The translations under genes were made by a program, and so were the position numbers. A DNA stretch of 64,000 nt, from NCBI GenBank assembly GCA_947627875.1, contig CANQXS010000004.1:1-64000 (forward strand), read 5' to 3'. Origin of the DNA: an uncultured Clostridia bacterium (GTDB lineage Bacteria > Bacillota > Clostridia > Oscillospirales > Ruminococcaceae). Positions 1 through 64,000 of this stretch are shown here, piece after piece. Numbering within the stretch: the stretch's first letter is position 1; each line of letters begins with the position of its first letter. The notes beneath the pieces were generated by a model. The model searched no databases. It had not been told where the DNA came from and worked only from the letters and a program-made list of their open reading frames with translations.

Positions 1-510
1 ATATCTCATCAGGCAGGTACTTGTGGCTTACATATCCACGTCAATCGCGATTCATTCGGAGACACAAACGAAGATCAGGAAGCAAGCATAGGCCGCTTGC
101 TTTTCTTCTTTGAAAAGCACTGGGACGAGCTGCTCAAGTTCAGCCGTAGAACTCAACGCCAGTTAGACAGTTGGGCAGCTCGCTATGGATATAAGGATAA
201 TCCTCGGGCGATGCTGGAGCACGCCAAGAAAGGTTCAAACAGGGGGCGCTATGCCTGCATAAACCTGCTCAACTACAATACGGTCGAGTTCCGCATATTC
301 AGAGGAACGCTCAAGCTGAATACCCTACTCGCAACCTTGCAGTTAGTCAACAAAATCTGCGACCTCGCGACCTGTCTTTCCGATGACGAGATTCAGAACG
401 TCTCTTGGACGACTTTTGCCAAGTCATGCACATCTCCCGAACTCGTCCAGTACCTAAAAGAGCGGCAAATCTATGTCAATGAACCCGTCGCTATTGAAGA
501 GGAGGTATGA
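1..510 (+). CDS. amidoligase-like protein, C-terminal part
   Basis: The frame is open from base 1, so the N-terminus lies outside the window; the TTG at 97 in the ORF track is internal. The visible part has the motif GLHIHVNRDSF and, later, NTVEFRIFRGTL. Both are typical of the putative amidoligase family (COOH-NH2 ligases related to glutamine synthetase). Members are thought to join an amine to a carboxylate on a peptide or protein. The next gene is a class II glutamine amidotransferase whose start lies 2 bases past this stop, a pairing described for amidoligase loci on mobile elements, where the amidotransferase would supply ammonia. The substrate is unknown. The family call is fairly sure; activity cannot be judged without the N-terminus. 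Confidence 0.75.
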   Translation: MSHQAGTCGLHIHVNRDSFGDTNEDQEASIGRLLFFFEKHWDELLKFSRRTQRQLDSWAARYGYKDNPRAMLEHAKKGSNRGRYACINLLNYNTVEFRIFRGTLKLNTLLATLQLVNKICDLATCLSDDEIQNVSWTTFAKSCTSPELVQYLKERQIYVNEPVAIEEEV

Positions 511-512
511 TT

Positions 513-1454
513 ATGTGCTGTTTATTCGGAGTTTTAGATTATAATCGGTCACTCAACAAAAGACAGATGAACCGAGTTATCAATGTACTCTCAACCGCCT
601 GCGAAGTGCGAGGCACTGACGCCACCGGCATCGCTTACAATCACAACGGAAAACTGAAAATCTATAAGCGACCTATCCCTGCTCACTTGATGCGCTTCAA
701 TGTTCCCGATGGGGTCAATGCAGTTATGGGTCATACCCGTATGACCACTCAAGGCTCAGAGAAGCTGAACTTTAACAATCACCCATTCTACGGCAAAGCA
801 GATACACCTTTCGCACTTGCACACAACGGCGTAATTTATAATGATGAGAGGGTCAGGGAGGTTGAACGACTCCCGGGTACTCACATCAAGACCGACAGCT
901 ATGTTGCCGTACAACTCATCGAAAATAAGAAAAAACTTGATTTTGTAAGCCTGAAGTATATGGCTGAGCAGCTCCAAGGGAGTATGACTATAACAGTTAT
1001 GGATTCTGCTGACAACCTTTATATAGTCAAAGGCGACAATCCCTTGTGCCTCTACCATTACCCCGAACGCGGGCTATACATTTACGCCTCTACCGAGGAA
1101 ATTCTCAAAGCCGGCTTGAAAAAGCTGTATACCAACTTCGGAAAGTGCGAAAAAATTGCCATAGAGAGCGGAGAGATTTTGAAGATAGACAGCTCGGGAT
1201 ATAGAACAAGGTCAGAGTTCAACGATTCCGGGCTGTACTATAGCTACTACTTTCCATGCCGCCACGGCTGGGACGATGACTGGTGGACATCGTCGAAAAC
1301 TAACTCGGTCAAAATGGATCCCGCCGAGAAGCAATATTTTGATGCCCTCAAAGGCGTAGCCTGTCATTGCGGGTATATGCCCGAGGACATCGAGGAGCTT
1401 TATGAGGACGGGTACACACTGGACGAAATCGAAGAATTTTTGTTCGCAATTTAG
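513..1454 (+). CDS. class II glutamine amidotransferase-like protein
   Basis: The protein has 313 residues if started at the second ATG (513). I choose that start because it gives M-C-C-L-F-G, so Met removal exposes the N-terminal Cys nucleophile of an Ntn-type glutaminase, and because GAGGAGGT lies 6 bases upstream; the ATG at 507 has no room for it. Further class II features are RGTDATGIAY, GHTRMTTQGS and FALAHNGVIYN, which match the glutamine-binding loops of the GlmS/PurF glutaminase domain. No synthase domain follows, only about 100 residues of unassigned C-terminus. It probably releases ammonia from glutamine for the upstream amidoligase; that role is inferred from gene order. Confidence 0.8.
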   Translation: MCCLFGVLDYNRSLNKRQMNRVINVLSTACEVRGTDATGIAYNHNGKLKIYKRPIPAHLMRFNVPDGVNAVMGHTRMTTQGSEKLNFNNHPFYGKADTPFALAHNGVIYNDERVREVERLPGTHIKTDSYVAVQLIENKKKLDFVSLKYMAEQLQGSMTITVMDSADNLYIVKGDNPLCLYHYPERGLYIYASTEEILKAGLKKLYTNFGKCEKIAIESGEILKIDSSGYRTRSEFNDSGLYYSYYFPCRHGWDDDWWTSSKTNSVKMDPAEKQYFDALKGVACHCGYMPEDIEELYEDGYTLDEIEEFLFAI

Positions 1455-1525
1455 TCCCGTTTGAGTTTACCCTAACGGGACGCCAAAAAAGCGTTCCGAA
1501 TAAGTCGGTTTTGCCCTTTTGGAAC
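1454..1525. repeat. two inverted repeats before the serine recombinase
   Basis: Two inverted repeats sit in the 114-base gap. The first has arms GTCCCGTT (1454-1461) and AACGGGAC (1474-1481). The second has arms CGTTCC (1492-1497) and GGAACG (1520-1525). Neither is followed by a clear T-run. They could be a weak terminator, a binding or crossover site for the serine recombinase that starts at 1569, or both. Confidence 0.45.
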
Positions 1526-1568
1526 GTCCCAAATTTTTCAGCGACCCTATCGGGAAAGGAGAGGTCAA

Positions 1569-2120
1569 ATGAAAGTAGGCTACATACGAATCAGTTCCGC
1601 TGACCAAAATACCGCCCGTCAAGAGGTTCTGATGAGAGAGCTCGGCGTTGAGCAGGTTTACATCGACAAAATGAGTGGGAAGAACACGGACAGACCTGAG
1701 CTGAAAAAGATGATGTCGTTTGTCCGCAAAGGCGACACCGTCATTGTTGAATCAATAAGCAGGTTTGCGAGGAACACGCGAGACCTCTTGGACTTGGTCG
1801 AGCAGCTCACAAAGAAAAAGGTCGAGTTTGTGTCGAAAAAGGAAGCTATTGATACCACTACTCCCACGGGCAAATTTATGTTGACCATCTTTGGAGCGGT
1901 AACTGAACTCGAAAGGGAATACATACTTCAACGCCAGCGCGAGGGAATAGCCATCGCAAAAGAAAACGGCATCTACAAAGGAAGAAAACCTATAGACTGC
2001 CCGGAGCTTGAAGCTATTGTCGGTCAATGGCGCAGAGGAGAAATAACAGCAGTCGAGGCGATGAAGCGGCTGAACCTGAAGCCGAGAACTTTCTATCGGC
2101 GAGTGAAAAAGCTAAATTAA
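1569..2120 (+). CDS. small serine recombinase (resolvase/invertase family)
   Basis: The protein has 183 residues, the usual size of a small serine recombinase. The N-terminal catalytic domain has YIRISSADQ with the nucleophilic serine, and SISRFARNTRDLL with the active-site arginines. A long E-helix region (ELEREYILQRQREGI) and a C-terminal helix-turn-helix (EAMKRLNLKPRTFYRRVKK) follow. It cuts and rejoins DNA through a 5'-phosphoserine at paired sites. Start: ATG after AAAGGAGAGG. It may resolve or invert part of this element; the inverted repeats just upstream are candidate sites. It is not the large type of recombinase, so it is probably not the element's integrase. Confidence 0.9.
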   Translation: MKVGYIRISSADQNTARQEVLMRELGVEQVYIDKMSGKNTDRPELKKMMSFVRKGDTVIVESISRFARNTRDLLDLVEQLTKKKVEFVSKKEAIDTTTPTGKFMLTIFGAVTELEREYILQRQREGIAIAKENGIYKGRKPIDCPELEAIVGQWRRGEITAVEAMKRLNLKPRTFYRRVKKLN

Positions 2121-2122
2121 CG

Positions 2123-2146
2123 GCAGGGCAGAGAAATCTGCCCTGC
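2123..2146. terminator. bidirectional terminator between convergent genes
   Basis: Perfect 10-bp stem GCAGGGCAGA/TCTGCCCTGC with a GAAA tetraloop, between the convergent recombinase and relaxase genes. T-rich sequence follows on the plus side (TTTC) and AT-rich sequence on the minus side. Confidence 0.75.
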
Positions 2147-2152
2147 TTTCAC

Positions 2153-2614
2153 TCATGTATAGTCATCAATTATTTTTTCAATTTCCTGCAAGAGTTCGGT
2201 CATAAATGAATAGTTTATTTCAAGCTTGCGATTATTGCCTGCTTCCATTGGAACAGGATTGACAGCAAAATGGGCATGTAAATGTTCTTGACAAACATGA
2301 ACGCCACAAAGAAGCTGATATCGAGGGTAAAACAGGTCAGAGATCTTGTGAGAGATTTCAGGCATATCTTCGCCGCCGAGACCGAGAGTATCCGGCAGAC
2401 TCACCATAAGGTGATAGGCTCGTCTGCCGGAATCCTTTCCGAAAAGCTCCTGCATTTCGGTGATGTCTTCATATGCAGTATCCGAGCGGATCCCACGTCC
2501 GAAAACATATCTGCCTGAGTTGCCTACCTTTTCAGGATTGATTATGTAGTTGCAAAGGTTTTGTAAATCTTCGTCGCTGTTGCAAGGATTTGAAACTAAC
2601 TTAGTAATTGCCAT
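2153..2614 (-). CDS. short MobA/VirD2-type relaxase
   Basis: The protein has 153 residues, with N-terminal AITKLVSNPCNSDEDLQNLCNYI, GRRAYHLMVSLPD and the metal-binding HUH-type motif EHLHAHFAVNPV. Relaxases nick oriT and stay bound to the 5' end during conjugative mobilization. Most members are 300 residues or longer, so only the relaxase core is present. The gene ends right before a strong bidirectional terminator, so the short form looks natural rather than interrupted. It overlaps the upstream MobC-like gene by 19 bases, consistent with one relaxosome operon. No coupling protein or secretion genes are seen, so transfer would depend on a helper element. Confidence 0.8.
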   Translation of the reverse strand: MAITKLVSNPCNSDEDLQNLCNYIINPEKVGNSGRYVFGRGIRSDTAYEDITEMQELFGKDSGRRAYHLMVSLPDTLGLGGEDMPEISHKISDLFYPRYQLLCGVHVCQEHLHAHFAVNPVPMEAGNNRKLEINYSFMTELLQEIEKIIDDYT

Positions 2615-2868
2615 AGGTCATCTGCCTCCTTTATGATTTTCGATGAATAATTATCCTCATAGTCACGCACTATTTGACGAGCATTATCCTTTATAATATT
2701 CAGATGGGTATAAATCCTTTGCTTATCCAAAGTCGATAGTCCGTCATTTGCAAGTGCTGAAAATTTGAGCAGGTCGCTCATTGAGACCCCTTGGGCGTCA
2801 GCCCTTTTCTTGAGTTCAGACAGCTCATAGTCTGAGACCCGTAGAGTGATAATCTTAGATTTTGACAT
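2596..2868 (-). CDS. MobC-like relaxosome accessory protein (RHH)
   Basis: A small 90-residue protein whose N-terminus KIITLRVSDYELSELKKRA fits a ribbon-helix-helix DNA-binding fold, followed by helices (LDKQRIYTHLNIIKDNARQI) as in MobC/MbeC accessory proteins. Such proteins bind near oriT and help the relaxase open the strand. The gene starts at an ATG preceded by AGAGGTT, is transcribed away from the 335-base spacer that holds hairpins, and overlaps the relaxase gene. The family call rests on size, fold pattern and context. Confidence 0.75.
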   Translation of the reverse strand: MSKSKIITLRVSDYELSELKKRADAQGVSMSDLLKFSALANDGLSTLDKQRIYTHLNIIKDNARQIVRDYEDNYSSKIIKEADDLWQLLS

Positions 2869-3011
2869 ATAATAACCTCTTTTCTTAGTAACATTATATT
2901 GAGATAAATGATCTGTAGGGTATATATAGGACAGCTATACAATAAAAGATGTGAAAAGAAACGCAGACGACAACATAAATGATAGCCCCTCTGTAGGGGG
3001 ACAATAGGAGC

Positions 3012-3040
3012 AAGGGTGTGTAAATGTATTACACACCCTT
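3012..3040. repeat. perfect 12-bp inverted repeat
   Basis: Arms AAGGGTGTGTAA (3012-3023) and TTACACACCCTT (3029-3040) with loop ATGTA. It may be part of oriT, or a terminator in the direction of the A/T-rich flank (AAAAATATG follows). Confidence 0.65.
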
Positions 3041-3072
3041 AAAAATATGTTACTTCATAATAAAAATTAAAT

Positions 3073-3107
3073 GCAGAGCAGTCGGGCGGCTGCTCTGCGT
3101 ATTTTTT
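3073..3107 (+). terminator. terminator-like hairpin upstream of xis
   Basis: Stem GCAGAGCAG/CTGCTCTGC (3073-3081, 3090-3098) followed by TATTTTTTT. It ends any transcript entering the xis-int module, or could act as an attenuator ahead of it. Confidence 0.7.
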
Positions 3108-3203
3108 TACAAGACTTCTAACCTTTCTGTAATAAAATCGGATTTCAGAGCTTTTTCAGTTGCATATTATCACTCTGAATCCATTAAGAAAGGAAGGTCA
3201 TTT

Positions 3204-3545
3204 ATGAACAAACAAAAAGTAATTGAAATGGATTTATCTGAACTTGGCGACGCGGTTTACTGCATTCCGCTTGTACCGCGTTCAAACGAGCAGGAAACAA
3301 AGCCTCAGCCGACGTTTCCTCCCGAAATTCCCGCAGATGAAGCAGTAATTCAAAAGGGAGTGCCGATTTGGCGGAAAACAACGCTCACGATTTATGAAGC
3401 GGCAGAGTATTCCGGGATAGGGATTTGCAAGCTCCGCGAAATCACCGACGACGATAAGTGTCCGTTCGTGATGTGGATAGGCAGAAAGCGTCTTATCAAG
3501 CGCGAGCAGTTTGAGAAATTCATCAACAGCGCATATTCAATTTAA
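3204..3545 (+). CDS. xis: excisionase (Tn916 Xis-like)
   Basis: The start is ATG 3204 after AAGGAAGGT, giving 113 residues; the longer ORF from 3024 is rejected. The C-terminal half has the winged-helix excisionase pattern LTIYEAAEYSGIGICKLREI...CPFVMWIGRKRLIKREQFEKFI, as in Tn916-type Xis, which binds DNA next to the attachment site and steers the integrase to excision. The N-terminal 50 residues are Pro/Glu-rich and unassigned. Integrase follows 13 bases downstream, the classical xis-int order at the end of such elements. Confidence 0.85.
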   Translation: MNKQKVIEMDLSELGDAVYCIPLVPRSNEQETKPQPTFPPEIPADEAVIQKGVPIWRKTTLTIYEAAEYSGIGICKLREITDDDKCPFVMWIGRKRLIKREQFEKFINSAYSI

Positions 3546-3558
3546 GGAGAGCGAAAGT

Positions 3559-4803
3559 ATGTCTGACAAAAGAAAGGACAGCAGCGGAAAGGTCCTTAAA
3601 ACAGGAGAATCCGAACGCAAACAGGGCGGATATCAGTACCGCTATACCACCCGCGGAAAAAGACAGTACATATATGCCTCTACTCTTAATGAACTCCGCG
3701 AAAAGGAGATGAATATTCAGCGGGACATATTCGACGGCATGCGTCTTGACGGCAAAAATCTGACGGTAAACCACATCTATGACAACTGGGTGCAAATCAA
3801 AAGAGGTCTCAAGGACAACACATTCCAGAATTATAAGTATCTTTATGAGATGTTTGTAAGACAGGACTTCGGCACTATGCGGCTTGAAACAATACACAAG
3901 TCAGATGTCATAAGATTTTACAATTACCTTGCAGAAAACCGCGGCTTGATGCTTTCAACTATTGAGAGCGTTCACACGGTCTTACATCAGGTATTGGAAC
4001 TTGCAGCAGACGACGGATATATAAGAAAAAATCCCTCGGACAATGTTCTGAAAATTCTAAAGCAGGCACACTGCTTTACCTCGGAAAAGGTTCACTCCCT
4101 CACCGTCGCGGAGCAGAATCTCTTTATAAACTATCTTATGAACAGCCGCGTCTATGGGCATTGGTACCCTATTTTTGCATTTATGCTCGGCACCGGTCTG
4201 AGAGTTGGAGAGGTAACAGGTTTACGATGGGAGGACGTTGACCTTACTAATAACACGGTCAGCGTGAACCATACCCTTGTATACTACAACCACGCCGAAG
4301 GTGGGTGCTATTTCGGGATAAATACCCCTAAAACAAAAGCAGGCTGCCGAACGGTGCCGATGCTCGAAAGTGTAAAGCAGGCGCTTTTCTTGGAAGCAAA
4401 GTATCAACAGATGATGGGCTTGAACTCGCAGGCAGTTGTTGACGGCTATCGGAATTTTATCTTTGTGAACCGCTTCGGCGGAGTTATGCATCAGGGTACA
4501 CTCAACAAAGCACTTGACCGTATTATCCGCGACTGCAATCTTGATATTCTTGGGCAATCCGAAGATACGGAGGGTCTGACGCTGCTCCCGAATTTCAGCT
4601 GTCATTCTCTGAGGCACACCTTTGCTACAAGGTTGTGCGAATCTGGTGCTAATATCAAATTTATTCAGTCGGTGCTGGGTCACGCGGATATAAGCACAAC
4701 TATGGATATCTACGCTGAGGCAACAGAGGAGTTTAAGAAGGAGCAGATGAGCGGGGTGGAGGATTTCGTTCAGGTGGGGCGGACTGAGACGGAAGAGGAA
4801 TGA
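3559..4803 (+). CDS. int: tyrosine recombinase/integrase (Tn916 type)
   Basis: The protein has 414 residues from ATG 3559 (AAGGAG upstream); the track start at 3511 lies inside xis. It has an AP2-like N-terminal DNA-binding region (GGYQYRYTTRGKRQYIYA), a SAM-like core-binding domain (about 70-170) and the catalytic domain with GTGLRVGEV (Arg), CHSLRHTF (His-x-x-Arg), LGHADISTT and MDIYAEA with the tyrosine nucleophile. All catalytic residues are present, so the enzyme could be active. It lies at the right end of the element, with the chromosomal junction expected within the next 150 bases. I could not find the matching attachment repeat because the left end is outside the window. Confidence 0.92.
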   Translation: MSDKRKDSSGKVLKTGESERKQGGYQYRYTTRGKRQYIYASTLNELREKEMNIQRDIFDGMRLDGKNLTVNHIYDNWVQIKRGLKDNTFQNYKYLYEMFVRQDFGTMRLETIHKSDVIRFYNYLAENRGLMLSTIESVHTVLHQVLELAADDGYIRKNPSDNVLKILKQAHCFTSEKVHSLTVAEQNLFINYLMNSRVYGHWYPIFAFMLGTGLRVGEVTGLRWEDVDLTNNTVSVNHTLVYYNHAEGGCYFGINTPKTKAGCRTVPMLESVKQALFLEAKYQQMMGLNSQAVVDGYRNFIFVNRFGGVMHQGTLNKALDRIIRDCNLDILGQSEDTEGLTLLPNFSCHSLRHTFATRLCESGANIKFIQSVLGHADISTTMDIYAEATEEFKKEQMSGVEDFVQVGRTETEEE

Positions 4804-4808
4804 AAAAA

Positions 4809-4833
4809 GCAGGCGATCTAAACGGTCGCCTGC
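4809..4833 (+). terminator. terminator after integrase
   Basis: Stem GCAGGCGA/TCGCCTGC (4809-4816, 4826-4833) directly after the integrase stop, followed by TGCATTTT. The AAAAAA upstream makes it work on the minus strand too. Confidence 0.7.
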
Positions 4834-5145
4834 TGCATTTTGGTCTGAGCTGCTGTTGATTTTTTGGGAGAGATATGGTATAATTATTATAGTAATCGTT
4901 TCATACACCGCCCTACACCAATTTTACACCAATCCGTCGGTTAGCGCATTAGTTTACATCAATAAATAATTATTATTAATCAATTTTGACTATACAAAAT
5001 CGCCTAATATTTACCAACAAATGTATATAATCACCCTATTTTTGAAATCCCCTGTATCAAGGACAACGTGTAATTAAAGCCGGTGTCCTCTAATTTTGCG
5101 TTCTGAATACATTTAATACTCTTATTTTTACGCTTTCCTTTCGGT
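4834..5145. other. AT-rich spacer at probable element edge
   Basis: There is no gene here. The sequence becomes very AT-rich and contains the short direct repeat TACACCAATTTTACACCAAT near 4914-4933. The right end of the Tn916-type element should lie in this stretch, but the crossover core cannot be fixed from one end. Confidence 0.4.
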
Positions 5146-5172
5146 AAGTACCACATCCAGATGTGCGTACTT
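5146..5172. promoter_or_regulatory. near-perfect palindromic operator (HxlR-like)
   Basis: AAGTAC-CACATC-CA-GATGTG-C-GTACTT forms two 12-base half-sites with one extra base. Palindromes built on GTACTT are known for HxlR-family redox/aldehyde regulators, often upstream of FMN-reductase or flavodoxin genes. It overlaps the -35 region of the promoter for the flavodoxin pseudogene. No HxlR gene is in the window. Confidence 0.5.
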
Positions 5173-5198
5173 GTTTTTTGATAAGTTGGCGATATAAT
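5171..5198 (+). promoter_or_regulatory. promoter of flavodoxin/aldo-keto reductase operon
   Basis: TTGTTT (5171-5176), 16 bases, TATAAT (5193-5198), 52 bases upstream of the ATG at 5251. Confidence 0.55.
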
Positions 5199-5250
5199 TA
5201 TAGTATGAGATGGGAAAAAGTCAATCCCGCAGAAACTGGAGGTAACAATC

Positions 5251-5779
5251 ATGAGTAAAAAAATAGTTGTAATTACCGGCAGTTCCCGCAAAAACGGAAA
5301 CGGTTTTGCAATGACCGACGCTTTTATCAAGGCAGCGGAAGCAAAGGGGCACACGGTCACCCGATTCGACAGTCGGCTGCCACGCCTGCGAAACCTGCTA
5401 CTCCACCGGAAAAGCCTGTACATTTGACGACGACTTCAACGCAATCGCTCCGGCCATTTTGGAAGCCGACGCTATTGTTTTCACCATGCCCGTTTATTGG
5501 TATTCCATTCCGGCGCAGATCAAAGGTGTCATCGACCGCATTTACTCTCTGGTCGTGGGCGGCAAGGATATTTCCGGCAAGGAATGCGCGCTTATCACCT
5601 GCTGTGAGGAAGATGATCTGTCTGTTATGGACGGCGTCCGCATTCCGATGGAGCGTATGTGTGCTTTGAATAAATGGAAGATGGTGGGCGAAGTCCTTGT
5701 TCCCGGCGTGCTGAATGTCGGTGATGTTGCCAAGACTGACGGTTGTGAAAGGGCGGCTGCTCTGGCTGACGCGATCTGA
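5251..5779 (+). pseudogene. flavodoxin/NAD(P)H-dependent FMN reductase, frameshifted
   Basis: Starts at ATG 5251 with TGGAGG upstream and reads SKKIVVITGSSRKNGNGFAM, the FMN phosphate-binding N-terminus of the NADPH-dependent FMN reductase family. Around 5370 the frame is lost: the conserved continuation HACETCYSTGKACTFDDDF...PVYWYSIPAQIKGVIDR is found in another frame from about 5379 to 5779. The junction looks like a small deletion, because the spacer before HAC is shorter than usual in the family. The original product would be a soluble flavoprotein of about 180 residues. The next gene (TetR) is also broken, so operon decay is likely, although sequencing error is possible. Confidence 0.8.
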
Positions 5780-5857
5780 TAGAAACAATAAAATACCTTC
5801 TCCCTCATTCCGAGTTTTCGGATTGGAGAGAGTTCTTATATACACTCGATTTATTAC

Positions 5858-5869
5858 ACCGAATTCGGT
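5858..5869. promoter_or_regulatory. 12-bp perfect palindrome upstream of tetR
   Basis: ACCGAATTCGGT is a perfect palindrome about 90 bases before the tetR start, with TATAAT-like sequence (ATGATATAATG) downstream. It is a candidate operator for the TetR-type regulator; this is inferred from position only. Confidence 0.35.
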
Positions 5870-5959
5870 ATAACAACAGCCAAAACAAAAATTGATTGAA
5901 AGTCATTAACTTTTATTCATTGAATATGATATAATGAAATCGTCAAAGGAGATGATGTC

Positions 5960-6573
5960 GTGGAAAAGAAAATGACGAATCGGCAGATTGCCGCGTTGGA
6001 AACCAGGCGCAAGCTTTTGGAAACAGCGAAAAAGCTGATATGTGAAAAAGGCTTGGTCAACACATCAATCGAAGAGATCACAAAAGCCTGCGGCGTTTCA
6101 AACGGCACGTTCTACACCTATTTCAAGCGCAAAGAGGACGTTGTTTTTGAATTGAGCCGAGAGATGTATCAGGAATTTATGAGGAAGCGCAGGCTCATGA
6201 CGGTCCCTTTATGGAACGTCTGGTATTTTACATGGTGAATTTCTCCGGTCACATTGAACGCGACGGGCTGAAGCTCTGCCAGGAATGGGTGCGGAACACC
6301 GTAGACCCCGAGCTTGTGGAGGCGCCGTACAACACGGACAAACTCCGCGCGGATATTGATTCCATGAAAGGTATGATTGAAACGGGAATCAAGCAGGGCG
6401 AACTGACGGACGGTACGCCCGTAGACGCGCTCGCGGTCGCGCTGATAGATGTGATTTACGGCGAAATGTTCTGTTGGGATATGTCGGGCGGCTCATATAG
6501 TTTTGAGGAACGCACAAAAGAATTTTGCAGATTGTTTTTACCGGCCATGATACGACCCTATATCAATAAATAA
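5960..6573 (+). pseudogene. TetR/AcrR-family regulator, frameshifted
   Basis: The start is GTG 5960 after AAAGGAG. The N-terminal helix-turn-helix is intact: RRKLLETAKKLICEKGLVNTSIEEITKACGVSNGTFYTYFKRKEDV. The frame breaks near 6175-6185; the ligand-binding part continues in another frame (AHDGPFMERLVFYMVNFSGHIERDG) to the stop at 6573. Joined, the two parts give a normal protein of about 200 residues. It probably regulated the flanking flavodoxin and aldo/keto reductase genes. As written, only the DNA-binding half would be made. Confidence 0.82.
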
Positions 6574-6588
6574 CAGGAGGAATTAACT

Positions 6589-7722
6589 ATGATTTATAAA
6601 AACTTTCAAGATTTGAAATTATCCGCTCTGGGCATGGGCGCCATGCGGCTCCCGGTCATAGACGGAGATGATTCCAAAATCGATGAAGCAGCCGTAAAAG
6701 AAATGGTCGCTTATGCGATGGAGTATGGCGTGAATTATTACGACACCGCCTGGGGCTACCATGACGGCAATTCGGAAATCGTGATGGGAAGGGCATTAAA
6801 AGAATATCCGAGAGAGCGTTTCTATCTGGCGACCAAATTCCCAGGGTATGAGCTGTCAAATATGACAAAAGTGGAAGAAATTTTTGAGAAGCAGCTGGAA
6901 AAATGCCGGGTGGAATACTTTGACTTCTATCTGTTCCACAATGTCTGCGAGATGAATGTTGACGCATATCTGGACGAAAAGTACGGGCTTTATGACTACC
7001 TGATGAAGCAGAAAGCAAACGGAAGGATCCGTCATCTCGGATTTTCCGCGCATGGAAGCTATGATGTGATGGAACGCTTCCTGCAAAAATACGGCAGCAG
7101 CATGGAATTCTGCCAAATTCAGCTGAACTATCTTGACTGGAGTTTCCAGGACGCCAAAGCAAAGGTGGAGCTTCTGAAAAAATACAATATCCCCGTTTGG
7201 GTTATGGAGCCGCTGCGGGGCGGCCGTCTGGCAAATCTTACAGACGAGGAAAAGGCAAGACTAAAAGCCATGCGCCCCGATGAAAAAATCCCCGCCTGGG
7301 CGTTCCGCTTCTTACAGTCCATTCCCGAGGTGACCGTCATACTGTCAGGCATGTCCGACATGGAGCAGATGAAAGAAAATATCCGGACTTTCCAAGAGGA
7401 AAAGCCCCTTTCCGAGGAAGAAAAGAAAAATCTTTTGGCTATGGCGGACGAAATGGTGCGAAAGATCGTCCTGCCCTGCACCGCCTGTCATTACTGCGTG
7501 AGCCACTGCCCGCAGGGACTGGATATTCCGACCTTGCTGGCTTTATATAACGAGCACTGCTTCACCAAAGGCGGATTTATCGCGCCGATGGCGCTGTCCT
7601 CGTATCCGAACGACAAGCTGCCGAGCGCCTGTTTAGGCTACAGAAGCTGTGAAGCCGTCAGCCCGCAGCAGATCAAGGTCTCCGAAGCTATGGCTGATTT
7701 TGCGGATAAATTAGGTATGTAA
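6589..7722 (+). CDS. aldo/keto reductase with C-terminal ferredoxin-like domain
   Basis: The protein has 377 residues; ATG follows an AGGAGG site 12 bases upstream, 15 bases after the tetR remnant. The N-terminal 290 residues form an aldo/keto reductase barrel: YYDTAWGYHDGNSE (Asp and Tyr), LATKFPG (Lys), DFYLFHNV (His). The C-terminus normally carries two [4Fe-4S] motifs. The first, CTACHYCVSHCP, is intact. The second reads CLGYRSCEAVSP where the family has C-x2-C-x2-C-x3-CP, so two of its four cysteines (Tyr and Ser here) are gone. The enzyme presumably reduces an aldehyde, ketone or quinone-like substrate with NAD(P)H. With its operon neighbours broken, it may also be decaying. Confidence 0.88.
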   Translation: MIYKNFQDLKLSALGMGAMRLPVIDGDDSKIDEAAVKEMVAYAMEYGVNYYDTAWGYHDGNSEIVMGRALKEYPRERFYLATKFPGYELSNMTKVEEIFEKQLEKCRVEYFDFYLFHNVCEMNVDAYLDEKYGLYDYLMKQKANGRIRHLGFSAHGSYDVMERFLQKYGSSMEFCQIQLNYLDWSFQDAKAKVELLKKYNIPVWVMEPLRGGRLANLTDEEKARLKAMRPDEKIPAWAFRFLQSIPEVTVILSGMSDMEQMKENIRTFQEEKPLSEEEKKNLLAMADEMVRKIVLPCTACHYCVSHCPQGLDIPTLLALYNEHCFTKGGFIAPMALSSYPNDKLPSACLGYRSCEAVSPQQIKVSEAMADFADKLGM

Positions 7723-7870
7723 AAAGAGCTTTTATCTTTTAGCCTGTGGTACCGCTATTAAAATAACCGTTTTCGGTTTAACGATAATTTGCGGCGATTT
7801 AGTAAGTTGCTTGTTTGCGGCGCTCGCTTCGCTCGGCTATTTAACTGGGCAAAACTAAAGTTCTTTGAAG
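7723..7870. other. spacer without a gene
   Basis: This stretch follows the reductase gene and precedes its terminator. It contains the short hairpin-like sequence GGCGCTCGCTTCGCTCGGC. The 85-residue ORF at 7789-8046 has no ribosome binding site and overlaps a minus-strand gene, so it is not called. Confidence 0.4.
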
Positions 7871-7889
7871 CCACCGGCAGTGCCGGTGG
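7871..7889 (+). terminator. terminator (plus strand)
   Basis: CCACCGG/CCGGTGG with a CAGTG loop, followed by TTTTCTTT. It ends the reductase transcript. Confidence 0.75.
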
Positions 7890-7907
7890 TTTTCTTTGGA
7901 CAGAAAA

Positions 7908-7932
7908 CAGCGAAGGCGTAATGCCTTCGCTG
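7908..7932 (-). terminator. terminator for the minus-strand RHH gene
   Basis: Arms CAGCGAAGGC (7908-7917) and GCCTTCGCTG (7923-7932). On the minus strand the stem is followed by TTTTCTG and lies just after the stop of the gene ending at 7938. Confidence 0.75.
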
Positions 7933-7937
7933 AATTT

Positions 7938-8132
7938 CTATTTATTATTTTTTGAATCACCAGCATTATCCAATCGTGACTTTTCTTTTTCTGATGCCTC
8001 AAGACCAAGGCGAATCAACTCTACGGTTGCTTCAGAACGAGTTTGATAGCGGTTTTCAAACCGAAAATCTTCTATCTTCCGGAAAAGCTCTTTATCTACA
8101 GATACTGTATAACGCGGTTTGTCAGTCGCCAT
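7938..8132 (-). CDS. ribbon-helix-helix (CopG-like) protein
   Basis: A 64-residue protein, ATDKPRYTVSVDKELFRKIEDFRFENRYQTRSEATVELIRLGLE, with the beta strand and two helices of the RHH/CopG fold. The second of two adjacent ATGs (8132) is preferred because GAGGTG then lies 5 bases upstream; the first ATG (8135) would leave only 2. It probably binds DNA as a dimer, perhaps as an autoregulator or antitoxin. No toxin gene is visible next to it. A second, broken RHH-like gene lies divergently at 8272. Confidence 0.75.
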   Translation of the reverse strand: MATDKPRYTVSVDKELFRKIEDFRFENRYQTRSEATVELIRLGLEASEKEKSRLDNAGDSKNNK

Positions 8133-8271
8133 CATATCACCTCACATATACTTATTTACATTATACACCGATGGAGCAAAGTTGTAAAGTGTTTTGCAAA
8201 GAAACATCGAAAAATTGCTTTTTCTCTTGACAGTGAACCACTTATTACAGTATATCACGGAGGAACGTATA

Positions 8272-8438
8272 ATGACTGAGGCAAAGCGACTCGCCATTTA
8301 TGTGCCGGAGGATATGAATAAAAAATAGAAAAGCTCAAGGCTGAACACCCTAAAAAAGCTCAAAATGAACTGCTCAAGGAATTGATAGAATTGGGTTTGA
8401 GCTCTTCATCTGACAAGTTTTCAAAGAACAGGAGTTAA
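8272..8438 (+). pseudogene. small RHH-like protein, frameshifted in an A-run
   Basis: The ATG at 8272 follows GGAGGAACGTATA and reads MTEAKRLAIYVPEDMNKK, then hits TAG. If the A6 run at about 8319-8324 had seven A, the frame would continue as KIEKLKAEHPKKAQNELLKELIELGL to the stop at 8436-8438, giving a 55-residue RHH-like DNA-binding protein. The next gene's ribosome binding site (GGAG, 8431) overlaps the end. Either a one-base deletion or a homopolymer sequencing error explains it. It is too short for the ORF track. Confidence 0.6.
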
Positions 8439-8442
8439 ATCA

Positions 8443-9189
8443 ATGATTTGCGAAAACTGCAAAAGTGAACTTTCTGAAGGTCAGAATTTCTGTCCCTTCT
8501 GTGGTCATAAGGTTTGCAGCAACACTTCGGAGAGTCTGCCCGTTCCTCTGCAAATCGAAAAATCTTTTGCTATTCAGGGCAGAACTATAAAATTCGATAA
8601 GAATTTATGTAACTATAATCAATTATACTGCGACTTCATGAAAAAGGCAGACACTTTAGTCGCTGATTTCAGAAAAGAGTACAAGAGCATGATCCACACC
8701 TTTGATACTATTATAGATCAAGATTTGGGGATGCTGTTTCTAAATATTCATGTGCCATTGAATACGGAATAGCAATTTTGATGGACTATGGGGTTGATTA
8801 CATTGATTTTGACGGGCTTTTGAATATGATTACTGAAACTTACGGAGATCCCGAGGATTCTGTTGATTATATTTCAAACGGAATCAATGGCATTATTCAG
8901 CACGAAAATGAAGTTTTACGCGATAAAGAAATATCACATTCAAACCGCAGCTATTTTCGGAATCAAAGGCGCTATAGTAGGATCTTTTAAAGCGGGTCTT
9001 CTTAATGCAGGAACAGGCATAGTTCGCGGCATAGGCGATACCATTTCAGATTCTATTACAGATTCCAAATTTAAAAAAGCAGAGAAGCTTTTGCCAACAG
9101 CGAAGAAGTTTTTAATTGCCTATGCAACTTTGTAAACGATTATTCAAAGTATCTGCTTCGACGATGTTACTGACCTCATGCGCAGATAA
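8443..9189 (+). pseudogene. zinc-ribbon protein with several frameshifts
   Basis: The ATG at 8443 opens with a zinc ribbon, CENCKSELSEGQNFCPFCG. Frame 1 stops at 8772, but SKYSCAIEYGIAILMDYGVDYIDFDGLL continues in frame 3. After about 8940 it returns to frame 1 as FGIKGAIVGSFKAGLLNAGTGIVRGIGD. After the T5 run near 9107 it moves again (FNCLCNFVNDYSKY), and the end may be FDDVTDLMRR with TAA 9187-9189. So at least three single-base-type indels interrupt one gene of about 245 codons. Gly-rich segments and a zinc ribbon are common in clostridial proteins of unknown function. No function is assigned. Confidence 0.65.
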
Positions 9190-10231
9190 ATCATATTCTT
9201 CAAATAATAATGTTGAAAAAAGAATTCCAAATGCAGCATCAACAGCTGCCGCCACTGAGCAGCCGCAAGCAACTTATAACGACATTAAGTTACCGTCAGT
9301 GCCCGGTGAATCCAATCACACCAAAAACAGCGAGTCACAATACGAAAGCACTGAAGCGACCGAATATAATCAGACTGTTTTGCAAACTCAGCCCATTCCG
9401 AAGTGGGTACCCGCAGGAGAATATCATAGTGAAGTTGCAGACATCACTCTTGATTTTTTGGGATATGACTCATCACAAAATCGAGGAATAATTGCCTCAA
9501 GCGGACACAATGATAACGGGGAAGCTTTTTCGAGCGAAATATATTTTACCGTTACAGAGCTTATAGAAGATAAAATGAATTATGCTGTTATAAGATTTTT
9601 GAATCCAAAAGAAATGTATGAGTTGGATTATTTCCTATATTTTTATGACTTGGATATTTTTCAGTGCCAGTATAACCTAACATTTACAAATGATATATTC
9701 TCGACATCTTTTCTCAGCGGCTATGAAGAAAACGATGGGCTTTATCATATGCGCTTCGCTAAAGACCCCTCAAAATTTGAACAACAAACACTTATAAATC
9801 TTCCTGACAGAGACCGAAAACTGATTTACGAATGCAGTGATCCTTTCAATCCTATGGGAAAAATGTACTTTTATGAAGACGAACTTGAAAAGATATATTG
9901 CCCCGAAGAAGAACAAGACGGCAGATACAGAAGCTGTCTTTACACAATAAAAGTATGCGATATTATTGAACCGCCTTTAATTGAGCATAAAATAGTAGAT
10001 TATGAAAATATGTCGGGACTTATAACTGATTGGGCTTTAGACCTCGGCAGCAACATGACATACGGCGAAATGGTTCAGAAATATCTGTCACATGGATTTT
10101 GGTCTTATCGAATGGATGAAAATTATTCCAGTCCTCAAAAAACCGACCTTGTCAGGGATCTTATGATTGAAATGTATTTAAGCCAAGATGTCGAGTATGA
10201 TTCATGGGGTGAGCCAACGGCAGAAGAATGA
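9116..10231 (+). CDS. putative lipoprotein of unknown function
   Basis: The ORF contains a lipobox-like LLTSC followed by a Ser/Asn/Thr-rich linker and about 250 residues of acidic, aromatic-rich sequence with no family I recognise. The true start is unclear: the track start (9116) lies inside the upstream pseudogene, and ATG 9164 gives only MLLTSC, too short for a signal peptide. The 5' end may therefore have been lost or frameshifted like the gene before it. If exported, it would be a surface lipoprotein. The following small ORF may be its displaced C-terminus. Confidence 0.5.
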   Translation: MPMQLCKRLFKVSASTMLLTSCADKSYSSNNNVEKRIPNAASTAAATEQPQATYNDIKLPSVPGESNHTKNSESQYESTEATEYNQTVLQTQPIPKWVPAGEYHSEVADITLDFLGYDSSQNRGIIASSGHNDNGEAFSSEIYFTVTELIEDKMNYAVIRFLNPKEMYELDYFLYFYDLDIFQCQYNLTFTNDIFSTSFLSGYEENDGLYHMRFAKDPSKFEQQTLINLPDRDRKLIYECSDPFNPMGKMYFYEDELEKIYCPEEEQDGRYRSCLYTIKVCDIIEPPLIEHKIVDYENMSGLITDWALDLGSNMTYGEMVQKYLSHGFWSYRMDENYSSPQKTDLVRDLMIEMYLSQDVEYDSWGEPTAEE

Positions 10232-10259
10232 GTAGGCTATATATCAACGTCAAAGAAGT

Positions 10260-10490
10260 ATGAGTGGTACAGACGTATATACTATTCTTGGCATGCCTAC
10301 CTATTATTTATTTAAAGGCACCGAAACCATTACATATAGCAGTGGCGAATATTCATCATCAATAGAATACAATAACGACATGTGTAGTGTCTGGGTTGGT
10401 GATGATTTTTGCATAGCAAATGTATTAGGCATTACCAGATATTATCCATACGCAGAACCATATGATATATTATTTTCTTATTTTGATTAA
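10260..10490 (+). CDS. small SmpA/OmlA-like ORF, possibly a lipoprotein fragment
   Basis: A 76-residue ORF reading SGTDVYTILGMPTYYLFKGTETITYSSG...VWVGDDFCIANVLGIT. The pattern xDVyxiLGxPt, then strands, resembles the SmpA/OmlA (BLIP-like) fold. There is no convincing ribosome binding site. It starts 28 bases after the lipoprotein stop in another frame, so it may be the frameshifted C-terminal part of that gene, in line with the indels in this region. Confidence 0.4.
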   Translation: MSGTDVYTILGMPTYYLFKGTETITYSSGEYSSSIEYNNDMCSVWVGDDFCIANVLGITRYYPYAEPYDILFSYFD

Positions 10491-10505
10491 AGAGAGGGCA
10501 AAACA

Positions 10506-11504
10506 ATGAGCAACAAAAGCGATAAAAAAGAAAAATATAATTCTATTTGGAATGTTTTGGGTGTCATAATATTCATTGTGATTATATGGGCTGTATATAA
10601 TCACAACACATCGATCAAAACAGCCGAGGACAATGCGGCTCAAAACTCTTCAGGTGGAAAAATAAGCTTTCTGCAATATCAAGAAAACTGGGTCAACACT
10701 AACAATATGTCTGTATATCATTTCGATTCTGAGCAGGAAAAATTAGCAAATTGGCTCAATAATACCTCCGAAACAACTCCAACTTATATGGAACGCGGCA
10801 ACTTGTTTGGAGAAACACAGTATAAGATTACAAAAGAGCGCACCGATTACTTATATATGGGAGAAACAAAAGATAATCTTGCTTCCGGATACGGAATACT
10901 TTACGGACAGACCAAACAGTATTACGGACTTTTTACATATAATAACCACGCTTATGATATTCTGTATATCGGCAAATTCAAGGACGGCAGATTTGACGGA
11001 TACGGTCTTGAATTTTATAAACCGGAAAAATATGAGCAAGGATCTTTTGAACAGTTCTGCAAATACAGTCAGGACAGCCAAGAATACGCAAACTATTACG
11101 CTGCATGGGTAAATTTTGTAGAATATGAAGGTATGTTCAAAGAAGGAAAGCGTGAGGGAAAAGGAAATCTGTTTTCAAGGGAACTCGATTTAATGGTTTC
11201 GTTAGCGCCGCTTATAGAACTGCCCGTGGTTGACCAAGTAGATTTTGACACAGTAGGTTACGGCATCTTTAAAGATGATGAAAAAAACGGCGACTTCACC
11301 GAATACTCGGGAAAATATCTATTTTATGAGGGTGAGGAAAAGGATGGTCTATACGATGGCAAGGGCACTTTATACTTTGAAAACGGTCAGATAAAATATA
11401 AGGGTGAATTCAAAAACGGCGAATATCACGGGTCAGGAACTGAATATGACATTGACGGAAACGTCATTTATAGTGGAAAGTGGAAAAATGGCGATTACGC
11501 TTAA
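10506..11504 (+). CDS. membrane-anchored MORN-repeat protein
   Basis: The 332-residue protein has one N-terminal membrane helix (WNVLGVIIFIVIIWAVY) after a short basic tail, so the bulk is probably outside the cell. At least five MORN-type repeats follow, for example YIGKFKDGRFDGYGLEFY, YEGMFKEGKREGKGNLF and YKGEFKNGEYHGSGTEYD. MORN repeats form beta-hairpin rods used for binding; the partner is unknown. ATG 10506 follows AGAGAGGG. Unlike its neighbours upstream, this gene is intact. Confidence 0.8.
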   Translation: MSNKSDKKEKYNSIWNVLGVIIFIVIIWAVYNHNTSIKTAEDNAAQNSSGGKISFLQYQENWVNTNNMSVYHFDSEQEKLANWLNNTSETTPTYMERGNLFGETQYKITKERTDYLYMGETKDNLASGYGILYGQTKQYYGLFTYNNHAYDILYIGKFKDGRFDGYGLEFYKPEKYEQGSFEQFCKYSQDSQEYANYYAAWVNFVEYEGMFKEGKREGKGNLFSRELDLMVSLAPLIELPVVDQVDFDTVGYGIFKDDEKNGDFTEYSGKYLFYEGEEKDGLYDGKGTLYFENGQIKYKGEFKNGEYHGSGTEYDIDGNVIYSGKWKNGDYA

Positions 11505-11549
11505 TTCAATCTGTTCAAAACCTAACACATAAATTTTGACATAAAAATC

Positions 11550-11583
11550 CTCCTGAAGTATTATTGAAACGACGCTTCAGGAG
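11550..11583 (-). terminator. terminator of the restriction operon
   Basis: Nine-base arms CTCCTGAAG/CTTCAGGAG. On the minus strand the stem is followed by GATTTTTATG, about 50 bases after the helicase stop. Confidence 0.8.
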
Positions 11584-11635
11584 AATAATATATGGTTTAA
11601 GATGGGAAAAAACGGTTATGCCTTATTTTATAGAA

Positions 11636-14600
11636 TCATATTCCGAACAGTTTCCTCAGCTCTTCTTCCATCGTTCCGCTCTTGGCAAATTCCAATGTAT
11701 CACACAAGCGGATATTATTCTTTTCAATGTATATCTCGTCGCTGAATCCTAGAATATAACGCAGGCAAATTCTATATATGATTTCCGTCGGAGCGCAGCC
11801 GTAGACCTGATTTGCAAAGATATGATTCAGTCTTTCGGCATTATCTGGATAAAGCGCTTTCAGACGGTCGCTCTGATAAAGTCTTGTTACGATCTCGGTT
11901 ATATACATTCCCGATTTCATATACAGGTCTGCAAACGTAGCATTCGGATCATCAAAGCAGCCCGGGTTCTCCTGCTCCAGCTTGTCCACCATGTCTTTCA
12001 CGACTTTTTTCGGTGTGAATATCTGGTTGGTTCGCTGCGGAGGAATATAATCAAAAATATCTCCGGTGTGATCGGGCTCAAAATAATCTGCAAGCTCTGC
12101 CCGCTTTCTCATAAACTCCTGCACGGCATCGTTAAACACCACTTCATCAAACAGATGACCGTCAAAGTGTTTCTTCTCGCCGCTGTCCGATACATAGTCC
12201 CCGCCGTCGCGCAGCATACGGAACTGATCAAGCGTCACGCCCTGCCCATTTTGAGGATTTACGGTTACTTCCCAGAAAACTTCTTCGGGTACAAGAGAAT
12301 CAAAGTTTTCAAGAGTGGTGTTTTCATCGCCGTATGCCATCAAAAACGCAGGAATAGTCCTTGAAAATCCGCGCAGATGGTCCCTGACGCTTCCCTCGAT
12401 GGAATCCTTCGCTGCATTTAACTTTTCGGTTTCTACCGTTTCCACGATGGATTCGGCGACCTTTTTAACCGTTTCGTCGCCACGGAGCTTTTTATGAATA
12501 TTATCCACCATATCGCGGTAGCCTTGAATGCGTCTTTCGTTATACATTTCATCGATCTCGGTTATTTCAGCCATTGTCGCGCCAGCCTGCTGTGCTTTCC
12601 GGATTTTGTCCTCTTGCTCCTTGATAAGCTGATGATCCCTAATGGTATAGTCGCCGAATTCACGGCTCACTATTGTGTCGGTAGCTTCCTGGATCTTGCG
12701 TTCCAACTGATTTTGCGTGGATTTCTTAAGGTCGTCTCCGTATTGCGATTTTGCGGTTTCCATAAGTGTATCCGCAATAGGCTTAGAAAACTGCTCTCGC
12801 AAGATTTTAAGTTCATCTTTTTTGGGATTCGGAGTCAACTCTGCATTATCCTGAATTTTCTTGACAGTTTCCGTAAGCTTTTCTTCCAGCTCTCCGTAAA
12901 TCCTATCGCCGAAAACATCGCCTGCGGTGCCGATGATTATTTCGCTCGGTATTTCAACCTCGCCGCTGCCATTCAAATGCAGGCTGTCAGCCGTGGTTTC
13001 ATCAACAGGTGCCGGTGCAAGAGGTTTCGGCTCTTCTATCGCCTGCATATTGTTTATGATTTCGATGATTTCTTTCGGCGCGCCGAAAATTCCGCTGATG
13101 TTTGCAAAGAGGAAATTGGACATAAATCCGCGTTCAACAACTTCTCTTGCGTGGATTCTCCGAGGGATCGTGAGGACTTTCTCGGCGTCAAGTTCTATCA
13201 TCGAGCCGTCTTCATCTTCGCCGTAGACCGGGAAGAAGTTCAGAAGCTCCCTGACGTTGCGCTTTCGGTCGTCAAAATCGCCCTTTTCACCCGAAGTTTC
13301 GGGAATCAGGTCGTTTGCAAACTGTTCAAAGATAGTGAGGGTGCGGGCAGGATCGAAGTCAAACACATAGGAATTCTGCTTTCTGTAGGTGTTTCCGTCG
13401 CTGTCGCGGAAGAGGCAGGGGTTCTGAGCGCGAAATGCCGCCTGCATATAAAGCGCAGGGCTCGCCATGTTGGAAAGCATTAAAACAGCCGTCCACTCGG
13501 GAATGGTCACGCCGGTGGTGAGCTGACCTACCGACAGCGTAATCGTTTTGTCATATTCCGAAATCGCCTTTGTTACCCTGTCAAACGACTTCTCGTTTTC
13601 ATCATCGTCGTCAAGTTTGCCGTCGCCGGCGGCAAGTATCACCTCGTAATCCTTGAATACGGGGTGAAGCTTCAGCTTTTTCGCCAAAGCCTTTGCGCTT
13701 GCAACACGGTTCAGGAGCCAGAATGTGTGCTTGAGCTCATCGCGCAGCTCGGACGTTGAAAACGGGAACTTCTCCTGACGGGTAAGGGCATCGAGGAACT
13801 TATCCACATCGCGGTCGTGGACAAATTTTCCCTGCTCGTTGGTGGCGAAGAATTCGTTCAAATCGAAGGCAAATTCCTCTATATCGTCGTCGGCAAGCTC
13901 AATTCCGTTTTTCACTCTGTCCCTGACGATGTCCGACATCTGATATGTAAACAGCGAAAGCCGAGGCAGATTCGCATAGGGGTTCTCCTGCTCGCTTGAG
14001 CTGTCCCAATCGCGCTTGCGCTTTTGCTCGTCGGCATAGGTCCAGTTATATATCGCGCTGTCGGGGAATTTATCGTTCGCAAGAGCCTTGAACGGCGTGC
14101 CCGAAAGATGAAGCGTCCACTTGCGGCGGATATGGTTAAACGCCGTGTCGGTTTTATAGGTGTCAACGCCCTCGTGGGCTTCGTCGACAATGAGTATATC
14201 CCATTCGATACCCTTGTCTGCGCTTAGTTCGGACAGCTTTTCATATCTTCCGCCGAAGTAAATCGAGCCCTTTAGATCCTGCAAGCTGACAAACTCAATA
14301 CAGCCTTTTACATCGTCGTCGACCATATCGACATACTCGTCGCGGGTATAGACGTATTTTTTATCCTTGATTCCGTCGACGGTGCTGACGAAGATATATC
14401 CCGACTGCGGACCGAAAAACGTTTCATAGTCGGAATACCAGGAATTCGCGATCGCGGGGCGGTTTGTGACTATAAGGATATTTTTCGCGCCGAGATGCAT
14501 ACACAGATCATAAGCCGAAAGGGTTTTGCCGAAGCGCGGCTTTGCGTTCCACAAAAATTCGGAGTTTTTGCGGGCGTTAAAATACTCCGCGGTCTTTTTT

Positions 14601-15013
14601 ACCGCCTCAGCCTGCTCATCGCGAAGATTATAGGGGATAGCCGTATCTAAATCATCAAACTCAACAACGCCGTGGTTCTGGGTGAAATCCAAAAAATCGC
14701 CGCGGGCCTTATTCGGCTCGATGAAAAACCATTCGGTGCCGCTCTCGCGGGTAACGCCGAGCTTTTTAAGGTATGCGTGAAAATCCTTATCGGTGAAGGT
14801 GCCGTAAGGCTCGGTCATAAAAGCCGCGCGCATTGCCCAATGGGTTTTATGGGCGACGCCGACGGTGTGGGTCTGTTCGTTGATACGGGTTTCGACGTCG
14901 CGCTCGGTGAAGCCGATTTTTGTCCAGCCGTTGTGGGCGGGCACGCCGGGAGTTGTGTAGGCATAGCACTGCGGGACTACCTTTGAGGAGGTTTTTATAT
15001 TCAGAGCTGCCAT
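11636..15013 (-). CDS. GIY-YIG nuclease/SF2 helicase/methyltransferase fusion (restriction enzyme)
   Basis: The start is ATG 15013 (AAGGAG upstream), overlapping the previous stop as TAATG; this gives 1125 residues, not the 1176 of the track. The N-terminal 120 residues fit a GIY-YIG nuclease of the T5orf172/MUG113 type (CYAYTTPG...GWTKIGFTERDVETRINEQ, FHAYLKKLG...GTEWFF). Next is an SF2 helicase with a variant Walker A (RFGKT), DEAH box (IVDEAHEG) and motif VI-like ALYMQAAFRAQNP. A coiled-coil-rich linker leads to a C-terminal methyltransferase half with IFTPKKVVKDMV (motif X) and ADLYMKSGMY (motif I), but it stops before the catalytic NPPY. The NPPY motif is in the adjacent gene. Probably an ATP-dependent restriction subunit. 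Confidence 0.82.
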   Translation of the reverse strand: MAALNIKTSSKVVPQCYAYTTPGVPAHNGWTKIGFTERDVETRINEQTHTVGVAHKTHWAMRAAFMTEPYGTFTDKDFHAYLKKLGVTRESGTEWFFIEPNKARGDFLDFTQNHGVVEFDDLDTAIPYNLRDEQAEAVKKTAEYFNARKNSEFLWNAKPRFGKTLSAYDLCMHLGAKNILIVTNRPAIANSWYSDYETFFGPQSGYIFVSTVDGIKDKKYVYTRDEYVDMVDDDVKGCIEFVSLQDLKGSIYFGGRYEKLSELSADKGIEWDILIVDEAHEGVDTYKTDTAFNHIRRKWTLHLSGTPFKALANDKFPDSAIYNWTYADEQKRKRDWDSSSEQENPYANLPRLSLFTYQMSDIVRDRVKNGIELADDDIEEFAFDLNEFFATNEQGKFVHDRDVDKFLDALTRQEKFPFSTSELRDELKHTFWLLNRVASAKALAKKLKLHPVFKDYEVILAAGDGKLDDDDENEKSFDRVTKAISEYDKTITLSVGQLTTGVTIPEWTAVLMLSNMASPALYMQAAFRAQNPCLFRDSDGNTYRKQNSYVFDFDPARTLTIFEQFANDLIPETSGEKGDFDDRKRNVRELLNFFPVYGEDEDGSMIELDAEKVLTIPRRIHAREVVERGFMSNFLFANISGIFGAPKEIIEIINNMQAIEEPKPLAPAPVDETTADSLHLNGSGEVEIPSEIIIGTAGDVFGDRIYGELEEKLTETVKKIQDNAELTPNPKKDELKILREQFSKPIADTLMETAKSQYGDDLKKSTQNQLERKIQEATDTIVSREFGDYTIRDHQLIKEQEDKIRKAQQAGATMAEITEIDEMYNERRIQGYRDMVDNIHKKLRGDETVKKVAESIVETVETEKLNAAKDSIEGSVRDHLRGFSRTIPAFLMAYGDENTTLENFDSLVPEEVFWEVTVNPQNGQGVTLDQFRMLRDGGDYVSDSGEKKHFDGHLFDEVVFNDAVQEFMRKRAELADYFEPDHTGDIFDYIPPQRTNQIFTPKKVVKDMVDKLEQENPGCFDDPNATFADLYMKSGMYITEIVTRLYQSDRLKALYPDNAERLNHIFANQVYGCAPTEIIYRICLRYILGFSDEIYIEKNNIRLCDTLEFAKSGTMEEELRKLFGI

Positions 15014-16056
15014 TATGCCATCTCCTTTACATGGGTTTCGATAAAGTCGATCTCCTCGGGCGAAAGATCGTATTTGCGGTAGAGCTGTCTGTCGATTTCG
15101 GCGACGGATTTCGACCAGTCGATGTCGGAATTTTCGGTGAAGTCTTGGAGAGGGACGTATTTCCACCTATCCGGCGGATTATCCTGCGTAACTTTAAGCA
15201 CGCCCAACATAGTTCTTGCAAATTTTGTGCATATATACTTATAACAAGATTCAGCCTCGCACATATGCTCATATGAGCCAATGCTCATAAATGATTCTGT
15301 ATGCCCGATGACGGGCTGCCCGATGACGGGAGTTGTTAAAACTTCTCCTAAGGCACCAGAACCATTGGACTTAGGGACAAATATTTTGTATTTATATAAA
15401 TTTATAGGACTATTTACATAATCTTTTCTAATATATTTATAGCCTCTTTCCCCGCCGATTCTCCCGAAAATTTGGATATATTCATTTCCGTCGTCCGGTT
15501 TTTCGTCAAAAAATAGCTGCGGTAAGATTTCAAAAATATTCGTCGACATATCGTACAAATGTCCCTTGCTTACCATACTTGCAGCTTCAGGGTGTTCTTC
15601 GTGCATAGTGTTCGTGAGCCTATATGCAGTTCTCGAAAAGACAATGTCTGCAAACGATGAAAATGAATCGTTGTGCGTGACTTTATGCAAAATTGAATTT
15701 AATTCTTCAAATGCAGTGTATGTTTCAATAGCGCCGAAATCTTTATTTTCGTCGCGATATGTTATTGCTACGCCGCCTTTAATGTCGGTATTTGAGAATA
15801 CTTTTGAGCTGTCCTGTTCGTGAAAAAGTACCTTAAAATGTGGGTCTTCCAACATTTTTTGATTCCACGCTTTTGGGGTGCTTCCAGCATTGAACAAAAA
15901 ACGTGCAGGGTGAATAAGCTCAACGCGGTCGGCTAATTTATATGATTCTTCCATAAAAAGATTGTAAACCGGCGGTGCAAAAGATTTCTGGTCGCCGACG
16001 GTTTCGTCCTGATACGGCGGGTTCCCGATCACATAATCAAACAGTTTCTTTCCCAT
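15013..16056 (-). CDS. DNA adenine methyltransferase subunit carrying NPPY and specificity region
   Basis: The protein has 347 residues and begins almost at the catalytic motif: GKKLFDYVIGNPPYQDE is motif IV of N6-adenine methyltransferases of the Eco57I/type ISP kind. The motifs before it (X and I) are missing and must come from another subunit, either the gene just upstream or the C-terminus of the helicase. The remaining 300 residues resemble target-recognition regions (for example IHPARFLFNAGSTPKAWNQKML). It starts 3 bases after the upstream gene and its stop overlaps the helicase start, so all three are translationally coupled. Confidence 0.78.
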   Translation of the reverse strand: MGKKLFDYVIGNPPYQDETVGDQKSFAPPVYNLFMEESYKLADRVELIHPARFLFNAGSTPKAWNQKMLEDPHFKVLFHEQDSSKVFSNTDIKGGVAITYRDENKDFGAIETYTAFEELNSILHKVTHNDSFSSFADIVFSRTAYRLTNTMHEEHPEAASMVSKGHLYDMSTNIFEILPQLFFDEKPDDGNEYIQIFGRIGGERGYKYIRKDYVNSPINLYKYKIFVPKSNGSGALGEVLTTPVIGQPVIGHTESFMSIGSYEHMCEAESCYKYICTKFARTMLGVLKVTQDNPPDRWKYVPLQDFTENSDIDWSKSVAEIDRQLYRKYDLSPEEIDFIETHVKEMA

Positions 16057-16059
16057 GGC

Positions 16060-16974
16060 TCAATTCTCCTTTATATCCAAAAATCTCAAAGAGCGCCGGC
16101 TTCGCCAGTCGAATACCATGCAGGGCAGGGCTTGCGCCTTAGGCTCATCTATATCAAATAGCGCCAGCTGCTCAAACTCTTCATAAGGCTTACCGAGCGG
16201 CGCGGTCCCTTTAAGCCCGTCCATCTGCCAAATGTTCCAGGCTATCCTGTTCGCAACCTGCCTGAGCAGCCTGTCCGCGGGTTTTTGGTTCCAACGCTCC
16301 TCGTAATAATCCGAAAACGTTAAAAGCAGGTTTATCCGCGCTATCAGAACGTTGTCGCCCTGATACTCGTAGCCGTATGTCGATTCAAAAGCCCGCAGCG
16401 ACCATTTCATCCAGTCGTCGAAGCTGTCGGCGTTTTCGTTCACGACCCGCAGCTTTCGGTCTAAAATTCCGATTCGCCGCACCATCGGAAATATCAGCTC
16501 TCCGGTCGAAACATCGTATCGCGAGACAAGGTAGGGAGCCTCGCCGCAGGTTATCTCAAGCCGCCGCGAATCGACGTATTGCTGCCAGCTTTTGCCCTCG
16601 GGGAATTCGATTTTTTCGGGGTTGACCTCCCAGCCGCCGCCCTTTTCGCGGTTGAAGACATTTTCCCGCCCGAACCAATCGCTGTCGCAGTAGTTGTTCA
16701 TCTTGTTGCAGAGCCACGCAGGGGTGAAAACCTCGGCTTTTTTGCGGGTGCGCTGCGCCTGCGCCTCATGCGATTTCTGTATTCGCGGGCAGATGAGGTC
16801 GGGGTGCCATAAAAGCGATCGGGCGCAGATTTCGGCGTCGTCCAAAAATTCGCTGCCGAAGTTTTCGTATGTATCCGTCGCCCAGATGATGTTCTTTTGG
16901 GTGGATTTGTCGGAAAGCAGCAGGTCGAGAAAGTTCAGTACGGGTCGGCTTCTGATGTCGATCAGCTTTTCCAC
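16060..16974 (-). CDS. restriction-modification subunit M, SAM-binding half
   Basis: I choose GTG 16974 with AAAGGAGG 9 bases upstream; the track start at 17037 lacks a site. The 304-residue protein has AEVFTPAWLCNKMN (motif X-like) and LEITCGEAPYLVSRYD (probable motif I), then GYEYQGDNVLIARINLL and IAWNIWQMDGLKG. This matches a widespread family annotated as restriction endonuclease subunit M. It lacks NPPY, which the next gene provides after only 3 bases, as if one methyltransferase had been split in two. It is the first gene of the operon. Confidence 0.75.
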   Translation of the reverse strand: MEKLIDIRSRPVLNFLDLLLSDKSTQKNIIWATDTYENFGSEFLDDAEICARSLLWHPDLICPRIQKSHEAQAQRTRKKAEVFTPAWLCNKMNNYCDSDWFGRENVFNREKGGGWEVNPEKIEFPEGKSWQQYVDSRRLEITCGEAPYLVSRYDVSTGELIFPMVRRIGILDRKLRVVNENADSFDDWMKWSLRAFESTYGYEYQGDNVLIARINLLLTFSDYYEERWNQKPADRLLRQVANRIAWNIWQMDGLKGTAPLGKPYEEFEQLALFDIDEPKAQALPCMVFDWRSRRSLRFLDIKEN

Positions 16975-17116
16975 GGAACGACGCCTCCTTTCGGGCAGTA
17001 TATTATTTATTATACTGCAATTCGGGCGCAAAAGCAACCCTCCCCCGTGAATTTTTGGGGTATGATGTGATTATAGCACATCATCTGTCCAAAAGTACGG
17101 ACTCCGAAATATAAAA

Positions 17117-17147
17117 AGAGCAGAAATTGACTGTCTGCTCTTTTTTT
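17117..17147. terminator. bidirectional hairpin terminator
   Basis: AGAGCAG/CTGCTCT with TTTTTTT on the plus side and AAAAA (minus-strand T-run) on the other. It insulates the surface-protein operon from the restriction operon. Confidence 0.75.
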
Positions 17148-17173
17148 GCAGTATCCTGCCTTGACCGAAAAAA

Positions 17174-17200
17174 CCGCGGGAAGCTTATCGCCTCCCGCGG
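17174..17200 (-). terminator. terminator of cohesin-like gene
   Basis: CCGCGGGA/TCCCGCGG stem; on the minus strand it is followed by TTTTTT, 14 bases past the stop of the surface-protein gene. Confidence 0.85.
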
Positions 17201-17213
17201 TCGGGTTTTGAAA

Positions 17214-20009
17214 TTATCTCTTCTTTATTACGAGCGCTGCCGCCGCTAAAATCGCGGGGATCACGGACATCGCAAGACCAGTCTCGGGGTTGGTCTCGGC
17301 AGGAGCCGGAGCGGGCTCGGCTTCGGAAGGAGCTTCGGCAGGAGTATCGTCGATGTCGTCGGCGTTCATTTCGTCGCCTTCGCCTTCGCCGCCCTGCTCG
17401 GTCCCCTCAACGGGAGAGTCGATCTCAACGGTGTCGTCGGGCTTGGTCTCTACAAACCCGGGAAGCTTGTATCCGCAGAATCTGCATACGCCGCGCTCGT
17501 TAAAGACGTGAGCCTCGGTGTAAACAAGCCCGCATTCTCTCGTGCACATAAACGTGTGGGAGAATTCGTTAGACGAGATGACCGTAAGGGTATGCCCAAG
17601 ATCGCTGCAGTCGTCTTTATATTTTACGGTGAAGCTGTCGATGCTGTCGAATACTCCGGCTTTCTTGCCGTTGTTATCGAGGAAGTATTTGCCGCAGTCG
17701 GGGCAGTGCCAATAAGCCAGGCTGCCGTCGTGCTTGACGCCGTTGTCGTCCTTGTAGGGCTCTACTGCTGCGGTGAGGGTCGCCTTGGTATGCGCGTCGA
17801 ATTCAAGCTTTTCGTCGCAGCTTGTGCACTTATACCAGTGACCGCTCTCGTCCTGAGTCATATCGCCCTTGACGTGCTCCTCATGCTCGGTCTCGGTCTT
17901 GCATACGGTGCAGACCTGCCAGTGACCCTTAGCGTCGTGTTCATATTCGCCCGCGGTATATGTATGGGCGGTGACGTTGATTATGTGGTCTTCGGCGTCG
18001 CAGTTCTCGTTCTCGCAGATCTGCCAGTGGTTGGTAGCGTCAGACTTATATCCGGCGGCGGGCTTGTGTCCGGTCGCCTTTACGGCTTCGGTCTTGGTAG
18101 CGCCCTCCTGACCGCAGTTCCTCTTGCAGGTATAGGTCTTTACGCCGTCCTTTAAGCAGGTTGCGGGAGTGGTGATCTTGCCGTCGTCGTAATCATGTCC
18201 GAGAGCCTTGATGGCTTCGGTCTTAGTATCTCCGCAGAGGGTGCAGGTATAGGTCTTTACGCCGTCCACCATACAGGTGGCTTCCTTGGTAACTACTCCG
18301 TCGTTCCACTTATGAGCGGTCTTGTCGAGCTCGCCGTAGGCGGTTCCGCATACGCTGCACTTCGCCTGCTCGGTGCAGTTGGCGGTGCCGCCCTTGTGGG
18401 CTTCAACGCCGACTTTTGCTTCGCAGTATTTGCAGACGTGCCAGTGGTTTGTTCCGTCGCTTTCCCATGCCGTTTCGTCAACGCCGTCGGTGTGGTTCGT
18501 CTTGTCGAGTTCGCCGTATTCGGCGCCGCAGTCGGCGCATTTTGCCTTTTCGGTGCATGTTGCCTCTCCGCCGCTATGCTTTGCAACGGTTTTGTCTATC
18601 TTTGCGCCGCACACGGTGCAAATGTGCCAGTGCTCAGCCGAACCCGCTTCGGTGTGCCATACGGTGTCTTCAATATGAGGAGTCACATCGAGTTCTACGG
18701 TGCAGCCTTCAACTTTGCAGGCGTGATAGTGATACTCGCCGTTGCTGAGCCACTTAGACTCGTCGGCGATGTGCTCGTGAAGCGGTGCCTCGCAGACATC
18801 GCAGGTGCCGTCGGAATTCTTATCGACGTGATCCTCGGTGCCTACAGGAGCTTTACATACGGAGCATATGTGATAGTGACCGTCGGCGGCGGATTTGCCA
18901 TAGTGCCAATCGCTGTCGGGCGTGTGAGCTTCTTTATTGCCGATGACGGCGTTGCAGTTCACGCAGTAGTGCCAATGGCTCTCGCCGTCGGATTTATAAT
19001 CCTCAGACTCAACGTGCGGCGCCTTGTCGGTGGTGCGCTCTTCGGTCTCGCCGCAGACGCTGCATTTATACTGAGCCTTGCCTTCCTTGGTGCAGGTGGC
19101 TTCCTCAATCGTTTTTTCAAACTCCCACTTATGGGCGGTCTTGTCAAGCTCGCCGTAGGGGGTTCCGCATACACTGCACTTTGCCTTTTCGGCGCAGGTA
19201 GCGGTTCCGCCCTTGTGGTTTTCCTTATCTTTGGTAACGGTTCCGCATTCGCTGCACTCTTCCCAGTGCTGATTTTCGTCGTACTTGAGGACCGGCGTAT
19301 GTTCGGCAGCGGGCACTACATAGTCGCAGCCGGTGCATTTGCCGGCGATACAAGGATGCTCGCTGCTGTTCACATGTTCGGTCTTCGCTTCCTTATGACC
19401 GCACCTCTTGCACTCTTTCCAGTGACCGTCGGCGTCAGACTTCAGTTCGGGGTCGTGGGTCTCGCAGGTGAGCTCGATCTTGCCGTCTTCGGGGTCGGGG
19501 TTGACGTCAAAATCGGTGCCGCCGGTAAGGGATTTGCCGTTTTCGTCGCTGATATCGTTTTTGGTGAAGCTGAACGTAAGGTCGGAATCGGGAGTTATCT
19601 TGGTCTCGTCAACCGTGAAAGTAATGGTTGCAATCGTCCCGGAGAGTTTGACGGGCGGAATCGAAAGATCATTAGGAACTGCCCCAAAAATAAGGATCAC
19701 CGTACTGTCGGTAAAGTTTTTCGCTTTGCTTCCTAAATAATCATTGTCCATGTCAGCGGATGCAATTTCCCCGCTCCAAACTATATCGTTGCGCGTAGTC
19801 GATAAGCCCTCGGGGCATTTGATATTAAGGTCAATGCCGTTGACCGCAACGCTTCCGTCTATAACTACCCGCGCGGTAAGCGTGCCGGAGCCGAAGGTAT
19901 AGGGATCAGCCTCAATCTTGAGGCTGAACGAACCGGCGGCAGAGACCGAAACCGTCAGGCAGCATACAGCGGCGGCAAGCGCCAGTATAATTGCCAAAAT
20001 CTTCTTCAT
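17214..20009 (-). CDS. surface protein: cohesin-like domain, about 20 CxxC modules, PETG-type C-terminus
   Basis: The 931-residue protein starts with a signal peptide ending near VSVSAAG. Residues about 27-180 read like a type I cohesin (FSLKIEADPYTFGSGTLTARVVIDGSVAV...GIDLNIKCPEGL...ATITFTVD). About 20 short modules follow, each with a CxxC(G) pair and a nearby HWxxC (for example HWKECKRCGHKEAKTEH and HWHICTVCGAKIDK), probably small zinc-ribbon-like folds. An acidic linker and NPETGLAMSVIPAILAAAALVIKKR end the protein, resembling a sorting/anchor signal. The gene lies 42 bases after a dockerin-carrying gene in the same operon, suggesting it displays dockerin proteins on the cell. The cohesin call is by pattern, not by alignment. 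Confidence 0.72.
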   Translation of the reverse strand: MKKILAIILALAAAVCCLTVSVSAAGSFSLKIEADPYTFGSGTLTARVVIDGSVAVNGIDLNIKCPEGLSTTRNDIVWSGEIASADMDNDYLGSKAKNFTDSTVILIFGAVPNDLSIPPVKLSGTIATITFTVDETKITPDSDLTFSFTKNDISDENGKSLTGGTDFDVNPDPEDGKIELTCETHDPELKSDADGHWKECKRCGHKEAKTEHVNSSEHPCIAGKCTGCDYVVPAAEHTPVLKYDENQHWEECSECGTVTKDKENHKGGTATCAEKAKCSVCGTPYGELDKTAHKWEFEKTIEEATCTKEGKAQYKCSVCGETEERTTDKAPHVESEDYKSDGESHWHYCVNCNAVIGNKEAHTPDSDWHYGKSAADGHYHICSVCKAPVGTEDHVDKNSDGTCDVCEAPLHEHIADESKWLSNGEYHYHACKVEGCTVELDVTPHIEDTVWHTEAGSAEHWHICTVCGAKIDKTVAKHSGGEATCTEKAKCADCGAEYGELDKTNHTDGVDETAWESDGTNHWHVCKYCEAKVGVEAHKGGTANCTEQAKCSVCGTAYGELDKTAHKWNDGVVTKEATCMVDGVKTYTCTLCGDTKTEAIKALGHDYDDGKITTPATCLKDGVKTYTCKRNCGQEGATKTEAVKATGHKPAAGYKSDATNHWQICENENCDAEDHIINVTAHTYTAGEYEHDAKGHWQVCTVCKTETEHEEHVKGDMTQDESGHWYKCTSCDEKLEFDAHTKATLTAAVEPYKDDNGVKHDGSLAYWHCPDCGKYFLDNNGKKAGVFDSIDSFTVKYKDDCSDLGHTLTVISSNEFSHTFMCTRECGLVYTEAHVFNERGVCRFCGYKLPGFVETKPDDTVEIDSPVEGTEQGGEGEGDEMNADDIDDTPAEAPSEAEPAPAPAETNPETGLAMSVIPAILAAAALVIKKR

Positions 20010-20051
20010 TTAATGTTCCTCCTTAGTTTATATGAAATACCTTTGGTATTG

Positions 20052-21431
20052 TCAGCTGAGGTGTGCAAGCGCGCGGAGAATCGCAACCGCGTCTGAAAGA
20101 TCGATGACTTCATCATCATTGAAGTAAGCGGCTTTCTCAACGAATGTCTCTCCGACATCGAGCTTTGCAAGATATCTGAGTATTGCAACGGCATCGCCGA
20201 GCTCGACTTCCCCGTTGCCGTTTACGTCGCCCTTCAATACGGCAGTGCCGGAGCTCTCCTTCATTTCGCCGCATTTAGTGCATCTGCCGCTGGGATCATA
20301 ATCGTGGACGGCGTCGGGGTTTGAAGTGTCGAAATCGGTATCTGAAACTTTATATGTGTTGAGCCATTCCTTAACGTCATCATATGCAGTGTGGTCTTTA
20401 TCGAAGTTTGTGCTGCCCTTGAGGAAGTATGCGGTGTATCCTCTGCCGCCCTCATAATAGTTTGAATCCCAAGTGCAGTCTACATTATAATATTTGTCGC
20501 ATATCTTAACGATGTTCCAAGCGTGGGCTTCGCCCTGCACCGTTTGACCGGGTTCCGCTTTGTTTCCGAAGCCGAAGCCGGTGACGACGCGGCAGTCGAT
20601 TCCGAGTTTGAGCATCATCTTATAGAACAGCGTTGCGTAGCCCTGGCAGACAGAAGTGCCGTTGATCATTGCGGCGTAGGCAGTCTGCTTAAGGGGATAT
20701 GTATCGTCGGTGAGGTGCTCGTCGTCGTAGGTGACGTGGGTAGCGATCCAGTCGTGAACGGCCTTTACTTTTTCGTAGTTTGTCTTGCCGTCGAGTTCGA
20801 GCGAGGTTATGACCTCGTCGATTTTCCGGTTGAGCTCGTCCTCCTGCTCGCGGGTGGTGTAATAGTTGACGGTGAAGTCAAGTATCAGCTTTTGCATACC
20901 GTTAAATTTTGAATAATCTTCCGGGTTTGCCGGCATAGGACCGTAGCTCCACTTTATCGTGCCTCCGCCGGGAAGGAAAACTCCGGCAGTCAGGCTCAAT
21001 TCGAGATAGTCGCCGCCCTCGGGATCGGTGCCGTGCTCATAAGCCTTCGCCTGGAGCTTCGCGACGATGTCCGCTACGACCTGCTTCAGCTCTTCCTTGC
21101 TGTTGACGTTTGTAGCATCGTACGCGTCAGCCCACTCAAAGGAAAAATTGGTCATGCGGGCAATCATGCACTCCCGCATATATGCCGCAGCTGCGTCAAA
21201 GCTTGTAACGGTAATGTCGGGTTCATAATATGAAAGCGGCATTATTTCGGACTCTAAGCTTCCGAAGGTTACGCCGCCGTTCTGCGAAACATTGATCCAC
21301 CCGCTGCCGTAAACGGTTTCGGCGGGAACGAAATCGGCAACCTCGCCCTCCGCAAAAGCCGCAAAAGGCATATTGAGGCAGAGAAGCGCGCTGAGCAAAA
21401 TCGGGATAATTCTCTTAAGATACATTTTCAT
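20052..21431 (-). CDS. secreted transglutaminase-like protein with type I dockerin
   Basis: The 459-residue protein has a signal peptide (cut near AFAEG). The transglutaminase/protease-like core has YEKVKAVHDWIATHVTYDD, GTSVCQGYATLFYKMMLKLGIDCRVV (Cys near 262), EAHAWNIVK (His near 303) and VDCTWD (Asp), so the Cys-His-Asp triad is present. One CxxC module (RCTKCGE) follows. The C-terminus is a dockerin with two calcium-binding repeats, GDVNGNGEVELGDAVAILRYLAKL and NDDEVIDLSDAVAILRALAHL. It likely cuts or crosslinks proteins while docked to a cohesin. The next gene encodes a cohesin-like surface protein. ATG follows GGAGG. Confidence 0.88.
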   Translation of the reverse strand: MKMYLKRIIPILLSALLCLNMPFAAFAEGEVADFVPAETVYGSGWINVSQNGGVTFGSLESEIMPLSYYEPDITVTSFDAAAAYMRECMIARMTNFSFEWADAYDATNVNSKEELKQVVADIVAKLQAKAYEHGTDPEGGDYLELSLTAGVFLPGGGTIKWSYGPMPANPEDYSKFNGMQKLILDFTVNYYTTREQEDELNRKIDEVITSLELDGKTNYEKVKAVHDWIATHVTYDDEHLTDDTYPLKQTAYAAMINGTSVCQGYATLFYKMMLKLGIDCRVVTGFGFGNKAEPGQTVQGEAHAWNIVKICDKYYNVDCTWDSNYYEGGRGYTAYFLKGSTNFDKDHTAYDDVKEWLNTYKVSDTDFDTSNPDAVHDYDPSGRCTKCGEMKESSGTAVLKGDVNGNGEVELGDAVAILRYLAKLDVGETFVEKAAYFNDDEVIDLSDAVAILRALAHLS

Positions 21432-21534
21432 TACATTTTCCTCCGTGCGTATTTATACATTCGGATTATATCATAGACGCGGGAAATATGCAAGCTTTTT
21501 TAAAAAAATTGTTTGTAAAAAAACGGGAATGTCG

Positions 21535-22407
21535 CTACTTTATCTCGCAGAGCTCGTATTCGCGGCTGCCTATTCCGAGAGCCGCTGCCGCCTCTATCGT
21601 ATGGACGCCGTTTCTGCTCTCGATGCGCTCCAAAAGATGATCCCGCCCGGGGTCGTCCTTCGCCGCGTAAACAAGGTCGAGACAGGCCTGATCTATCGCC
21701 ACGGGGTCGAGCGAGGCGAGAATTCCTATATCGCGCATGCAGGGGTCTTCGGCGACGTCGCAGCAGTCGCAGTCGACCGACATATTCATCATTACGTTAA
21801 CATAGGCGATATTCCCTTTAAAGAACTCTATCACCGACGAGGCGGCGTCTGCCATCGACTCTAAAAATGCGTCGTGCGGCGCGCGCCAGATGTTATGCTC
21901 GGTGTCGCCCGAGCCGTGGATATAGGCTTTGCCGTAGCTCGAGGCGCAGCCGATAGAAAGCTGCTTTAGCGCTCCGCCGTAGCCGCCCATCGGGTGACCT
22001 TTGAAATGGGAAAGAACGAGCATAGAATCGTAGTTTTTGAGATTCTTGCCGACGAAGTTCTTCTTTATGACCTTTCCGTTCGGGATATCGAGAACGAGGT
22101 CGGGACCTTCGGCGTCTAAAAGGTCGAAGTCGAAATAATCGTTCCAGCCGTGCTTTTTTATCGCCTTAAGATGCTTTTTAGTGGTGTTGCGCTCGCCGTC
22201 GTATGCGGTGTTGCATTCGACTACCGTTCCGCCGACGTAATCTACGACAGGCTTCCAGAACGGCGGGCGGAGGAAATTCTGATTCCCGACCTCGCCGGAA
22301 TGTACCTTTACGGCGACTTTTCCTTTAAGCTCTGCGCCGAGCAGCTTATAGACCTCAAGCACCTTTTCGGGCGAGATCTCCCTTGTGAAATAAACCTTTG
22401 AGCTCAA
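21535..22407 (-). CDS. DUF362 family protein
   Basis: The 290-residue protein matches the DUF362 family found in many anaerobes: VYFTREISPEKVLEVYKLLG, VAVKVHSGEVGNQNFLRPPF, HFKGHPMGGYGGALKQLSIG and DPVAIDQACLDLVY. A cysteine cluster, CDCCDVAEDPCMRDIG, could hold an Fe-S centre or metal. Some relatives carry an extra ferredoxin domain, which is absent here. The function is unknown; a redox or Fe-S role is usually supposed. It is a soluble protein and the last gene of a minus-strand run with the acetyltransferase gene 24 bases upstream. Confidence 0.8.
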   Translation of the reverse strand: MSSKVYFTREISPEKVLEVYKLLGAELKGKVAVKVHSGEVGNQNFLRPPFWKPVVDYVGGTVVECNTAYDGERNTTKKHLKAIKKHGWNDYFDFDLLDAEGPDLVLDIPNGKVIKKNFVGKNLKNYDSMLVLSHFKGHPMGGYGGALKQLSIGCASSYGKAYIHGSGDTEHNIWRAPHDAFLESMADAASSVIEFFKGNIAYVNVMMNMSVDCDCCDVAEDPCMRDIGILASLDPVAIDQACLDLVYAAKDDPGRDHLLERIESRNGVHTIEAAAALGIGSREYELCEIK

Positions 22408-22431
22408 TGCAAAAACCTCCTTTTGAAGCCG

Positions 22432-23364
22432 TTATCTTCCGAATCTTTCCATAAAAACGTCGGGCCACATAAGCGCGTCGGCGTTTTTGTTTATCTCCTC
22501 CGGAGTCCATTCCCACCACTTCGTTTTTAAAAGGGTGCGGACCATATCCGGCGGGTAGCGGTATTTGATGACGTTCGCGGGGACTCCTACCACGACCGAG
22601 TAGGGCGGAACGTCTTTTGTCACGACGGCGCCCGCGCCTATGACCGCGCCGTCGCCTATCGAGACCACTTTTGAGCAGTTGATGAAGGTGTGCGCGCCTA
22701 TCCAAACGTCGCTGCCGATGGTCACCTTCGGTTTGCCGAAGGCGTAAGGGTGTTTCGGGTCGAGGGCGCAGAGCTTTTCAAACTTCGCCTTGTTCTCGGG
22801 GGTGAAGGAATCCGAGAGCTCGTCGGTAACGAAAGCCATATTCGAGTGGTGGTCGCAGTGTATCACTGCGGTGGAATTGATAGAGGTATACCGCCCGATG
22901 CTCTCTACATAGCCGTTTCGGCAGGCATTGACTATTCCGCTGCCGAAATAGGTCTGACGCCCTATCTTAGCGCCGTAGAGCTCCCAATCGAAGGGAAGCT
23001 CCTGCCCGACGTCGCTGTATAAAATGTAGTCCTCTACCCTGCGGAACTCCCCGCCGCCGTGGTCGATGAGAAAATCGGTGAGGTCGTCCTCGGTCGCCGC
23101 TACGACGTAATGCAGCTTCGGGTCGATATTTACGTCGTAAACGATGTTATAGGGTTCAAGCTGCCTTCTCGCTATCCCGTTCGGGTCGCCGAGAACGGCA
23201 ACAGCCTGACCGTTTATAATATGGTATTTCGGGTCGGGCTTTTCGGCATAGGCAAAGCCGTAGGGCTCGAGCTGCCTTTTCAGGAGCCTGCTCGGTTCGC
23301 CCCATACGACGATCCGGCGCCCTTTCAGGCAATGTCCGAGTATCTGCGCAAGTCTTGTCGTCAA
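22432..23364 (-). CDS. hexapeptide-repeat acetyltransferase (CatB-like)
   Basis: The 310-residue protein starts at TTG 23364 with GAGGAG 7-8 bases upstream. The C-terminal half is a left-handed beta-helix acyltransferase: [83 protein letters not shown], as in xenobiotic/CatB acetyltransferases. The N-terminal 100 residues look like a nucleotide-binding or PglD-like segment with two internal repeats ([24 protein letters not shown]). It moves an acetyl group from acetyl-CoA to a sugar or other hydroxyl; the acceptor is unknown. It follows the AlkZ-related gene by 10 bases. Confidence 0.82.
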
Positions 23365-23374
23365 GCTTATCTCC

Positions 23375-24040
23375 TCACTTTATCATTTTTAAGAGCCGAG
23401 CGCCGTCCGCTTCGGGAAGGACCTTTTTTAGGTGGTCGAGTATTCTTTCGAGCGATTCCGAGGGCTCGCGGGAATATGCCGAGGTCACCGCTTCGTACCC
23501 CAAAAGCTCCTCGGGAGTTGAATACCTCGCGACGCCCCAGCCGTACTGCTTTCCGTATTTGTCGCGCATGTATTCAAAATCCGCGACGCATACATAAGTC
23601 TGCATCTGAAGGCGGGTAATAACGCCGTCGAAGCCCTTTTCGCCGCCTTTTGAATATCCGCAGAGGCTTTTTAACTTCTTTGAAAGAACGGTTCCGTAGC
23701 GGGAAACGGTATCGTAAACGTTCATATCCCTTCGGCTCGCGAACCCCGACTCGTAGCGGGAATCGAAATCAAAGCCGTCGCGGCGGTAATTCGCGAAATC
23801 CGGAAACCATTCAAGGCTGATAAAGCCCGCCTTTCCGCCGAAAAACTTCCCGTAAAGGCATCTTTTGGTCCGCGCTATCGGTCCTTTCCATTCCCAAGGT
23901 CCGTCGGCTTCGGTGAACCAAAGCTCACGCGGGGTGTGCTCCTCGACGGAAAAGCCGGGTATCCCGTTAGCAAAAAAGGGAAGAAATCCGAGCGCTTCGG
24001 TCAGCTCTGCGACGTCGTCGGGACATCTGAGACAGTCCAT
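23375..24040 (-). CDS. AlkZ-related protein of unknown function
   Basis: The 221-residue protein has the pattern [42 protein letters not shown] and ends with a helical region ([14 protein letters not shown]). Proteins of this pattern are commonly named AlkZ-related after a distant link to a DNA glycosylase fold; none of the known AlkZ catalytic motifs can be confirmed by eye. It is soluble with no signal peptide. It heads a short operon with the acetyltransferase and DUF362 genes. Confidence 0.55.
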
Positions 24041-24361
24041 TCAAATCATACTCCTTCGGTTGCGACAATTATACACCATTTCCGAAAAAAATGCAACCGA
24101 AAATATAAAGAAAGATATACGTCGGCGAGTAAAAAAGTCTTAGGTTTACCCTTTTTCAGACAGCTTTTGTCAATGGGCAGGTTCGCATTTAAAAAGCATC
24201 TGAACTTTCTTGTGTTCAAATGCTTTTTGATTATTATTTATGTCGTTCGCTTCGCTCTCGATCCGAACGCCCTGCGCTCAGAACCTGCGAGCGGCAAGAA
24301 ATAACGCTTATCTTTTTAAAAAAGGATCGTTCGAAAACTTTTAATAATTTAGCTCTACGCC
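24041..24361. other. spacer with a strong hairpin
   Basis: This 321-base gap has no gene. It contains a long imperfect hairpin at 24191-24229 (AAAAGCAT...TGAAC/GTTCA...ATGCTTTT). Its last part (AAAAAAGGATCGTTCGAAAACTTTTAAT) resembles the tail of the hairpin-rich spacer at 27.9 kb. Confidence 0.5.
24191..24229. terminator. hairpin, probable terminator
   Basis: Arms AAAAGCATCTGAAC and GTTCAAATGCTTTT with one internal mismatch and an 8-base loop; T-runs on both strands. It lies after the argS stop on the minus strand. Confidence 0.55.
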
Positions 24362-26116
24362 TTACATATTCTCCACCGTCTCAATGGCGAGGCAGTCGAG
24401 CAGCTTCACGAGCACTCTTCTCGTTAAAGAGCAGAGCGCGAGGCGGCTTTGGCGCTTCTCGGGGTCCTCCTCGGCGAGTATTCTCGTGTCGTGGTAGAAC
24501 TTTGAAAACGCAGACGCGATGTTGTATGCGCTTTCGCAGAGCGCAGAGGGCGCCATATCGTTAAACGCCTTTTCATAGCTTTCGCCGCTCATAGCAAGCC
24601 TGAGCGCAAGCTCGCGCTCGCTGCCGTATATCGCCCCGACTGCCGGCTTTTCGGCGTAGCCTATCCCCGCTTTTTTGAGTATCGAGTTTATCCTCGTTAC
24701 GGTATACAAAAGGTAGGTGCCGGTCTTGCCGTCGAACGAGAGGAACCTGTCGAGGTCGAAGATGTAATCCTTCGCGGGCTGATTCGAGAGGTCGCCGAAT
24801 TTCAGCGCCGCTATGCCTATCTTATGCGCTGCCTCGCGCCTGTCCTCCGAGATATACTCCGAATCCTTGAGCTTTTCAAACGCCGCCTGCTCTACCGTGT
24901 CGATAAGGTCGCTGAGACGCATAACTCCGCCGTCGCGTGTCTTATAGGGTTTACCGTCGGAGCCCGTGACCGCGCCGAAGCCGAGGTGACGCAGCTCAGT
25001 AGTCTCGGGGACGAGCCCCGCCTTCTTTGCGCAGCGGAAGACCTGTGTAAAGTGAAGATTCTGCCTCTTGTCGGTCAGATACCATATCCTGTCGGGCTTG
25101 AAATCGCGCTCGCGCTGGATTATCGTGTCGAGGTCGAAGGTTGCGTAGATGCTCGAATTGTCGCTCTTCTTTACGATTATCGGCGGGACGGTTATTTTGT
25201 CGCCCTCCTCCGAAACGTCGACGACCTGAGCGCCGTCGCTCTCGTATAATAAACCCTTTTCGGTCAGTATCTTTATCAGCTCGGGGGTGTAAACATCGGC
25301 GTCGCTCTCGCCGTACCAGTAGTCGAAATCGACCGAGAGCCGCTCGTAATTGCGCCTGACGCTCTCGACCGAAACGTCCTTTATCTTCTTCCAGAGGTCG
25401 TAGACGCCCGGCTTGCGGTTCTGAAGGTCTACGACGGTCTGCCTCGAGGTGAGCTTGAATTCTTCGTCCTGCTTGCTCTTTGCCGAAGCGAAGGGATAAA
25501 TTTCGTTCATCTCGTCCTCGTCGATGTCGGGAACGGTATCCTTAGAGGGGTCGAAGTCCTCCTTAAAGCACGCCCAGTCGGGGTGGCGGACCTTATATTC
25601 CGCTATAGTGAGACCGTAGGGCGTTCCCCAGTCGCCGAAGTGAACGTCGCCGTAAACTGTCCTGCCCGTCGCGCGGGCGGTCCTTTTAAGCGACTCCCCT
25701 ATTATCGCCGAGCGGAGATGACCGATATGGAGCGGCTTCGCGACGTTCGGTCCGCCGTAGTCGATGACAACCGTCTCGGGAGTCTCGCACTGCGGCACTC
25801 CGAGGTTTTCGTCCTCCGAGATCTCATTGAGTATTTCCGCGAGATAGCCGTCGGTGAGAGTAAGGTTTATAAATCCCGGCGGAACAGCTTCGACTTTAGC
25901 AAATTCCCGCCTTTCGGAAAGCTTTTCGACGACCTCGCGGGCTATCATTATAGGCGCCTTGCGGTATATCTTCGCGCCCGAGAGCGCGCCGTTGCACTGA
26001 AACTGGCAGAGGTCGAGCCTGTCCGAGACAGTGACAGCGCCGAGCGCGGGGTCATAGCCCGCCGCCGCAAAAGCCTCAGCGACGATTTCGGTTAGAATAG
26101 AGGTTATTTTTTTCAT
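24362..26116 (-). CDS. argS: arginyl-tRNA synthetase
   Basis: The 584-residue protein has the normal length for ArgRS. It has the N-terminal Add-1 domain, the class I HIGH motif in VAKPLHIGHLRSAIIGESLKR, VHFGDWGTPYGL, WYLTDKRQNLHFTQVFRCAKKAG, the family-typical non-canonical KMSKS region (GKPYKTRDGGVMRLSDLID), and a DALR-type anticodon-binding C-terminus. It charges tRNA-Arg in the cytoplasm. It is a single gene, divergent from the GH13 gene, with a 215-base intergenic region. Housekeeping. Confidence 0.97.
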   Translation of the reverse strand: MKKITSILTEIVAEAFAAAGYDPALGAVTVSDRLDLCQFQCNGALSGAKIYRKAPIMIAREVVEKLSERREFAKVEAVPPGFINLTLTDGYLAEILNEISEDENLGVPQCETPETVVIDYGGPNVAKPLHIGHLRSAIIGESLKRTARATGRTVYGDVHFGDWGTPYGLTIAEYKVRHPDWACFKEDFDPSKDTVPDIDEDEMNEIYPFASAKSKQDEEFKLTSRQTVVDLQNRKPGVYDLWKKIKDVSVESVRRNYERLSVDFDYWYGESDADVYTPELIKILTEKGLLYESDGAQVVDVSEEGDKITVPPIIVKKSDNSSIYATFDLDTIIQRERDFKPDRIWYLTDKRQNLHFTQVFRCAKKAGLVPETTELRHLGFGAVTGSDGKPYKTRDGGVMRLSDLIDTVEQAAFEKLKDSEYISEDRREAAHKIGIAALKFGDLSNQPAKDYIFDLDRFLSFDGKTGTYLLYTVTRINSILKKAGIGYAEKPAVGAIYGSERELALRLAMSGESYEKAFNDMAPSALCESAYNIASAFSKFYHDTRILAEEDPEKRQSRLALCSLTRRVLVKLLDCLAIETVENM

Positions 26117-26274
26117 AAAATACTTCCTTTGTTTTTGTTTTCGGGTCTATTCTACCACAACGCCGCCGCTTTTGCAACAGAAATTTTGAGTAGCGGACTG
26201 TTGCAAGACTCAAGAGTTTTCGGTCGGGGCTTTTTCAAAATGGTAAGCGTTGTTTTCTGCTCTTTTCTCCCTTC

Positions 26275-26303
26275 TTGACATTTTCCTACCTAAATGGTAT
26301 ATT
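26275..26303 (+). promoter_or_regulatory. consensus-like promoter of the GH13 gene
   Basis: TTGACA (26275-26280), 17 bases, TATATT (26298-26303), 29 bases before the ATG at 26332. AAAGGAG precedes the start codon. Confidence 0.75.
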
Positions 26304-26331
26304 CGGATAAATGCAATAAAGGAGAAAAAAT

Positions 26332-27645
26332 ATGTGGGCTTTTGAAAGCGTTTTTTATCAGATATATCCCCTCGGGTTCTGCGGGGCGCCGTTTGAAAAC
26401 GACGGCGTGCTCTCCCATCGTATCCTCAAAGTCAGGGAATGGATACCCCACCTCTTAAAGCTCGGGGTAAACGCGGTTTACTTCTCGCCGGTATTTGAAT
26501 CCGACACCCACGGCTACAACACCCGCGACTACAGAAAAATCGACTGCCGCCTCGGGACCGACGGCGACTTTGCCGAGGTCTGCCGCGCGCTCCACGAAAA
26601 CGGGATAAAAATAATCCTCGACGGCGTTTTCAACCACGCGGGCAGGGGCTTCGGACCCTTTTTAGACGTCCTCCGAAACCGCGAGCGTTCGCCCTATGTA
26701 AACTGGTTCCAAAGAATTGATTTCGGCGGAAATTCGCCCTATAACGACGGATTATGGTATGAGGGCTGGGAAGGCAACTACGACCTCGTAAAACTCAATC
26801 TGCGCAACGAGGACGTTATCAGCTACCTCTTTGAGAGCGTAAGGCAGTGGGTGGAGAAGTTCGACATCGACGGGCTGAGACTCGACGTCGCCTACTGCCT
26901 CGACGAAAATTTCCTCAGAAGGCTGCGCGCCTTCACCGACGGCTTAAAGCCGGATTTCTTCCTCTTGGGCGAAATGCTCCACGGCGATTACAACCGCCTC
27001 GTAAACGATTCGATGCTCCATTCCTCGACGAATTACGAATGCTACAAGGGGCTTTACAGCAGCTTCAACAGCCTGAATATGTTCGAGATAAACCACTCGC
27101 TTATGAGGCAGTTCGGTCCGGAATATTGGACTCTTTACAAGGGCAAGCACCTTTTAAGCTTTGCCGACAACCACGACGTTACCCGCGTTGCGAGCATTCT
27201 CCAAAACCCCGCCCACCTGCCGCTGATTTATGCGCTCGTATTCGGAATGCCGGGCATTCCCTGCGTTTACTACGGAAGCGAATGGGGCGCAAAAGCCGAA
27301 AAGCGCGAAGGCGATCCCGCGCTCCGACCCTGCTTTGAAGCTCCGCAGTGGAATCCTCTCTGCGATTTTATTTCCCGCCTTGCCGAGGTAAAAAAGAGCT
27401 CCGAGGCGCTCAATTACGGCGGCTTCCGCTCGATTTTGCTGACCAACAGGCAGTGCGTTTTCGAGAGGCGCTCCGAGCACGAGCGCGTTCTCGTTGCAAT
27501 AAACGCCGACGGCAGCGACTTCGACGCCCGCTTCGACTCGGGCTGCTCTTCGGCTATCGAGCTTATAACCGGCGAGAGGCAGAACATCGCGGGAGGGTGC
27601 GTTCTCAAGGCCTACAGCGCGTATTTCTGGAAGACGGAGATGTGA
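26332..27645 (+). CDS. GH13 alpha-amylase family glycosidase
   Basis: The 437-residue protein has no signal peptide, so it is probably cytoplasmic. The barrel motifs of GH13 are clear: VNAVYFSPVFESDTHGYNT, ILDGVFNHAG, IDGLRLDVAY (nucleophile Asp), LLGEMLHGDY (acid/base Glu) and SFADNHDVTR (third Asp). Its length and the FYQIYPLGFCGAP start resemble small intracellular maltodextrin-acting enzymes (neopullulanase/cyclomaltodextrinase relatives) but without the N-terminal N-domain. It likely hydrolyses imported maltodextrins. It is transcribed alone from the promoter noted upstream. Confidence 0.9.
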   Translation: MWAFESVFYQIYPLGFCGAPFENDGVLSHRILKVREWIPHLLKLGVNAVYFSPVFESDTHGYNTRDYRKIDCRLGTDGDFAEVCRALHENGIKIILDGVFNHAGRGFGPFLDVLRNRERSPYVNWFQRIDFGGNSPYNDGLWYEGWEGNYDLVKLNLRNEDVISYLFESVRQWVEKFDIDGLRLDVAYCLDENFLRRLRAFTDGLKPDFFLLGEMLHGDYNRLVNDSMLHSSTNYECYKGLYSSFNSLNMFEINHSLMRQFGPEYWTLYKGKHLLSFADNHDVTRVASILQNPAHLPLIYALVFGMPGIPCVYYGSEWGAKAEKREGDPALRPCFEAPQWNPLCDFISRLAEVKKSSEALNYGGFRSILLTNRQCVFERRSEHERVLVAINADGSDFDARFDSGCSSAIELITGERQNIAGGCVLKAYSAYFWKTEM

Positions 27646-27658
27646 CGCGCATAAAATT

Positions 27659-27691
27659 CAGCCGCAGGCAGTAAAGCCGGCGGCTGTTTTT
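27659..27691 (+). terminator. terminator of the GH13 gene
   Basis: CAGCCGC/GCGGCTG stem followed by TTTTT, 14 bases after the stop codon. Confidence 0.8.
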
Positions 27692-27746
27692 GATGAGATA
27701 TGCCGAAAAAGTTGATTTTATTTGCCTCACTCATTGTTCGGCAAAT

Positions 27747-27899
27747 GGGGAACCCCCGGCGAGGGTTCCCCAACCGAAAACAGTCCACCGGACTGTTTTC
27801 AGTTCCCTTCCTGCGCTTTGTTTAATAAAGATTCCGCGCCTGCGGGCGCGGCAAGGGGCTCCTCGCCCCTTGACCCCGCAAGCCTTTTGGAAAAGGCTT
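27747..27899. repeat. tandem of five different hairpins
   Basis: Five perfect inverted repeats follow each other: GGGGAACCC/GGGTTCCCC (27747-27771), GAAAACAGTCC/GGACTGTTTTC (27776-27800), CCGCGCC/GGCGCGG (27834-27851), AAGGGGC/GCCCCTT (27853-27871) and AAGCCTTTT/AAAAGGCTT (27880-27899). They fill the 240-base spacer between convergent genes, and no ORF there has a ribosome binding site. Similar modules appear near 24.3 and 57.0 kb, so this may be a genome-wide intergenic repeat. Confidence 0.75.
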
Positions 27900-27932
27900 G
27901 ACCGAAAACTTTAATTTTTTGCAGCCTTTGCT

Positions 27933-29789
27933 TTACATCATCTCCGTGCGGCGGCGGTACATATCGAGGCAGGCGTCGCGCCGATATTCCTCGAGGGCGC
28001 TTCTGAGCTGCTCCCTGCGCTCGGCGGTCTTAAGCAGCCCTACTGCAAACGGCGCGTAAACGCTGCCGCTGCCCTCTTTCAGCTCCGCGATGACCTCGTC
28101 GAACGGTCTTACCGGTCTGTAACGGCTCGAGGTCTCCTCAACGGCAGAGGCGAGCGCGTCGGCGACAGCTACTATGCAAATCATCGGCTTGAGCGGCGAC
28201 GAATCAAGCGAGAAGTTCAGCGGATAGCCTCCCTTGCCGTCATAGCGGCAGTGATGCCCGTGGGCGATGTCGGCAAAAACCGCGGTAGAGGCGTGATTGT
28301 TGAGCATTTCCGCCCCGCAGTGAGCGTGGAGCTGCAAAAGCTCCTCTTCCTCCTGGAAAAGCCCGCGGCAGGCGTAGGACTCGAGATTGAGAAAATGCAC
28401 CATTCCGGTGTCGTAAAGCCTTCCCGCCTTCGAGGCAAACTCGGCGAGCTCGTCGCGCCGCCAAATTATATCCGAGACGCTCTTAAATCCGGGCAGACCG
28501 ACAAGCTCCTCGGGGCAGTCGTCCGACGCCCAAAGAGCAAGCTGCTCAGATATCCTTCCGGCTATGCACATTCTAAGATAGCTCGAAGGGTGCCGCGCCG
28601 CAAATACGTTTTGCAGCACCTCAAAGAAGGGCATTCCGCCGGGGCATTCGCGGTAGACATACAAAAACTGCCTGATGTAGAACATAAGCTGCTCATTGTC
28701 GGTAACGCAGGGCGCTCTGACGATAAGCGCAAGGAGTCTGCGCGTCATAACGCTTATATGGCTCGCGATCTCGTCGTCATATTTGTCGTCCTTGAGCTGC
28801 TTTGCGTATTCCATATATATAGCGGGCGCGCTCAGATGGGTAAACAGGCTCTGCGCGCTCATATCGTCGTCGTCATAGAGCTTTGAGAGGCTGAAAACAC
28901 CGTCCAGAAGGTCGGGCAGGAGCATCGCCCCGCAATGGTATTTCGCTGCCATATAGGCATACTGCCACCTCGGCATAAGCGGCTCGCCCCTTTCGAGAGC
29001 GGCTTTTTCCTGCCTGCTCTGAACTACCTGCGCCGATTCGAGGACCTTCGCGAAGGCGTCGGGTCCGGCAAGACCGGTCCTGAGGAAGCTTAAAAGCGTC
29101 GTCCGCTCCTGATGGCTCTTGAAAAGATAAACGTCCCAGGGGAGCGAAGGGGTCTTCGCCCTAACGTCGGGGTCGGAGAGGATTTCTATCGATCGGGTAG
29201 TGGCGTCTAACTTGGCTTTAGCCGAGGCGGGGTCGGCGGTGTCGTAGCTTAAAGCTATGTTTCCCATACTCCTGTGGATAAACCCGCGTATCTCGGGGTC
29301 TTCGATGTCGTCATAGCCCTTCTCGAAATAAGAAGCGCTCTCGGAAAAGCACATTCTCATTCTCGCGGTATAAAGCCTTACGACGTTCGGGCTGAGCATA
29401 TTTTCGAGATAATAGAGCGCCATTCCGACGTAATAGAGCTCTTTTATAAGCATATCGCGGAGCTTTTTATGCCGCGCGTAGCTCATAAGCGCGAGGTGTA
29501 TTCTGTAATACAGACCCGCGTCGGGAAGATCGGTGCTGTTCATAAGCTTTTCGGCGAATTTCCCGAGCGAGTTAAGCTCTTCCTCGGACGCCGACAGAAT
29601 ATTGTCGAGCAGCGGAAAGAGCTCTTCTCTTAAGAGCTTTGTCCCCTGTTCCACCGCTCTGCGCGAAGCCCTGTTTGCCTCAACGGCAGCCTTAACGAAT
29701 TCCTCGGGCTCAAGCTCCGCCGCCGAAGGAACGATGCTCTGAGCCGCCGAGCGCATCAGCTCAAGATACTTCTCCTGATATACTTCCAT
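27933..29789 (-). CDS. helical-repeat protein with degenerate HD-GYP domain
   Basis: The 618-residue protein has about 430 residues of helical, TPR-like sequence. Residues about 450-560 follow the HD-GYP plan but with changes: the HD pair reads YDTGM (Tyr for His), then LHAHCGAEML, and GHHCRYDGKGGYP with the GYP present, followed by ICIVAVADALASA. Without the first metal-binding His, c-di-GMP hydrolysis is doubtful; it may act as a c-di-GMP or protein-binding sensor. It is the last gene of the signalling operon, 23 bases after the hybrid kinase gene. ATG follows GGGAGG. Confidence 0.72.
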   Translation of the reverse strand: MEVYQEKYLELMRSAAQSIVPSAAELEPEEFVKAAVEANRASRRAVEQGTKLLREELFPLLDNILSASEEELNSLGKFAEKLMNSTDLPDAGLYYRIHLALMSYARHKKLRDMLIKELYYVGMALYYLENMLSPNVVRLYTARMRMCFSESASYFEKGYDDIEDPEIRGFIHRSMGNIALSYDTADPASAKAKLDATTRSIEILSDPDVRAKTPSLPWDVYLFKSHQERTTLLSFLRTGLAGPDAFAKVLESAQVVQSRQEKAALERGEPLMPRWQYAYMAAKYHCGAMLLPDLLDGVFSLSKLYDDDDMSAQSLFTHLSAPAIYMEYAKQLKDDKYDDEIASHISVMTRRLLALIVRAPCVTDNEQLMFYIRQFLYVYRECPGGMPFFEVLQNVFAARHPSSYLRMCIAGRISEQLALWASDDCPEELVGLPGFKSVSDIIWRRDELAEFASKAGRLYDTGMVHFLNLESYACRGLFQEEEELLQLHAHCGAEMLNNHASTAVFADIAHGHHCRYDGKGGYPLNFSLDSSPLKPMICIVAVADALASAVEETSSRYRPVRPFDEVIAELKEGSGSVYAPFAVGLLKTAERREQLRSALEEYRRDACLDMYRRRTEMM

Positions 29790-29812
29790 AAGATTTTACC
29801 TCCCGCCAAAGC

Positions 29813-31756
29813 TCAAAGCGCGGCGCTGCCACCGTCTTCGGCTTTGAGAAAACGCCTCATAACGTCGGCAAGGTTTGAAAGGTTTACCGGCTTCGGAACG
29901 TGGGCGTCCATACCCGCGCGGCGGCAGGCGCGTATATCCTCGATAAAGGCGTTGGCGCTCATCGCCACAATGGGTATCTTTTTGCTGTCCTCCCGCTCAA
30001 GGGCTCTTATAGCCCTCGTCGCCTCGTAGCCGTCCATAACCGGCATCTGAATATCCATAAATATCAGATCGAACCTGCCCGCAGGCGACCCTGCGAACAT
30101 TTCGAGAGCCTCTTTGCCGTCCTCGGCGCATTCGACCGACGCGCCGAGCATAGATATGAGCTCGACGCCTATTTCGCGGTTGATTTCGTTGTCCTCCGCC
30201 AAAAGGATATTGAAGCCCTCGAAGCTCTCCTCTTTTTCCGAGCCCGCCTTTGCCTTCTTCGCCCTGCCCGGGTCGGTATAGGCATAAAGGGTCTCGGCGA
30301 GCCTCGAACGGAACAGCGGCTTCGGGACGAAGGAGGATATCCCGTGCTTGCGCATTTCGTCGGAGGTCATAGTCCATTCAAACGCCGACATCAGTATTAT
30401 CGGAATGTCCTTTCCGAGCATCGCCCTGAGCTCGCCGCAGGTCTGAACTCCGTCGACTACGGAAAGCCGCCAGCCGAGCATTATCGCGAAGTAATCCTTT
30501 CCTTCAACGTGAGCCTTTGCGGCGAGGTCCTGAGCCTCCCAGCCGCTGCTCACTGCGTCACATTCCATTCCGAGGTCGGAAAGTATCTCGGTCAAATTAT
30601 TGAGCGAAGCGGTATCGCTGTCCGCCGCGAGGACTCTTAATCCGCGCAGAGCCGAAAGCCCGCTTTCGTCCTCTTCGAGCTGCTCGAGGGGCAGCGAAAC
30701 GGTGAATTTGGTCCCCTTTCCCTCTTCACTCTCAACGCTTATCTCGCCGTTCATCATTTTTACGAGATTCTGGGTTATCGCCATTCCGAGACCTGTTCCC
30801 TGGATATGGTTCACTCCCTTGTCGCGCTCAAAAGGCAGGAATATCTTTTCGAGGAACTCCCTGCTCATTCCTATTCCGTTATCCTGAACAATAAATTCGT
30901 AATAGGCGTAGTTGTGCTCGGTTTTGCCCACTCCGGCGCTCTCCCTGATTGTGAGCGAGACGGTCCCGCCCTCGGGGGTGAATTTAACGGCATTAGAGAG
31001 GATATTTACGAGCACCTGCTGTATCCTCATTTCGTCGCCTTTTACCCGCTCGTGGCGTATTCCCGAAAAGTCGAGCTCGACCTTCTGGCGCTTTGAATCC
31101 GCCTGCGGGCGAAACACCGCCATAAGCGAATGAATGAAATCGGCGAGGGCGAACGGCTCGAGCGTTACCGACATCTTGCCGCTCTCTATCCTCGACATAT
31201 CGAGAATGTCGTTGATTATCGCAAGGAGGTGCTTCGAGGAAAGCGATATCTTTTCGAGGCAGTCCTCAAGCCTGTCTCTCTCGTCAAGATGAGCCTGAGC
31301 TATAGTGGTCATACCGATTATCGCGTTGAGCGGAGTCCTTATGTCGTGAGACATATTCGAGAGGAAGTCGGTCTTTGCCTGATTGGCGGCGTTTGCGGCG
31401 TCAAGAGCGCTCCTCAGAGCCGCCATCGAGGAGTCGATCCTCATCTGCTGGTTCTTAAGGTCGTCGGTAATATCCCTGAAAAGGATAAGAGTTCTGCCCT
31501 CGGAAATGCGCGACATCTTCGCGGCAAAGGTCTTGCCGGCAAGCTCTCCGTGCCATTCGGCAAGCCCCTCAGAGAGCGCGCCCGACATCGAGCCGATAAG
31601 CCCGCCGGACTCGCCGATGAGCTTTTCTGCGGGCGGATTGGCATATTCCACGCTGTAGGCGCCGTTTTCGCCCGAGGCGACGACGGCTGCCGGAGACGGC
31701 AGCAGGTCGTAATATCTGCTCATTTCTGTAAACTGTTTTTCCACTTTTCCGCTCAC
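29813..31756 (-). CDS. soluble hybrid histidine kinase with pseudo-receiver
   Basis: The 647-residue protein has no membrane helix. The order is a PAS-like domain (about 14-95), HisKA with FLSNMSHDIRTPLNAIIGM (His near 140), HATPase with NILSNAVKFTP and QGTGLGMAI, receiver 1 (about 375-490) and receiver 2 (about 515-640). Receiver 2 is complete (LAEDNEINRE, IFMDIQMPVMDGYEA, Lys in VPKPV). Receiver 1 reads IMLGWRLSVVDG where the phospho-acceptor Asp is expected, so it cannot be phosphorylated there. The kinase probably passes phosphate to receiver 2 and the operon's Hpt protein. It lies 16 bases after the membrane kinase gene. Confidence 0.88.
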   Translation of the reverse strand: MSGKVEKQFTEMSRYYDLLPSPAAVVASGENGAYSVEYANPPAEKLIGESGGLIGSMSGALSEGLAEWHGELAGKTFAAKMSRISEGRTLILFRDITDDLKNQQMRIDSSMAALRSALDAANAANQAKTDFLSNMSHDIRTPLNAIIGMTTIAQAHLDERDRLEDCLEKISLSSKHLLAIINDILDMSRIESGKMSVTLEPFALADFIHSLMAVFRPQADSKRQKVELDFSGIRHERVKGDEMRIQQVLVNILSNAVKFTPEGGTVSLTIRESAGVGKTEHNYAYYEFIVQDNGIGMSREFLEKIFLPFERDKGVNHIQGTGLGMAITQNLVKMMNGEISVESEEGKGTKFTVSLPLEQLEEDESGLSALRGLRVLAADSDTASLNNLTEILSDLGMECDAVSSGWEAQDLAAKAHVEGKDYFAIMLGWRLSVVDGVQTCGELRAMLGKDIPIILMSAFEWTMTSDEMRKHGISSFVPKPLFRSRLAETLYAYTDPGRAKKAKAGSEKEESFEGFNILLAEDNEINREIGVELISMLGASVECAEDGKEALEMFAGSPAGRFDLIFMDIQMPVMDGYEATRAIRALEREDSKKIPIVAMSANAFIEDIRACRRAGMDAHVPKPVNLSNLADVMRRFLKAEDGGSAAL

Positions 31757-31772
31757 CTTCCGTTAAAGCGAT

Positions 31773-34358
31773 TTAGCTGTCCTGCTCGGGAACTTCTTTC
31801 CCGTCGAGCTGCTTGACTATTACCTGAAGCAGCTTGTTTATATTTATGGGCTTTGAAACGTGGTCGTTCATTCCGCTTTCGAGCGCCTGCCTTCTGTCTT
31901 CGTCGAAGGCGTTGGCGGTCATCGCGATTATCGGCACCGAGGCGAGCGCGGGGTCTTCGAGAGCTCTTATAGCTCTCGAAGCCTCATAGCCGTTCATAAC
32001 CGGCATTTGCACGTCCATAAGAACCAACGAATAATACCCGGGTCGTGAATTTCCGACCATATCTACCGCAACCGAACCGTTGCAGGCTGTTTCTATTACA
32101 AAGCCGTTTTCTTCGAGGAGCTCCTGAGCTATCTCGCGGTTGAGCTCGTTGTCTTCAACAAGAAGGAGCCGCAGACCCTTGAGCTTTTCTACGGGGTCTT
32201 CCTCGGCAGCGGCAGCCTCGGGATGCTCGGTCTTGCCGATCGCCGAAATAAGAGTGTCTCGCAGCTCCGAGAGGAATATAGGCTTGTTGCAGAACGCCGT
32301 AACGCCGGCTTTCTTGGCCTCGTCCTCAAAGGCTGTCCAGTCGTAAGCGGTAAGAATAACTATCGGAATGTTCTCCCCCGCTATTTTGCGTATCTCCCTC
32401 ACGACCTCGAGACCGCTGAGGTCGGGCAGCGCCCAGTCGATGATATAGGCGTAGAATTCGTCGCCCATCTCTACAGCCTGCCTTGCCCTCAAAACGGCTT
32501 CCTTGCCGTGCATCGTCCATTCTGCTCTCATTCCTATCTGGGCGAGCATCTTTGTCACGCTGTCGCAGGTAGAAAAGCTGTCGTCGACGACGAGCCCGCG
32601 AACTCCCGCAAGCTCTTTTATTTCAAAGGTCTGCTTCGCTTCGGATTGGAGCCTGAACCTGAAATTGATGATAAATTCGGTTCCTCTGCCCTGCTCGGTA
32701 TTTACCTCTATGGTTCCTCCCATAGTGTCGACGATATTCTTTGTTATCGCCATTCCGAGACCGGTCCCCTGTATCCCGCTCACGGTAGAGTTGCGCTCGC
32801 GCTCGAACGGCTCGAATATATGACCGGCAAATTCCTTGCTCATTCCTATGCCGGTGTCTTTGACCCTTATCTCGTAGGCGCCGTAGCCCTTCGGAGCGCC
32901 GTTTTTCTGCCTGACCATAAGCGAAACCGAGCCGCCCGCAGGGGTGAACTTTATCGCGTTGGAAAGAAGGTTAAGGAGCACCTGGTTTACATGCAGCTTG
33001 TCGCAGTAAATGTCTTCGTCTACGACGTCGAGGGTGTCCATAAAGAAGTTGAGCTGCTTTGCCTGCATCTGGGTCTGGATTATATTTCGCATATCCCTGA
33101 AAATGTCGGATATAGAGCAGGGCTTCTCCTCGATATTGAGCTTTCCGGATTCTATCCGGCTCATATCCAAAATATCGTTTATGAGGCTCAGAAGGTGGTT
33201 GCTCGAGGAGAGTATCTTTCTGAGGTATTCCTGAACTCTCGGCTTGTTGTCTATATTCGACTCTGCAAGAGTGGTGAAGCCGATTATGGCGTTCATCGGG
33301 GTCCTTATGTCGTGGGACATATTGCTTAAGAAGGTCGTTTTTGCGCGCTCGGCAGCCTCAGCCTTCTTGAGCTTTTCCTCTAAGACTGCGCGCTCGACTG
33401 CGTCGCTGACCGCCTTCTTGGTGTCGTGCATAGTATAAGCGAAGTAGGCTATAACCGCGATCATCATCAGGACCGCCGAAACGAGGCAGATGCCCCTTAT
33501 CGCTATCGCGCTCGCGAAGGCTTCCTTCTCGGGGACCGAAACGGTTATCGCCCATTCGTTTATGCCGGCGGGAGTGTAATACATATATTGCCAGCCGTCG
33601 GTGTCTTCGGTTTTAAAGACGACCATACCGGTGTTGAGCGCCATAATGTCTTCGACACATTCGTCCCAGCCAACGCTGCCCTTAGTAGCTCTCGGAGCAG
33701 CCGAAGTGTCAAAATCCTTTATATTCTTAAGCTCTTTATGCCAGGTGTCGAGCAGGAAGTCGCCGGTGTGGGTATCTATGATATAAACGCTCGCCGTTGC
33801 GTTATAGATATTGTCGATATTAAGAGCGTCGGGGAGATCGGCGAGGTTGGTTATGCCGTATAAGAGGGCGGCGGTCTTGCCGTCCTGGATTATCGGGACG
33901 AAGTGCCTTATGATATACGCGCCGGAAGCGCCGGTCACCCTGCCCGAAACGTGCTCGCCGAGCGGAGCCTCTTCTTCAAACTTAAGACCCTCTGCGCCGG
34001 TATAATCCGAAAGGTTACCGTCGGGAGTTATAACGCTGCCGTCGGGCATAAGCACCCTTATCTTCATAGTTTCGAGGAGCGGAGATATCGTCTCCATAAT
34101 GCTCATCGTGGCGTCTACGTCGAAATTGTCGGCAGCCGAGATGACCTTTGCCGTTGCGTTGAGCAGCCGGCTGTCGCGGGTAAACTTGGCGGTGACCTCT
34201 TCTATTACGGTCTTGGCGCCCTCTTCGAGCCTTCCCTGAGAGCGCTCCTTAACGTTGTCGTAGATCTGAAAATAAGTCAGAACAAACAGAAATGCGATAA
34301 CGGCTATCAATACCACGGAAGCGGTGAGTCTGCCGTTACCCATGGCTTTCTTTTTCAT
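31773..34358 (-). CDS. membrane hybrid histidine kinase with Cache-type sensor
   Basis: The 861-residue protein has two membrane helices (about 11-31 and 288-312) that flank an extracytoplasmic dCache-like sensor (MPDGSVITPDGNLSDYTG, GAYIIRHFVPI). Then come HisKA (FLSNMSHDIRTPMNAIIGF), HATPase (NLLSNAIKFTP, GTGLGMAI), receiver 1 (IIDWALPDLSG, Asp present) and receiver 2 (LVEDNELNRE, LMDVQMPVMNG). It senses a small extracellular ligand and autophosphorylates on His. The twin receivers and the neighbouring Hpt protein suggest a multistep phosphorelay. It sits between the Hpt gene and the second kinase. Confidence 0.9.
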   Translation of the reverse strand: MKKKAMGNGRLTASVVLIAVIAFLFVLTYFQIYDNVKERSQGRLEEGAKTVIEEVTAKFTRDSRLLNATAKVISAADNFDVDATMSIMETISPLLETMKIRVLMPDGSVITPDGNLSDYTGAEGLKFEEEAPLGEHVSGRVTGASGAYIIRHFVPIIQDGKTAALLYGITNLADLPDALNIDNIYNATASVYIIDTHTGDFLLDTWHKELKNIKDFDTSAAPRATKGSVGWDECVEDIMALNTGMVVFKTEDTDGWQYMYYTPAGINEWAITVSVPEKEAFASAIAIRGICLVSAVLMMIAVIAYFAYTMHDTKKAVSDAVERAVLEEKLKKAEAAERAKTTFLSNMSHDIRTPMNAIIGFTTLAESNIDNKPRVQEYLRKILSSSNHLLSLINDILDMSRIESGKLNIEEKPCSISDIFRDMRNIIQTQMQAKQLNFFMDTLDVVDEDIYCDKLHVNQVLLNLLSNAIKFTPAGGSVSLMVRQKNGAPKGYGAYEIRVKDTGIGMSKEFAGHIFEPFERERNSTVSGIQGTGLGMAITKNIVDTMGGTIEVNTEQGRGTEFIINFRFRLQSEAKQTFEIKELAGVRGLVVDDSFSTCDSVTKMLAQIGMRAEWTMHGKEAVLRARQAVEMGDEFYAYIIDWALPDLSGLEVVREIRKIAGENIPIVILTAYDWTAFEDEAKKAGVTAFCNKPIFLSELRDTLISAIGKTEHPEAAAAEEDPVEKLKGLRLLLVEDNELNREIAQELLEENGFVIETACNGSVAVDMVGNSRPGYYSLVLMDVQMPVMNGYEASRAIRALEDPALASVPIIAMTANAFDEDRRQALESGMNDHVSKPININKLLQVIVKQLDGKEVPEQDS

Positions 34359-34381
34359 ATTTACTCCTTTCAGAGAAGCTT

Positions 34382-34744
34382 TTAAGCCTCCAAACCGGCT
34401 TTATAAGCCTCTATCGAGCTTACGGTAAGGGCGTAGTCCGCCTTTACCTGCTCAAAGAGCTGCCCCGCCTCGGGGGTAGGGCCGTTCCTCAGAGCCTCGG
34501 TAAGAGCCGAGCTCGAACGGGCAAGAACGGTGAACCCGAGATTCTGGCACATTCCCTTTATGGTGTGAGCGGCGCGGAAGGCGTCTTCGTTATTTCCGCT
34601 CTCAAGCGAGCTGCACAAAAGCTCATAGCTCTTGTCGTCAAGGAATTTAAGCACGAATTTCTGAATAAGCCTCTCGCTGCGCAGTCTTCCGAAAACGTCG
34701 CCGTAATCTGCGCCCATAGCTCCGTAGCATTGTTCAAGTGTCAT
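34382..34744 (-). CDS. histidine phosphotransfer (Hpt) protein
   Basis: A 120-residue stand-alone Hpt domain with the phospho-acceptor motif FRAAHTIKGMCQNLGF. It shuttles phosphate between receiver domains of the two hybrid kinases and perhaps the REC domain of the upstream HD-GYP/GGDEF protein. It lies 18 bases after that gene and 23 bases before the membrane kinase gene. Confidence 0.9.
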   Translation of the reverse strand: MTLEQCYGAMGADYGDVFGRLRSERLIQKFVLKFLDDKSYELLCSSLESGNNEDAFRAAHTIKGMCQNLGFTVLARSSSALTEALRNGPTPEAGQLFEQVKADYALTVSSIEAYKAGLEA

Positions 34745-34762
34745 AATAAATGTCTCCTTTCA

Positions 34763-36796
34763 TCAGGTTTCGTCTGTAAGAATATCTTTCATAGAATCGT
34801 TATAGAAGCAGTATTGCGCTTTACCGTTTCGCTTGCCGTAATAAAGGGCTTCGTCGGCTGCGTGAAGAAGCTTTTCGTAGTCGCGCCCGAGCTCGCAGCT
34901 CAGCGCCACTCCGACGGTAACCGAAACGTTGTAATGCTCATAGGTCCCGCAGATGCTGCGGCGGATTCTGTCTACTGTCTTTTCGATATCGGTCTTGTAT
35001 TCGAGGAACATAAGGAACTCCTCACCGCCGTAGCGCCCCGAAATATCGGTCTGACGTATGCTGTCGCGAAGTTTCGCCGCAACGAATTTCAGAACCTCGT
35101 CGCCGAACATATGACCGTAAACGTCGTTTGCCTTCTTGAAGTCGTCGATATCTATTATCGCGAGGGCAAAATTGCCGTCGCTGTGGTCGAGCATTTTAAG
35201 CTCTATCTGCTGCCGCGCGCTCTCCCTGTTCAAAAGACCGGTTAGCTGGTCGCGGGCAGCCTTTTTTTCGAGCTCCTGCATTTTCTGGTGGGCGTCGTGG
35301 ATATCCTGGACTATTCCCATCGCGCCCTCAAACTGCGGCTCAGCGTCGTCAGACCAGAGCGAGCGGATGACTATCCTGCACCAGCGTGGCTCGCCCTCTA
35401 TCTTAAGCGGAAGGTCGAGCTTTAATTCCGGATTGTCGGGCGAGGTCGAGCGGACGCCGTCCGAGAGCATTTCGCGGGTGCCGCTTCCGAATATGCCCAA
35501 AAGCTTTTCGTTGTTGAGAGGGTCCATAATTATCTCGTCGACGCCCAACTTTTTGGCTCCCCATACCGAGAAGTTCATCATCGGCGGGTTTACGCCGTAT
35601 TCAAACTGGATAGATTCGGTCATCGTGGCATAGAAGCTGTTTTTAACGCGCTCTCTGTCCAAAAGCTTGAGAGTCCGCTTTGAAACGCCGCCGCCCTCGT
35701 TCTTTAAGGTCTCTTCGGAAATGCTGCGTATCTTGCTGCGCTTCGCCTCTTCGAGCGGGTCTTCGGCAAGAGCCGAGCGGAACCGCTCTATATTCTCGGT
35801 AAGGCATTCAAGAAGCAGCGGATTAAAGGCGCCGCACTTCCCGCCGACTATCATTTCAACGGCTTCCTCGTGAGAGAACGGGGGCTTATAAACCCTCTCG
35901 CTCGTAAGCGCGTCGTAAACGTCGGCAAGAGAAACCACCTGCGCCGAAATCGGAATTTCGTCGCCCTTCAAGCCGTCGGGATATCCCCTGCCGTCGTAGC
36001 GCTCGTGGTGCCAGCGGCATATCTCATAGGCGGTTTTTACGAGCTGCTCCTGCTGATGAACGGGCAGGTCGCTTATCATATTCGCGCCTATCGCCGAATG
36101 GGTCTTCATTATCGCGAATTCCTCGTCGGTGAGCTTGCCCGGCTTGTTGAGTATCTTTTCGTCGATACCCATTTTGCCGATATCGTGAAGCGCCGAAGCG
36201 GTGCTTATAAGCGATATGTCGGACATAGTGAGCTTATAGCGGTCGGTCTTGCGGACAAGGCAGCTCAGCAAAAGGTCGGTAAGGTTTCTCACATGTAATA
36301 TATGCAGCCCGCTCTCGCCATTCCTGAACTCCATTACATGGCTCAGAATATCGATCATAAGGTCGCTCTGGCGCTCTTTTTCGTAGACCTGATCCTCGAC
36401 GATGCTTATGAGGCGCTTCTGCTTTGCGTAAAGCAGCATTGTGTTTACCACTCTGCGCCTTACTATCTCGGGGTCGAACGGGCGGGCGATAAAGTCGGTC
36501 ACGCCGAGGCTGAACGCCCTCTCCGCGCTGCCCGATTCCGATGAGATGATTATAACCGGAAGATCCTGTATCCAGCCGTTTTGGTTCATCGCCTCCAAAA
36601 CGCCGAAGCCGTCCATATTCGGCATCATAATGTCGAGCAGCAGAAGCGACAGCTCGGAGCAGCTTGACCTTAATATCGAAACTGCCTCAACGCCGTCCTC
36701 AGCCTCGACTATATCGTATTGCTCGCTGAGCATATCGCTCAGCAGCGAGCGGTTCATCTCGGAATCGTCTGCTATAAGAATTTTCTCTTTTTTCAT
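34763..36796 (-). CDS. response regulator with HD-GYP, PAS-like and GGDEF domains
   Basis: The start is ATG 36796 behind GGAGG; the track start at 36844 adds 16 residues without a site. The 677-residue order is REC (LIADDSEMNR, LLLDIMMPNMDG), HD-GYP (HDIGKMGIDEKIL, HHERYDGRGYP, all metal ligands present), a PAS-like segment, and GGDEF with RYGGEEF and DQLTGLLNRESA. It can therefore both make c-di-GMP (GGEEF) and break it down (HD-GYP), under phosphorelay control by REC. First gene of the signalling operon. Confidence 0.92.
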   Translation of the reverse strand: MKKEKILIADDSEMNRSLLSDMLSEQYDIVEAEDGVEAVSILRSSCSELSLLLLDIMMPNMDGFGVLEAMNQNGWIQDLPVIIISSESGSAERAFSLGVTDFIARPFDPEIVRRRVVNTMLLYAKQKRLISIVEDQVYEKERQSDLMIDILSHVMEFRNGESGLHILHVRNLTDLLLSCLVRKTDRYKLTMSDISLISTASALHDIGKMGIDEKILNKPGKLTDEEFAIMKTHSAIGANMISDLPVHQQEQLVKTAYEICRWHHERYDGRGYPDGLKGDEIPISAQVVSLADVYDALTSERVYKPPFSHEEAVEMIVGGKCGAFNPLLLECLTENIERFRSALAEDPLEEAKRSKIRSISEETLKNEGGGVSKRTLKLLDRERVKNSFYATMTESIQFEYGVNPPMMNFSVWGAKKLGVDEIIMDPLNNEKLLGIFGSGTREMLSDGVRSTSPDNPELKLDLPLKIEGEPRWCRIVIRSLWSDDAEPQFEGAMGIVQDIHDAHQKMQELEKKAARDQLTGLLNRESARQQIELKMLDHSDGNFALAIIDIDDFKKANDVYGHMFGDEVLKFVAAKLRDSIRQTDISGRYGGEEFLMFLEYKTDIEKTVDRIRRSICGTYEHYNVSVTVGVALSCELGRDYEKLLHAADEALYYGKRNGKAQYCFYNDSMKDILTDET

Positions 36797-36931
36797 CTTT
36801 TCCTCCGTCGGCGGTCTATAGTGTAAAACTGTATACTTCCGCATATTACAGTTGTTATAATTATAACATATTTTTTTACAGAAATCAATACAAATTTAAG
36901 CAGAAAAGGTTTAAAGAAAAGGTTTAAAAAT

Positions 36932-36955
36932 GCCGCGCCCCGATAAAGGCGCGGC
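36932..36955 (-). terminator. terminator of the esterase gene
   Basis: GCCGCGCC/GGCGCGGC stem; on the minus strand ATTTTTAAAC follows, about 20 bases past the esterase stop. Confidence 0.75.
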
Positions 36956-36976
36956 AAGGGTATTTTTGAATCTGAA

Positions 36977-38101
36977 TCAGAAAATATAGCGGACGAAATT
37001 GTAGAAGCCGCTGTTCACGGCATTGGCGTCGTGGTCTGCTCCGGGAACGTCGTAGCAGATATGCTTTACGCCGTTGCTGGTCATAATCTCGTCATATTTC
37101 TTATAGGTATCGCCGACGGTATGGTCGTTCGTTCCTCCGCATATCATAAGCAGTTTCGGGCTGTATTCCTTTCCCTCGAACGTGAGCTCGTTCTCAGAGA
37201 GCTGACCTTTATGCTCCATAGCCCAGTCCCTCATCGGGGTAAGCCCGGGAGCGGGAGCAAAGGCTCCGCAATAAGCAAACAGGTCGGGGCGCTCAAAGCC
37301 GATGAACAGCGCCTCTCTGCCGCCCATCGAGAAGCCGGCTATGGCGGTGTTTTCCCTGCCGGCGAGAACGGAATAATGCGTCTCGATATACGGCATCAGG
37401 CTGCCCGTGAGGTCGTAAATGAAATCATCATAGGGCAGCACGGCTTCGGGAGTAAACGCAGGCTGCATATTCGGGTCACCGGTCGCGTACATATTCGGGA
37501 ATACGATTATCATATCCTTCGCGAGACCGTCAATCGCGAGGTTGGTGCAGATCTGAACAAGCCTGTAGGCGGGGTCGTTGAGAAACGTTCCTTCGTCGCA
37601 GAATATGCCGTGGAGCATATAAATGACAGGGTATTTTTTAGTGGGGTCGTAATTCGCGGGGAGGACAACGTTTGCCCATCTGTCGCACTTGGTGAATTCG
37701 GAATAGTATTTTATATGCTCGGCTCTGGGATATGTAACGCCGGAGCGGTTATCGGAAGCCGAAGTCGGGCAGAACTGCTCTATCTCCACGGTATCCATAA
37801 GCTCCTGCTTCGGCGGGTCTAACTTAGCCAAAACGCGGAGTATCGCTACCGCGTCGGAGAGATCAACTTTATGGTTGCCGTCGTAATCTGCTGCGGACTC
37901 GTCAAAATCGCCTGTGCTCAAATGAGCGAGGTTACGAAGAATTGCCACAGCATCGGGGAGATCAAGCTCTCCGCTGCCGTTGACATCTCCCAAAACAGCG
38001 GCGCGTGCCGACTGCGCATAGCTTCCGAAAGCAGAAACGGGAGCCGAGAGGCAGCCGCAAAGAAGTATCGCCGATAGCAGCACCGATATGAATTTTTTCA
38101 T
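36977..38101 (-). CDS. secreted dockerin-carrying CE1-type esterase
   Basis: ATG 38101 with AAAGGAAG upstream is used; the track's TTG at 38122 is weaker. The protein has 374 residues: a signal peptide (FISVLLSAILLCGCLSAPVSA), an N-terminal type I dockerin (GDVNGSGELDLPDAVAILRNLAHL and YDGNHKVDLSDAVAILRVLAKL), then an esterase of the feruloyl/acetylxylan (CE1/EstD) kind with YPVIYMLHGI, the serine in AGFSMGGREA and the terminal His in GADHDA. It should release ester substituents from plant polysaccharides while attached to a cohesin. The dockerin repeats closely resemble those of the transglutaminase-like protein at 20 kb, so both may use the same cohesin type. Confidence 0.87.
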   Translation of the reverse strand: MKKFISVLLSAILLCGCLSAPVSAFGSYAQSARAAVLGDVNGSGELDLPDAVAILRNLAHLSTGDFDESAADYDGNHKVDLSDAVAILRVLAKLDPPKQELMDTVEIEQFCPTSASDNRSGVTYPRAEHIKYYSEFTKCDRWANVVLPANYDPTKKYPVIYMLHGIFCDEGTFLNDPAYRLVQICTNLAIDGLAKDMIIVFPNMYATGDPNMQPAFTPEAVLPYDDFIYDLTGSLMPYIETHYSVLAGRENTAIAGFSMGGREALFIGFERPDLFAYCGAFAPAPGLTPMRDWAMEHKGQLSENELTFEGKEYSPKLLMICGGTNDHTVGDTYKKYDEIMTSNGVKHICYDVPGADHDANAVNSGFYNFVRYIF

Positions 38102-38177
38102 TGAAAAACGCTTCCTTTCCAAGTATTACACTAATTATAACAGCACTGCGGGCAAAAATCAACCTTTAGGCAAAAAT

Positions 38178-38200
38178 AAATCCCCCAAAAAGGGGGATTT
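38178..38200. terminator. stranded original terminator of rplM-rpsI
   Basis: AAATCCCCC/GGGGGATTT hairpin with T-runs on both sides. On the minus strand it lies 15 bases after the relict rpsI stop codon at 38215-38217, so before the insertion it terminated the rplM-rpsI operon. It now also faces the start of the esterase gene. Confidence 0.75.
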
Positions 38201-38214
38201 TTGAGATTGTGAAA

Positions 38215-38227
38215 TTATCTCTTCGAG
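38215..38227 (-). other. left attachment site with relict rpsI end
   Basis: On the minus strand this reads C-TCG-AAG-AGA-TAA, that is Ser-Lys-Arg-stop, the same C-terminus as rpsI 11.5 kb away. The shared core with the right end is CTTCGAG (38221-38227 and 49763-49769). Confidence 0.75.
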
Positions 38228-38274
38228 TTTAAACTATCATTTCGCGCAACCTGTTTTATTTTCTCTTGCATATT

Positions 38275-38299
38275 CAAATCGCGCTGTGATGGCGTAAAC
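38275..38299. repeat. left-end arm sites shared with the right end
   Basis: CAAATCGCGC (38275-38284) and ATGGCGTAAAC (38289-38299) recur in the same order and orientation at the right end (49700-49709 and 49724-49734) with different spacing. They are probable integrase or Xis binding sites. Confidence 0.5.
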
Positions 38300-38356
38300 G
38301 ACAGGTAACTCGCTTTCTCCGACTTTTCCTAATTTTTTGCGTCTTTTTGCAGCTTT

Positions 38357-38377
38357 GTTGACCAAAGGTTGACCAAC
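38357..38377. repeat. left integrase arm-type repeat
   Basis: GTTGACCAAAGGTTGACCAA contains two copies of TTGACCAA and matches 18 of 20 bases at 49683-49702 near the right end. Confidence 0.6.
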
Positions 38378-38413
38378 AACATTACCTCATGGCATATCTC
38401 TGCTTAAAAATAA

Positions 38414-41002
38414 TCATGCCTTCTTTTGGTCTACCACTTTACACCTTCTCGCAAAATCTTCATGCCACTTTTTAAGGCGGTCAATATCGTTCTCTATATC
38501 GCTCAATTCCGGCAAACTCACCGGTCGTTCCAAAGACTGAGAGTGCTCATACTCAGAATATTTTGTCATCATGCTGTCAAACAAGGCGACATCATCGAGT
38601 GTGACAATCTTTAGGTATCTTAATCTATGCGATTGTACCGAAGGTCTGAAACGCATGACGATATTGTTGAGAAGATCCGTCTCTATTCCGTGCTCTACGG
38701 CTTTTCTGAGATCCGAGCACAACGATTTTATGCCGTTGTCGTACTCATCATAGCTTCCTTCTTTTTGAAGCTTTTTGAGTCTGGGAATTTTGTCGGATAG
38801 TTTGCCGAGAGCCTTATCTATGCTTGCCGAGCCGATATATTGAAGCTCGGAAGGCTCTCCCAACGGGCTGTTTCTCAGTTCAACCAACTTAAGCTTAAGT
38901 TCCGCGTGTTGTTCATTATTATAATTATCAACGCATGATTTCAAAAGCTCTGAAAAAGCAAGTCGGTGCGTGAAAACTATCACCTGACGTTCTGTGGAAA
39001 GTCTTACCAGACGTTTTGCGACACGTTTCTCATATCTATGGTCCAAGGAATTGATGGGGTCATCAAATATGAACGGCAAAACCTTATCCCAAGAGGAAAG
39101 ATCGGCAAGAAATGCCGCAAGTGACACCACGCGGAATTCCCCTTCGCTCAATATTTCGCCTGTTTTTCTCTTTTTGACGGCTCCTTTCAGGACGACCTTG
39201 TGGTATGCCCTTCCCTTTTCAGCTTCGGAAACAAGCTCTACCCTGATTTTTTTATCGGTATCCATCAGCCGCATCTCCTCATTGAAACGCCTGATATATG
39301 TATCCGTAATCAGCAGCTTGGTCAGGTCTTTTTTCAGCGATGTGACCGCGTTGGTCTTGCAGGAAGATATGCCGTTATTTATCATGATGTCCTTCCTGCG
39401 AACATCTTTATTCTCGTTTATCCATTTTGCAGTCAGAAGGTCGTTTAACCGTTTTATATGCCCATCTCTGTTTTCGATGAGATTTTTAAGCGATTCTATT
39501 TTGCTGTCATAAGCGGATATACATCTGTCCTTTATTTCCTGCAAAGCCTTTAGCTCGACAAATTTGGGAATTTCTGTCGTTACGTCGCTTGTGTATTCCA
39601 AAAGCCATTTGCACCTTGACGCGGCTGTTTTATATACTGAAATAATAAAATTGATCAAATCATCAGGCAAACTTATAGCTCTAAGAGTGCCTTCTGTGTT
39701 CTCAATGTTTATTTTTCCATATTCTTTTTGAAGCTCGTCCGTAAATTGTTTGAAATTCTCAAGAGCTTTTTCCGCTTTCTTTATAGCCGAAGATGAAGCG
39801 TATTTTGCAAATTCTTCAATGCGTTTCAGAGCGTCTTCCGAAAGGGTCTGCTGACACAAAGCGCACTTGCCGTCAACGGCTATGCTGTCGGCAGATTCAA
39901 CGCCCGCGTCCTTTGCATAATTGACCGCATTCGACCACATTGTTTTCCATTTATCAGAGCCTGTACGGTTTAACAACGAAACGCTTTTCAGTCCGTATAT
40001 CGTCCTGTCCGCCTCAGTCTTGGCGTCTATCTGAGCCTGCCGCAAGGTTAAATATTTTTCGCCCGCGCTGTTTCCCGTTTTTGCGATTAAAGCCGCCAAC
40101 TCTTCAAACCGCTTTTCAATAAACGCTTTCTGAGATTTGAGCTCACTAAGCTTCTGAGCGGGGTCCTGCTCTTTTAAATCTTCCCGAAGCATATTAAGCT
40201 CCGTCTGTTCCTTCTCCGTCCAGATAATTTCCGAAATAAAATTATCAAATTGTTTAAGCGAATTGAGATTAAGAAAAGCGTTCACGGATTTCTGTGTAAA
40301 AATTGCTTCATCGGGCTTGGTCATGAGAGCCGAATTATCCTTCTTCACATCCTCAAACTTTTCTTTAACACCTTCATACACCTTCGCCATAGCCGACAGC
40401 ATCGACAGCGCCTGCGGCTCGTAAACGATCTCGTTTCTCTCTTCGACAAATCTTTTTGCCACCGATGAATCGTAAATGTTCAGCGGACAATTGCTTTCAA
40501 GATACGGGTGCCAGGGAATATTTCTCTCGCTGCCGTCGTCGATGTATGTCAGTGTTGCTTTCGGCTTCGACTCGCCGGACTTATAGATATTTCCTAAAAT
40601 TTCATCTGAATTTTTGGGCGATGCCGCGCTCTTTAGTATTCTGACATAAGACGACTTTCCGCAGCCGTTTTCGCCGTATACTATAGTTAGATTGTTTCCG
40701 AACTCCAAAGGCTTTGTCGGAACCAATGCGCCGACGTCCTGAACTTCCGATATACTTTTCAAAATAACGGGACAGCCCTCAGAGGACGAAAGTTTTATCT
40801 CGGTAGGGAAATCGACCGCCGGAGCAAATTTTCCCGCCTCTCTGAGATATTCCGCCTTGGCAAGGCTAAAAGCCCTTGATATAAGCCTGTCCATATTGTC
40901 GTCGCCGTGCCATAAACGGCAAAAAAGGTCTTTTTGCCAGTCGTCGGCTTTTTTGAACCAATTTTTCAGGAGCGATACCGCATCCGGCTGAACGTCGTTC
41001 AT
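38414..41002 (-). CDS. SMC-like AAA ATPase with zinc hook (RloC/PrrC-like), probable defence protein
   Basis: The 862-residue protein has Walker A (VYGENGCGKSSY, near 109-119), long coiled coils either side of a zinc hook (KCALCQQTL, near 385), an ABC signature (LSEGEFRVVSLAAFL), Walker B (PFIFDDPINSLDH) and a switch His (VIVFTHRL). This is the AAA_13 architecture shared with the anticodon nucleases PrrC and RloC. The C-terminal 150 residues (RKAVEHGIETDLLNNIVMRF...YSEYEHSQS) may be the effector but carry no motif I can name. It is the last gene after a damaged restriction locus, where such ATPases often guard against failed restriction. Soluble. Defence is inferred. Confidence 0.75.
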   Translation of the reverse strand: MNDVQPDAVSLLKNWFKKADDWQKDLFCRLWHGDDNMDRLISRAFSLAKAEYLREAGKFAPAVDFPTEIKLSSSEGCPVILKSISEVQDVGALVPTKPLEFGNNLTIVYGENGCGKSSYVRILKSAASPKNSDEILGNIYKSGESKPKATLTYIDDGSERNIPWHPYLESNCPLNIYDSSVAKRFVEERNEIVYEPQALSMLSAMAKVYEGVKEKFEDVKKDNSALMTKPDEAIFTQKSVNAFLNLNSLKQFDNFISEIIWTEKEQTELNMLREDLKEQDPAQKLSELKSQKAFIEKRFEELAALIAKTGNSAGEKYLTLRQAQIDAKTEADRTIYGLKSVSLLNRTGSDKWKTMWSNAVNYAKDAGVESADSIAVDGKCALCQQTLSEDALKRIEEFAKYASSSAIKKAEKALENFKQFTDELQKEYGKINIENTEGTLRAISLPDDLINFIISVYKTAASRCKWLLEYTSDVTTEIPKFVELKALQEIKDRCISAYDSKIESLKNLIENRDGHIKRLNDLLTAKWINENKDVRRKDIMINNGISSCKTNAVTSLKKDLTKLLITDTYIRRFNEEMRLMDTDKKIRVELVSEAEKGRAYHKVVLKGAVKKRKTGEILSEGEFRVVSLAAFLADLSSWDKVLPFIFDDPINSLDHRYEKRVAKRLVRLSTERQVIVFTHRLAFSELLKSCVDNYNNEQHAELKLKLVELRNSPLGEPSELQYIGSASIDKALGKLSDKIPRLKKLQKEGSYDEYDNGIKSLCSDLRKAVEHGIETDLLNNIVMRFRPSVQSHRLRYLKIVTLDDVALFDSMMTKYSEYEHSQSLERPVSLPELSDIENDIDRLKKWHEDFARRCKVVDQKKA

Positions 41003-41016
41003 ATTACACCTCTCAG

Positions 41017-42111
41017 TTAAATAATTATCTCATCATTACACTCAAACTTACCAATCGCGTCGGCATAGCTCAGCCTGCCCGATTTGATCTCTTCGGCAAG
41101 GAGCAGGAGGTTGACCGAGTTTATCACTGCGCCGTTAATTGACGACCGCTGGCTGATGTTCAGAATCCTGTCCCTGAATCCGCCCGTAAATTCTCCCGAA
41201 ACAAACGCAAAATTAAAGCTGCTTACGGTGCTGTCGAAGATTTTCCACCACTCGTTCGGGTTCAGATTTTTATCGCGCTTGCGGTTTTCTTCGAGATACC
41301 TCAGCATTTCGTCCGCTTGCGTGATGGGCAGGGAATACCCCTTGCCGTATGCCTTGTTGTCGATGATAAGCCCTTTGTTTCCGTGATATACGCAGACGTC
41401 GGGCTTTCTTGAATCGCCGAGCCGCGAGCCGCTGAAGCCGAGTTCTCCCGTCAGCAGATCGGCAGTCTGGAGTTCATATTCCCTGTCTGCGCTGCCGTCA
41501 AACCCGAGGTCGATAAGCACAAGATATTTGTGGTTGATGTGATTAAGCCGCCCGCGAACGCTGTCCTTAAGAAGCGTGACGTCAGACTTTGAAGTATGCT
41601 CCGAGGCGGCGATATTCGGAATATCAAGACCGATTATGCTGTCGGTGATTCGGAACTTTCCGCCGCTTTTTCTTATGTTTATGCCTATGTTCATCAGCCC
41701 CTGAATATCGTCAAGAACCGTTTCGACGTCCTCGCTCATACCCTTTGTTTTGAGATATTCCGCAGCTTCCTCGGCGGTGCGGTAGTCGGTCGTCAGATAC
41801 TTGATGAGATATGTCCTTCTGTTTCTGAGATAATTTCTGTCCGACGGCTTTGTCGCAAGCATATCCCACATTACGCGCTTGTCAATGCGTCTGAATTTTG
41901 AAGCGCCGACCGAGTATTTCAAAATCTTCTTGCCCTCAAGCGTGATGCGATAGGACTGGGCGATGGTATCGGTGTAGACCGTATAGCCCAAATCAGCCTT
42001 GACTTCTTTCGGAACTTGAACGACCCAGCCGACGCTTTTGAGCCACGAGCATATCGTTCTTACATATTTATCCGACGTCCCCTCGGTGTCGGTGAGGAGT
42101 TTAACTATCCC
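41017..42111 (-). pseudogene. FokI-like type IIS endonuclease lacking its N-terminal recognition domains
   Basis: The reading frame from 42111 matches FokI from its third recognition subdomain to the end: GTSDKYVRTICSWL, YRITLEGKKILKY, then the cleavage domain SRKPDVCVYHGNKGLIIDNKAYGKGY...QADEMLRYLEENRKRDKNLNPNEWWKI. The PD...DxK residues are intact. The first roughly 300 residues of FokI, which read the target sequence, are missing; the frame enters from the HNH gene end with no start codon until TTG 41991. It is either a dead remnant or a short protein of 324 residues from TTG 41991 (as in the ORF track), which would have a nuclease but almost no recognition part. Confidence 0.8.
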
Positions 42112-42833
42112 TTAAAAATCACGTCTCTATGATAATCAAGGTTGATCTTCATCTCTTCTGACAAGTGGAAATTATGCAGCTGAATGTCGTGTTCTATCTT
42201 TCTCTTGTTATAGTCGGAAACTTCACTCGAAATAATCATATTTAAGTTATTGTCAAATGTTATGAGCCCGCTGTCAAAAAGTCTGTCATATAGAGGTGAC
42301 AGCAACAGACCGTTTTCCGAACTCAATCTTTCTGCGTTGTCGCTTGAACGCCAAGGCTTTATATGACTTGCGATGAGCAGCCTTGCATCGTCTATTCCTG
42401 TGACAATGCACTTCTTATATTTTAGCATTATTCTGTCTCTGAATATTCCCTGACCGATTCTTGCCTTGATTATCATCTGTTTTTCGGTGATGTCAAGACT
42501 TGCACTGTTATTTATCTCGTCAATCTCACGTTGTATTATCGGGTTTACCCCGTCGATGATTTCATTATCGTTCATAGAGCGCAATCCCCAATATCCTTCT
42601 CCGAGACCGTATACGGAATAGAATAAATCCGGTGCGCCCCGATATGATTTTGTCTGACTGCAATGCCTTTGGATCACTGCTCTAACATTATTCCTCCAAT
42701 TTATGTTTGACAGCATAGGAGCTAGCAATCCGCGATTTTCGATACGCTCCGAAATCTCATTGAGCGAACCCATACCCCCAAGTTCGGACAATGCCGATAC
42801 TATTTCGGATAGGTAGCTGACACCGTTTGGCAT
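42105..42833 (-). CDS. HNH restriction endonuclease
   Basis: The 242-residue protein has an N-terminal winged-helix-like segment (GSLNEISERIENRG, NWRNNVRAVIQRH) and a C-terminal HNH nuclease: CIVTGIDDARLLIASHIKPWRSSDNAERLSSENGLLLSPLYDRLFDSGLITFD, the pattern of HNH restriction endonucleases (PF13391 type). It starts 5 bases after the truncated methyltransferase with a strong AAGGAG site, and its stop lies within the first bases of the FokI remnant. No intact matching methyltransferase is visible, so it may cut modified DNA or be partnered elsewhere. It occupies exactly the gap between the two broken FokI-type genes. Confidence 0.85.
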   Translation of the reverse strand: MPNGVSYLSEIVSALSELGGMGSLNEISERIENRGLLAPMLSNINWRNNVRAVIQRHCSQTKSYRGAPDLFYSVYGLGEGYWGLRSMNDNEIIDGVNPIIQREIDEINNSASLDITEKQMIIKARIGQGIFRDRIMLKYKKCIVTGIDDARLLIASHIKPWRSSDNAERLSSENGLLLSPLYDRLFDSGLITFDNNLNMIISSEVSDYNKRKIEHDIQLHNFHLSEEMKINLDYHRDVIFKG

Positions 42834-42837
42834 AAAA

Positions 42838-43281
42838 TCATCTCCTTAAATCCTTTATCACTTTACGTTTCGCTGTCTCTCCGACAGTCAGCCTGATTAT
42901 GTCGATTTTAAGCGCATTTTCGGGTTGAAAATACATTCTCTCGCAGTCACCGACGGGGCTGTAATTGTTGTAAATAAAGCATTCCGAGGGCTTAAAGTCG
43001 GTATCTTCGGGTTTTAGTGCGTTGAGATATTTTATCGGGTCGGCGATGCCGAGGTTGCGAAAGCTCGGTCTTTTATTCAGCACGACCGACGCATAGGACA
43101 TGACATAGCTGAAATACAGAAAGTCGTTGCTGACGGTTCTGTATCCCGCTTTTTTGAAGCTTTGGGAGACCGCTCCCGAGCCTGCAAATATATCAATCGC
43201 CGACGACACCTTCGGTATCTCCGAGTTGATGACGCCGCAAATTTTATCCGTCAGAAGGCTTTTGCCGCCAATATATCTCAT
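42838..43281 (-). pseudogene. D12-class adenine methyltransferase (M.FokI-like), 3'-truncated
   Basis: The 147-residue product starts like M.FokI/D12 methyltransferases: RYIGGKSLLTDKI, the SAM-binding AIDIFAGSGAVSQSFKKAGY, then NDFLYFSYVMSYASVVLN. It ends soon after CFIYNNYSPVGDCERMYF with the unrelated tail KRKVIKDLRR. The catalytic (D/N)PPY region and the rest (150 or more residues, or a second domain in M.FokI) are absent, so it cannot methylate DNA as it stands. Truncation is at the border with the HNH gene. Confidence 0.8.
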
Positions 43282-43365
43282 CGCTTGACCTCTTTTTACA
43301 ATTATACATAATAATTATACCATGAAAATCCGAAATGTCAACGAGGATAAACGCTTTACGCCGCG

Positions 43366-44466
43366 TTATTTGGCTCCGCACCTCTCCATTATCCCCTCGG
43401 CAATCGCCCGAATTTCCGCCTTAAACTTCTCCCCCATCTCGTAAAGCTCATCAGTCGGCAGTCCGTTGCGGATCAGTCGCTTTTTAAGGCTGTTCATCTC
43501 TGCCTTGCGCACCTCTTTCGCCTGACAAAACTCGTCGTACTCCGCAGGGCAGCGCGTATTTATCCCTGCGGCTTTCAAGTAGCCGTCATACCGCCTGACA
43601 AACGCGTCATAGGTGCGCTTTATCTGCGAATACTCCTCGGTGTGCTCCTTGTAGATTGCCTCTTTTTGCTCCTTGTGGGCGGCTTGGCAGGACGCCTGCC
43701 GGCAGCAGACTTCCTCTTCTATTCCGAGGAACATCTTCCCGCAAAAGCCGCATTTTCGCGGGCTGAGGGCGTTTCGGTGCACTATCTGCCCAAGCTCAAA
43801 GAGCAAGGTTTCAAGGCAGTTGCCGCACTTATGAAACGCGCCGAACGTATAATCGTCGCAAAAAATAATCGTTTCGGATAGCAGGACGGCAAAGGCGTTA
43901 ATCTTTTGCCCGCAGTCAAAGTACGCCGCGTCTCCGATTGCCCCAAAATTACTGTCAAAAAAAGTGGTGATTTTCGCGGAAATTTCGGCTTGTATCCTGC
44001 TTTTATTGAGCGTGGCGAGCAGGACATCGTTCGGCGCAGACAACGCCGTCCGCTCCTCGCCATAAAGCTCTTGAGCCGCAGTCATCAAGCCGCGTAGAAA
44101 AATATTTTCGCCGTATGAACGCGGGGTTTTGTCCAAGAGGACGAGCGGTCGGTCGTTTATGACCGCGAAGTCCGATTGGGAACAAAACCAGCTTTCATTT
44201 TCGGCAGTGAATCCCGCAAGCATATCATCGGCATTGACAGGAACGCCCCTGCCGATGTGCAGCGCGCTCAAAAACCTGTTGAGGCAGTTTTCGATAAGCG
44301 TCCCGCTGTCGCGAAATGCAAGGTGCTGCCTTAAAATCTCATCAAAAGTAAAGTTTTTTGTGTTCAAAACTGCCGCTTTGATACTTTCGCTATCATCATT
44401 AACAGACTGTGCGATGTCAATCGTGCGGTCTGTTTCGTTTATGCGGTAAATCGTAACAGTTTTCAT
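43366..44466 (-). CDS. DUF6076-like zinc-ribbon protein of unknown function
   Basis: A 366-residue soluble protein. The C-terminal third has a treble-clef or ribbon-like cysteine cluster, CGFCGKMFLGIEEEVCCRQASCQAAHKEQK, followed by charged helices. The N-terminal part has no recognisable motif. Proteins of this layout are common on clostridial integrative elements and are usually named DUF6076. It lies divergently from the YfjI gene; the 218 bases between them hold the TGCGCAAAATGCGCAAAATCC repeat. A regulatory or DNA-binding role is only a guess. Confidence 0.6.
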   Translation of the reverse strand: MKTVTIYRINETDRTIDIAQSVNDDSESIKAAVLNTKNFTFDEILRQHLAFRDSGTLIENCLNRFLSALHIGRGVPVNADDMLAGFTAENESWFCSQSDFAVINDRPLVLLDKTPRSYGENIFLRGLMTAAQELYGEERTALSAPNDVLLATLNKSRIQAEISAKITTFFDSNFGAIGDAAYFDCGQKINAFAVLLSETIIFCDDYTFGAFHKCGNCLETLLFELGQIVHRNALSPRKCGFCGKMFLGIEEEVCCRQASCQAAHKEQKEAIYKEHTEEYSQIKRTYDAFVRRYDGYLKAAGINTRCPAEYDEFCQAKEVRKAEMNSLKKRLIRNGLPTDELYEMGEKFKAEIRAIAEGIMERCGAK

Positions 44467-44624
44467 CTTGCGCCTACCGATGTTTTTCCTGCCGTAATTT
44501 CTCTTACAAATCCGTATTTTCGGACTTGAAACGGCTGATTATATATTTTTTTCAAAATTGTTGTACGTTTGCGTGCAACTTTTTTCGTTTTCCCGCTAAG
44601 GGTGAAGGGCGGTGCAAATCGGAG

Positions 44625-44647
44625 TGCGCAAAATGCGCAAAATCCAG
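44625..44647. repeat. 23-bp iteron-like repeat, copy 1
   Basis: TGCGCAAAATGCGCAAAATCC plus AG, identical to 46189-46211. It contains two tandem TGCGCAAAA units. It lies upstream of the YfjI/DUF3987 gene. Confidence 0.75.
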
Positions 44648-44684
44648 GGTACCGCTCTAAAAAACAAAGAAAGGAATTACAACA

Positions 44685-46154
44685 TTGGAACAAAACATCA
44701 ACTGGCAGACTCCGACCCCGATCAGGGCGAACGGTGCGCGGCTCGCGCCTTTTCCCGTCGCTGCTCTGCCGCCCGTTTTGCGGGATTTTGCGGAGGCTCT
44801 CGCGGTCAGCACCTCGACCGACCCTGCTATGGCTGCGACAGCGCTCCTGAGCTCCCTCAGCTACTGCTTTTCGGGAGTTTATCGGGTGCAGGGCAAGGCG
44901 GACCACACCGAGCCGCTTGTCCTTGATTCGCTGATTATCGCCGAGCCGAGCACAAAGAAATCGCCGGTAATCTCTGCTGTAAAAAAGCCCTACGCCGACT
45001 TTGCTCAGGACTGGAACGAGCGCCATAAGACCGAGATTTTTAAGCGTCAGGCGGAGAAAAAGCTGCTCGAACAGCGGCTCTCGGAGCTTGAAAAGTCAGG
45101 CGAAGCGAACGCCGACGAGATAGCCGAACTGCAAACCAAGTTAAGCAATTTTGAGACCGCGGGCTTCCGCCGAATCACCGTCGACGACATCACGCCGGAA
45201 TCGCTCGCTGATAAGCTTAAGCAAAACGGCACCCTGCTGATGATCTCCGACGAGGCGGGAATGCTCGGAAACTTTTCGGGGAGATACTCAAATAACATAC
45301 CTAACCTTGACCTGCTCCTGAAGTCTTGGAACGGCGAGAGCTACATCAGCGACAGGGCGACGAGGGAGAGCGTGTCGCTAAAACGACCGTATATGTCGGT
45401 CTGTCTGGCGGCGCAGCCGTATGTCTTTGACAGCATGATGAGCAACTCGGCGTTCAGGGGCAGCGGACTTTTGGCGAGGTTCGTCTACTGCTTCCCGAAA
45501 GATTTAACGGGTAAACGAAATTACGACAGCGAACCCGTCCCGAAGAGCGTTTCGGAGGGCTACAAACGGCTTATCTACGCGCTTTTGGAGAAAAAATTCG
45601 CCCTGCCCGCCTCGAACTCACGCGAGAAAATAATCACGCTTGACGGCGTGAGTTACGGGCTGTTCGTGAGCTTCTGCAACGACTATCTCGAAAAAGAACT
45701 GTTAGGCGACTTAGCTTTTTGCGCAGACTGGGGCGGCAAGATGCACGGGCTTCTGCTGCGAATTATCGGGCTTTTGCACGGCGTGAAATGCGCTGTCGAG
45801 GGCAAGAATCCCGAGGACGTGCGCGTATCCGAGAGGACGTTTACCGACGCGGTTGCAATCGCGCTCTACTACCGCGACCAGACGGTGCACGCCTACGGGC
45901 TCGGCGATTTCGACGCGGGAACGCTTCAGGCAGAGCGTATCATCGCGAAAATAAAGTCAAATGGGATAACTAATATCCGTCAAAACGACTTGTACCGTCA
46001 GTGCAGGTGCAAGCTCTTCCGCAACGCCGCAGACTTCGACGAAGCCGTTAATATGCTTGAGGATTACGGCTATGTCAGGCGCGAGGTCAGCAGCGGGGCA
46101 AACAATAAACCGATGGTTGACATCACGGTCAATCCGCGAATCTATGAAACGTGA
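44685..46154 (+). CDS. YfjI/DUF3987 family protein
   Basis: The 489-residue protein starts at TTG 44685 with AAGGAA 8 bases upstream. It shows the DUF3987 pattern common on mobile elements and in prophages: PLVLDSLIIAEPSTKKSPV (Walker A-like region), LLMISDEAGMLGNFSGRY (Walker B-like), RGSGLLARFVYCFPKD. A C-terminal winged helix (GITNIRQNDLYRQCRCKLFRN...MLEDYGYVRREV) follows. Members are thought to be replicative helicase-like ATPases. Identical iteron-like repeats lie before and after the gene, which suggests they are its binding sites for element replication or autoregulation. Confidence 0.8.
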   Translation: MEQNINWQTPTPIRANGARLAPFPVAALPPVLRDFAEALAVSTSTDPAMAATALLSSLSYCFSGVYRVQGKADHTEPLVLDSLIIAEPSTKKSPVISAVKKPYADFAQDWNERHKTEIFKRQAEKKLLEQRLSELEKSGEANADEIAELQTKLSNFETAGFRRITVDDITPESLADKLKQNGTLLMISDEAGMLGNFSGRYSNNIPNLDLLLKSWNGESYISDRATRESVSLKRPYMSVCLAAQPYVFDSMMSNSAFRGSGLLARFVYCFPKDLTGKRNYDSEPVPKSVSEGYKRLIYALLEKKFALPASNSREKIITLDGVSYGLFVSFCNDYLEKELLGDLAFCADWGGKMHGLLLRIIGLLHGVKCAVEGKNPEDVRVSERTFTDAVAIALYYRDQTVHAYGLGDFDAGTLQAERIIAKIKSNGITNIRQNDLYRQCRCKLFRNAADFDEAVNMLEDYGYVRREVSSGANNKPMVDITVNPRIYET

Positions 46155-46156
46155 AC

Positions 46157-46232
46157 TTTGCACATTTTGCACACGCTGAGCGACAAAATGCGCAAAATGC
46201 GCAAAATCCAGAAATTTTGAAAGGACGATAAA
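46157..46232. repeat. iteron-like repeats between YfjI and HTH genes, copy 2
   Basis: TTTGCACATTTTGCACA (46158-46174) is roughly the inverse of the TGCGCAAAATGCGCAAAA units at 46189-46211, giving an inverted pair. The 23-bp unit is identical to the copy at 44625-44647. Confidence 0.65.
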
Positions 46233-46586
46233 ATGAACGATATTGAGAAAAATGAAAGCCGATTTTGTTCCTGCTCGCCTGCCCTCGGCGTCAACGATTG
46301 CCTCGGTTGCCTTGCAGACAAAATCGGCGTTCATAAGGAAATTATTGGGAACATTGTTGAGCTGCTTGAAAGGCTTATCGATGACAGGGAGAACGGCGAA
46401 GCAAAGAGCCAGCCGGTCGAAATGCTGACTATTAAGGAGTGCGCGGGCGCGGTTTCGGGGCTTTCGGAGCATACCGTGCGCAAGCTGGTCGCGCAGGGCA
46501 AGGTCAAGTCAATTCGCACCGGCGAGGGCAAGCGCGGGAAGATCCTCGTCAACAAAGCTGATCTGCTTAACTATTTTCAGCGGTGA
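46233..46586 (+). CDS. helix-turn-helix (excisionase-family) protein
   Basis: A 117-residue protein with an N-terminal cysteine group (CSCSPALGVNDCLGC), a helical linker and a C-terminal MerR/Xis-type winged helix: MLTIKECAGAVSGLSEHTVRKLVAQGKVKSIRTGEGKRGKILVNKADLLNYF. It binds DNA and may serve as excisionase or replication regulator of this element. Its stop overlaps the primase GTG start by four bases (GTGA). Confidence 0.8.
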   Translation: MNDIEKNESRFCSCSPALGVNDCLGCLADKIGVHKEIIGNIVELLERLIDDRENGEAKSQPVEMLTIKECAGAVSGLSEHTVRKLVAQGKVKSIRTGEGKRGKILVNKADLLNYFQR

Positions 46587-47164
46587 TTTTTGAGGAGATA
46601 AAAGCGGCGGTGGATATGCCGACGGTAGCGCGGGGGTATGGGTTGAAAATCAACCGCTCGGGCATGGCGATTTGCCCGTTCCATCAGGAGAAAACTCCTT
46701 CCGCGAAGGTTTACCCCGATGGGTTTCACTGCTTCGGCTGCGGGGTGCATGTTGATGTCATCGGCTTCACGCAGAGGCTTTTTGACCTGCGCCGACCGAT
46801 TGACGCAGCGAGGAAGCTGAACGACGATTTTTATCTGCACCTTGATGTTGGCGGCAAGACACCGTCCGCGCAGGCGAGCGAGTACCGCAGGCGGCAGCGG
46901 GAGAGGGAGGAGTATGAGCGTTGGAAGAGGGAGGCGTGGAATACCCTGCGGGGGTATTTGCGGCTGATGTATGAGTGGCGGGAGATGTCGCCGAGGTGCC
47001 CCGATGATGAGCCTGACCCGAGGTTTGCGTATGCGCTCGGGCAGGCGGGGTATGCGGAGTATTTGTGCGAGGCGTTCATAGCCGCAGATGAAAACGGCAG
47101 AAAGGCTATGAGAACGGAAGTAGAGCGGATAGCGGGATTTCTCGGCGGTTTGACCGCCGATTGA
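46583..47164 (+). CDS. CHC2 zinc-finger primase fragment
   Basis: The 193-residue protein starts at GTG 46583 inside the previous stop. It has the DnaG-type zinc-binding domain ICPFHQEKTPSAKVYPDGFHCFGCGVHVDVIGF (Cys-His-Cys-Cys) and then a charged helical tail; the TOPRIM polymerase domain is absent. Short CHC2 proteins of this type are frequent on clostridial elements and presumably act with the YfjI-type protein to start replication. It could recognise a primer site. Confidence 0.85.
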   Translation: MIFEEIKAAVDMPTVARGYGLKINRSGMAICPFHQEKTPSAKVYPDGFHCFGCGVHVDVIGFTQRLFDLRRPIDAARKLNDDFYLHLDVGGKTPSAQASEYRRRQREREEYERWKREAWNTLRGYLRLMYEWREMSPRCPDDEPDPRFAYALGQAGYAEYLCEAFIAADENGRKAMRTEVERIAGFLGGLTAD

Positions 47165-47211
47165 CCCCGTAGGGCGCAAGGGCGCTTTTGGCTTGCCGAA
47201 AGTGCTTTTGC

Positions 47212-47232
47212 GTTACTTTCGCAGAAAGTAAC
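47212..47232. repeat. palindrome before the relaxase gene, candidate oriT
   Basis: Perfect 9-bp arms GTTACTTTC/GAAAGTAAC with a GCA loop, 36 bases before the MobV gene. MobV relaxases usually nick at an inverted repeat just upstream of their own gene; no nic consensus was recognised. Confidence 0.5.
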
Positions 47233-47267
47233 AAAGGCAAAGCTACTTTTTATTTATAAGGAGGACT

Positions 47268-48407
47268 ATGAAAAGAACTATCAGCGCTATGGTCGGCAAA
47301 GGCTCGGTCAATCACAACAGCCGCAAGTTTAAGGCTGCGAATGTTGACGGCGAGCGAACCGACCGAAATATTGATTATTGTAATGAGGACATCAAGGCTG
47401 TCTATCATGAATTATTTGATAGTGCGTTAGAGCGGTACAATGCCAAACAAACCCGCGACGACCGTCGGATTGAGGATTATTATGAGAAAATCAGGTCAGG
47501 TAAGCAAGAGAAACCGTTCCATGAATTTATTTTGCAGATTGGCAACAAGGATAATATGGGAGCGACCACCGAAAACGGCGAACTTGCCAAGCAGGTTTTG
47601 GATGAGTATTATCAAGGCTTTCAAAAGCGGAATCCCACGCTTCGAGTATTCTCCGCTCACTTGCACATGGACGAAACCACACCGCACCTGCACATTGACT
47701 TTGTGCCGTTCACGACAGGTAGCAAGCGGGGACTGGATACCCGCGTTTCGCTCAAACAGGCACTTGCCGCGCTCGGATTCAAAGGCGGCACAAGGGGCAT
47801 GACTGAGTGGAATCAATGGGTACAGGCAGAGAAACAGGCTCTCGCGGAAGTTATGCTCAACCACGGAATTGAATGGGAGCAAAAGGGAACGCACGAAAAG
47901 CACCTGTCCGTTCTGGATTTTGAGAAGAAGCAGCGTGCCGAAGAAGTCGAGCAGCTTAACGCCGAGATTGAATCCGCAAAAACGGACTTGAAAGCGGTGG
48001 AAAGGCAGTTGAATCAGACCGTCCCCAAGCTGAAAAGCGCGGAGAAGTTGGCGCAGGATTTTCCCGATGATGTAGACAAACTGCTACCCGGGGCGGGAAC
48101 ATTGGAATCCGCAAAAACCTACCGTGAGAAAAAGGCGAAACCCGTGCTTGAAAAGGCGGTCAGGCTCATCAAGTCATTGTATCACAGTGTGCTTGATTTG
48201 CAAGCCGAGAATCGCGAATTACGCGCCAAATTCGACAGAAAAGAGAACAGTTATGTGAGGGTCAGTGAGCATAATAAAAAGCTGCTGAAAGAGAACGTAG
48301 AGCTTAGGCAAAGCGCAAAAGAATATGAAAAAATCAAGGGCTTTCTTGGAAAAGAAAAGACGGAAGAAATTCTTTGTCAGAAGAAAAAAGTACAAAAGTC
48401 ATTATAA
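47268..48407 (+). CDS. mobV: MobV-family relaxase
   Basis: The 379-residue protein has the MobV (pMV158 Mob) motif HLHMDETTPHLHIDFVP and an N-terminal KGSVNHNSRKF region; the C-terminal half is coiled-coil (ELRAKFDRKENSYVRVSEHNKK). It nicks oriT and pilots the strand through a helper's conjugation apparatus. ATG follows AAGGAGG. Full length for the family. Confidence 0.93.
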   Translation: MKRTISAMVGKGSVNHNSRKFKAANVDGERTDRNIDYCNEDIKAVYHELFDSALERYNAKQTRDDRRIEDYYEKIRSGKQEKPFHEFILQIGNKDNMGATTENGELAKQVLDEYYQGFQKRNPTLRVFSAHLHMDETTPHLHIDFVPFTTGSKRGLDTRVSLKQALAALGFKGGTRGMTEWNQWVQAEKQALAEVMLNHGIEWEQKGTHEKHLSVLDFEKKQRAEEVEQLNAEIESAKTDLKAVERQLNQTVPKLKSAEKLAQDFPDDVDKLLPGAGTLESAKTYREKKAKPVLEKAVRLIKSLYHSVLDLQAENRELRAKFDRKENSYVRVSEHNKKLLKENVELRQSAKEYEKIKGFLGKEKTEEILCQKKKVQKSL

Positions 48408-48497
48408 ATAAAGGGACATATCTTGACACTTTAAAAGCTGCGATGTACTATATAAGTGCAGAGATATGCCATAGTGTGAAATAGGAGGAATTTACAT

Positions 48498-49637
48498 ATG
48501 GCAAGTATAACAAAACGTGGAAATACATATCGCATCAGAGTTTTTGTCGGCACAGATATGACCGGCAAAAAATTGATGAAATCCACTACATTCACTCCGC
48601 CCGACGGCGTTACACCCAAGAAAGCCGAAAAACTGGCCCAGGAATATGCACTTGAGTTTGAGCGTCACTGCAAAGGCTATGCAGTCCTTAATGAGAATAT
48701 GCGTTTTTCTGAACTCGCCGAATGGTACTTCTCGAACTATGCTCTTCAGGAGTTGAAAGAAAGCACGGTCTACACATACAAGGGTCAGTATAAAAAACAT
48801 ATTGAACCTATTCTTGGCAATGTCAAAGTCAAGGATATTAACGCTCCCAGACTGACGCAGATTATGCAGTCTTATGACCTGAACCCTTCTACTGTGAGAA
48901 AGCTCTATGTAATCGTGCAAAGCATTTTTCGTCGAGGAGCGGAACAAGGCTTTATCCGTGATACACCATGCCGAAATGTGGTGCTTCCGAAGCGAAAGAA
49001 AAGCCGTAAGAATAAGGCTCTTGAGGAAGACAAGCTCAGACGCTTCATGAACTATCTTGAAAGTAAGCCGTGGGACGAAGATTTCAAGAGGATTATAAAG
49101 ACTTTGCTGTATACGGGAATGCGTTCGGGAGAGTGCCTCGGTCTTTCATGGAATGATGTTGATTTTGAAAACAACCTTATTTTCATCAATCATACATTAA
49201 CTGATATTGGAGGTAGGCACGAACTGACTGAGCCTAAAACCGAGAGCAGCATTCGTGTTATCGGCATGGGACAGGAATTGAAAAACATTCTCATTGCTCA
49301 GAAAGACTATGTAGAAAAGCTCAAGCTTGCTCTTGGCGATAACTTTGCGCATCCGGAAATGGTATTCGTATCTGCTCTTGGAAATTACCGTGACCGTAAC
49401 TCCGTCTATCATTCCCTCAAACGATTTACCAAAGGCACAGAATTTGAGAGCATGACTCTTCATCAGCTTCGTCACTGCAACGCTACAATGCTTTTGAACA
49501 GCGGCATAGACCTGAAAATCGTATCAGAACATTTAGGACACTGTGATGTAAGCGTTACCGCCGACATCTATGCCGATGTCCTGCTCAGGACCAAGGCTAA
49601 GACAGCGAAACAAATTGAGCTTTGTCTTGCAGACTAA
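48498..49637 (+). CDS. int: tyrosine integrase of the rpsI-inserted element
   Basis: The 379-residue protein starts with ITKRGNTYRIRVFVGTDM (AP2-like arm-binding domain), followed by a SAM-like core-binding region and the catalytic domain with TGMRSGECLGLSW (Arg), LHQLRHCNATMLL (His-x-x-Arg), LGHCDVSVTADIYADV (His and the nucleophile Tyr). It recombines the CTTCGAG core in the rpsI 3' end with the same core of the circular element. Start: ATG after GGAGG. It lies 120 bases from the right attachment site. Confidence 0.93.
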   Translation: MASITKRGNTYRIRVFVGTDMTGKKLMKSTTFTPPDGVTPKKAEKLAQEYALEFERHCKGYAVLNENMRFSELAEWYFSNYALQELKESTVYTYKGQYKKHIEPILGNVKVKDINAPRLTQIMQSYDLNPSTVRKLYVIVQSIFRRGAEQGFIRDTPCRNVVLPKRKKSRKNKALEEDKLRRFMNYLESKPWDEDFKRIIKTLLYTGMRSGECLGLSWNDVDFENNLIFINHTLTDIGGRHELTEPKTESSIRVIGMGQELKNILIAQKDYVEKLKLALGDNFAHPEMVFVSALGNYRDRNSVYHSLKRFTKGTEFESMTLHQLRHCNATMLLNSGIDLKIVSEHLGHCDVSVTADIYADVLLRTKAKTAKQIELCLAD

Positions 49638-49641
49638 AAAA

Positions 49642-49670
49642 TAACCTCCCCGTTCAAAACAGAGAGGTTA
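49642..49670. terminator. terminator serving the integrase and, on minus strand, rpsI
   Basis: TAACCTC/GAGGTTA stem. On the minus strand it is followed by TTTTTTA, about 87 bases after the rpsI stop, so the element brings its own terminator for the interrupted rplM-rpsI operon. Confidence 0.7.
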
Positions 49671-49682
49671 CAGTATGATTTA

Positions 49683-49734
49683 GTTGACCAAATGTTGATC
49701 AAATCGCGCAACAACGCTCGCAAATGGCGTAAAC
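49683..49734. repeat. right-end integrase arm sites
   Basis: GTTGACCAAATGTTGATCAA (49683-49702), CAAATCGCGC (49700-49709) and ATGGCGTAAAC (49724-49734) match the left-end sites at 38357-38377 and 38275-38299. Confidence 0.6.
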
Positions 49735-49756
49735 TCGCCGTTTTGAAAAGCGCTGA

Positions 49757-49769
49757 TTAACGCTTCGAG
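49757..49769 (-). other. right attachment site inside the rpsI end
   Basis: On the minus strand C-TCG-AAG-CGT-TAA restores Ser-Lys-Arg-stop of rpsI using element-derived bases CGTTAA. Core CTTCGAG is at 49763-49769. Confidence 0.75.
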
Positions 49770-50158
49770 AACTGGGGAGCGCGGCGGGCTGCCTTGAGTC
49801 CGTATTTCTTTCTTTCCTTCATTCTCGGGTCGCGGGTCAGGAAGCCCGCTGCCTTGAGCTGAGGTCTGAGCTCGGCGTTATACTGAAGGAGCGCTCTCGA
49901 AAGACCGTGGCGGATAGCTCCGGCCTGCCCCGAAACGCCGCCGCCCGCTACCGTGCATACGATATCGAACTGCTCGGCAAGACCGAGGAGGTTGAGCGGC
50001 TGACGAACGATGAGCTTGAGGGTCTCAAGTCCGAAATAATCGTCGATGTCGCGGCCGTTGACGGTGATTCTGCCGGTGCCCTGATAAAGGCGCACTCTCG
50101 CTACGGAATGCTTCTTTCTGCCGGTTCCGTAAAAGTAAGGATTCTTGGATTCGTACAT
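49757..50158 (-). CDS. rpsI: 30S ribosomal protein S9
   Basis: The 133-residue protein is a clear S9: [55 protein letters not shown] and the C-terminal RRAPQFSKR that reaches into the ribosomal P site. It is the second gene of the rplM-rpsI operon. Its last codons are now encoded by an inserted element (see the attachment sites), which keeps the conserved Ser-Lys-Arg ending. Confidence 0.98.
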
Positions 50159-50175
50159 GTTTTACCCTCCTCCGA

Positions 50176-50610
50176 TTAAAGCTCGATCTCAATAGCTTCG
50201 GGCTTCTGAGCGGTGTGAGGATGCTCGCTGCCCTTATAGGCTCTGAGTCTGGTAAGCGAATTTGCGCCGATGGTGTTCTTGGGAAGCATACCCTGAACGG
50301 CGAGCTTCATAGCCTTTTCGGGCTCTTTAGCCATCATATCGGAATACTTGTATTCCCTGAGATGACCGATCCAGCCGGTATGCCACTTGCGGGTCTTCTT
50401 CTGAAGCTTTGAGCCGGTGAGGACGGCTTTGTCGCAGTTGATGATGATAACGTGATCTCCGCAGTCGACATGGGGAGTGTAGGTGGGCTTGTTCTTTCCG
50501 TTGAGGATAGAAGCAGCCGCAGCAGCAACGCGCCCGAGCGGCTTACCCGCGGCATCTATGAGATACCACTTGCGCTCAACGTTCTGCGGGTTTGCCATGA
50601 AAGTTGACAT
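50176..50610 (-). CDS. rplM: 50S ribosomal protein L13
   Basis: The 144-residue protein has the L13 pattern: ERKWYLIDAAGKPLGRVAAAAASILNGKNKPTYTPHVDCGDHVIIINCDKAVLTGSK, WHTGWIGHL, AVQGMLPKNTIG. First gene of the rplM-rpsI operon, 17 bases before rpsI, behind AGGAGG and a structured leader. Confidence 0.98.
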   Translation of the reverse strand: MSTFMANPQNVERKWYLIDAAGKPLGRVAAAAASILNGKNKPTYTPHVDCGDHVIIINCDKAVLTGSKLQKKTRKWHTGWIGHLREYKYSDMMAKEPEKAMKLAVQGMLPKNTIGANSLTRLRAYKGSEHPHTAQKPEAIEIEL

Positions 50611-50641
50611 TATAGTTTCCTCCTTATAGAAGTTCGAGAAT

Positions 50642-50711
50642 CCGAAGGCAGACGAAGGAAAGCGCCCTTTCTGCCAACGCAGCAGGTTGTATTATATTCT
50701 TCCGCCTTCGG
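50642..50711 (-). ncRNA. structured leader of rplM (L13-leader-like)
   Basis: On the minus strand the 5' region can fold into CCGAAGGC/GCCTTCGG (50704-50711 with 50642-50649) enclosing or competing with GCAGA-AAGG/CCTT-TCTGC (50648-50674). Bacillota rplM operons often carry an autoregulatory L13 leader; the fold here is suggestive only. Confidence 0.45.
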
Positions 50712-50826
50712 TTTGTCAAGAGCTTTTCGGCATTTTTTCAAAATATATCTGTAAATCTCTTGATTTCGCGCGATTTCTCTTGATTTTTCTTCGATTCTTT
50801 AAAATCATTTCAGTTTTATGCTTCGA
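50712..50826. other. spacer upstream of the rplM leader
   Basis: AT-rich, probably holds the rplM promoter on the minus strand. No ORF with a ribosome binding site. Confidence 0.35.
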
Positions 50827-52248
50827 TTATCTGTCGAAGGTGAAGCTGTCGAACTCTGCCTCTCCTTCGCCGCAGAATTCAAAGTAAACGGCGTGTTTGC
50901 CGACTATTCCGGCAGTGAGCGGCGCGCAGCAGGAGGTATTCCCCTCTTTCATCTCAAGCTCGGCGACAACTCTTCCGCCGAAGCTGTCAAGCCTGACTTT
51001 AACCGTCATAGCCTTTGTGGGAGCGGCGGACACCGTAACGCTCTTAGGAGCGCTTGCGCCGAATTGGATATAGCGGAAGCCGACCGTTGTGCCGTCCTTG
51101 ATGTTCACTACCGGAGCGGAAACGCCCTCGACCTGCTCGTAAACGGGCTTTACATAAGCCTGATGAAGCGGGCTGATATGGCAGGCGTAGCCCGCGGAAA
51201 TTATCTTGTAGGCGTCGATGCCGTTTACGTTGCCGCCCTGAGAGGTCATCTCGACAGGCTTTGAGGATACCGGCTCGCCGCCGACGTAGGTAATATCGCC
51301 TATGTAGATTTTCCCGTCCTTGCCCATAGCTACGTCTACGGGCTCGAGCATCCCTTGGCGGGAAAATTCGTTGACGCCGGTCTGACGGTGGTAGAATACA
51401 TACCACTTTCCGTTTACCTCAACGAGGGAGCCGTGGTTGTTGCCCCACTGATAGGTCTGCCTGCCGGTCCCGTCGGGGAGATTTATTATCTCGCCGCCGT
51501 TGAAGCTTATGTCGCCGCCCTCTTTGAATCCGCCGAGGGGCGAATCGCTGTATTTATAAGAGAGGAAGCCGTTGCAGGGACCGTATACCCCGAGCTCGGG
51601 GACGGGGGTCATATAGCGCTTGGAGTAGATATAAACGTATTTTCCCATTATCTTGCGGGGGCTCGAAGCCTCAAAGAAGGCGTCTCTGAGGTCGATATGC
51701 TCCTTATCGGCGTTGGGGTTCCAGCCGTCGGGGACGTGTCCCATCGGGTCGGCGCGGAAAGTCCCTTCCTTTATCGTCGCCATATCGTCGTTGAGCTCTG
51801 CGCAGAAGCAGCGGCAGAAGCCCCAGTAGGCGTAGACCCTGCCGTCGTCGTCTACCAAAATACCGGGGTCGAAGCCGAGCTGAGTTTTAACGGGATTTTC
51901 AAAAGGACCGGCGGGGTTCTTTGAGGAAGCCACCATTATCTGACCGCCGCAGCGCTCGGCAGCGTAGAGATAGAAGGTGTCGCCCTTCTGAACGACGTCG
52001 GGAGCGTAGAGAATCGAGCCGTCGGTCGCGGTGTAGCAAACTCCGTGGCAGGTCCAGTTCGTGAGGTCGTCGACCGGCGCGCTCCAGACTACCTGGTCGG
52101 GACCGCAGTAGGCGGTTTTAAGGGTATCGTGTGAGCCGTAGACGTAAACGCGCTTTTCGCCGTTGTATTCAAAAACGCGCGGCTCGCCGTCGGGAACGTG
52201 CTCCCAAAGCGGCAGATAGGGGTTAGCGGATTTCAAGCGTTCTTTCAT
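50827..52248 (-). CDS. GH43 family glycosidase
   Basis: The 473-residue protein has no signal peptide. The five-bladed propeller of GH43 is visible: YVYGSHDTLKTAYCGPDQVVWS (base region), LGFDPGILVDDDGRVYAYWG (pKa-tuning Asp), FFEASSPRKIMGKYVYIYS (acid Glu), WGNNHGSLVEVNGKWYVFYHR. The C-terminal 130 residues (VGFRYIQFGASAPKSVTVSAAPTK) resemble a CBM6-like beta-sandwich. It likely removes xylose or arabinose from imported xylo-oligosaccharides. It is close to the GH8 gene upstream in the same orientation. Confidence 0.88.
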   Translation of the reverse strand: MKERLKSANPYLPLWEHVPDGEPRVFEYNGEKRVYVYGSHDTLKTAYCGPDQVVWSAPVDDLTNWTCHGVCYTATDGSILYAPDVVQKGDTFYLYAAERCGGQIMVASSKNPAGPFENPVKTQLGFDPGILVDDDGRVYAYWGFCRCFCAELNDDMATIKEGTFRADPMGHVPDGWNPNADKEHIDLRDAFFEASSPRKIMGKYVYIYSKRYMTPVPELGVYGPCNGFLSYKYSDSPLGGFKEGGDISFNGGEIINLPDGTGRQTYQWGNNHGSLVEVNGKWYVFYHRQTGVNEFSRQGMLEPVDVAMGKDGKIYIGDITYVGGEPVSSKPVEMTSQGGNVNGIDAYKIISAGYACHISPLHQAYVKPVYEQVEGVSAPVVNIKDGTTVGFRYIQFGASAPKSVTVSAAPTKAMTVKVRLDSFGGRVVAELEMKEGNTSCCAPLTAGIVGKHAVYFEFCGEGEAEFDSFTFDR

Positions 52249-52319
52249 AATGTCCTCCTTGGTAAAATTATTATCTGTTTCACAGTGATGTTATGCCGAC
52301 CGTACGGGAAAACGGCGGG

Positions 52320-53225
52320 CTATTTTTTTACCCCGCGAATTATCATCGTCACCGAGACCGAGGTGTCCCACTGCTTTATGCCCTCGCGGTAAAGCCGGAG
52401 TCGCTCGCCGTATTTTGCATTCACCGCCGAAACGGCTTCTTCCGCGCCGCAGGAGCTTGCGTGCAGTATCGCCTCAAGGTCGGACTGCCTCATCGCCTCT
52501 ATCATCGCCTCCGCCATCTTCGGCGGGTACTTCGGCGCGTCGGGAGTGAGGTCGATGACCGCATATCCCGCCGTTACATCGGAAAACCCGTTTTTCTCCA
52601 TCGAAGCGGGGATTTCCGCCTCGGTCATAGCATACCGACCGACGCCGTATTTTTCCAGCCCGTCCTCCGGCTGCGGAATACTCTCCCAGAATTCTTTTTC
52701 GGCGCTTGTCATTTCAAGGCAGGGCGCCGTGCAGTGCAGACCCCTCCTTGCCGAAAGACAGAGACATATTCCGCCCGGCTTCAGAACTCTTAGCTGCTCA
52801 CCCCAAAAGACCTTGGGCTCGATATGCTCCAACACGGTGTTGGAGATAGTCACGTCAAACGAACAGTCGTCAAACGGGAGCTTTACAGCGTCGCCCTCGT
52901 AAAAATCGACCCCCGGGACGTTCTCTCTTGCAAACGAGATAAAATTGCTGTCCCTGTCTATTGCGCTGATCTCGGCTTTGGGATACTGCCTGCGGAGCGC
53001 TTCCGCAAGGGCTCCCGGTCCGCAGCCGACCTCAAGTATTTTTATATCGGCGTTTTCGTCTATGCCGAACTGCTTTTTATACTGCCCGAAGAACGCGTCG
53101 TCAAATCTGAGCTTGCGGCTCAGGTAGAGAGTCATAACGCCCTGTATGTTTTCCGACCAGATAGTGTTCATTTTCTCACCCTCAGAATAATTCGCCGTGG
53201 TATTTCGGTATATCTTTTCGACCAT
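52320..53225 (-). CDS. class I SAM-dependent methyltransferase
   Basis: The 301-residue protein has ILEVGCGPGALAEALRRQYP (motif I), AISAIDRDSNFISFAREN, DVTISNTVLEHIEPKVFWGEQLRVLKPGGICLC, typical of Methyltransf_11/25 small-molecule methyltransferases. Two starts are possible: ATG 53225 (GAGAGGA upstream, 12 bases after the GH8 stop) or ATG 53171 (GAGGGTGAG). The substrate is unknown. It sits between the GH8 and GH43 genes. Confidence 0.8.
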   Translation of the reverse strand: MVEKIYRNTTANYSEGEKMNTIWSENIQGVMTLYLSRKLRFDDAFFGQYKKQFGIDENADIKILEVGCGPGALAEALRRQYPKAEISAIDRDSNFISFARENVPGVDFYEGDAVKLPFDDCSFDVTISNTVLEHIEPKVFWGEQLRVLKPGGICLCLSARRGLHCTAPCLEMTSAEKEFWESIPQPEDGLEKYGVGRYAMTEAEIPASMEKNGFSDVTAGYAVIDLTPDAPKYPPKMAEAMIEAMRQSDLEAILHASSCGAEEAVSAVNAKYGERLRLYREGIKQWDTSVSVTMIIRGVKK

Positions 53226-53237
53226 AGCGGCGTCCTC

Positions 53238-54377
53238 TCAGTATTCCCTATACTCCCCCGCGAGCATCAGCAGCGAGAAGAGATAGAGGCAGTTGTCGTA
53301 ATAGCGGCGGTTGCCCTCTCTGAGCGGGGTGTTCCAAAACTGCATAACGCATTTTTTCGCGCGCTCGAGCTCATCGGCGTCGGCGCCGTCTACGGCGGCA
53401 AGGCTCGCAGCGGCCTTAGTCGCGATTATCGCCACGGGGTGCATAGCCTCTTCGTCGGTAAAGGTGCCGTCGGGGTGAGGGACGAGGTGCCATTTCTCGC
53501 CGGCGCTTTCAAAGAAGCGCTGATGTCTGCGGCAGTTCTCGGTCTGCCAAGGGTCGGCGCGGTTCCAGACCCAGTCGAGTGCCATATTGTATATGGTTCG
53601 GTAGGAATCGGAGTAGTGGAGCGAGGCGTGGCGGTTGAAGCTCCGTTCGAGCGGGCTGCCGTCGTAGTTGGCGTAATCGGTGCAAAGACCGGTAACAGAG
53701 TGGCAGGCGGAATGAAGATACTTTCTGCTCGCCTCCGAAGCTTTTAGCCAGAACTCGCGGTCGCGTTCGTCGCAGTTGTCGGCAAAGAGCTTATAAAAAT
53801 GCGGGAGGTGGTAGGAAGCGTCGGTAAACGGGCAGCCGGGGACGAACTTTATCAGATAGTTGTCGTCGCTCCACATAACGTCGCCCTGCTTATCGCCCTC
53901 GCCGTTGCGGTGAATGCAGTCGCGGAGAATGGTCTTTGCCCATTCCGAGTAGTTATATATCCCCTCGCCGTCGCCCCAGCGGTGAGAGGCGAAGATAAGC
54001 GCCATCGCATAGTATTCCTCGCCGTCGGGCGCGGGACCGTGAGAGTTCTTCTCGCCCGAGGGCTTGCAGCTCCAGGCAAAATAGCCCGCGTTCCGCCCCT
54101 CGGTCATATACATATAGGTCATCGACCACTTCCAGATCCGGTCGAACTCCTCTTTTTTGTCGAGCTGAACACACATCATCATTCCGTAAGACATTCCCTC
54201 GGTGCGTGCGTCGATGTTTCCGGTGTCTTCAATATAGCCCATATCCGGCTCAACTGGGTGATATATCCTCTCGTCCTCCGAGCCGTAGAACATAGTATTG
54301 AAGCAGTCGGCTATCCTTTTGTCGATCTCGCTCTGCTCTATTCCGAGCTCTGCAAGAAGATTCCTGTATTTTTTCAT
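53238..54377 (-). CDS. GH8 reducing-end xylose-releasing exo-oligoxylanase
   Basis: The 379-residue protein lacks a signal peptide. Its DARTEGMSYGMMMCVQLDKKEEFDRIWKW block contains the general-acid Glu of GH8; SWSCKPSGE-like (FAWSCKPSGEK) and HLPHFYKLFAD follow. The closest known type is Rex (reducing-end xylose-releasing exo-oligoxylanase), a cytoplasmic enzyme that trims xylo-oligosaccharides. Its ATG overlaps the DUF1292 stop (ATGA). Confidence 0.9.
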   Translation of the reverse strand: MKKYRNLLAELGIEQSEIDKRIADCFNTMFYGSEDERIYHPVEPDMGYIEDTGNIDARTEGMSYGMMMCVQLDKKEEFDRIWKWSMTYMYMTEGRNAGYFAWSCKPSGEKNSHGPAPDGEEYYAMALIFASHRWGDGEGIYNYSEWAKTILRDCIHRNGEGDKQGDVMWSDDNYLIKFVPGCPFTDASYHLPHFYKLFADNCDERDREFWLKASEASRKYLHSACHSVTGLCTDYANYDGSPLERSFNRHASLHYSDSYRTIYNMALDWVWNRADPWQTENCRRHQRFFESAGEKWHLVPHPDGTFTDEEAMHPVAIIATKAAASLAAVDGADADELERAKKCVMQFWNTPLREGNRRYYDNCLYLFSLLMLAGEYREY

Positions 54378-54658
54378 GATGAAAGTCCTTTCCCGCCTTT
54401 GGCGCGCTCGTAGTCGCGAAGCTTTGATTCAAGCATCGCCCATTCCTCCTCGGTCTCTATCGGGCTGAGGGTGAGGGTTTTGTCGTCGGGGTCGAATATC
54501 GAGGCGAAGACCTCGGTATCGCCGTTTTCGTCGGTGGTGTTCTCGGTGTAAACGATGTAGCATCTGCCGGACGCGGTGTTCTTGAAGGTAAACAGAACGT
54601 CTACGTCCATTATCTCGTTGTTTTCGTTGACAACCGTCATAATTGCCTTTTCTGCCAC
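54374..54658 (-). CDS. DUF1292 family protein
   Basis: A 94-residue protein with the DUF1292 pattern: DVLFTFKNTASGRCYIVYTENTTDENGDTEVFASIFDPDDKTLTLSPIETEEEWAMLESKL. Small, acidic and soluble, of unknown function; widespread in Clostridia and Bacilli. It is the first gene of the GH8 operon and overlaps it by four bases. Confidence 0.85.
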   Translation of the reverse strand: MAEKAIMTVVNENNEIMDVDVLFTFKNTASGRCYIVYTENTTDENGDTEVFASIFDPDDKTLTLSPIETEEEWAMLESKLRDYERAKGGKGLSS

Positions 54659-54758
54659 TCTTAGCGCTCCTTTCTTTACGAATCAACTGATTCTATCACA
54701 GTTTTAAGCCGTATGCAATATCATAAACGGATTTTTTTATTGTATTTTTCGCAAAAAA

Positions 54759-54782
54759 GACCGCAGACTCAAATCTGCGGTC
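54759..54782. terminator. bidirectional terminator
   Basis: GACCGCAGA/TCTGCGGTC with T-runs on both strands (minus: TTTTTT). It ends the gene stopping at 54801. Confidence 0.8.
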
Positions 54783-54800
54783 CTTTGTTTTCAGTGAGCC

Positions 54801-56816
54801 TTACTGCGGCATTCCCGGGTCGCCGCCCTGCGGGGGCATTCCGCCCTCCGGCGGCTCGGGCATATCGCCGGGCTGTTCGCCGCCCCTGCCGCCTCTGCCT
54901 CCGAACGGGTTCTTATGACCTTCGCCGCCCATTCCGCCGAACTGCCCGGGCTGACCGAATCCTCCGCCGCCCATAGTTCCGCCTATTCCGACTCTGCCGT
55001 AGGAATTGAGCCCCTCCGAGAGCGTTACCTTTGCGAGCTCGGTCCCGCCGGAGTATTTGCCGTCGGAGCAGATGCAATAATTTACGTCGCCGGAATACCT
55101 TCCGCCGTATGAAACGGTGTATTCCGTTCCCGTCTGAAGCTCGGGCGAGCTGAACACGACGTTGCCGGTGTCTTTTTCAACGCAGAAGACAAATTCTTTG
55201 TCTCCGCCCGAAATGCAGACATAGCTGCCCTCCTTGAGAACGCTGTCGAAGGTCACGCTGAGGGCGTTGACCGTAAGGTTGTCGGGAGCCTGAGCCATTC
55301 CCGCTGCGCCCGCGGCGAAGAGCGTTCCGCCGTCGATATAGAAGTCGCCGTTATAGTCTATAGCGCCGTCCGCCGAAGAAGTCGGACCCGCGACAACGAG
55401 CGTTCCGCCGGTCATATAGATGTCTCCGTTGGAATCTATGCCGTCGCCCTGGGAGTTTATATATACGAAGCCGCCGCTGATGCCGAGGTGCGAGCCGTCG
55501 GACATAAACATTCCGCGCATATCCTGAGATGAGGCGTCGTTGCCGCCCGCGGCGTTTATGCCGTCGTCGTCCGCGACGATATATATCTCGCCGCCCGATA
55601 TCTCAACGAGAACGCCCTCGAGCCCCTCGTGGCAGTCGGGAATTTCAAGCTTTCCGCCCGTAACATATATGTTCGAGTCGGAATGAAGGGCGTCGTCTCC
55701 GGTGGCTATCGAGAGGGTTCCGCCGTTTACCGAAATATCCCCCGCCGAATGGAGGGCGTCGTCGGTGGTGTTTATCAACAGGGTGCCGCTGTTCACGGTT
55801 ATGCCGCCCTGATTGCATTTAAGCCCCTTCTGGCTCGAATCCGAGGGAGTTCCCTGCGCGCCGTTCACGCCCGCGGTAACGCTCATCGAGCAGTTGTCTA
55901 CCGTTATGGCGGTTTCGACCTGCATTCCGTCTTCACCCGCAACGAGGTATACGTTGGAATCCCTGAAAGCTGCCCAGCCGAGAGAAGCGTATTTTTCCTG
56001 AGTGGAGCGAAGGGCGTCTCCGCCCGCGTTCACGCTGAGAGTGGAGTTCTGAACGGTGAGGCTGTCCTTGCCGTTTATTCCGTTATTCACGGCGGTCACG
56101 CTCACGGTGGTGTTGATGATCTGAAGCGTGTCCTTGCCGATGATGCCGCTGTTATAGTTGGCGTTCACGATGAGCGAGCCGGTGCCTCTGATTATAAGGT
56201 CCGCCTTCGAGAAAATGCAGGCGTTGGGCTCCTCCTCGACTGCGTCGCCGTATTCGAGGGAATAGTCGTAAGAGGTCCCGTCGGTAAAGACGTTTTCGGT
56301 CGTGCCGTTTAAGAGAAGAGTGACCGAAGAAGCCTTGTTCACATAGAGCGGCGCGGAGTTCGAGCAGGAGACGTTTACGCCGTTGAGAATAAGAACGACG
56401 TCTTCGCCCTGGGCTCTTACCGCGATTCTGCCATCAGAGAGAGTTCCCGAAATCGTATAAGTTCCGCCGCGGACTATCTTAAGATAGCTCCCCTCGGCTA
56501 CCGCGCCCTGACCGTCGACGGTTATGCCGGAATCGCTGAGGGTTATAACGGTCGAGCCGGTCTCGTCGGTCTCTCTTACGGGGGTAGTGGCGTCGGGCAG
56601 CGAGGAGGAATCTATAAGCCCTAACTGAGTGCCGTTATGCGCTCCGTCCGAACCGCCTACGATGTCGTCCTTTATCGCCCCGAGAGGTCCTTCGCCGCTT
56701 CCGCCGAAAACGACGATAAAAATCACCGCAAGAATTATAACAAGCAGCGCCGCGACCGCGATGACCGCCGCCTGCCTCTGATTTTTCCTTTTTCCGTGTG
56801 TATACTGCTGTGCCAT
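54801..56816 (-). CDS. membrane-anchored carbohydrate-binding beta-helix protein (Cthe_2159-like)
   Basis: The 671-residue protein has an N-terminal membrane helix (AAVIAVAALLVIILAVIFIVVF) and then repeats such as ISVNGGTLSIATGDDALHSDSNIYVTGGKLEI and GDIYMTGGTLVVAG. These match the DUF4353/Cthe_2159 family of polygalacturonate-binding parallel beta-helices, in which ADD/GDD acidic clusters bind calcium. The C-terminal 60 residues are Gly/Pro/Met-rich (FGQPGQFGGMGGEGHKNPFGGRGG) and likely disordered. It probably binds pectin or similar glycans at the cell surface. Confidence 0.8.
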   Translation of the reverse strand: MAQQYTHGKRKNQRQAAVIAVAALLVIILAVIFIVVFGGSGEGPLGAIKDDIVGGSDGAHNGTQLGLIDSSSLPDATTPVRETDETGSTVITLSDSGITVDGQGAVAEGSYLKIVRGGTYTISGTLSDGRIAVRAQGEDVVLILNGVNVSCSNSAPLYVNKASSVTLLLNGTTENVFTDGTSYDYSLEYGDAVEEEPNACIFSKADLIIRGTGSLIVNANYNSGIIGKDTLQIINTTVSVTAVNNGINGKDSLTVQNSTLSVNAGGDALRSTQEKYASLGWAAFRDSNVYLVAGEDGMQVETAITVDNCSMSVTAGVNGAQGTPSDSSQKGLKCNQGGITVNSGTLLINTTDDALHSAGDISVNGGTLSIATGDDALHSDSNIYVTGGKLEIPDCHEGLEGVLVEISGGEIYIVADDDGINAAGGNDASSQDMRGMFMSDGSHLGISGGFVYINSQGDGIDSNGDIYMTGGTLVVAGPTSSADGAIDYNGDFYIDGGTLFAAGAAGMAQAPDNLTVNALSVTFDSVLKEGSYVCISGGDKEFVFCVEKDTGNVVFSSPELQTGTEYTVSYGGRYSGDVNYCICSDGKYSGGTELAKVTLSEGLNSYGRVGIGGTMGGGGFGQPGQFGGMGGEGHKNPFGGRGGRGGEQPGDMPEPPEGGMPPQGGDPGMPQ

Positions 56817-56932
56817 ACTCTGCTCCTTTGCGAAATTTTTGCCTTGAAATCACTTATTATTATAATCTCTTTTTGCGGGAAGTCAATCGGCGTCGGCAAA
56901 AATTCATAAATTATTCATCTGAGCATCAAAAA

Positions 56933-56955
56933 AGCCGGAACACGTCCGGCAAAAA
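56933..56955 (-). terminator. terminator of the serine hydrolase gene
   Basis: GCCGGA/TCCGGC hairpin flanked by AAAAAA on both sides; minus-strand T-run follows. Confidence 0.7.
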
Positions 56956-56977
56956 AGTATTTCCCTGCTTGCCGCCC

Positions 56978-57017
56978 GACAAAGGGGACCCCTTATCAGG
57001 GTCCCCCGCTCTTTGTC
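56978..57017. repeat. nested double hairpin
   Basis: Outer GACAAAG/CTTTGTC (56978-56984, 57011-57017) encloses GGGGACCC/GGGTCCCC (56984-56991, 56999-57006). It resembles the hairpin-rich spacer at 27.7-27.9 kb. Confidence 0.65.
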
Positions 57018-57040
57018 AGAAAAACCTGACCGAATATACT

Positions 57041-58213
57041 TCACCCCAAAACGTCCCTGCGGACGGCGTTTACAAGCTTGCGCGAGAGCGCAGAAGTCCC
57101 GCAGTCGGTGCGCTGGGTGCCGATGAGTATAGTCACTCTGCTCTGCGGATAGTTCGCGAAGAAGCAGCCGAGCCAGCCGTCCCAGCCGTATTCGCCCTTT
57201 TCGCCGAACATTACCGACTGCCCCGGGTCGACGAGGTTTCTCATAAGATTTCCGTAGCTGTAGCCGCCGAGCCCCTGCCAATCGAGCCCCCTGCGCTGAC
57301 GCTCCGAAAGGCTCGGAGAGGTCATATACTTTACCGCAGTCTCTGAGAGGATACGTACTCCGTTCAGCTCGCCGCCGTTTTGAAGCATCATCGCGAATTT
57401 GGCGTAGTCGTCGAGCGTTGAGACGAGCCCCGCGCCGCCCGATTCAAACGCCGGCTCTTTATCGAGCCTGTAGTCGATACCGAGGTGATTCGTCGGGCAG
57501 TGCTCGACCTTCCATTCGGCGTAGTTGGTCCGATATACCTTCGCGAGGCGCCCGCGCTTCTCCTCGGGGACCCAGAAGCCTGTGTCGCTCATACCGAGGG
57601 GGTCGAAGATGTTTTCCTTCAAAAACCGACCGAAGCGCATTCCCGTGACGTTTTCTATTACCCCGCCGAGGACGTCGGCAGAGGTGCCGTACATAAACCT
57701 GTCGCCCGGGTTGAAGCAGAGGTCGACCTTTCCGAGGCGCTCGCAGAGCTCCTTGGTCGTCATCGGGTCGTCGGTGCGGAGCCGGTCGTCTAACTCGGCG
57801 AAAATATCCGCGACCTGAGCCGAAGAGCCCTCGCCCCCGGGATAGGGCAGCCCCGAGGTCATATTCATAAGGTCTTTTATCATTATTTCGTTCTGCGACT
57901 TTACCCGCTCGCCCCGCTCGTTGATGTAATGGGCGGGCTTCCAGCCGGGCATAGTCCAGCAGAGGCAGTCGGCGAGGTCCAAAAGCCCCCTGTCGACGAG
58001 TATCATAACCGCGGCGGAGGTTATCGGCTTCGACATCGAATAGAGCCGCATTATAGTATCGCGGGAAAACGGGATTTTGTTTTCGAGGTCGCGATAGCCG
58101 TATTCCTCGCAGATTATTTCCTTGCCGTCCTTTAAAACGAGCATATTCGCGCCCGCGGCAAACTTTCGGTCGTCAATTTCGTGCTTGATTATATCTCTGT
58201 AATTCAGCGGCAT
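57041..58213 (-). CDS. serine hydrolase of the class C beta-lactamase/EstB family
   Basis: The 390-residue protein has the SxxK motif in LYSMSKPIT, the YxS motif in YGTSADVLGG and GGAGLVSTLDDYAKFAMML, then GYSYGNLMRNLVD. This is the penicillin-binding-like serine hydrolase fold; most such genes in gut anaerobes encode esterases or peptidases rather than resistance enzymes. No signal peptide, so it is probably cytoplasmic. ATG follows AGGAGG. Confidence 0.85.
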   Translation of the reverse strand: MPLNYRDIIKHEIDDRKFAAGANMLVLKDGKEIICEEYGYRDLENKIPFSRDTIMRLYSMSKPITSAAVMILVDRGLLDLADCLCWTMPGWKPAHYINERGERVKSQNEIMIKDLMNMTSGLPYPGGEGSSAQVADIFAELDDRLRTDDPMTTKELCERLGKVDLCFNPGDRFMYGTSADVLGGVIENVTGMRFGRFLKENIFDPLGMSDTGFWVPEEKRGRLAKVYRTNYAEWKVEHCPTNHLGIDYRLDKEPAFESGGAGLVSTLDDYAKFAMMLQNGGELNGVRILSETAVKYMTSPSLSERQRRGLDWQGLGGYSYGNLMRNLVDPGQSVMFGEKGEYGWDGWLGCFFANYPQSRVTILIGTQRTDCGTSALSRKLVNAVRRDVLG

Positions 58214-58241
58214 AGCGGGTCCTCCTTTAAACGTAGCAAAA

Positions 58242-58260
58242 AAGCCCCGCGAGGGGGCTT
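58242..58260 (-). terminator. terminator of the small secreted protein gene
   Basis: AAGCCCC/GGGGCTT hairpin with T6 on the minus strand, about 26 bases after the stop. Confidence 0.8.
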
Positions 58261-58285
58261 TTTTGCGGAAATGGGAAAGAGTGTA

Positions 58286-58924
58286 TTACCTTCTCTTGGA
58301 GATTACGGCAGCAGCAAGCGCTACAACAGCGGGAACGACCGCTAAAGCGATACCGGTCTCGGGAGCAGCGGCAGTATCGGCGGGAGCGGCATCGGCGGCA
58401 GGAGCCTCTTCGGCAGCGGGAGCCTCGGCGGCTTCGGCGGCGTCAACGACTTCGACAACTACCTCGATGTCGGTAACGGTGCCGGAAGGAGCATCCATAA
58501 AGCTCGAAGCCCAGATGTTATACCAGCAAATATCGATAAGCCCGGAGGACTCATTGACGCCGGTAACATAGCCGTCGGTAAGGGCAACTTCTTCGCCGTT
58601 GATCTTGAGGGACTTGGTGAGAATGGTGGCACCGGTGAGACCGTTGGTTCCGTCATAAGTACCGCCTGCAGATTCTACCTCGACAGCGTTGGCGTCCTTG
58701 ATGTAGAGAACGGTCATAGCAGCGCCGTCAAAGCTGAGTCCGGAAAGAGTGAAGGTATACTCACCTGCGCCGTTTACGGTTACTTTGTCGCTGACGTGAG
58801 TCTGCCAGGAAACGTTGTCCTGAGTTACGAGAACAAGGTCCTGAGAACCTTCAATAGCAAAAGCAGGTACGGAAAGAGCCATTACCATAGCTATGGCAAC
58901 AACGACCGCAAAGATTTTTTTCAT
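58286..58924 (-). CDS. secreted protein with PETG-type C-terminal anchor
   Basis: The start is ATG 58924 (AAGGAGG upstream); the track start at 58999 is rejected. The 212-residue protein has a signal peptide (IFAVVVAIAMVMALSVPAFA), a beta-rich domain of about 130 residues, an Ala/Glu-rich linker, and APETGIALAVVPAVVALAAAVISKRR at the C-terminus. That ending closely resembles the cohesin-like protein at 17.2 kb (NPETGLAMSVIPAILAAAALVIKKR), so both may be handled by the same sorting or anchoring enzyme. No sortase gene is in the window. The function of the domain is unknown. Confidence 0.75.
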   Translation of the reverse strand: MKKIFAVVVAIAMVMALSVPAFAIEGSQDLVLVTQDNVSWQTHVSDKVTVNGAGEYTFTLSGLSFDGAAMTVLYIKDANAVEVESAGGTYDGTNGLTGATILTKSLKINGEEVALTDGYVTGVNESSGLIDICWYNIWASSFMDAPSGTVTDIEVVVEVVDAAEAAEAPAAEEAPAADAAPADTAAAPETGIALAVVPAVVALAAAVISKRR

Positions 58925-59039
58925 AAAATAATTCCTCCTTAACATATTCGGATATTTTATATCCACCATTAGTTTAATGCAAGCCGCAGTTTTTGTCAAT
59001 ATACTTTTTCAACATTATAGGCAACATTTTTTGCACATT

Positions 59040-60179
59040 TTATATAAATCCGCCGTTTCCGTAGTAGTCCATCAGAAGCTCTACAACGCGGTTATAGGCG
59101 TTTATGCCGTCGCTCACGCCGTTGAGCGTAAGATTCGCGTCGGTGAGCTTTTCCGAAATAGCGGCGACGGTCTCGGTCGGGATTATCTCCTTTTCGCTGT
59201 TCTTCTCCCAGTAATCGGCGGTATACGAGCCGAAATCGTTGTCCCAAGCCTGAGCGGGGACCGCCGCGACCGACTGCCAGAGCCTGTCCTCGTAATCGGT
59301 GCCTCTGAGCTCGAGCGCGTTGCGGTAGAGATAGTAAAAAGCGTCGAGGCAGGCGGAATATTTGAGCTCGTCGGTGCCGTAATTAAGGCAGGCGACTACC
59401 GCCACAAAGCTCGCCTCGTCCTCCCGGATTATCCCCTTTAAATGCGCGAGCTCGTGGCATACCGTCGCGGGGACGGCTATGGGCTGAATGTCGCGGTTGT
59501 AGGTCGCTTCAAATGCGAACGGCATATAAAGCCCGATTATCCCCTCCTGCGACATAAAGAAGGAGTTGATTATCTTCTTCGGCTTCGGGTAATAGCCCTT
59601 TAACTGCGAATATTCCCCTCCGAGCTTCTTCATAGCCTCGCGGCAAGCGTCGGCGGGGTCTTCCTTAAGGATTATGTAGCCGTCTGCGTCGCGCTCAAAG
59701 CTTCCGGCGAGCTCGCCTATCCGGCTGCTTACCGCCGAAAGCGTGTCGAGTAGAAGCTCCTCGTTATGCTCGACGGGCTCAAAATAGCGGTCCGAAAATT
59801 CGGTGCAGTGATACATAACGAAGCAGCCGAGGGTCTCGGTCGCAAAGACGTAAACGAGTATCAGGCAGCAGAGCCCGACGACAGCCTTGAACACCTTTTT
59901 CGTAAGCTCCGGCTTTTTGCGCTTTATTATCGCGCATGCGATTATCGCGGGTATCCCGATTATCGCCGAGGCTACGAGCAGGATTATCATTATCTCGCCG
60001 AGCGAAAACGGCAGCAGCCCCGACAGAAACACCGGAACGGCGCTGTATATCGGGTAGATATGCCTGACGTAGAAGTCGGAAAAAGGGGTGGATATCCAGG
60101 AGAGAGCGTAAATTGCCGCTATTACGGCGAACACCGCCGAAAGGATAATATAAAACTTTTTAGTCGCCGATTTTTTCAT
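59040..60179 (-). CDS. DUF3810 membrane protein with HExxH metallopeptidase motif
   Basis: The 379-residue protein has three or so N-terminal membrane helices (about 7-27, 45-90, 98-118) and then a soluble domain with CHELAHLKGIIREDEASFVA, that is HExxH with a downstream Glu as in gluzincin-like proteases. Family DUF3810. The substrate is unknown. It overlaps the end of the CDF transporter gene by 20 bases. Confidence 0.8.
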   Translation of the reverse strand: MKKSATKKFYIILSAVFAVIAAIYALSWISTPFSDFYVRHIYPIYSAVPVFLSGLLPFSLGEIMIILLVASAIIGIPAIIACAIIKRKKPELTKKVFKAVVGLCCLILVYVFATETLGCFVMYHCTEFSDRYFEPVEHNEELLLDTLSAVSSRIGELAGSFERDADGYIILKEDPADACREAMKKLGGEYSQLKGYYPKPKKIINSFFMSQEGIIGLYMPFAFEATYNRDIQPIAVPATVCHELAHLKGIIREDEASFVAVVACLNYGTDELKYSACLDAFYYLYRNALELRGTDYEDRLWQSVAAVPAQAWDNDFGSYTADYWEKNSEKEIIPTETVAAISEKLTDANLTLNGVSDGINAYNRVVELLMDYYGNGGFI

Positions 60180-61071
60180 CTTCGTCCTCCCCGACGGGGT
60201 CCATATGTATCGTCAGCTCAACTCCGAGCCGCGTTTTTACCTCGTGCTCTATGCCGTCTATGACCCTGTGTATGGTAACGATGTCGCTTTTGGGGTCTAC
60301 CTCGGCGTGAAGCGAGGCGAAGTTTGCGCCGAAGCCGTAGTTATGTATCTTAAGGTCATGAAAGCCCTTTACCTCGGGGCGGCTGCCAACTATCTCGGCT
60401 ATCGAATTTACAAGGCTTTCGGGCGGCTTTAAGCCGAGCATCGGGCTTACCGCCTTTTTTATCATCACAGCCGACGACCAGATTATAAACATGGATACCG
60501 CGAGCCCAGCCCAGCCGTCGATGTTTATTCCGCTAACGCCCATAACTATCACGCTTATAAGTACGGAGGAGGTTATTAAAGCGTCGTTCCGGGAATCGAG
60601 AGCCGCCGCGGCGAGGGTCTGGGAATCGATTTTCTTCGAGAAGTAAAGGTTTACGGCAGCCTGTGCCGCTTTTAAAGCGATAGCCGACGCAAGCGCAATA
60701 TATGTGAGCGCGTTTAACGACAGCTCAACTGGGACGAATATCTTTTCGACCGAGCTCTTCGCAAAGAGCACTCCTACCGCGAACATCACGAGCGAGATTA
60801 TAAGAGCGGTTATCTGCTCGTAGCGCGCATGACCGAAGGGGTGGTCGCTGTCGGCGGGCTTGGCGGCGAGGCGGAAGCCTATCATCGTGAGAATGGAGGA
60901 GCCCGCGTCGGTGAGGCTGTTTACTGCGTCGGCGGCGACGGTAACGCTCCCCGAGAGCAGACCTACGGTGATTTTTATCAGAAAAGCGGCGATATTCGTT
61001 AAAATCCCGAACATACCCGCAATAAAGCCCAGGCGGGTGCGGTCAGAGCCGTTTTCGGCGTTGTTTGGCAA
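60160..61071 (-). CDS. cation diffusion facilitator transporter
   Basis: The 303-residue protein has six membrane helices and the metal-site motifs of the CDF family: VAADAVNSLTDAGSS, DHPFGHARYEQI, AALDSRNDALITS, and a cytoplasmic C-terminal domain (VKGFHDLKIHNYGFGANFASLHAEVDP). It exports divalent cations such as zinc, manganese or iron in exchange for protons. Confidence 0.92.
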   Translation of the reverse strand: MPNNAENGSDRTRLGFIAGMFGILTNIAAFLIKITVGLLSGSVTVAADAVNSLTDAGSSILTMIGFRLAAKPADSDHPFGHARYEQITALIISLVMFAVGVLFAKSSVEKIFVPVELSLNALTYIALASAIALKAAQAAVNLYFSKKIDSQTLAAAALDSRNDALITSSVLISVIVMGVSGINIDGWAGLAVSMFIIWSSAVMIKKAVSPMLGLKPPESLVNSIAEIVGSRPEVKGFHDLKIHNYGFGANFASLHAEVDPKSDIVTIHRVIDGIEHEVKTRLGVELTIHMDPVGEDEDEKIGD

Positions 61072-61360
61072 GGCTATCCCCCATTTCGCGGCGGCGCCGC
61101 AAGATTTTTATACTCTATTATATTAAGAAGCCGAATGATTTGTGTATGAACGGCGGTCTTTTTGAGATTATTATCATTATATCAGCATTTTTACGATAAT
61201 GCAATAGCGCGGGCGGCTGTAAATTTGAGGCAATTCGTTTCGCCCGACGGAGTGGAATTCGGTGCGGTACTTTTCGCGCCTGTTTAACGTCATAAACTCT
61301 GCCTCAGCAAATGCAGAAGTAAATGATCGGTCTAAAATTATTTATATCCGGCAGCAAAAT
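61072..61360. other. spacer without a gene
   Basis: About 290 bases. It probably holds the promoter of the CDF/DUF3810 operon. No ORF with a ribosome binding site was seen. Confidence 0.4.
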
Positions 61361-61388
61361 CCCCGCCCGAAGCTTCCTTCGGGCGGGG
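61361..61388 (-). terminator. strong terminator of purA-purB
   Basis: Twelve-base arms CCCCGCCCGAAG/CTTCGGGCGGGG with a 4-base loop; minus-strand ATTTTGC follows, 18 bases after the purB stop. Confidence 0.85.
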
Positions 61389-61405
61389 CAGAATTATATG
61401 CGCTG

Positions 61406-62830
61406 TCAGAGTATCTCTACTTCTTCGGTCTTGAGGACTTCTATCTTTGCAACTGCGGCTCTTATCTCCCCGACGAGCTTTTCGACCTGTTCGGGGCATC
61501 TGCCGATATACTTCGACGGCTCGAGAACGGCGGTCATCTCCGCCTCGGTCATAGAGAACTCGGGGTGGGCGGCGAGTCTTGAAAGAAGGTCGCAGCCTTC
61601 GCCCTGCTTCATTCTTGCGGTCGCCTCCATCGAGCACACGCGGATTATTTCGTGGAGCTTCTGGCGGTCTCCGCCGCGTTTCACGCCCTCCATCATCAGG
61701 TTTTCTGTCGCGATGAACGGCAGATATTCCCAGACCGCGCGCTCTACCATCTTTTCGTTCACCCTGAGCCCGTTGGTCACGTTCTGGGCGAGCCTGAGTA
61801 TCGCGTCGGCGCAGAGATACCCCTCGGGGAGCGATATCCTGCGGTTGGCGGAGTCGTCAAGAGTGCGCTCTAGCCATTGGGTCGAGGCGGTCATCGGGGC
61901 GTTGAGAGCATCTGCCATAAGATATCTCGAAAGCGAGCAGATGCGTTCGCATCTCATCGGGTTGCGCTTATATGCCATAGCCGACGAGCCTATCTGGTGC
62001 TCCTCGAAGGGCTCCTCGAGCTGCCTGTCGTGCTGCAAAAGCCTGAGGTCGTTAGCCATTCTGCAGCAGCTCTGCGCTACCGACGACAAAACGTTGAGTA
62101 TTCTCGAATCGAACTTGCGGGGGTAGGTCTGCCCCGAAACCGTGAAGCACTTCTTAAAGCCGAATTCGCCGGCAATCATTCTGTTCATCTCGTCGATCTT
62201 TTCGCCGTCGCCCTCGAAGAGGTCCATAAAGCTCGCTTCGGTGCCTGTCGTGCCGCGGCAGCCGAGGAACTTGAAGCTGTCGATGACGAAGTCGAGCTCC
62301 TCTAAGTCGGCGAGAAAATCCTGAGCCCAGAGCGAAGCGCGCTTTCCGACGGTAACGAGCTGGGCGGGCTGATAGTGGGTGTAGCCGAGGGTCGGGAGGC
62401 TCTTGTATTTTTCGGCGAAGTCGGCGAGATTGTTGAGAACCTTCGCTATCTCTCCGCGAAGATATTTCAGACCGTCGCGGTAGATGATGAGGTCGGCGTT
62501 GTCGGTGACGTAGCAGCTCGTCGCGCCGAGGTGGATTATCCCCGCGGCAGAGGGCGCAGCCTTGCCGTAGGTGTAGATATGAGCCATAACGTCGTGGCGG
62601 ACTTCCTTCTCGCGCTGATGCTCGAGCTCGTAGTCGATGTCGGTTATATGCTCCTCGAGCTCCTTTACCTGCTCCTCGGTTATCGGAAGACCGAGCTTAT
62701 GCTCCGCTCTTGCAAGTGCTACCCAAAGGCGGCGCCAGGTCTGAATGCGCTTATCCATCGAAAACAGGTTGAGCATATAGGGGGAGGCGTAGCGCGAGGA
62801 AAGAGGGGATTCGTAGATATTTGTAGGCAT
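61406..62830 (-). CDS. purB: adenylosuccinate lyase
   Basis: The start is ATG 62830 with AAGGAAG upstream; the track ORF extends far into purA and is rejected. The 474-residue protein has the fumarase/aspartase-superfamily signature in GSSAMAYKRNPMRCE, LGATSCYVTDNADL and GYTHYQPAQLVTVGKR. It splits adenylosuccinate to AMP and fumarate, and SAICAR to AICAR, in purine synthesis. It lies 14 bases after purA, forming a purA-purB operon. Confidence 0.96.
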   Translation of the reverse strand: MPTNIYESPLSSRYASPYMLNLFSMDKRIQTWRRLWVALARAEHKLGLPITEEQVKELEEHITDIDYELEHQREKEVRHDVMAHIYTYGKAAPSAAGIIHLGATSCYVTDNADLIIYRDGLKYLRGEIAKVLNNLADFAEKYKSLPTLGYTHYQPAQLVTVGKRASLWAQDFLADLEELDFVIDSFKFLGCRGTTGTEASFMDLFEGDGEKIDEMNRMIAGEFGFKKCFTVSGQTYPRKFDSRILNVLSSVAQSCCRMANDLRLLQHDRQLEEPFEEHQIGSSAMAYKRNPMRCERICSLSRYLMADALNAPMTASTQWLERTLDDSANRRISLPEGYLCADAILRLAQNVTNGLRVNEKMVERAVWEYLPFIATENLMMEGVKRGGDRQKLHEIIRVCSMEATARMKQGEGCDLLSRLAAHPEFSMTEAEMTAVLEPSKYIGRCPEQVEKLVGEIRAAVAKIEVLKTEEVEIL

Positions 62831-62844
62831 ATACAGCTTCCTTT

Positions 62845-64000
62845 CTATCTGATTATAATGCTTTCGCGCTCGGGTCCGACCGAAACATAGCCGATGCGGC
62901 AGCCTATTTCGCGCTCGATATATTCGACGTAGTCTCTGGCCTCCTTGGGGAGGTCCTCCCATCTGCGGCAGCCGCTTATATCGCACTTCCAGCCGGGCAT
63001 ATATTCGGTGACCGGCTCGGCTTCGGGCAGAACAGCCGGGAAGGGAAATTCGTCGGTCTGTTTGCCGAAGAGCTCGTAGCGCGAACAGATCGGTATTTTG
63101 TCCATATAGCTCAGAACGTCTAACTTCGTGAGGGCAATGCAGGTCGCGCCCTGAGTTTCGACGCCGTATCTCGTTGCGACTATGTCGATAGGTCCTACGC
63201 GGCGGGGTCTGCCGGTCTTTGCGCCGTATTCCGCGCCCGCCTCGCGGAGTTTCTCGGCCTCCTCGCCGAACCATTCGCAGGTGAACGGTCCTTCGCCGAC
63301 GCAGGAGGAATACGCCTTAACGACGCCGATTATTTTATCTATCTTCACTCCCGGGAAGCCGGAGCCGACGGGCGCGAACGCCGCTATCGTGTTTGACGAA
63401 GTGGTGTAGGGGACTATGCCGTAGTCGAGGTCTCTCAGAGCGCCGAGCTGGGCTTCAAAGAGGATCTTCTTGCCCTCTGCCGACGACTTTTTGAGGAAAG
63501 CGCCGGTATCCCTTACGAACGGGCGGATCTTTTCGCAGTAGCCGCCGAGCCATTCTTCGAGGTCGTCCATAGTATACCCCTTCGCGCCGTAGACGTTTTT
63601 AAGGGTGAGGTTTTTCCACTCCAAGAGGTCTGCAAGGTGGGCTTTTAAGTGCTCGGGGTAGTTGAGCTCGCCCGCGAGGACGGTCTTTTTAGAGTATTTG
63701 TCGGAATAAAACGGGGCTATGCCCTGCCTTGTCGAGCCGAATTTTTTATCGGCAAGGCGCGCTTCCTCGAGCCCGTCGAGCTCGCGGTGCCAAGGCATAA
63801 GGAGCGAAGCGCGGTCGCTTATCATAAGGTTGTCCGGAGTGATGCCGACCCCGCGGGAGCGCACCTCTTCTATTTCCTTCCAGAGGTTTTCGGGGTCAAG
63901 GGCAACGCCGTTTCCGAGGACGTTCACGACTCCGTCGGTAAAAATTCCGGAGGGGAGAAGGTGGAGGGCAAACTTGCCGTATTCGTTGATGATGGTATGA
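62845..64000 (-). CDS. purA: adenylosuccinate synthetase, C-terminal part
   Basis: The frame is open to the window edge, so the N-terminus (GTP-binding P-loop) is missing; the GTG at 63927 is internal. Visible PurA motifs are HTIINEYGKFALHLLPSGIF, GSTRQGIAPFYSDKYSKK, FEAQLGALRDLDYGIVPYTTSSNT and RPRRVGPIDIVATRYGVETQG. It joins IMP and aspartate with GTP hydrolysis, the step before purB. Confidence 0.96.
   Translation of the reverse strand, partial: HTIINEYGKFALHLLPSGIFTDGVVNVLGNGVALDPENLWKEIEEVRSRGVGITPDNLMISDRASLLMPWHRELDGLEEARLADKKFGSTRQGIAPFYSDKYSKKTVLAGELNYPEHLKAHLADLLEWKNLTLKNVYGAKGYTMDDLEEWLGGYCEKIRPFVRDTGAFLKKSSAEGKKILFEAQLGALRDLDYGIVPYTTSSNTIAAFAPVGSGFPGVKIDKIIGVVKAYSSCVGEGPFTCEWFGEEAEKLREAGAEYGAKTGRPRRVGPIDIVATRYGVETQGATCIALTKLDVLSYMDKIPICSRYELFGKQTDEFPFPAVLPEAEPVTEYMPGWKCDISGCRRWEDLPKEARDYVEYIEREIGCRIGYVSVGPERESIIIR

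Follow-up and report, generated by a model that had tools for sequence, protein, structure and literature searches.

The origins of PICIs, found immediately 3' of rep, have an AT-rich region between two sets of iterons and drive the replication of plasmids (PMC6092414). The Cch2 protein of SCCmec uses its C-terminal domain to bind repeats that follow closely after its own gene (PMC7581432), and in PICMI deletion of the primase gene, which is modelled by DUF3987/DUF5906, leads to fewer circular copies (PMC10803314). DUF3987/YfjI proteins occur widely among phages and mobile elements; that they are helicases had previously only been predicted (PMC5862659). Here we analysed a 64-kb stretch of DNA (the window) in which short repeats adjoin a gene of this family. 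We consider it probable, with a likelihood of roughly 0.78, that these repeats are the iterons of the origin of an 11.5-kb mobilizable element and that the winged helix of its DUF3987 protein is their binder.

The window carries an 11.5-kb integrative mobilizable element, at positions 38221-49769, which is inserted in rpsI, the gene for ribosomal protein S9, at its 3' end. Its ends and its genes other than cargo are as follows.

38221..38227, no strand: left end, putative core site CTTCGAG; the identical 7 bp occur at the right end, and the flank is homologous to element-free relatives
44685..46154, plus strand: DUF3987/YfjI-like putative initiator helicase, 489 aa (Pfam PF13148, E 3.9e-80; PHROG 'DNA helicase')
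45915..46151, plus strand: codons of the C-terminal winged helix, residues 411-489 (predicted secondary structure; Foldseek)
46095-46109, plus strand: wing loop, residues 471-475 (AlphaFold2 model)
46233..46586, plus strand: HTH_17/excisionase-like small protein (Pfam PF12728; excisionase profiles)
46583..47164, plus strand: CHC2 zinc-finger protein, like the N-terminal part of DnaG (Pfam PF01807)
47268..48407, plus strand: MobV/Mob_Pre relaxase (Pfam PF01076; NF041497 match below cut-off)
48498..49637, plus strand: tyrosine integrase (Pfam PF00589)
49763..49769, no strand: right end, CTTCGAG; it lies at the 3' end of rpsI, a minus-strand gene at 49757-50158

An integrase, a relaxase, defined ends and an empty site in relatives, by which integrative mobilizable elements are recognised, are all present. 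The C-terminus of S9 was found in the flanking ORF, and in the same-genus genomes G556 and G551 the site is empty and the flanks of the element adjoin. Inside both ends (38274-38299 and 49699-49734) the direct repeats TCAAATCGCGC and ATGGCGTAAAC occur in the same order and are possible integrase arm or end sites. Cargo of the restriction/defence type fills 38414-43281, including a PDC-S06-like AAA/SMC protein, a FokI-type nuclease (cleavage and D3 domains) and an HNH nuclease. A 147-aa match to a D12/type II methyltransferase in the same region covers the N-terminal part of that family only, suggesting a modification gene that is truncated or split, while the nucleases are present.

The 23-mer TGCGCAAAATGCGCAAAATCCAG occurs identically at 44625-44647 and 46189-46211, with exactly two copies in the window, as the earlier note had reported. 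When its 21-mer core was searched with up to three mismatches, the same 64 kb gave just two matches against 0.01 expected from shuffled sequences. The same note had paired the second copy with an inverted sequence, and this partner, TTTGCACATTTTGCACA, was indeed found at 46157-46173. Across the whole 2.57-Mb genome an exact 17-mer search hit solely the two window sites, and allowing up to two mismatches added the inverted arm plus two partial matches at scattered sites elsewhere. The true repeat unit in the window is a 9-bp tandem unit, GCGCAAAAT, arranged in these blocks:

44625..44647, plus strand: upstream repeat, GCGCAAAAT at 44626-44634 and 44635-44643, then CCAG
46155..46172, minus strand: left arm of the downstream array, two units (GTGCAAAAT and GTGCAAAGT) read leftwards
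46181..46211, plus strand: right arm of the downstream array, a degenerate CGACAAAAT at 46181-46189, GCGCAAAAT twice at 46190-46207, then CCAG

The two downstream arms form a single opposed array, with the left arm running leftwards and the right arm rightwards, separated by a short spacer that is not AT-rich. The first base of the left arm (46155) directly follows the stop codon of DUF3987, and the array reaches into the leader of HTH_17, the gene that follows. The upstream repeat sits 38-60 bp 5' of the DUF3987 start codon; upstream of it, at about 44500-44600, the DNA is 65-72% AT. The possibility that the repeats are integrase ends was rejected, as the element ends at 38221 and 49769, far from them.

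Comparison with 68 related loci, and others from the same family, identifies the downstream array as the feature that they have in common. Aligned in register, its units share the consensus GYNXAWWRT; the register scoring favoured A at position 5, whose invariance is thus partly by construction, and left position 4 free. Autocorrelation within the arrays reached 0.47 at lag 9 and 0.37 at lag 18, against about 0.26-0.33 for control sequence at the same lags. The earlier note had proposed that loss of the repeat from relatives with the same gene order would speak against it; the array begins at about stop+1 of DUF3987 in all 49 classifiable relatives, and its sequence varies between elements. 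A pair of copies flanking the YfjI gene, as that note described, is a property of the window's own sub-clade (window, L036 and L037) and not of the other relatives: the upstream copy is kept, with at least two units, in L036 and L037, so that all three C-type members with an upstream region available for comparison have it, and is absent from L038 and the other approximately 45 relatives. The constant feature is therefore the array behind the DUF3987 stop codon rather than the gene-flanking pair, and the downstream array, not the upstream copy, is the main feature. In the loci scanned, a strict two-unit pattern carrying the element's own base 4 occurred at the array site and in three other settings, namely the upstream copy (window, L036 and L037), a second array in L038 and a second array in L103, the last recognised by eye; the strict patterns of other classes gave zero matches in any scanned locus. 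The strict pattern missed those arrays that were the most degenerate, namely the GGTGCAAAA class and L054, and a looser register placed them. The sister elements L038 and L103 are without HTH_17, and in them the array is doubled around a stretch of 75% and 78% AT, respectively; the L103 integrase is 99.5% identical to that of the window. In the L085 group HTH_17 is located elsewhere, and the repeats still stand behind the DUF3987 stop codon. These repeats and the upstream copy in the window are direct, without an inverted partner.

The sole Pfam match of the window helicase is DUF3987, a family found in 5 of 250 genomes in a phylum-wide Pfam search. A scan of viral contigs with a single-sequence query recovered no relatives; with an alignment-based query it recovered six distant ones. 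The AlphaFold2 model (pLDDT 87) predicts an AAA+ core followed by a C-terminal winged helix. In Foldseek comparisons of the core with the PDB, the best matches were subunits of MCM2-7 (best E 4e-5, TM up to about 0.4); the likeness is one of fold only, and the window protein has no MCM sequence match in the PDB. The C-terminal domain, modelled separately, matched winged-helix DNA-binding proteins, none of them below E 0.001.

The array co-varies with the wing of DUF3987 and with no other tested part of the protein or gene. Among 43 loci with HTH_17 downstream, we compared array distance (6-mers) with the distances of protein segments by Spearman correlation. The coefficient was 0.82 for residues 461-485, which make up the wing, against 0.13 for residues 30-200, 0.16 for 201-400 and 0.32 for 405-460, and it stayed at 0.82 when HTH_17 and the helicase were controlled for (0 of 500 permutations). 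Linkage adds to this co-variation, because the array adjoins the wing codons; the coupling drops at once on both sides, since the array is coupled neither to the codons immediately preceding the wing nor to the adjacent downstream gene. Individual pairs illustrate the pattern: L045 and L043 are 97% identical in the N-terminal region and 93% in HTH, with different wings and unrelated arrays, and L073 and L063 have a near-identical helicase and HTH_17 and differ in wing and array. Statistically, the repeat sequence thus appears matched to the element's own initiator.

Much of this match can be traced to a single position. Base 4 of the unit was predicted by the residue inserted at the wing tip in 49 of 49 arrays: a short wing (NNK) goes with C (15 arrays), an Asn at the tip with G (26 arrays), and a Cys or Ser with T (8 arrays). 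When all variable DUF3987 columns were scanned with no prior choice, the wing-tip insertion column came first and carried all 1.43 bits. Its normalised score was 0.94, followed by 0.55 for the next column; helicase columns reached at most about 0.2 and HTH_17 at most 0.20, and the top 13 DUF3987 columns all fell within residues 469-489. The correspondence extends to both close and distant proteins. L038 shares 85% identity with the window protein and combines a Cys tip with T-type units; L063, from another clade, has a Ser tip and likewise base T; and the L085 group, at 47% identity, has NNK wings and the repeats CCACAAAAW, with C at this position. On the helicase tree, the wing and base 4 each changed 13 times, in full concordance, and the starred branches gave 3, 2 and 2 independent pairs, again all concordant and too few for significance alone; as few branches of this tree are well supported, it shows the independence of these events only partly. 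This correspondence between residue and base appears to be new.

Several other functions could be proposed for the repeats. The most plausible of these, though in our view an unlikely one, is that the array is an operator through which DUF3987 or another regulator controls its own gene from the upstream copy and HTH_17-CHC2-Mob from the downstream copy. The two window copies precede two genes, 22-60 bp from their start codons; within the sub-clade the upstream one is conserved, and initiators often autoregulate. An operator role may exist, perhaps alongside the origin. However, the array stays at the DUF3987 stop codon where the downstream gene has changed (the L085 group, L038 and L103), about 45 relatives lack the upstream copy, DUF3987 resembles a replicative helicase, and a doubled array around an AT-rich stretch suits melting rather than regulation. 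That the repeats are instead sites for HTH_17, used in excision or as its own operator, is the least probable of the readings considered. HTH_17 is the next gene and is excisionase-like, and Xis proteins bind short direct repeats, but near-identical HTH_17 proteins adjoin unrelated arrays, with a correlation of 0.06 (partial 0.016), and the best HTH_17 column explains little of base 4. The array also lies away from the ends of the element and persists in L038 and L103, which lack the gene.

We also considered whether the hairpin that the inverted arms can form is itself the functional feature, either as an RNA leader, attenuator or terminator of HTH_17 or as a stem-loop origin resembling that of pRN1. 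Folding of the arms is favourable, most of all on the minus strand (-16.8 kcal/mol, z -4.3), and in pRN1 a stem-loop lying 3' of the replication gene is required (PMC4234260). Nevertheless, this reading is very improbable, scarcely ahead of the HTH_17 sites: complementarity of the arms is not kept (87 A-C mismatches vs 110 G-U, with many A/A or T/T mismatches at positions 6-7), neither the upstream copy nor the L085-group repeats have an inverted arm to pair with, and an Rfam search gave no match. A hairpin would also leave the wing-tip correspondence unexplained. A terminator scan gave a minus-strand match inside the repeat only and no plus-strand terminator there.

The reading of the repeats as origin iterons rests on a replicative-type helicase whose winged helix is matched to an array behind its own gene, as in PICI/SaPI and SCCmec Cch2. 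The earlier note had suggested an element origin bound by YfjI, the HTH protein or a DUF6076-like protein. An origin bound by YfjI is the version best supported, by the co-variation of the wing and the PICI/SCC-like placement of the array. The HTH protein is not supported as a binder, as it shows no co-variation, is absent from the two elements in which the array is doubled and lies elsewhere in the L085 group. Nor is the DUF6076-like protein; its gene (43366-44466) is divergently transcribed cargo and had no match in Pfam, NCBIfam or PHROG.

In the mechanism that we propose, the DUF3987 protein would be the element's own initiator helicase, and its C-terminal winged helix would bind the GYNXAWWRT units of the array at its own stop codon. 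The opposed sets of units may load two helicase rings facing apart; the DNA would melt nearby, and the CHC2 protein, the probable priming partner, or a host primase would begin synthesis on the excised circle. Specificity for base 4 would come largely from one wing-tip residue, with none specifying C, Asn specifying G and Cys or Ser specifying T, and if the tip does set this specificity, the wing and array would be expected to change together while the helicase and neighbouring genes stay constant. The upstream copy would most likely be an extra DUF3987 site that restrains expression of its own gene, or else an auxiliary set of iterons; autoregulation is our preferred guess.

This locus probably works like a PICI/SCC-type replicon, and it is not a member of either group by helicase family or gene content. 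As in PICI/SaPI (PMC6092414, PMC7581432), there is an initiator helicase with a C-terminal dsDNA-binding domain (here predicted), an origin (here probable) immediately 3' with short iterons, and integrase and excisionase-type genes nearby, and in L038 and L103 only there are two iteron sets flanking an AT-rich region. In contrast to PICI/SaPI, the helicase is DUF3987 rather than the DUF927 or D5/Primase_Cterm of SaPI Rep, and a separate CHC2 (DnaG-type) protein takes the place of an AEP primase. The element also has a relaxase and restriction/defence-type cargo and no phage-satellite content (packaging, phage interference), and its 9-bp tandem units are opposed, with most members having one compact array without an AT-rich centre. 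The SCCmec Cch2-CCPol-MP system (PMC7581432) likewise combines a self-loading-type helicase with direct repeats just downstream and a C-terminal domain as their binder, a role that the winged helix probably plays here, but its helicase family differs, its iterons are 5 nt, its partner is an A-family polymerase, and its recombinases are serine recombinases.

The arrangements of P4 and pRN1 are looser parallels than PICI/SaPI or SCCmec Cch2. The alpha protein of phage P4, with its ori/crr sites (PMC4234260), shares helicase and priming functions and a winged helix that binds origin repeats, as it presumably does here; unlike this element, P4 is a phage satellite with a fused Toprim primase-helicase and a different repeat. 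ORF904 of pRN1 (PMC4234260) also has a C-terminal winged helix, with an origin directly 3' of the replication gene and an inverted sequence. In pRN1 the integrity of the stem matters, whereas here the unit sequence is conserved and the complementarity of the arms is not. In geminiviruses, fast-evolving iterons are thought to be matched to their cognate Rep, although the paper questions whether the match is essential (PMC12548392); that Rep is a rolling-circle HUH protein, and its protein and DNA layout are unrelated to those described here.

These results give DUF3987/YfjI a probable origin, a probable recognition domain and a specificity rule that is testable by swaps of single residues, and they make the origins of uncultured gut elements locatable as 9-bp tandem repeats just behind a DUF3987 stop codon. 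We regard the odds as even that the DUF3987 helicases are a large class of initiators, undescribed so far, whose recognition of the origin is altered when a cassette of roughly 150 bp, made up of the wing codons and the array, is exchanged, with a wing tip of none, N or C/S going with C, G or T at base 4. In the open-access literature, coverage of which is incomplete, we found no description of a DUF3987/YfjI origin with iterons, and its novelty is accordingly provisional. In several genomes a single contig carries two DUF3987 elements that are no more than about 15 kb apart and differ in wing and array: L076/L081 (CANQKD010000015), L043/L085 (JAILMR010000086) and L047/L090 (FPIR01000014). Incompatibility would predict that elements residing together do not share an array class; the few MAG pairs gave a mixed picture.

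Immediately behind the stop codons of more distant DUF3987 genes, from phages and from a Streptomyces plasmid, tandem 9-bp repeats are frequent (L104/L118/L020, L113, L025, L031 and L117), though not universal. In the wings of L104, L116, L110, L020 and L024, a G-R-P (AT-hook-like) tip replaces N-N-K, and such a tip may contact the minor groove and follow a different residue-base rule. On the circular Streptomyces plasmid NZ_CP107792 (L117, 3991-4150), the order is PrimPol, YfjI, repeats CTGACAGAACTGACAGAACCCCC, HTH and integrase, the same as in the window, and the repeats stand right behind the YfjI stop codon.
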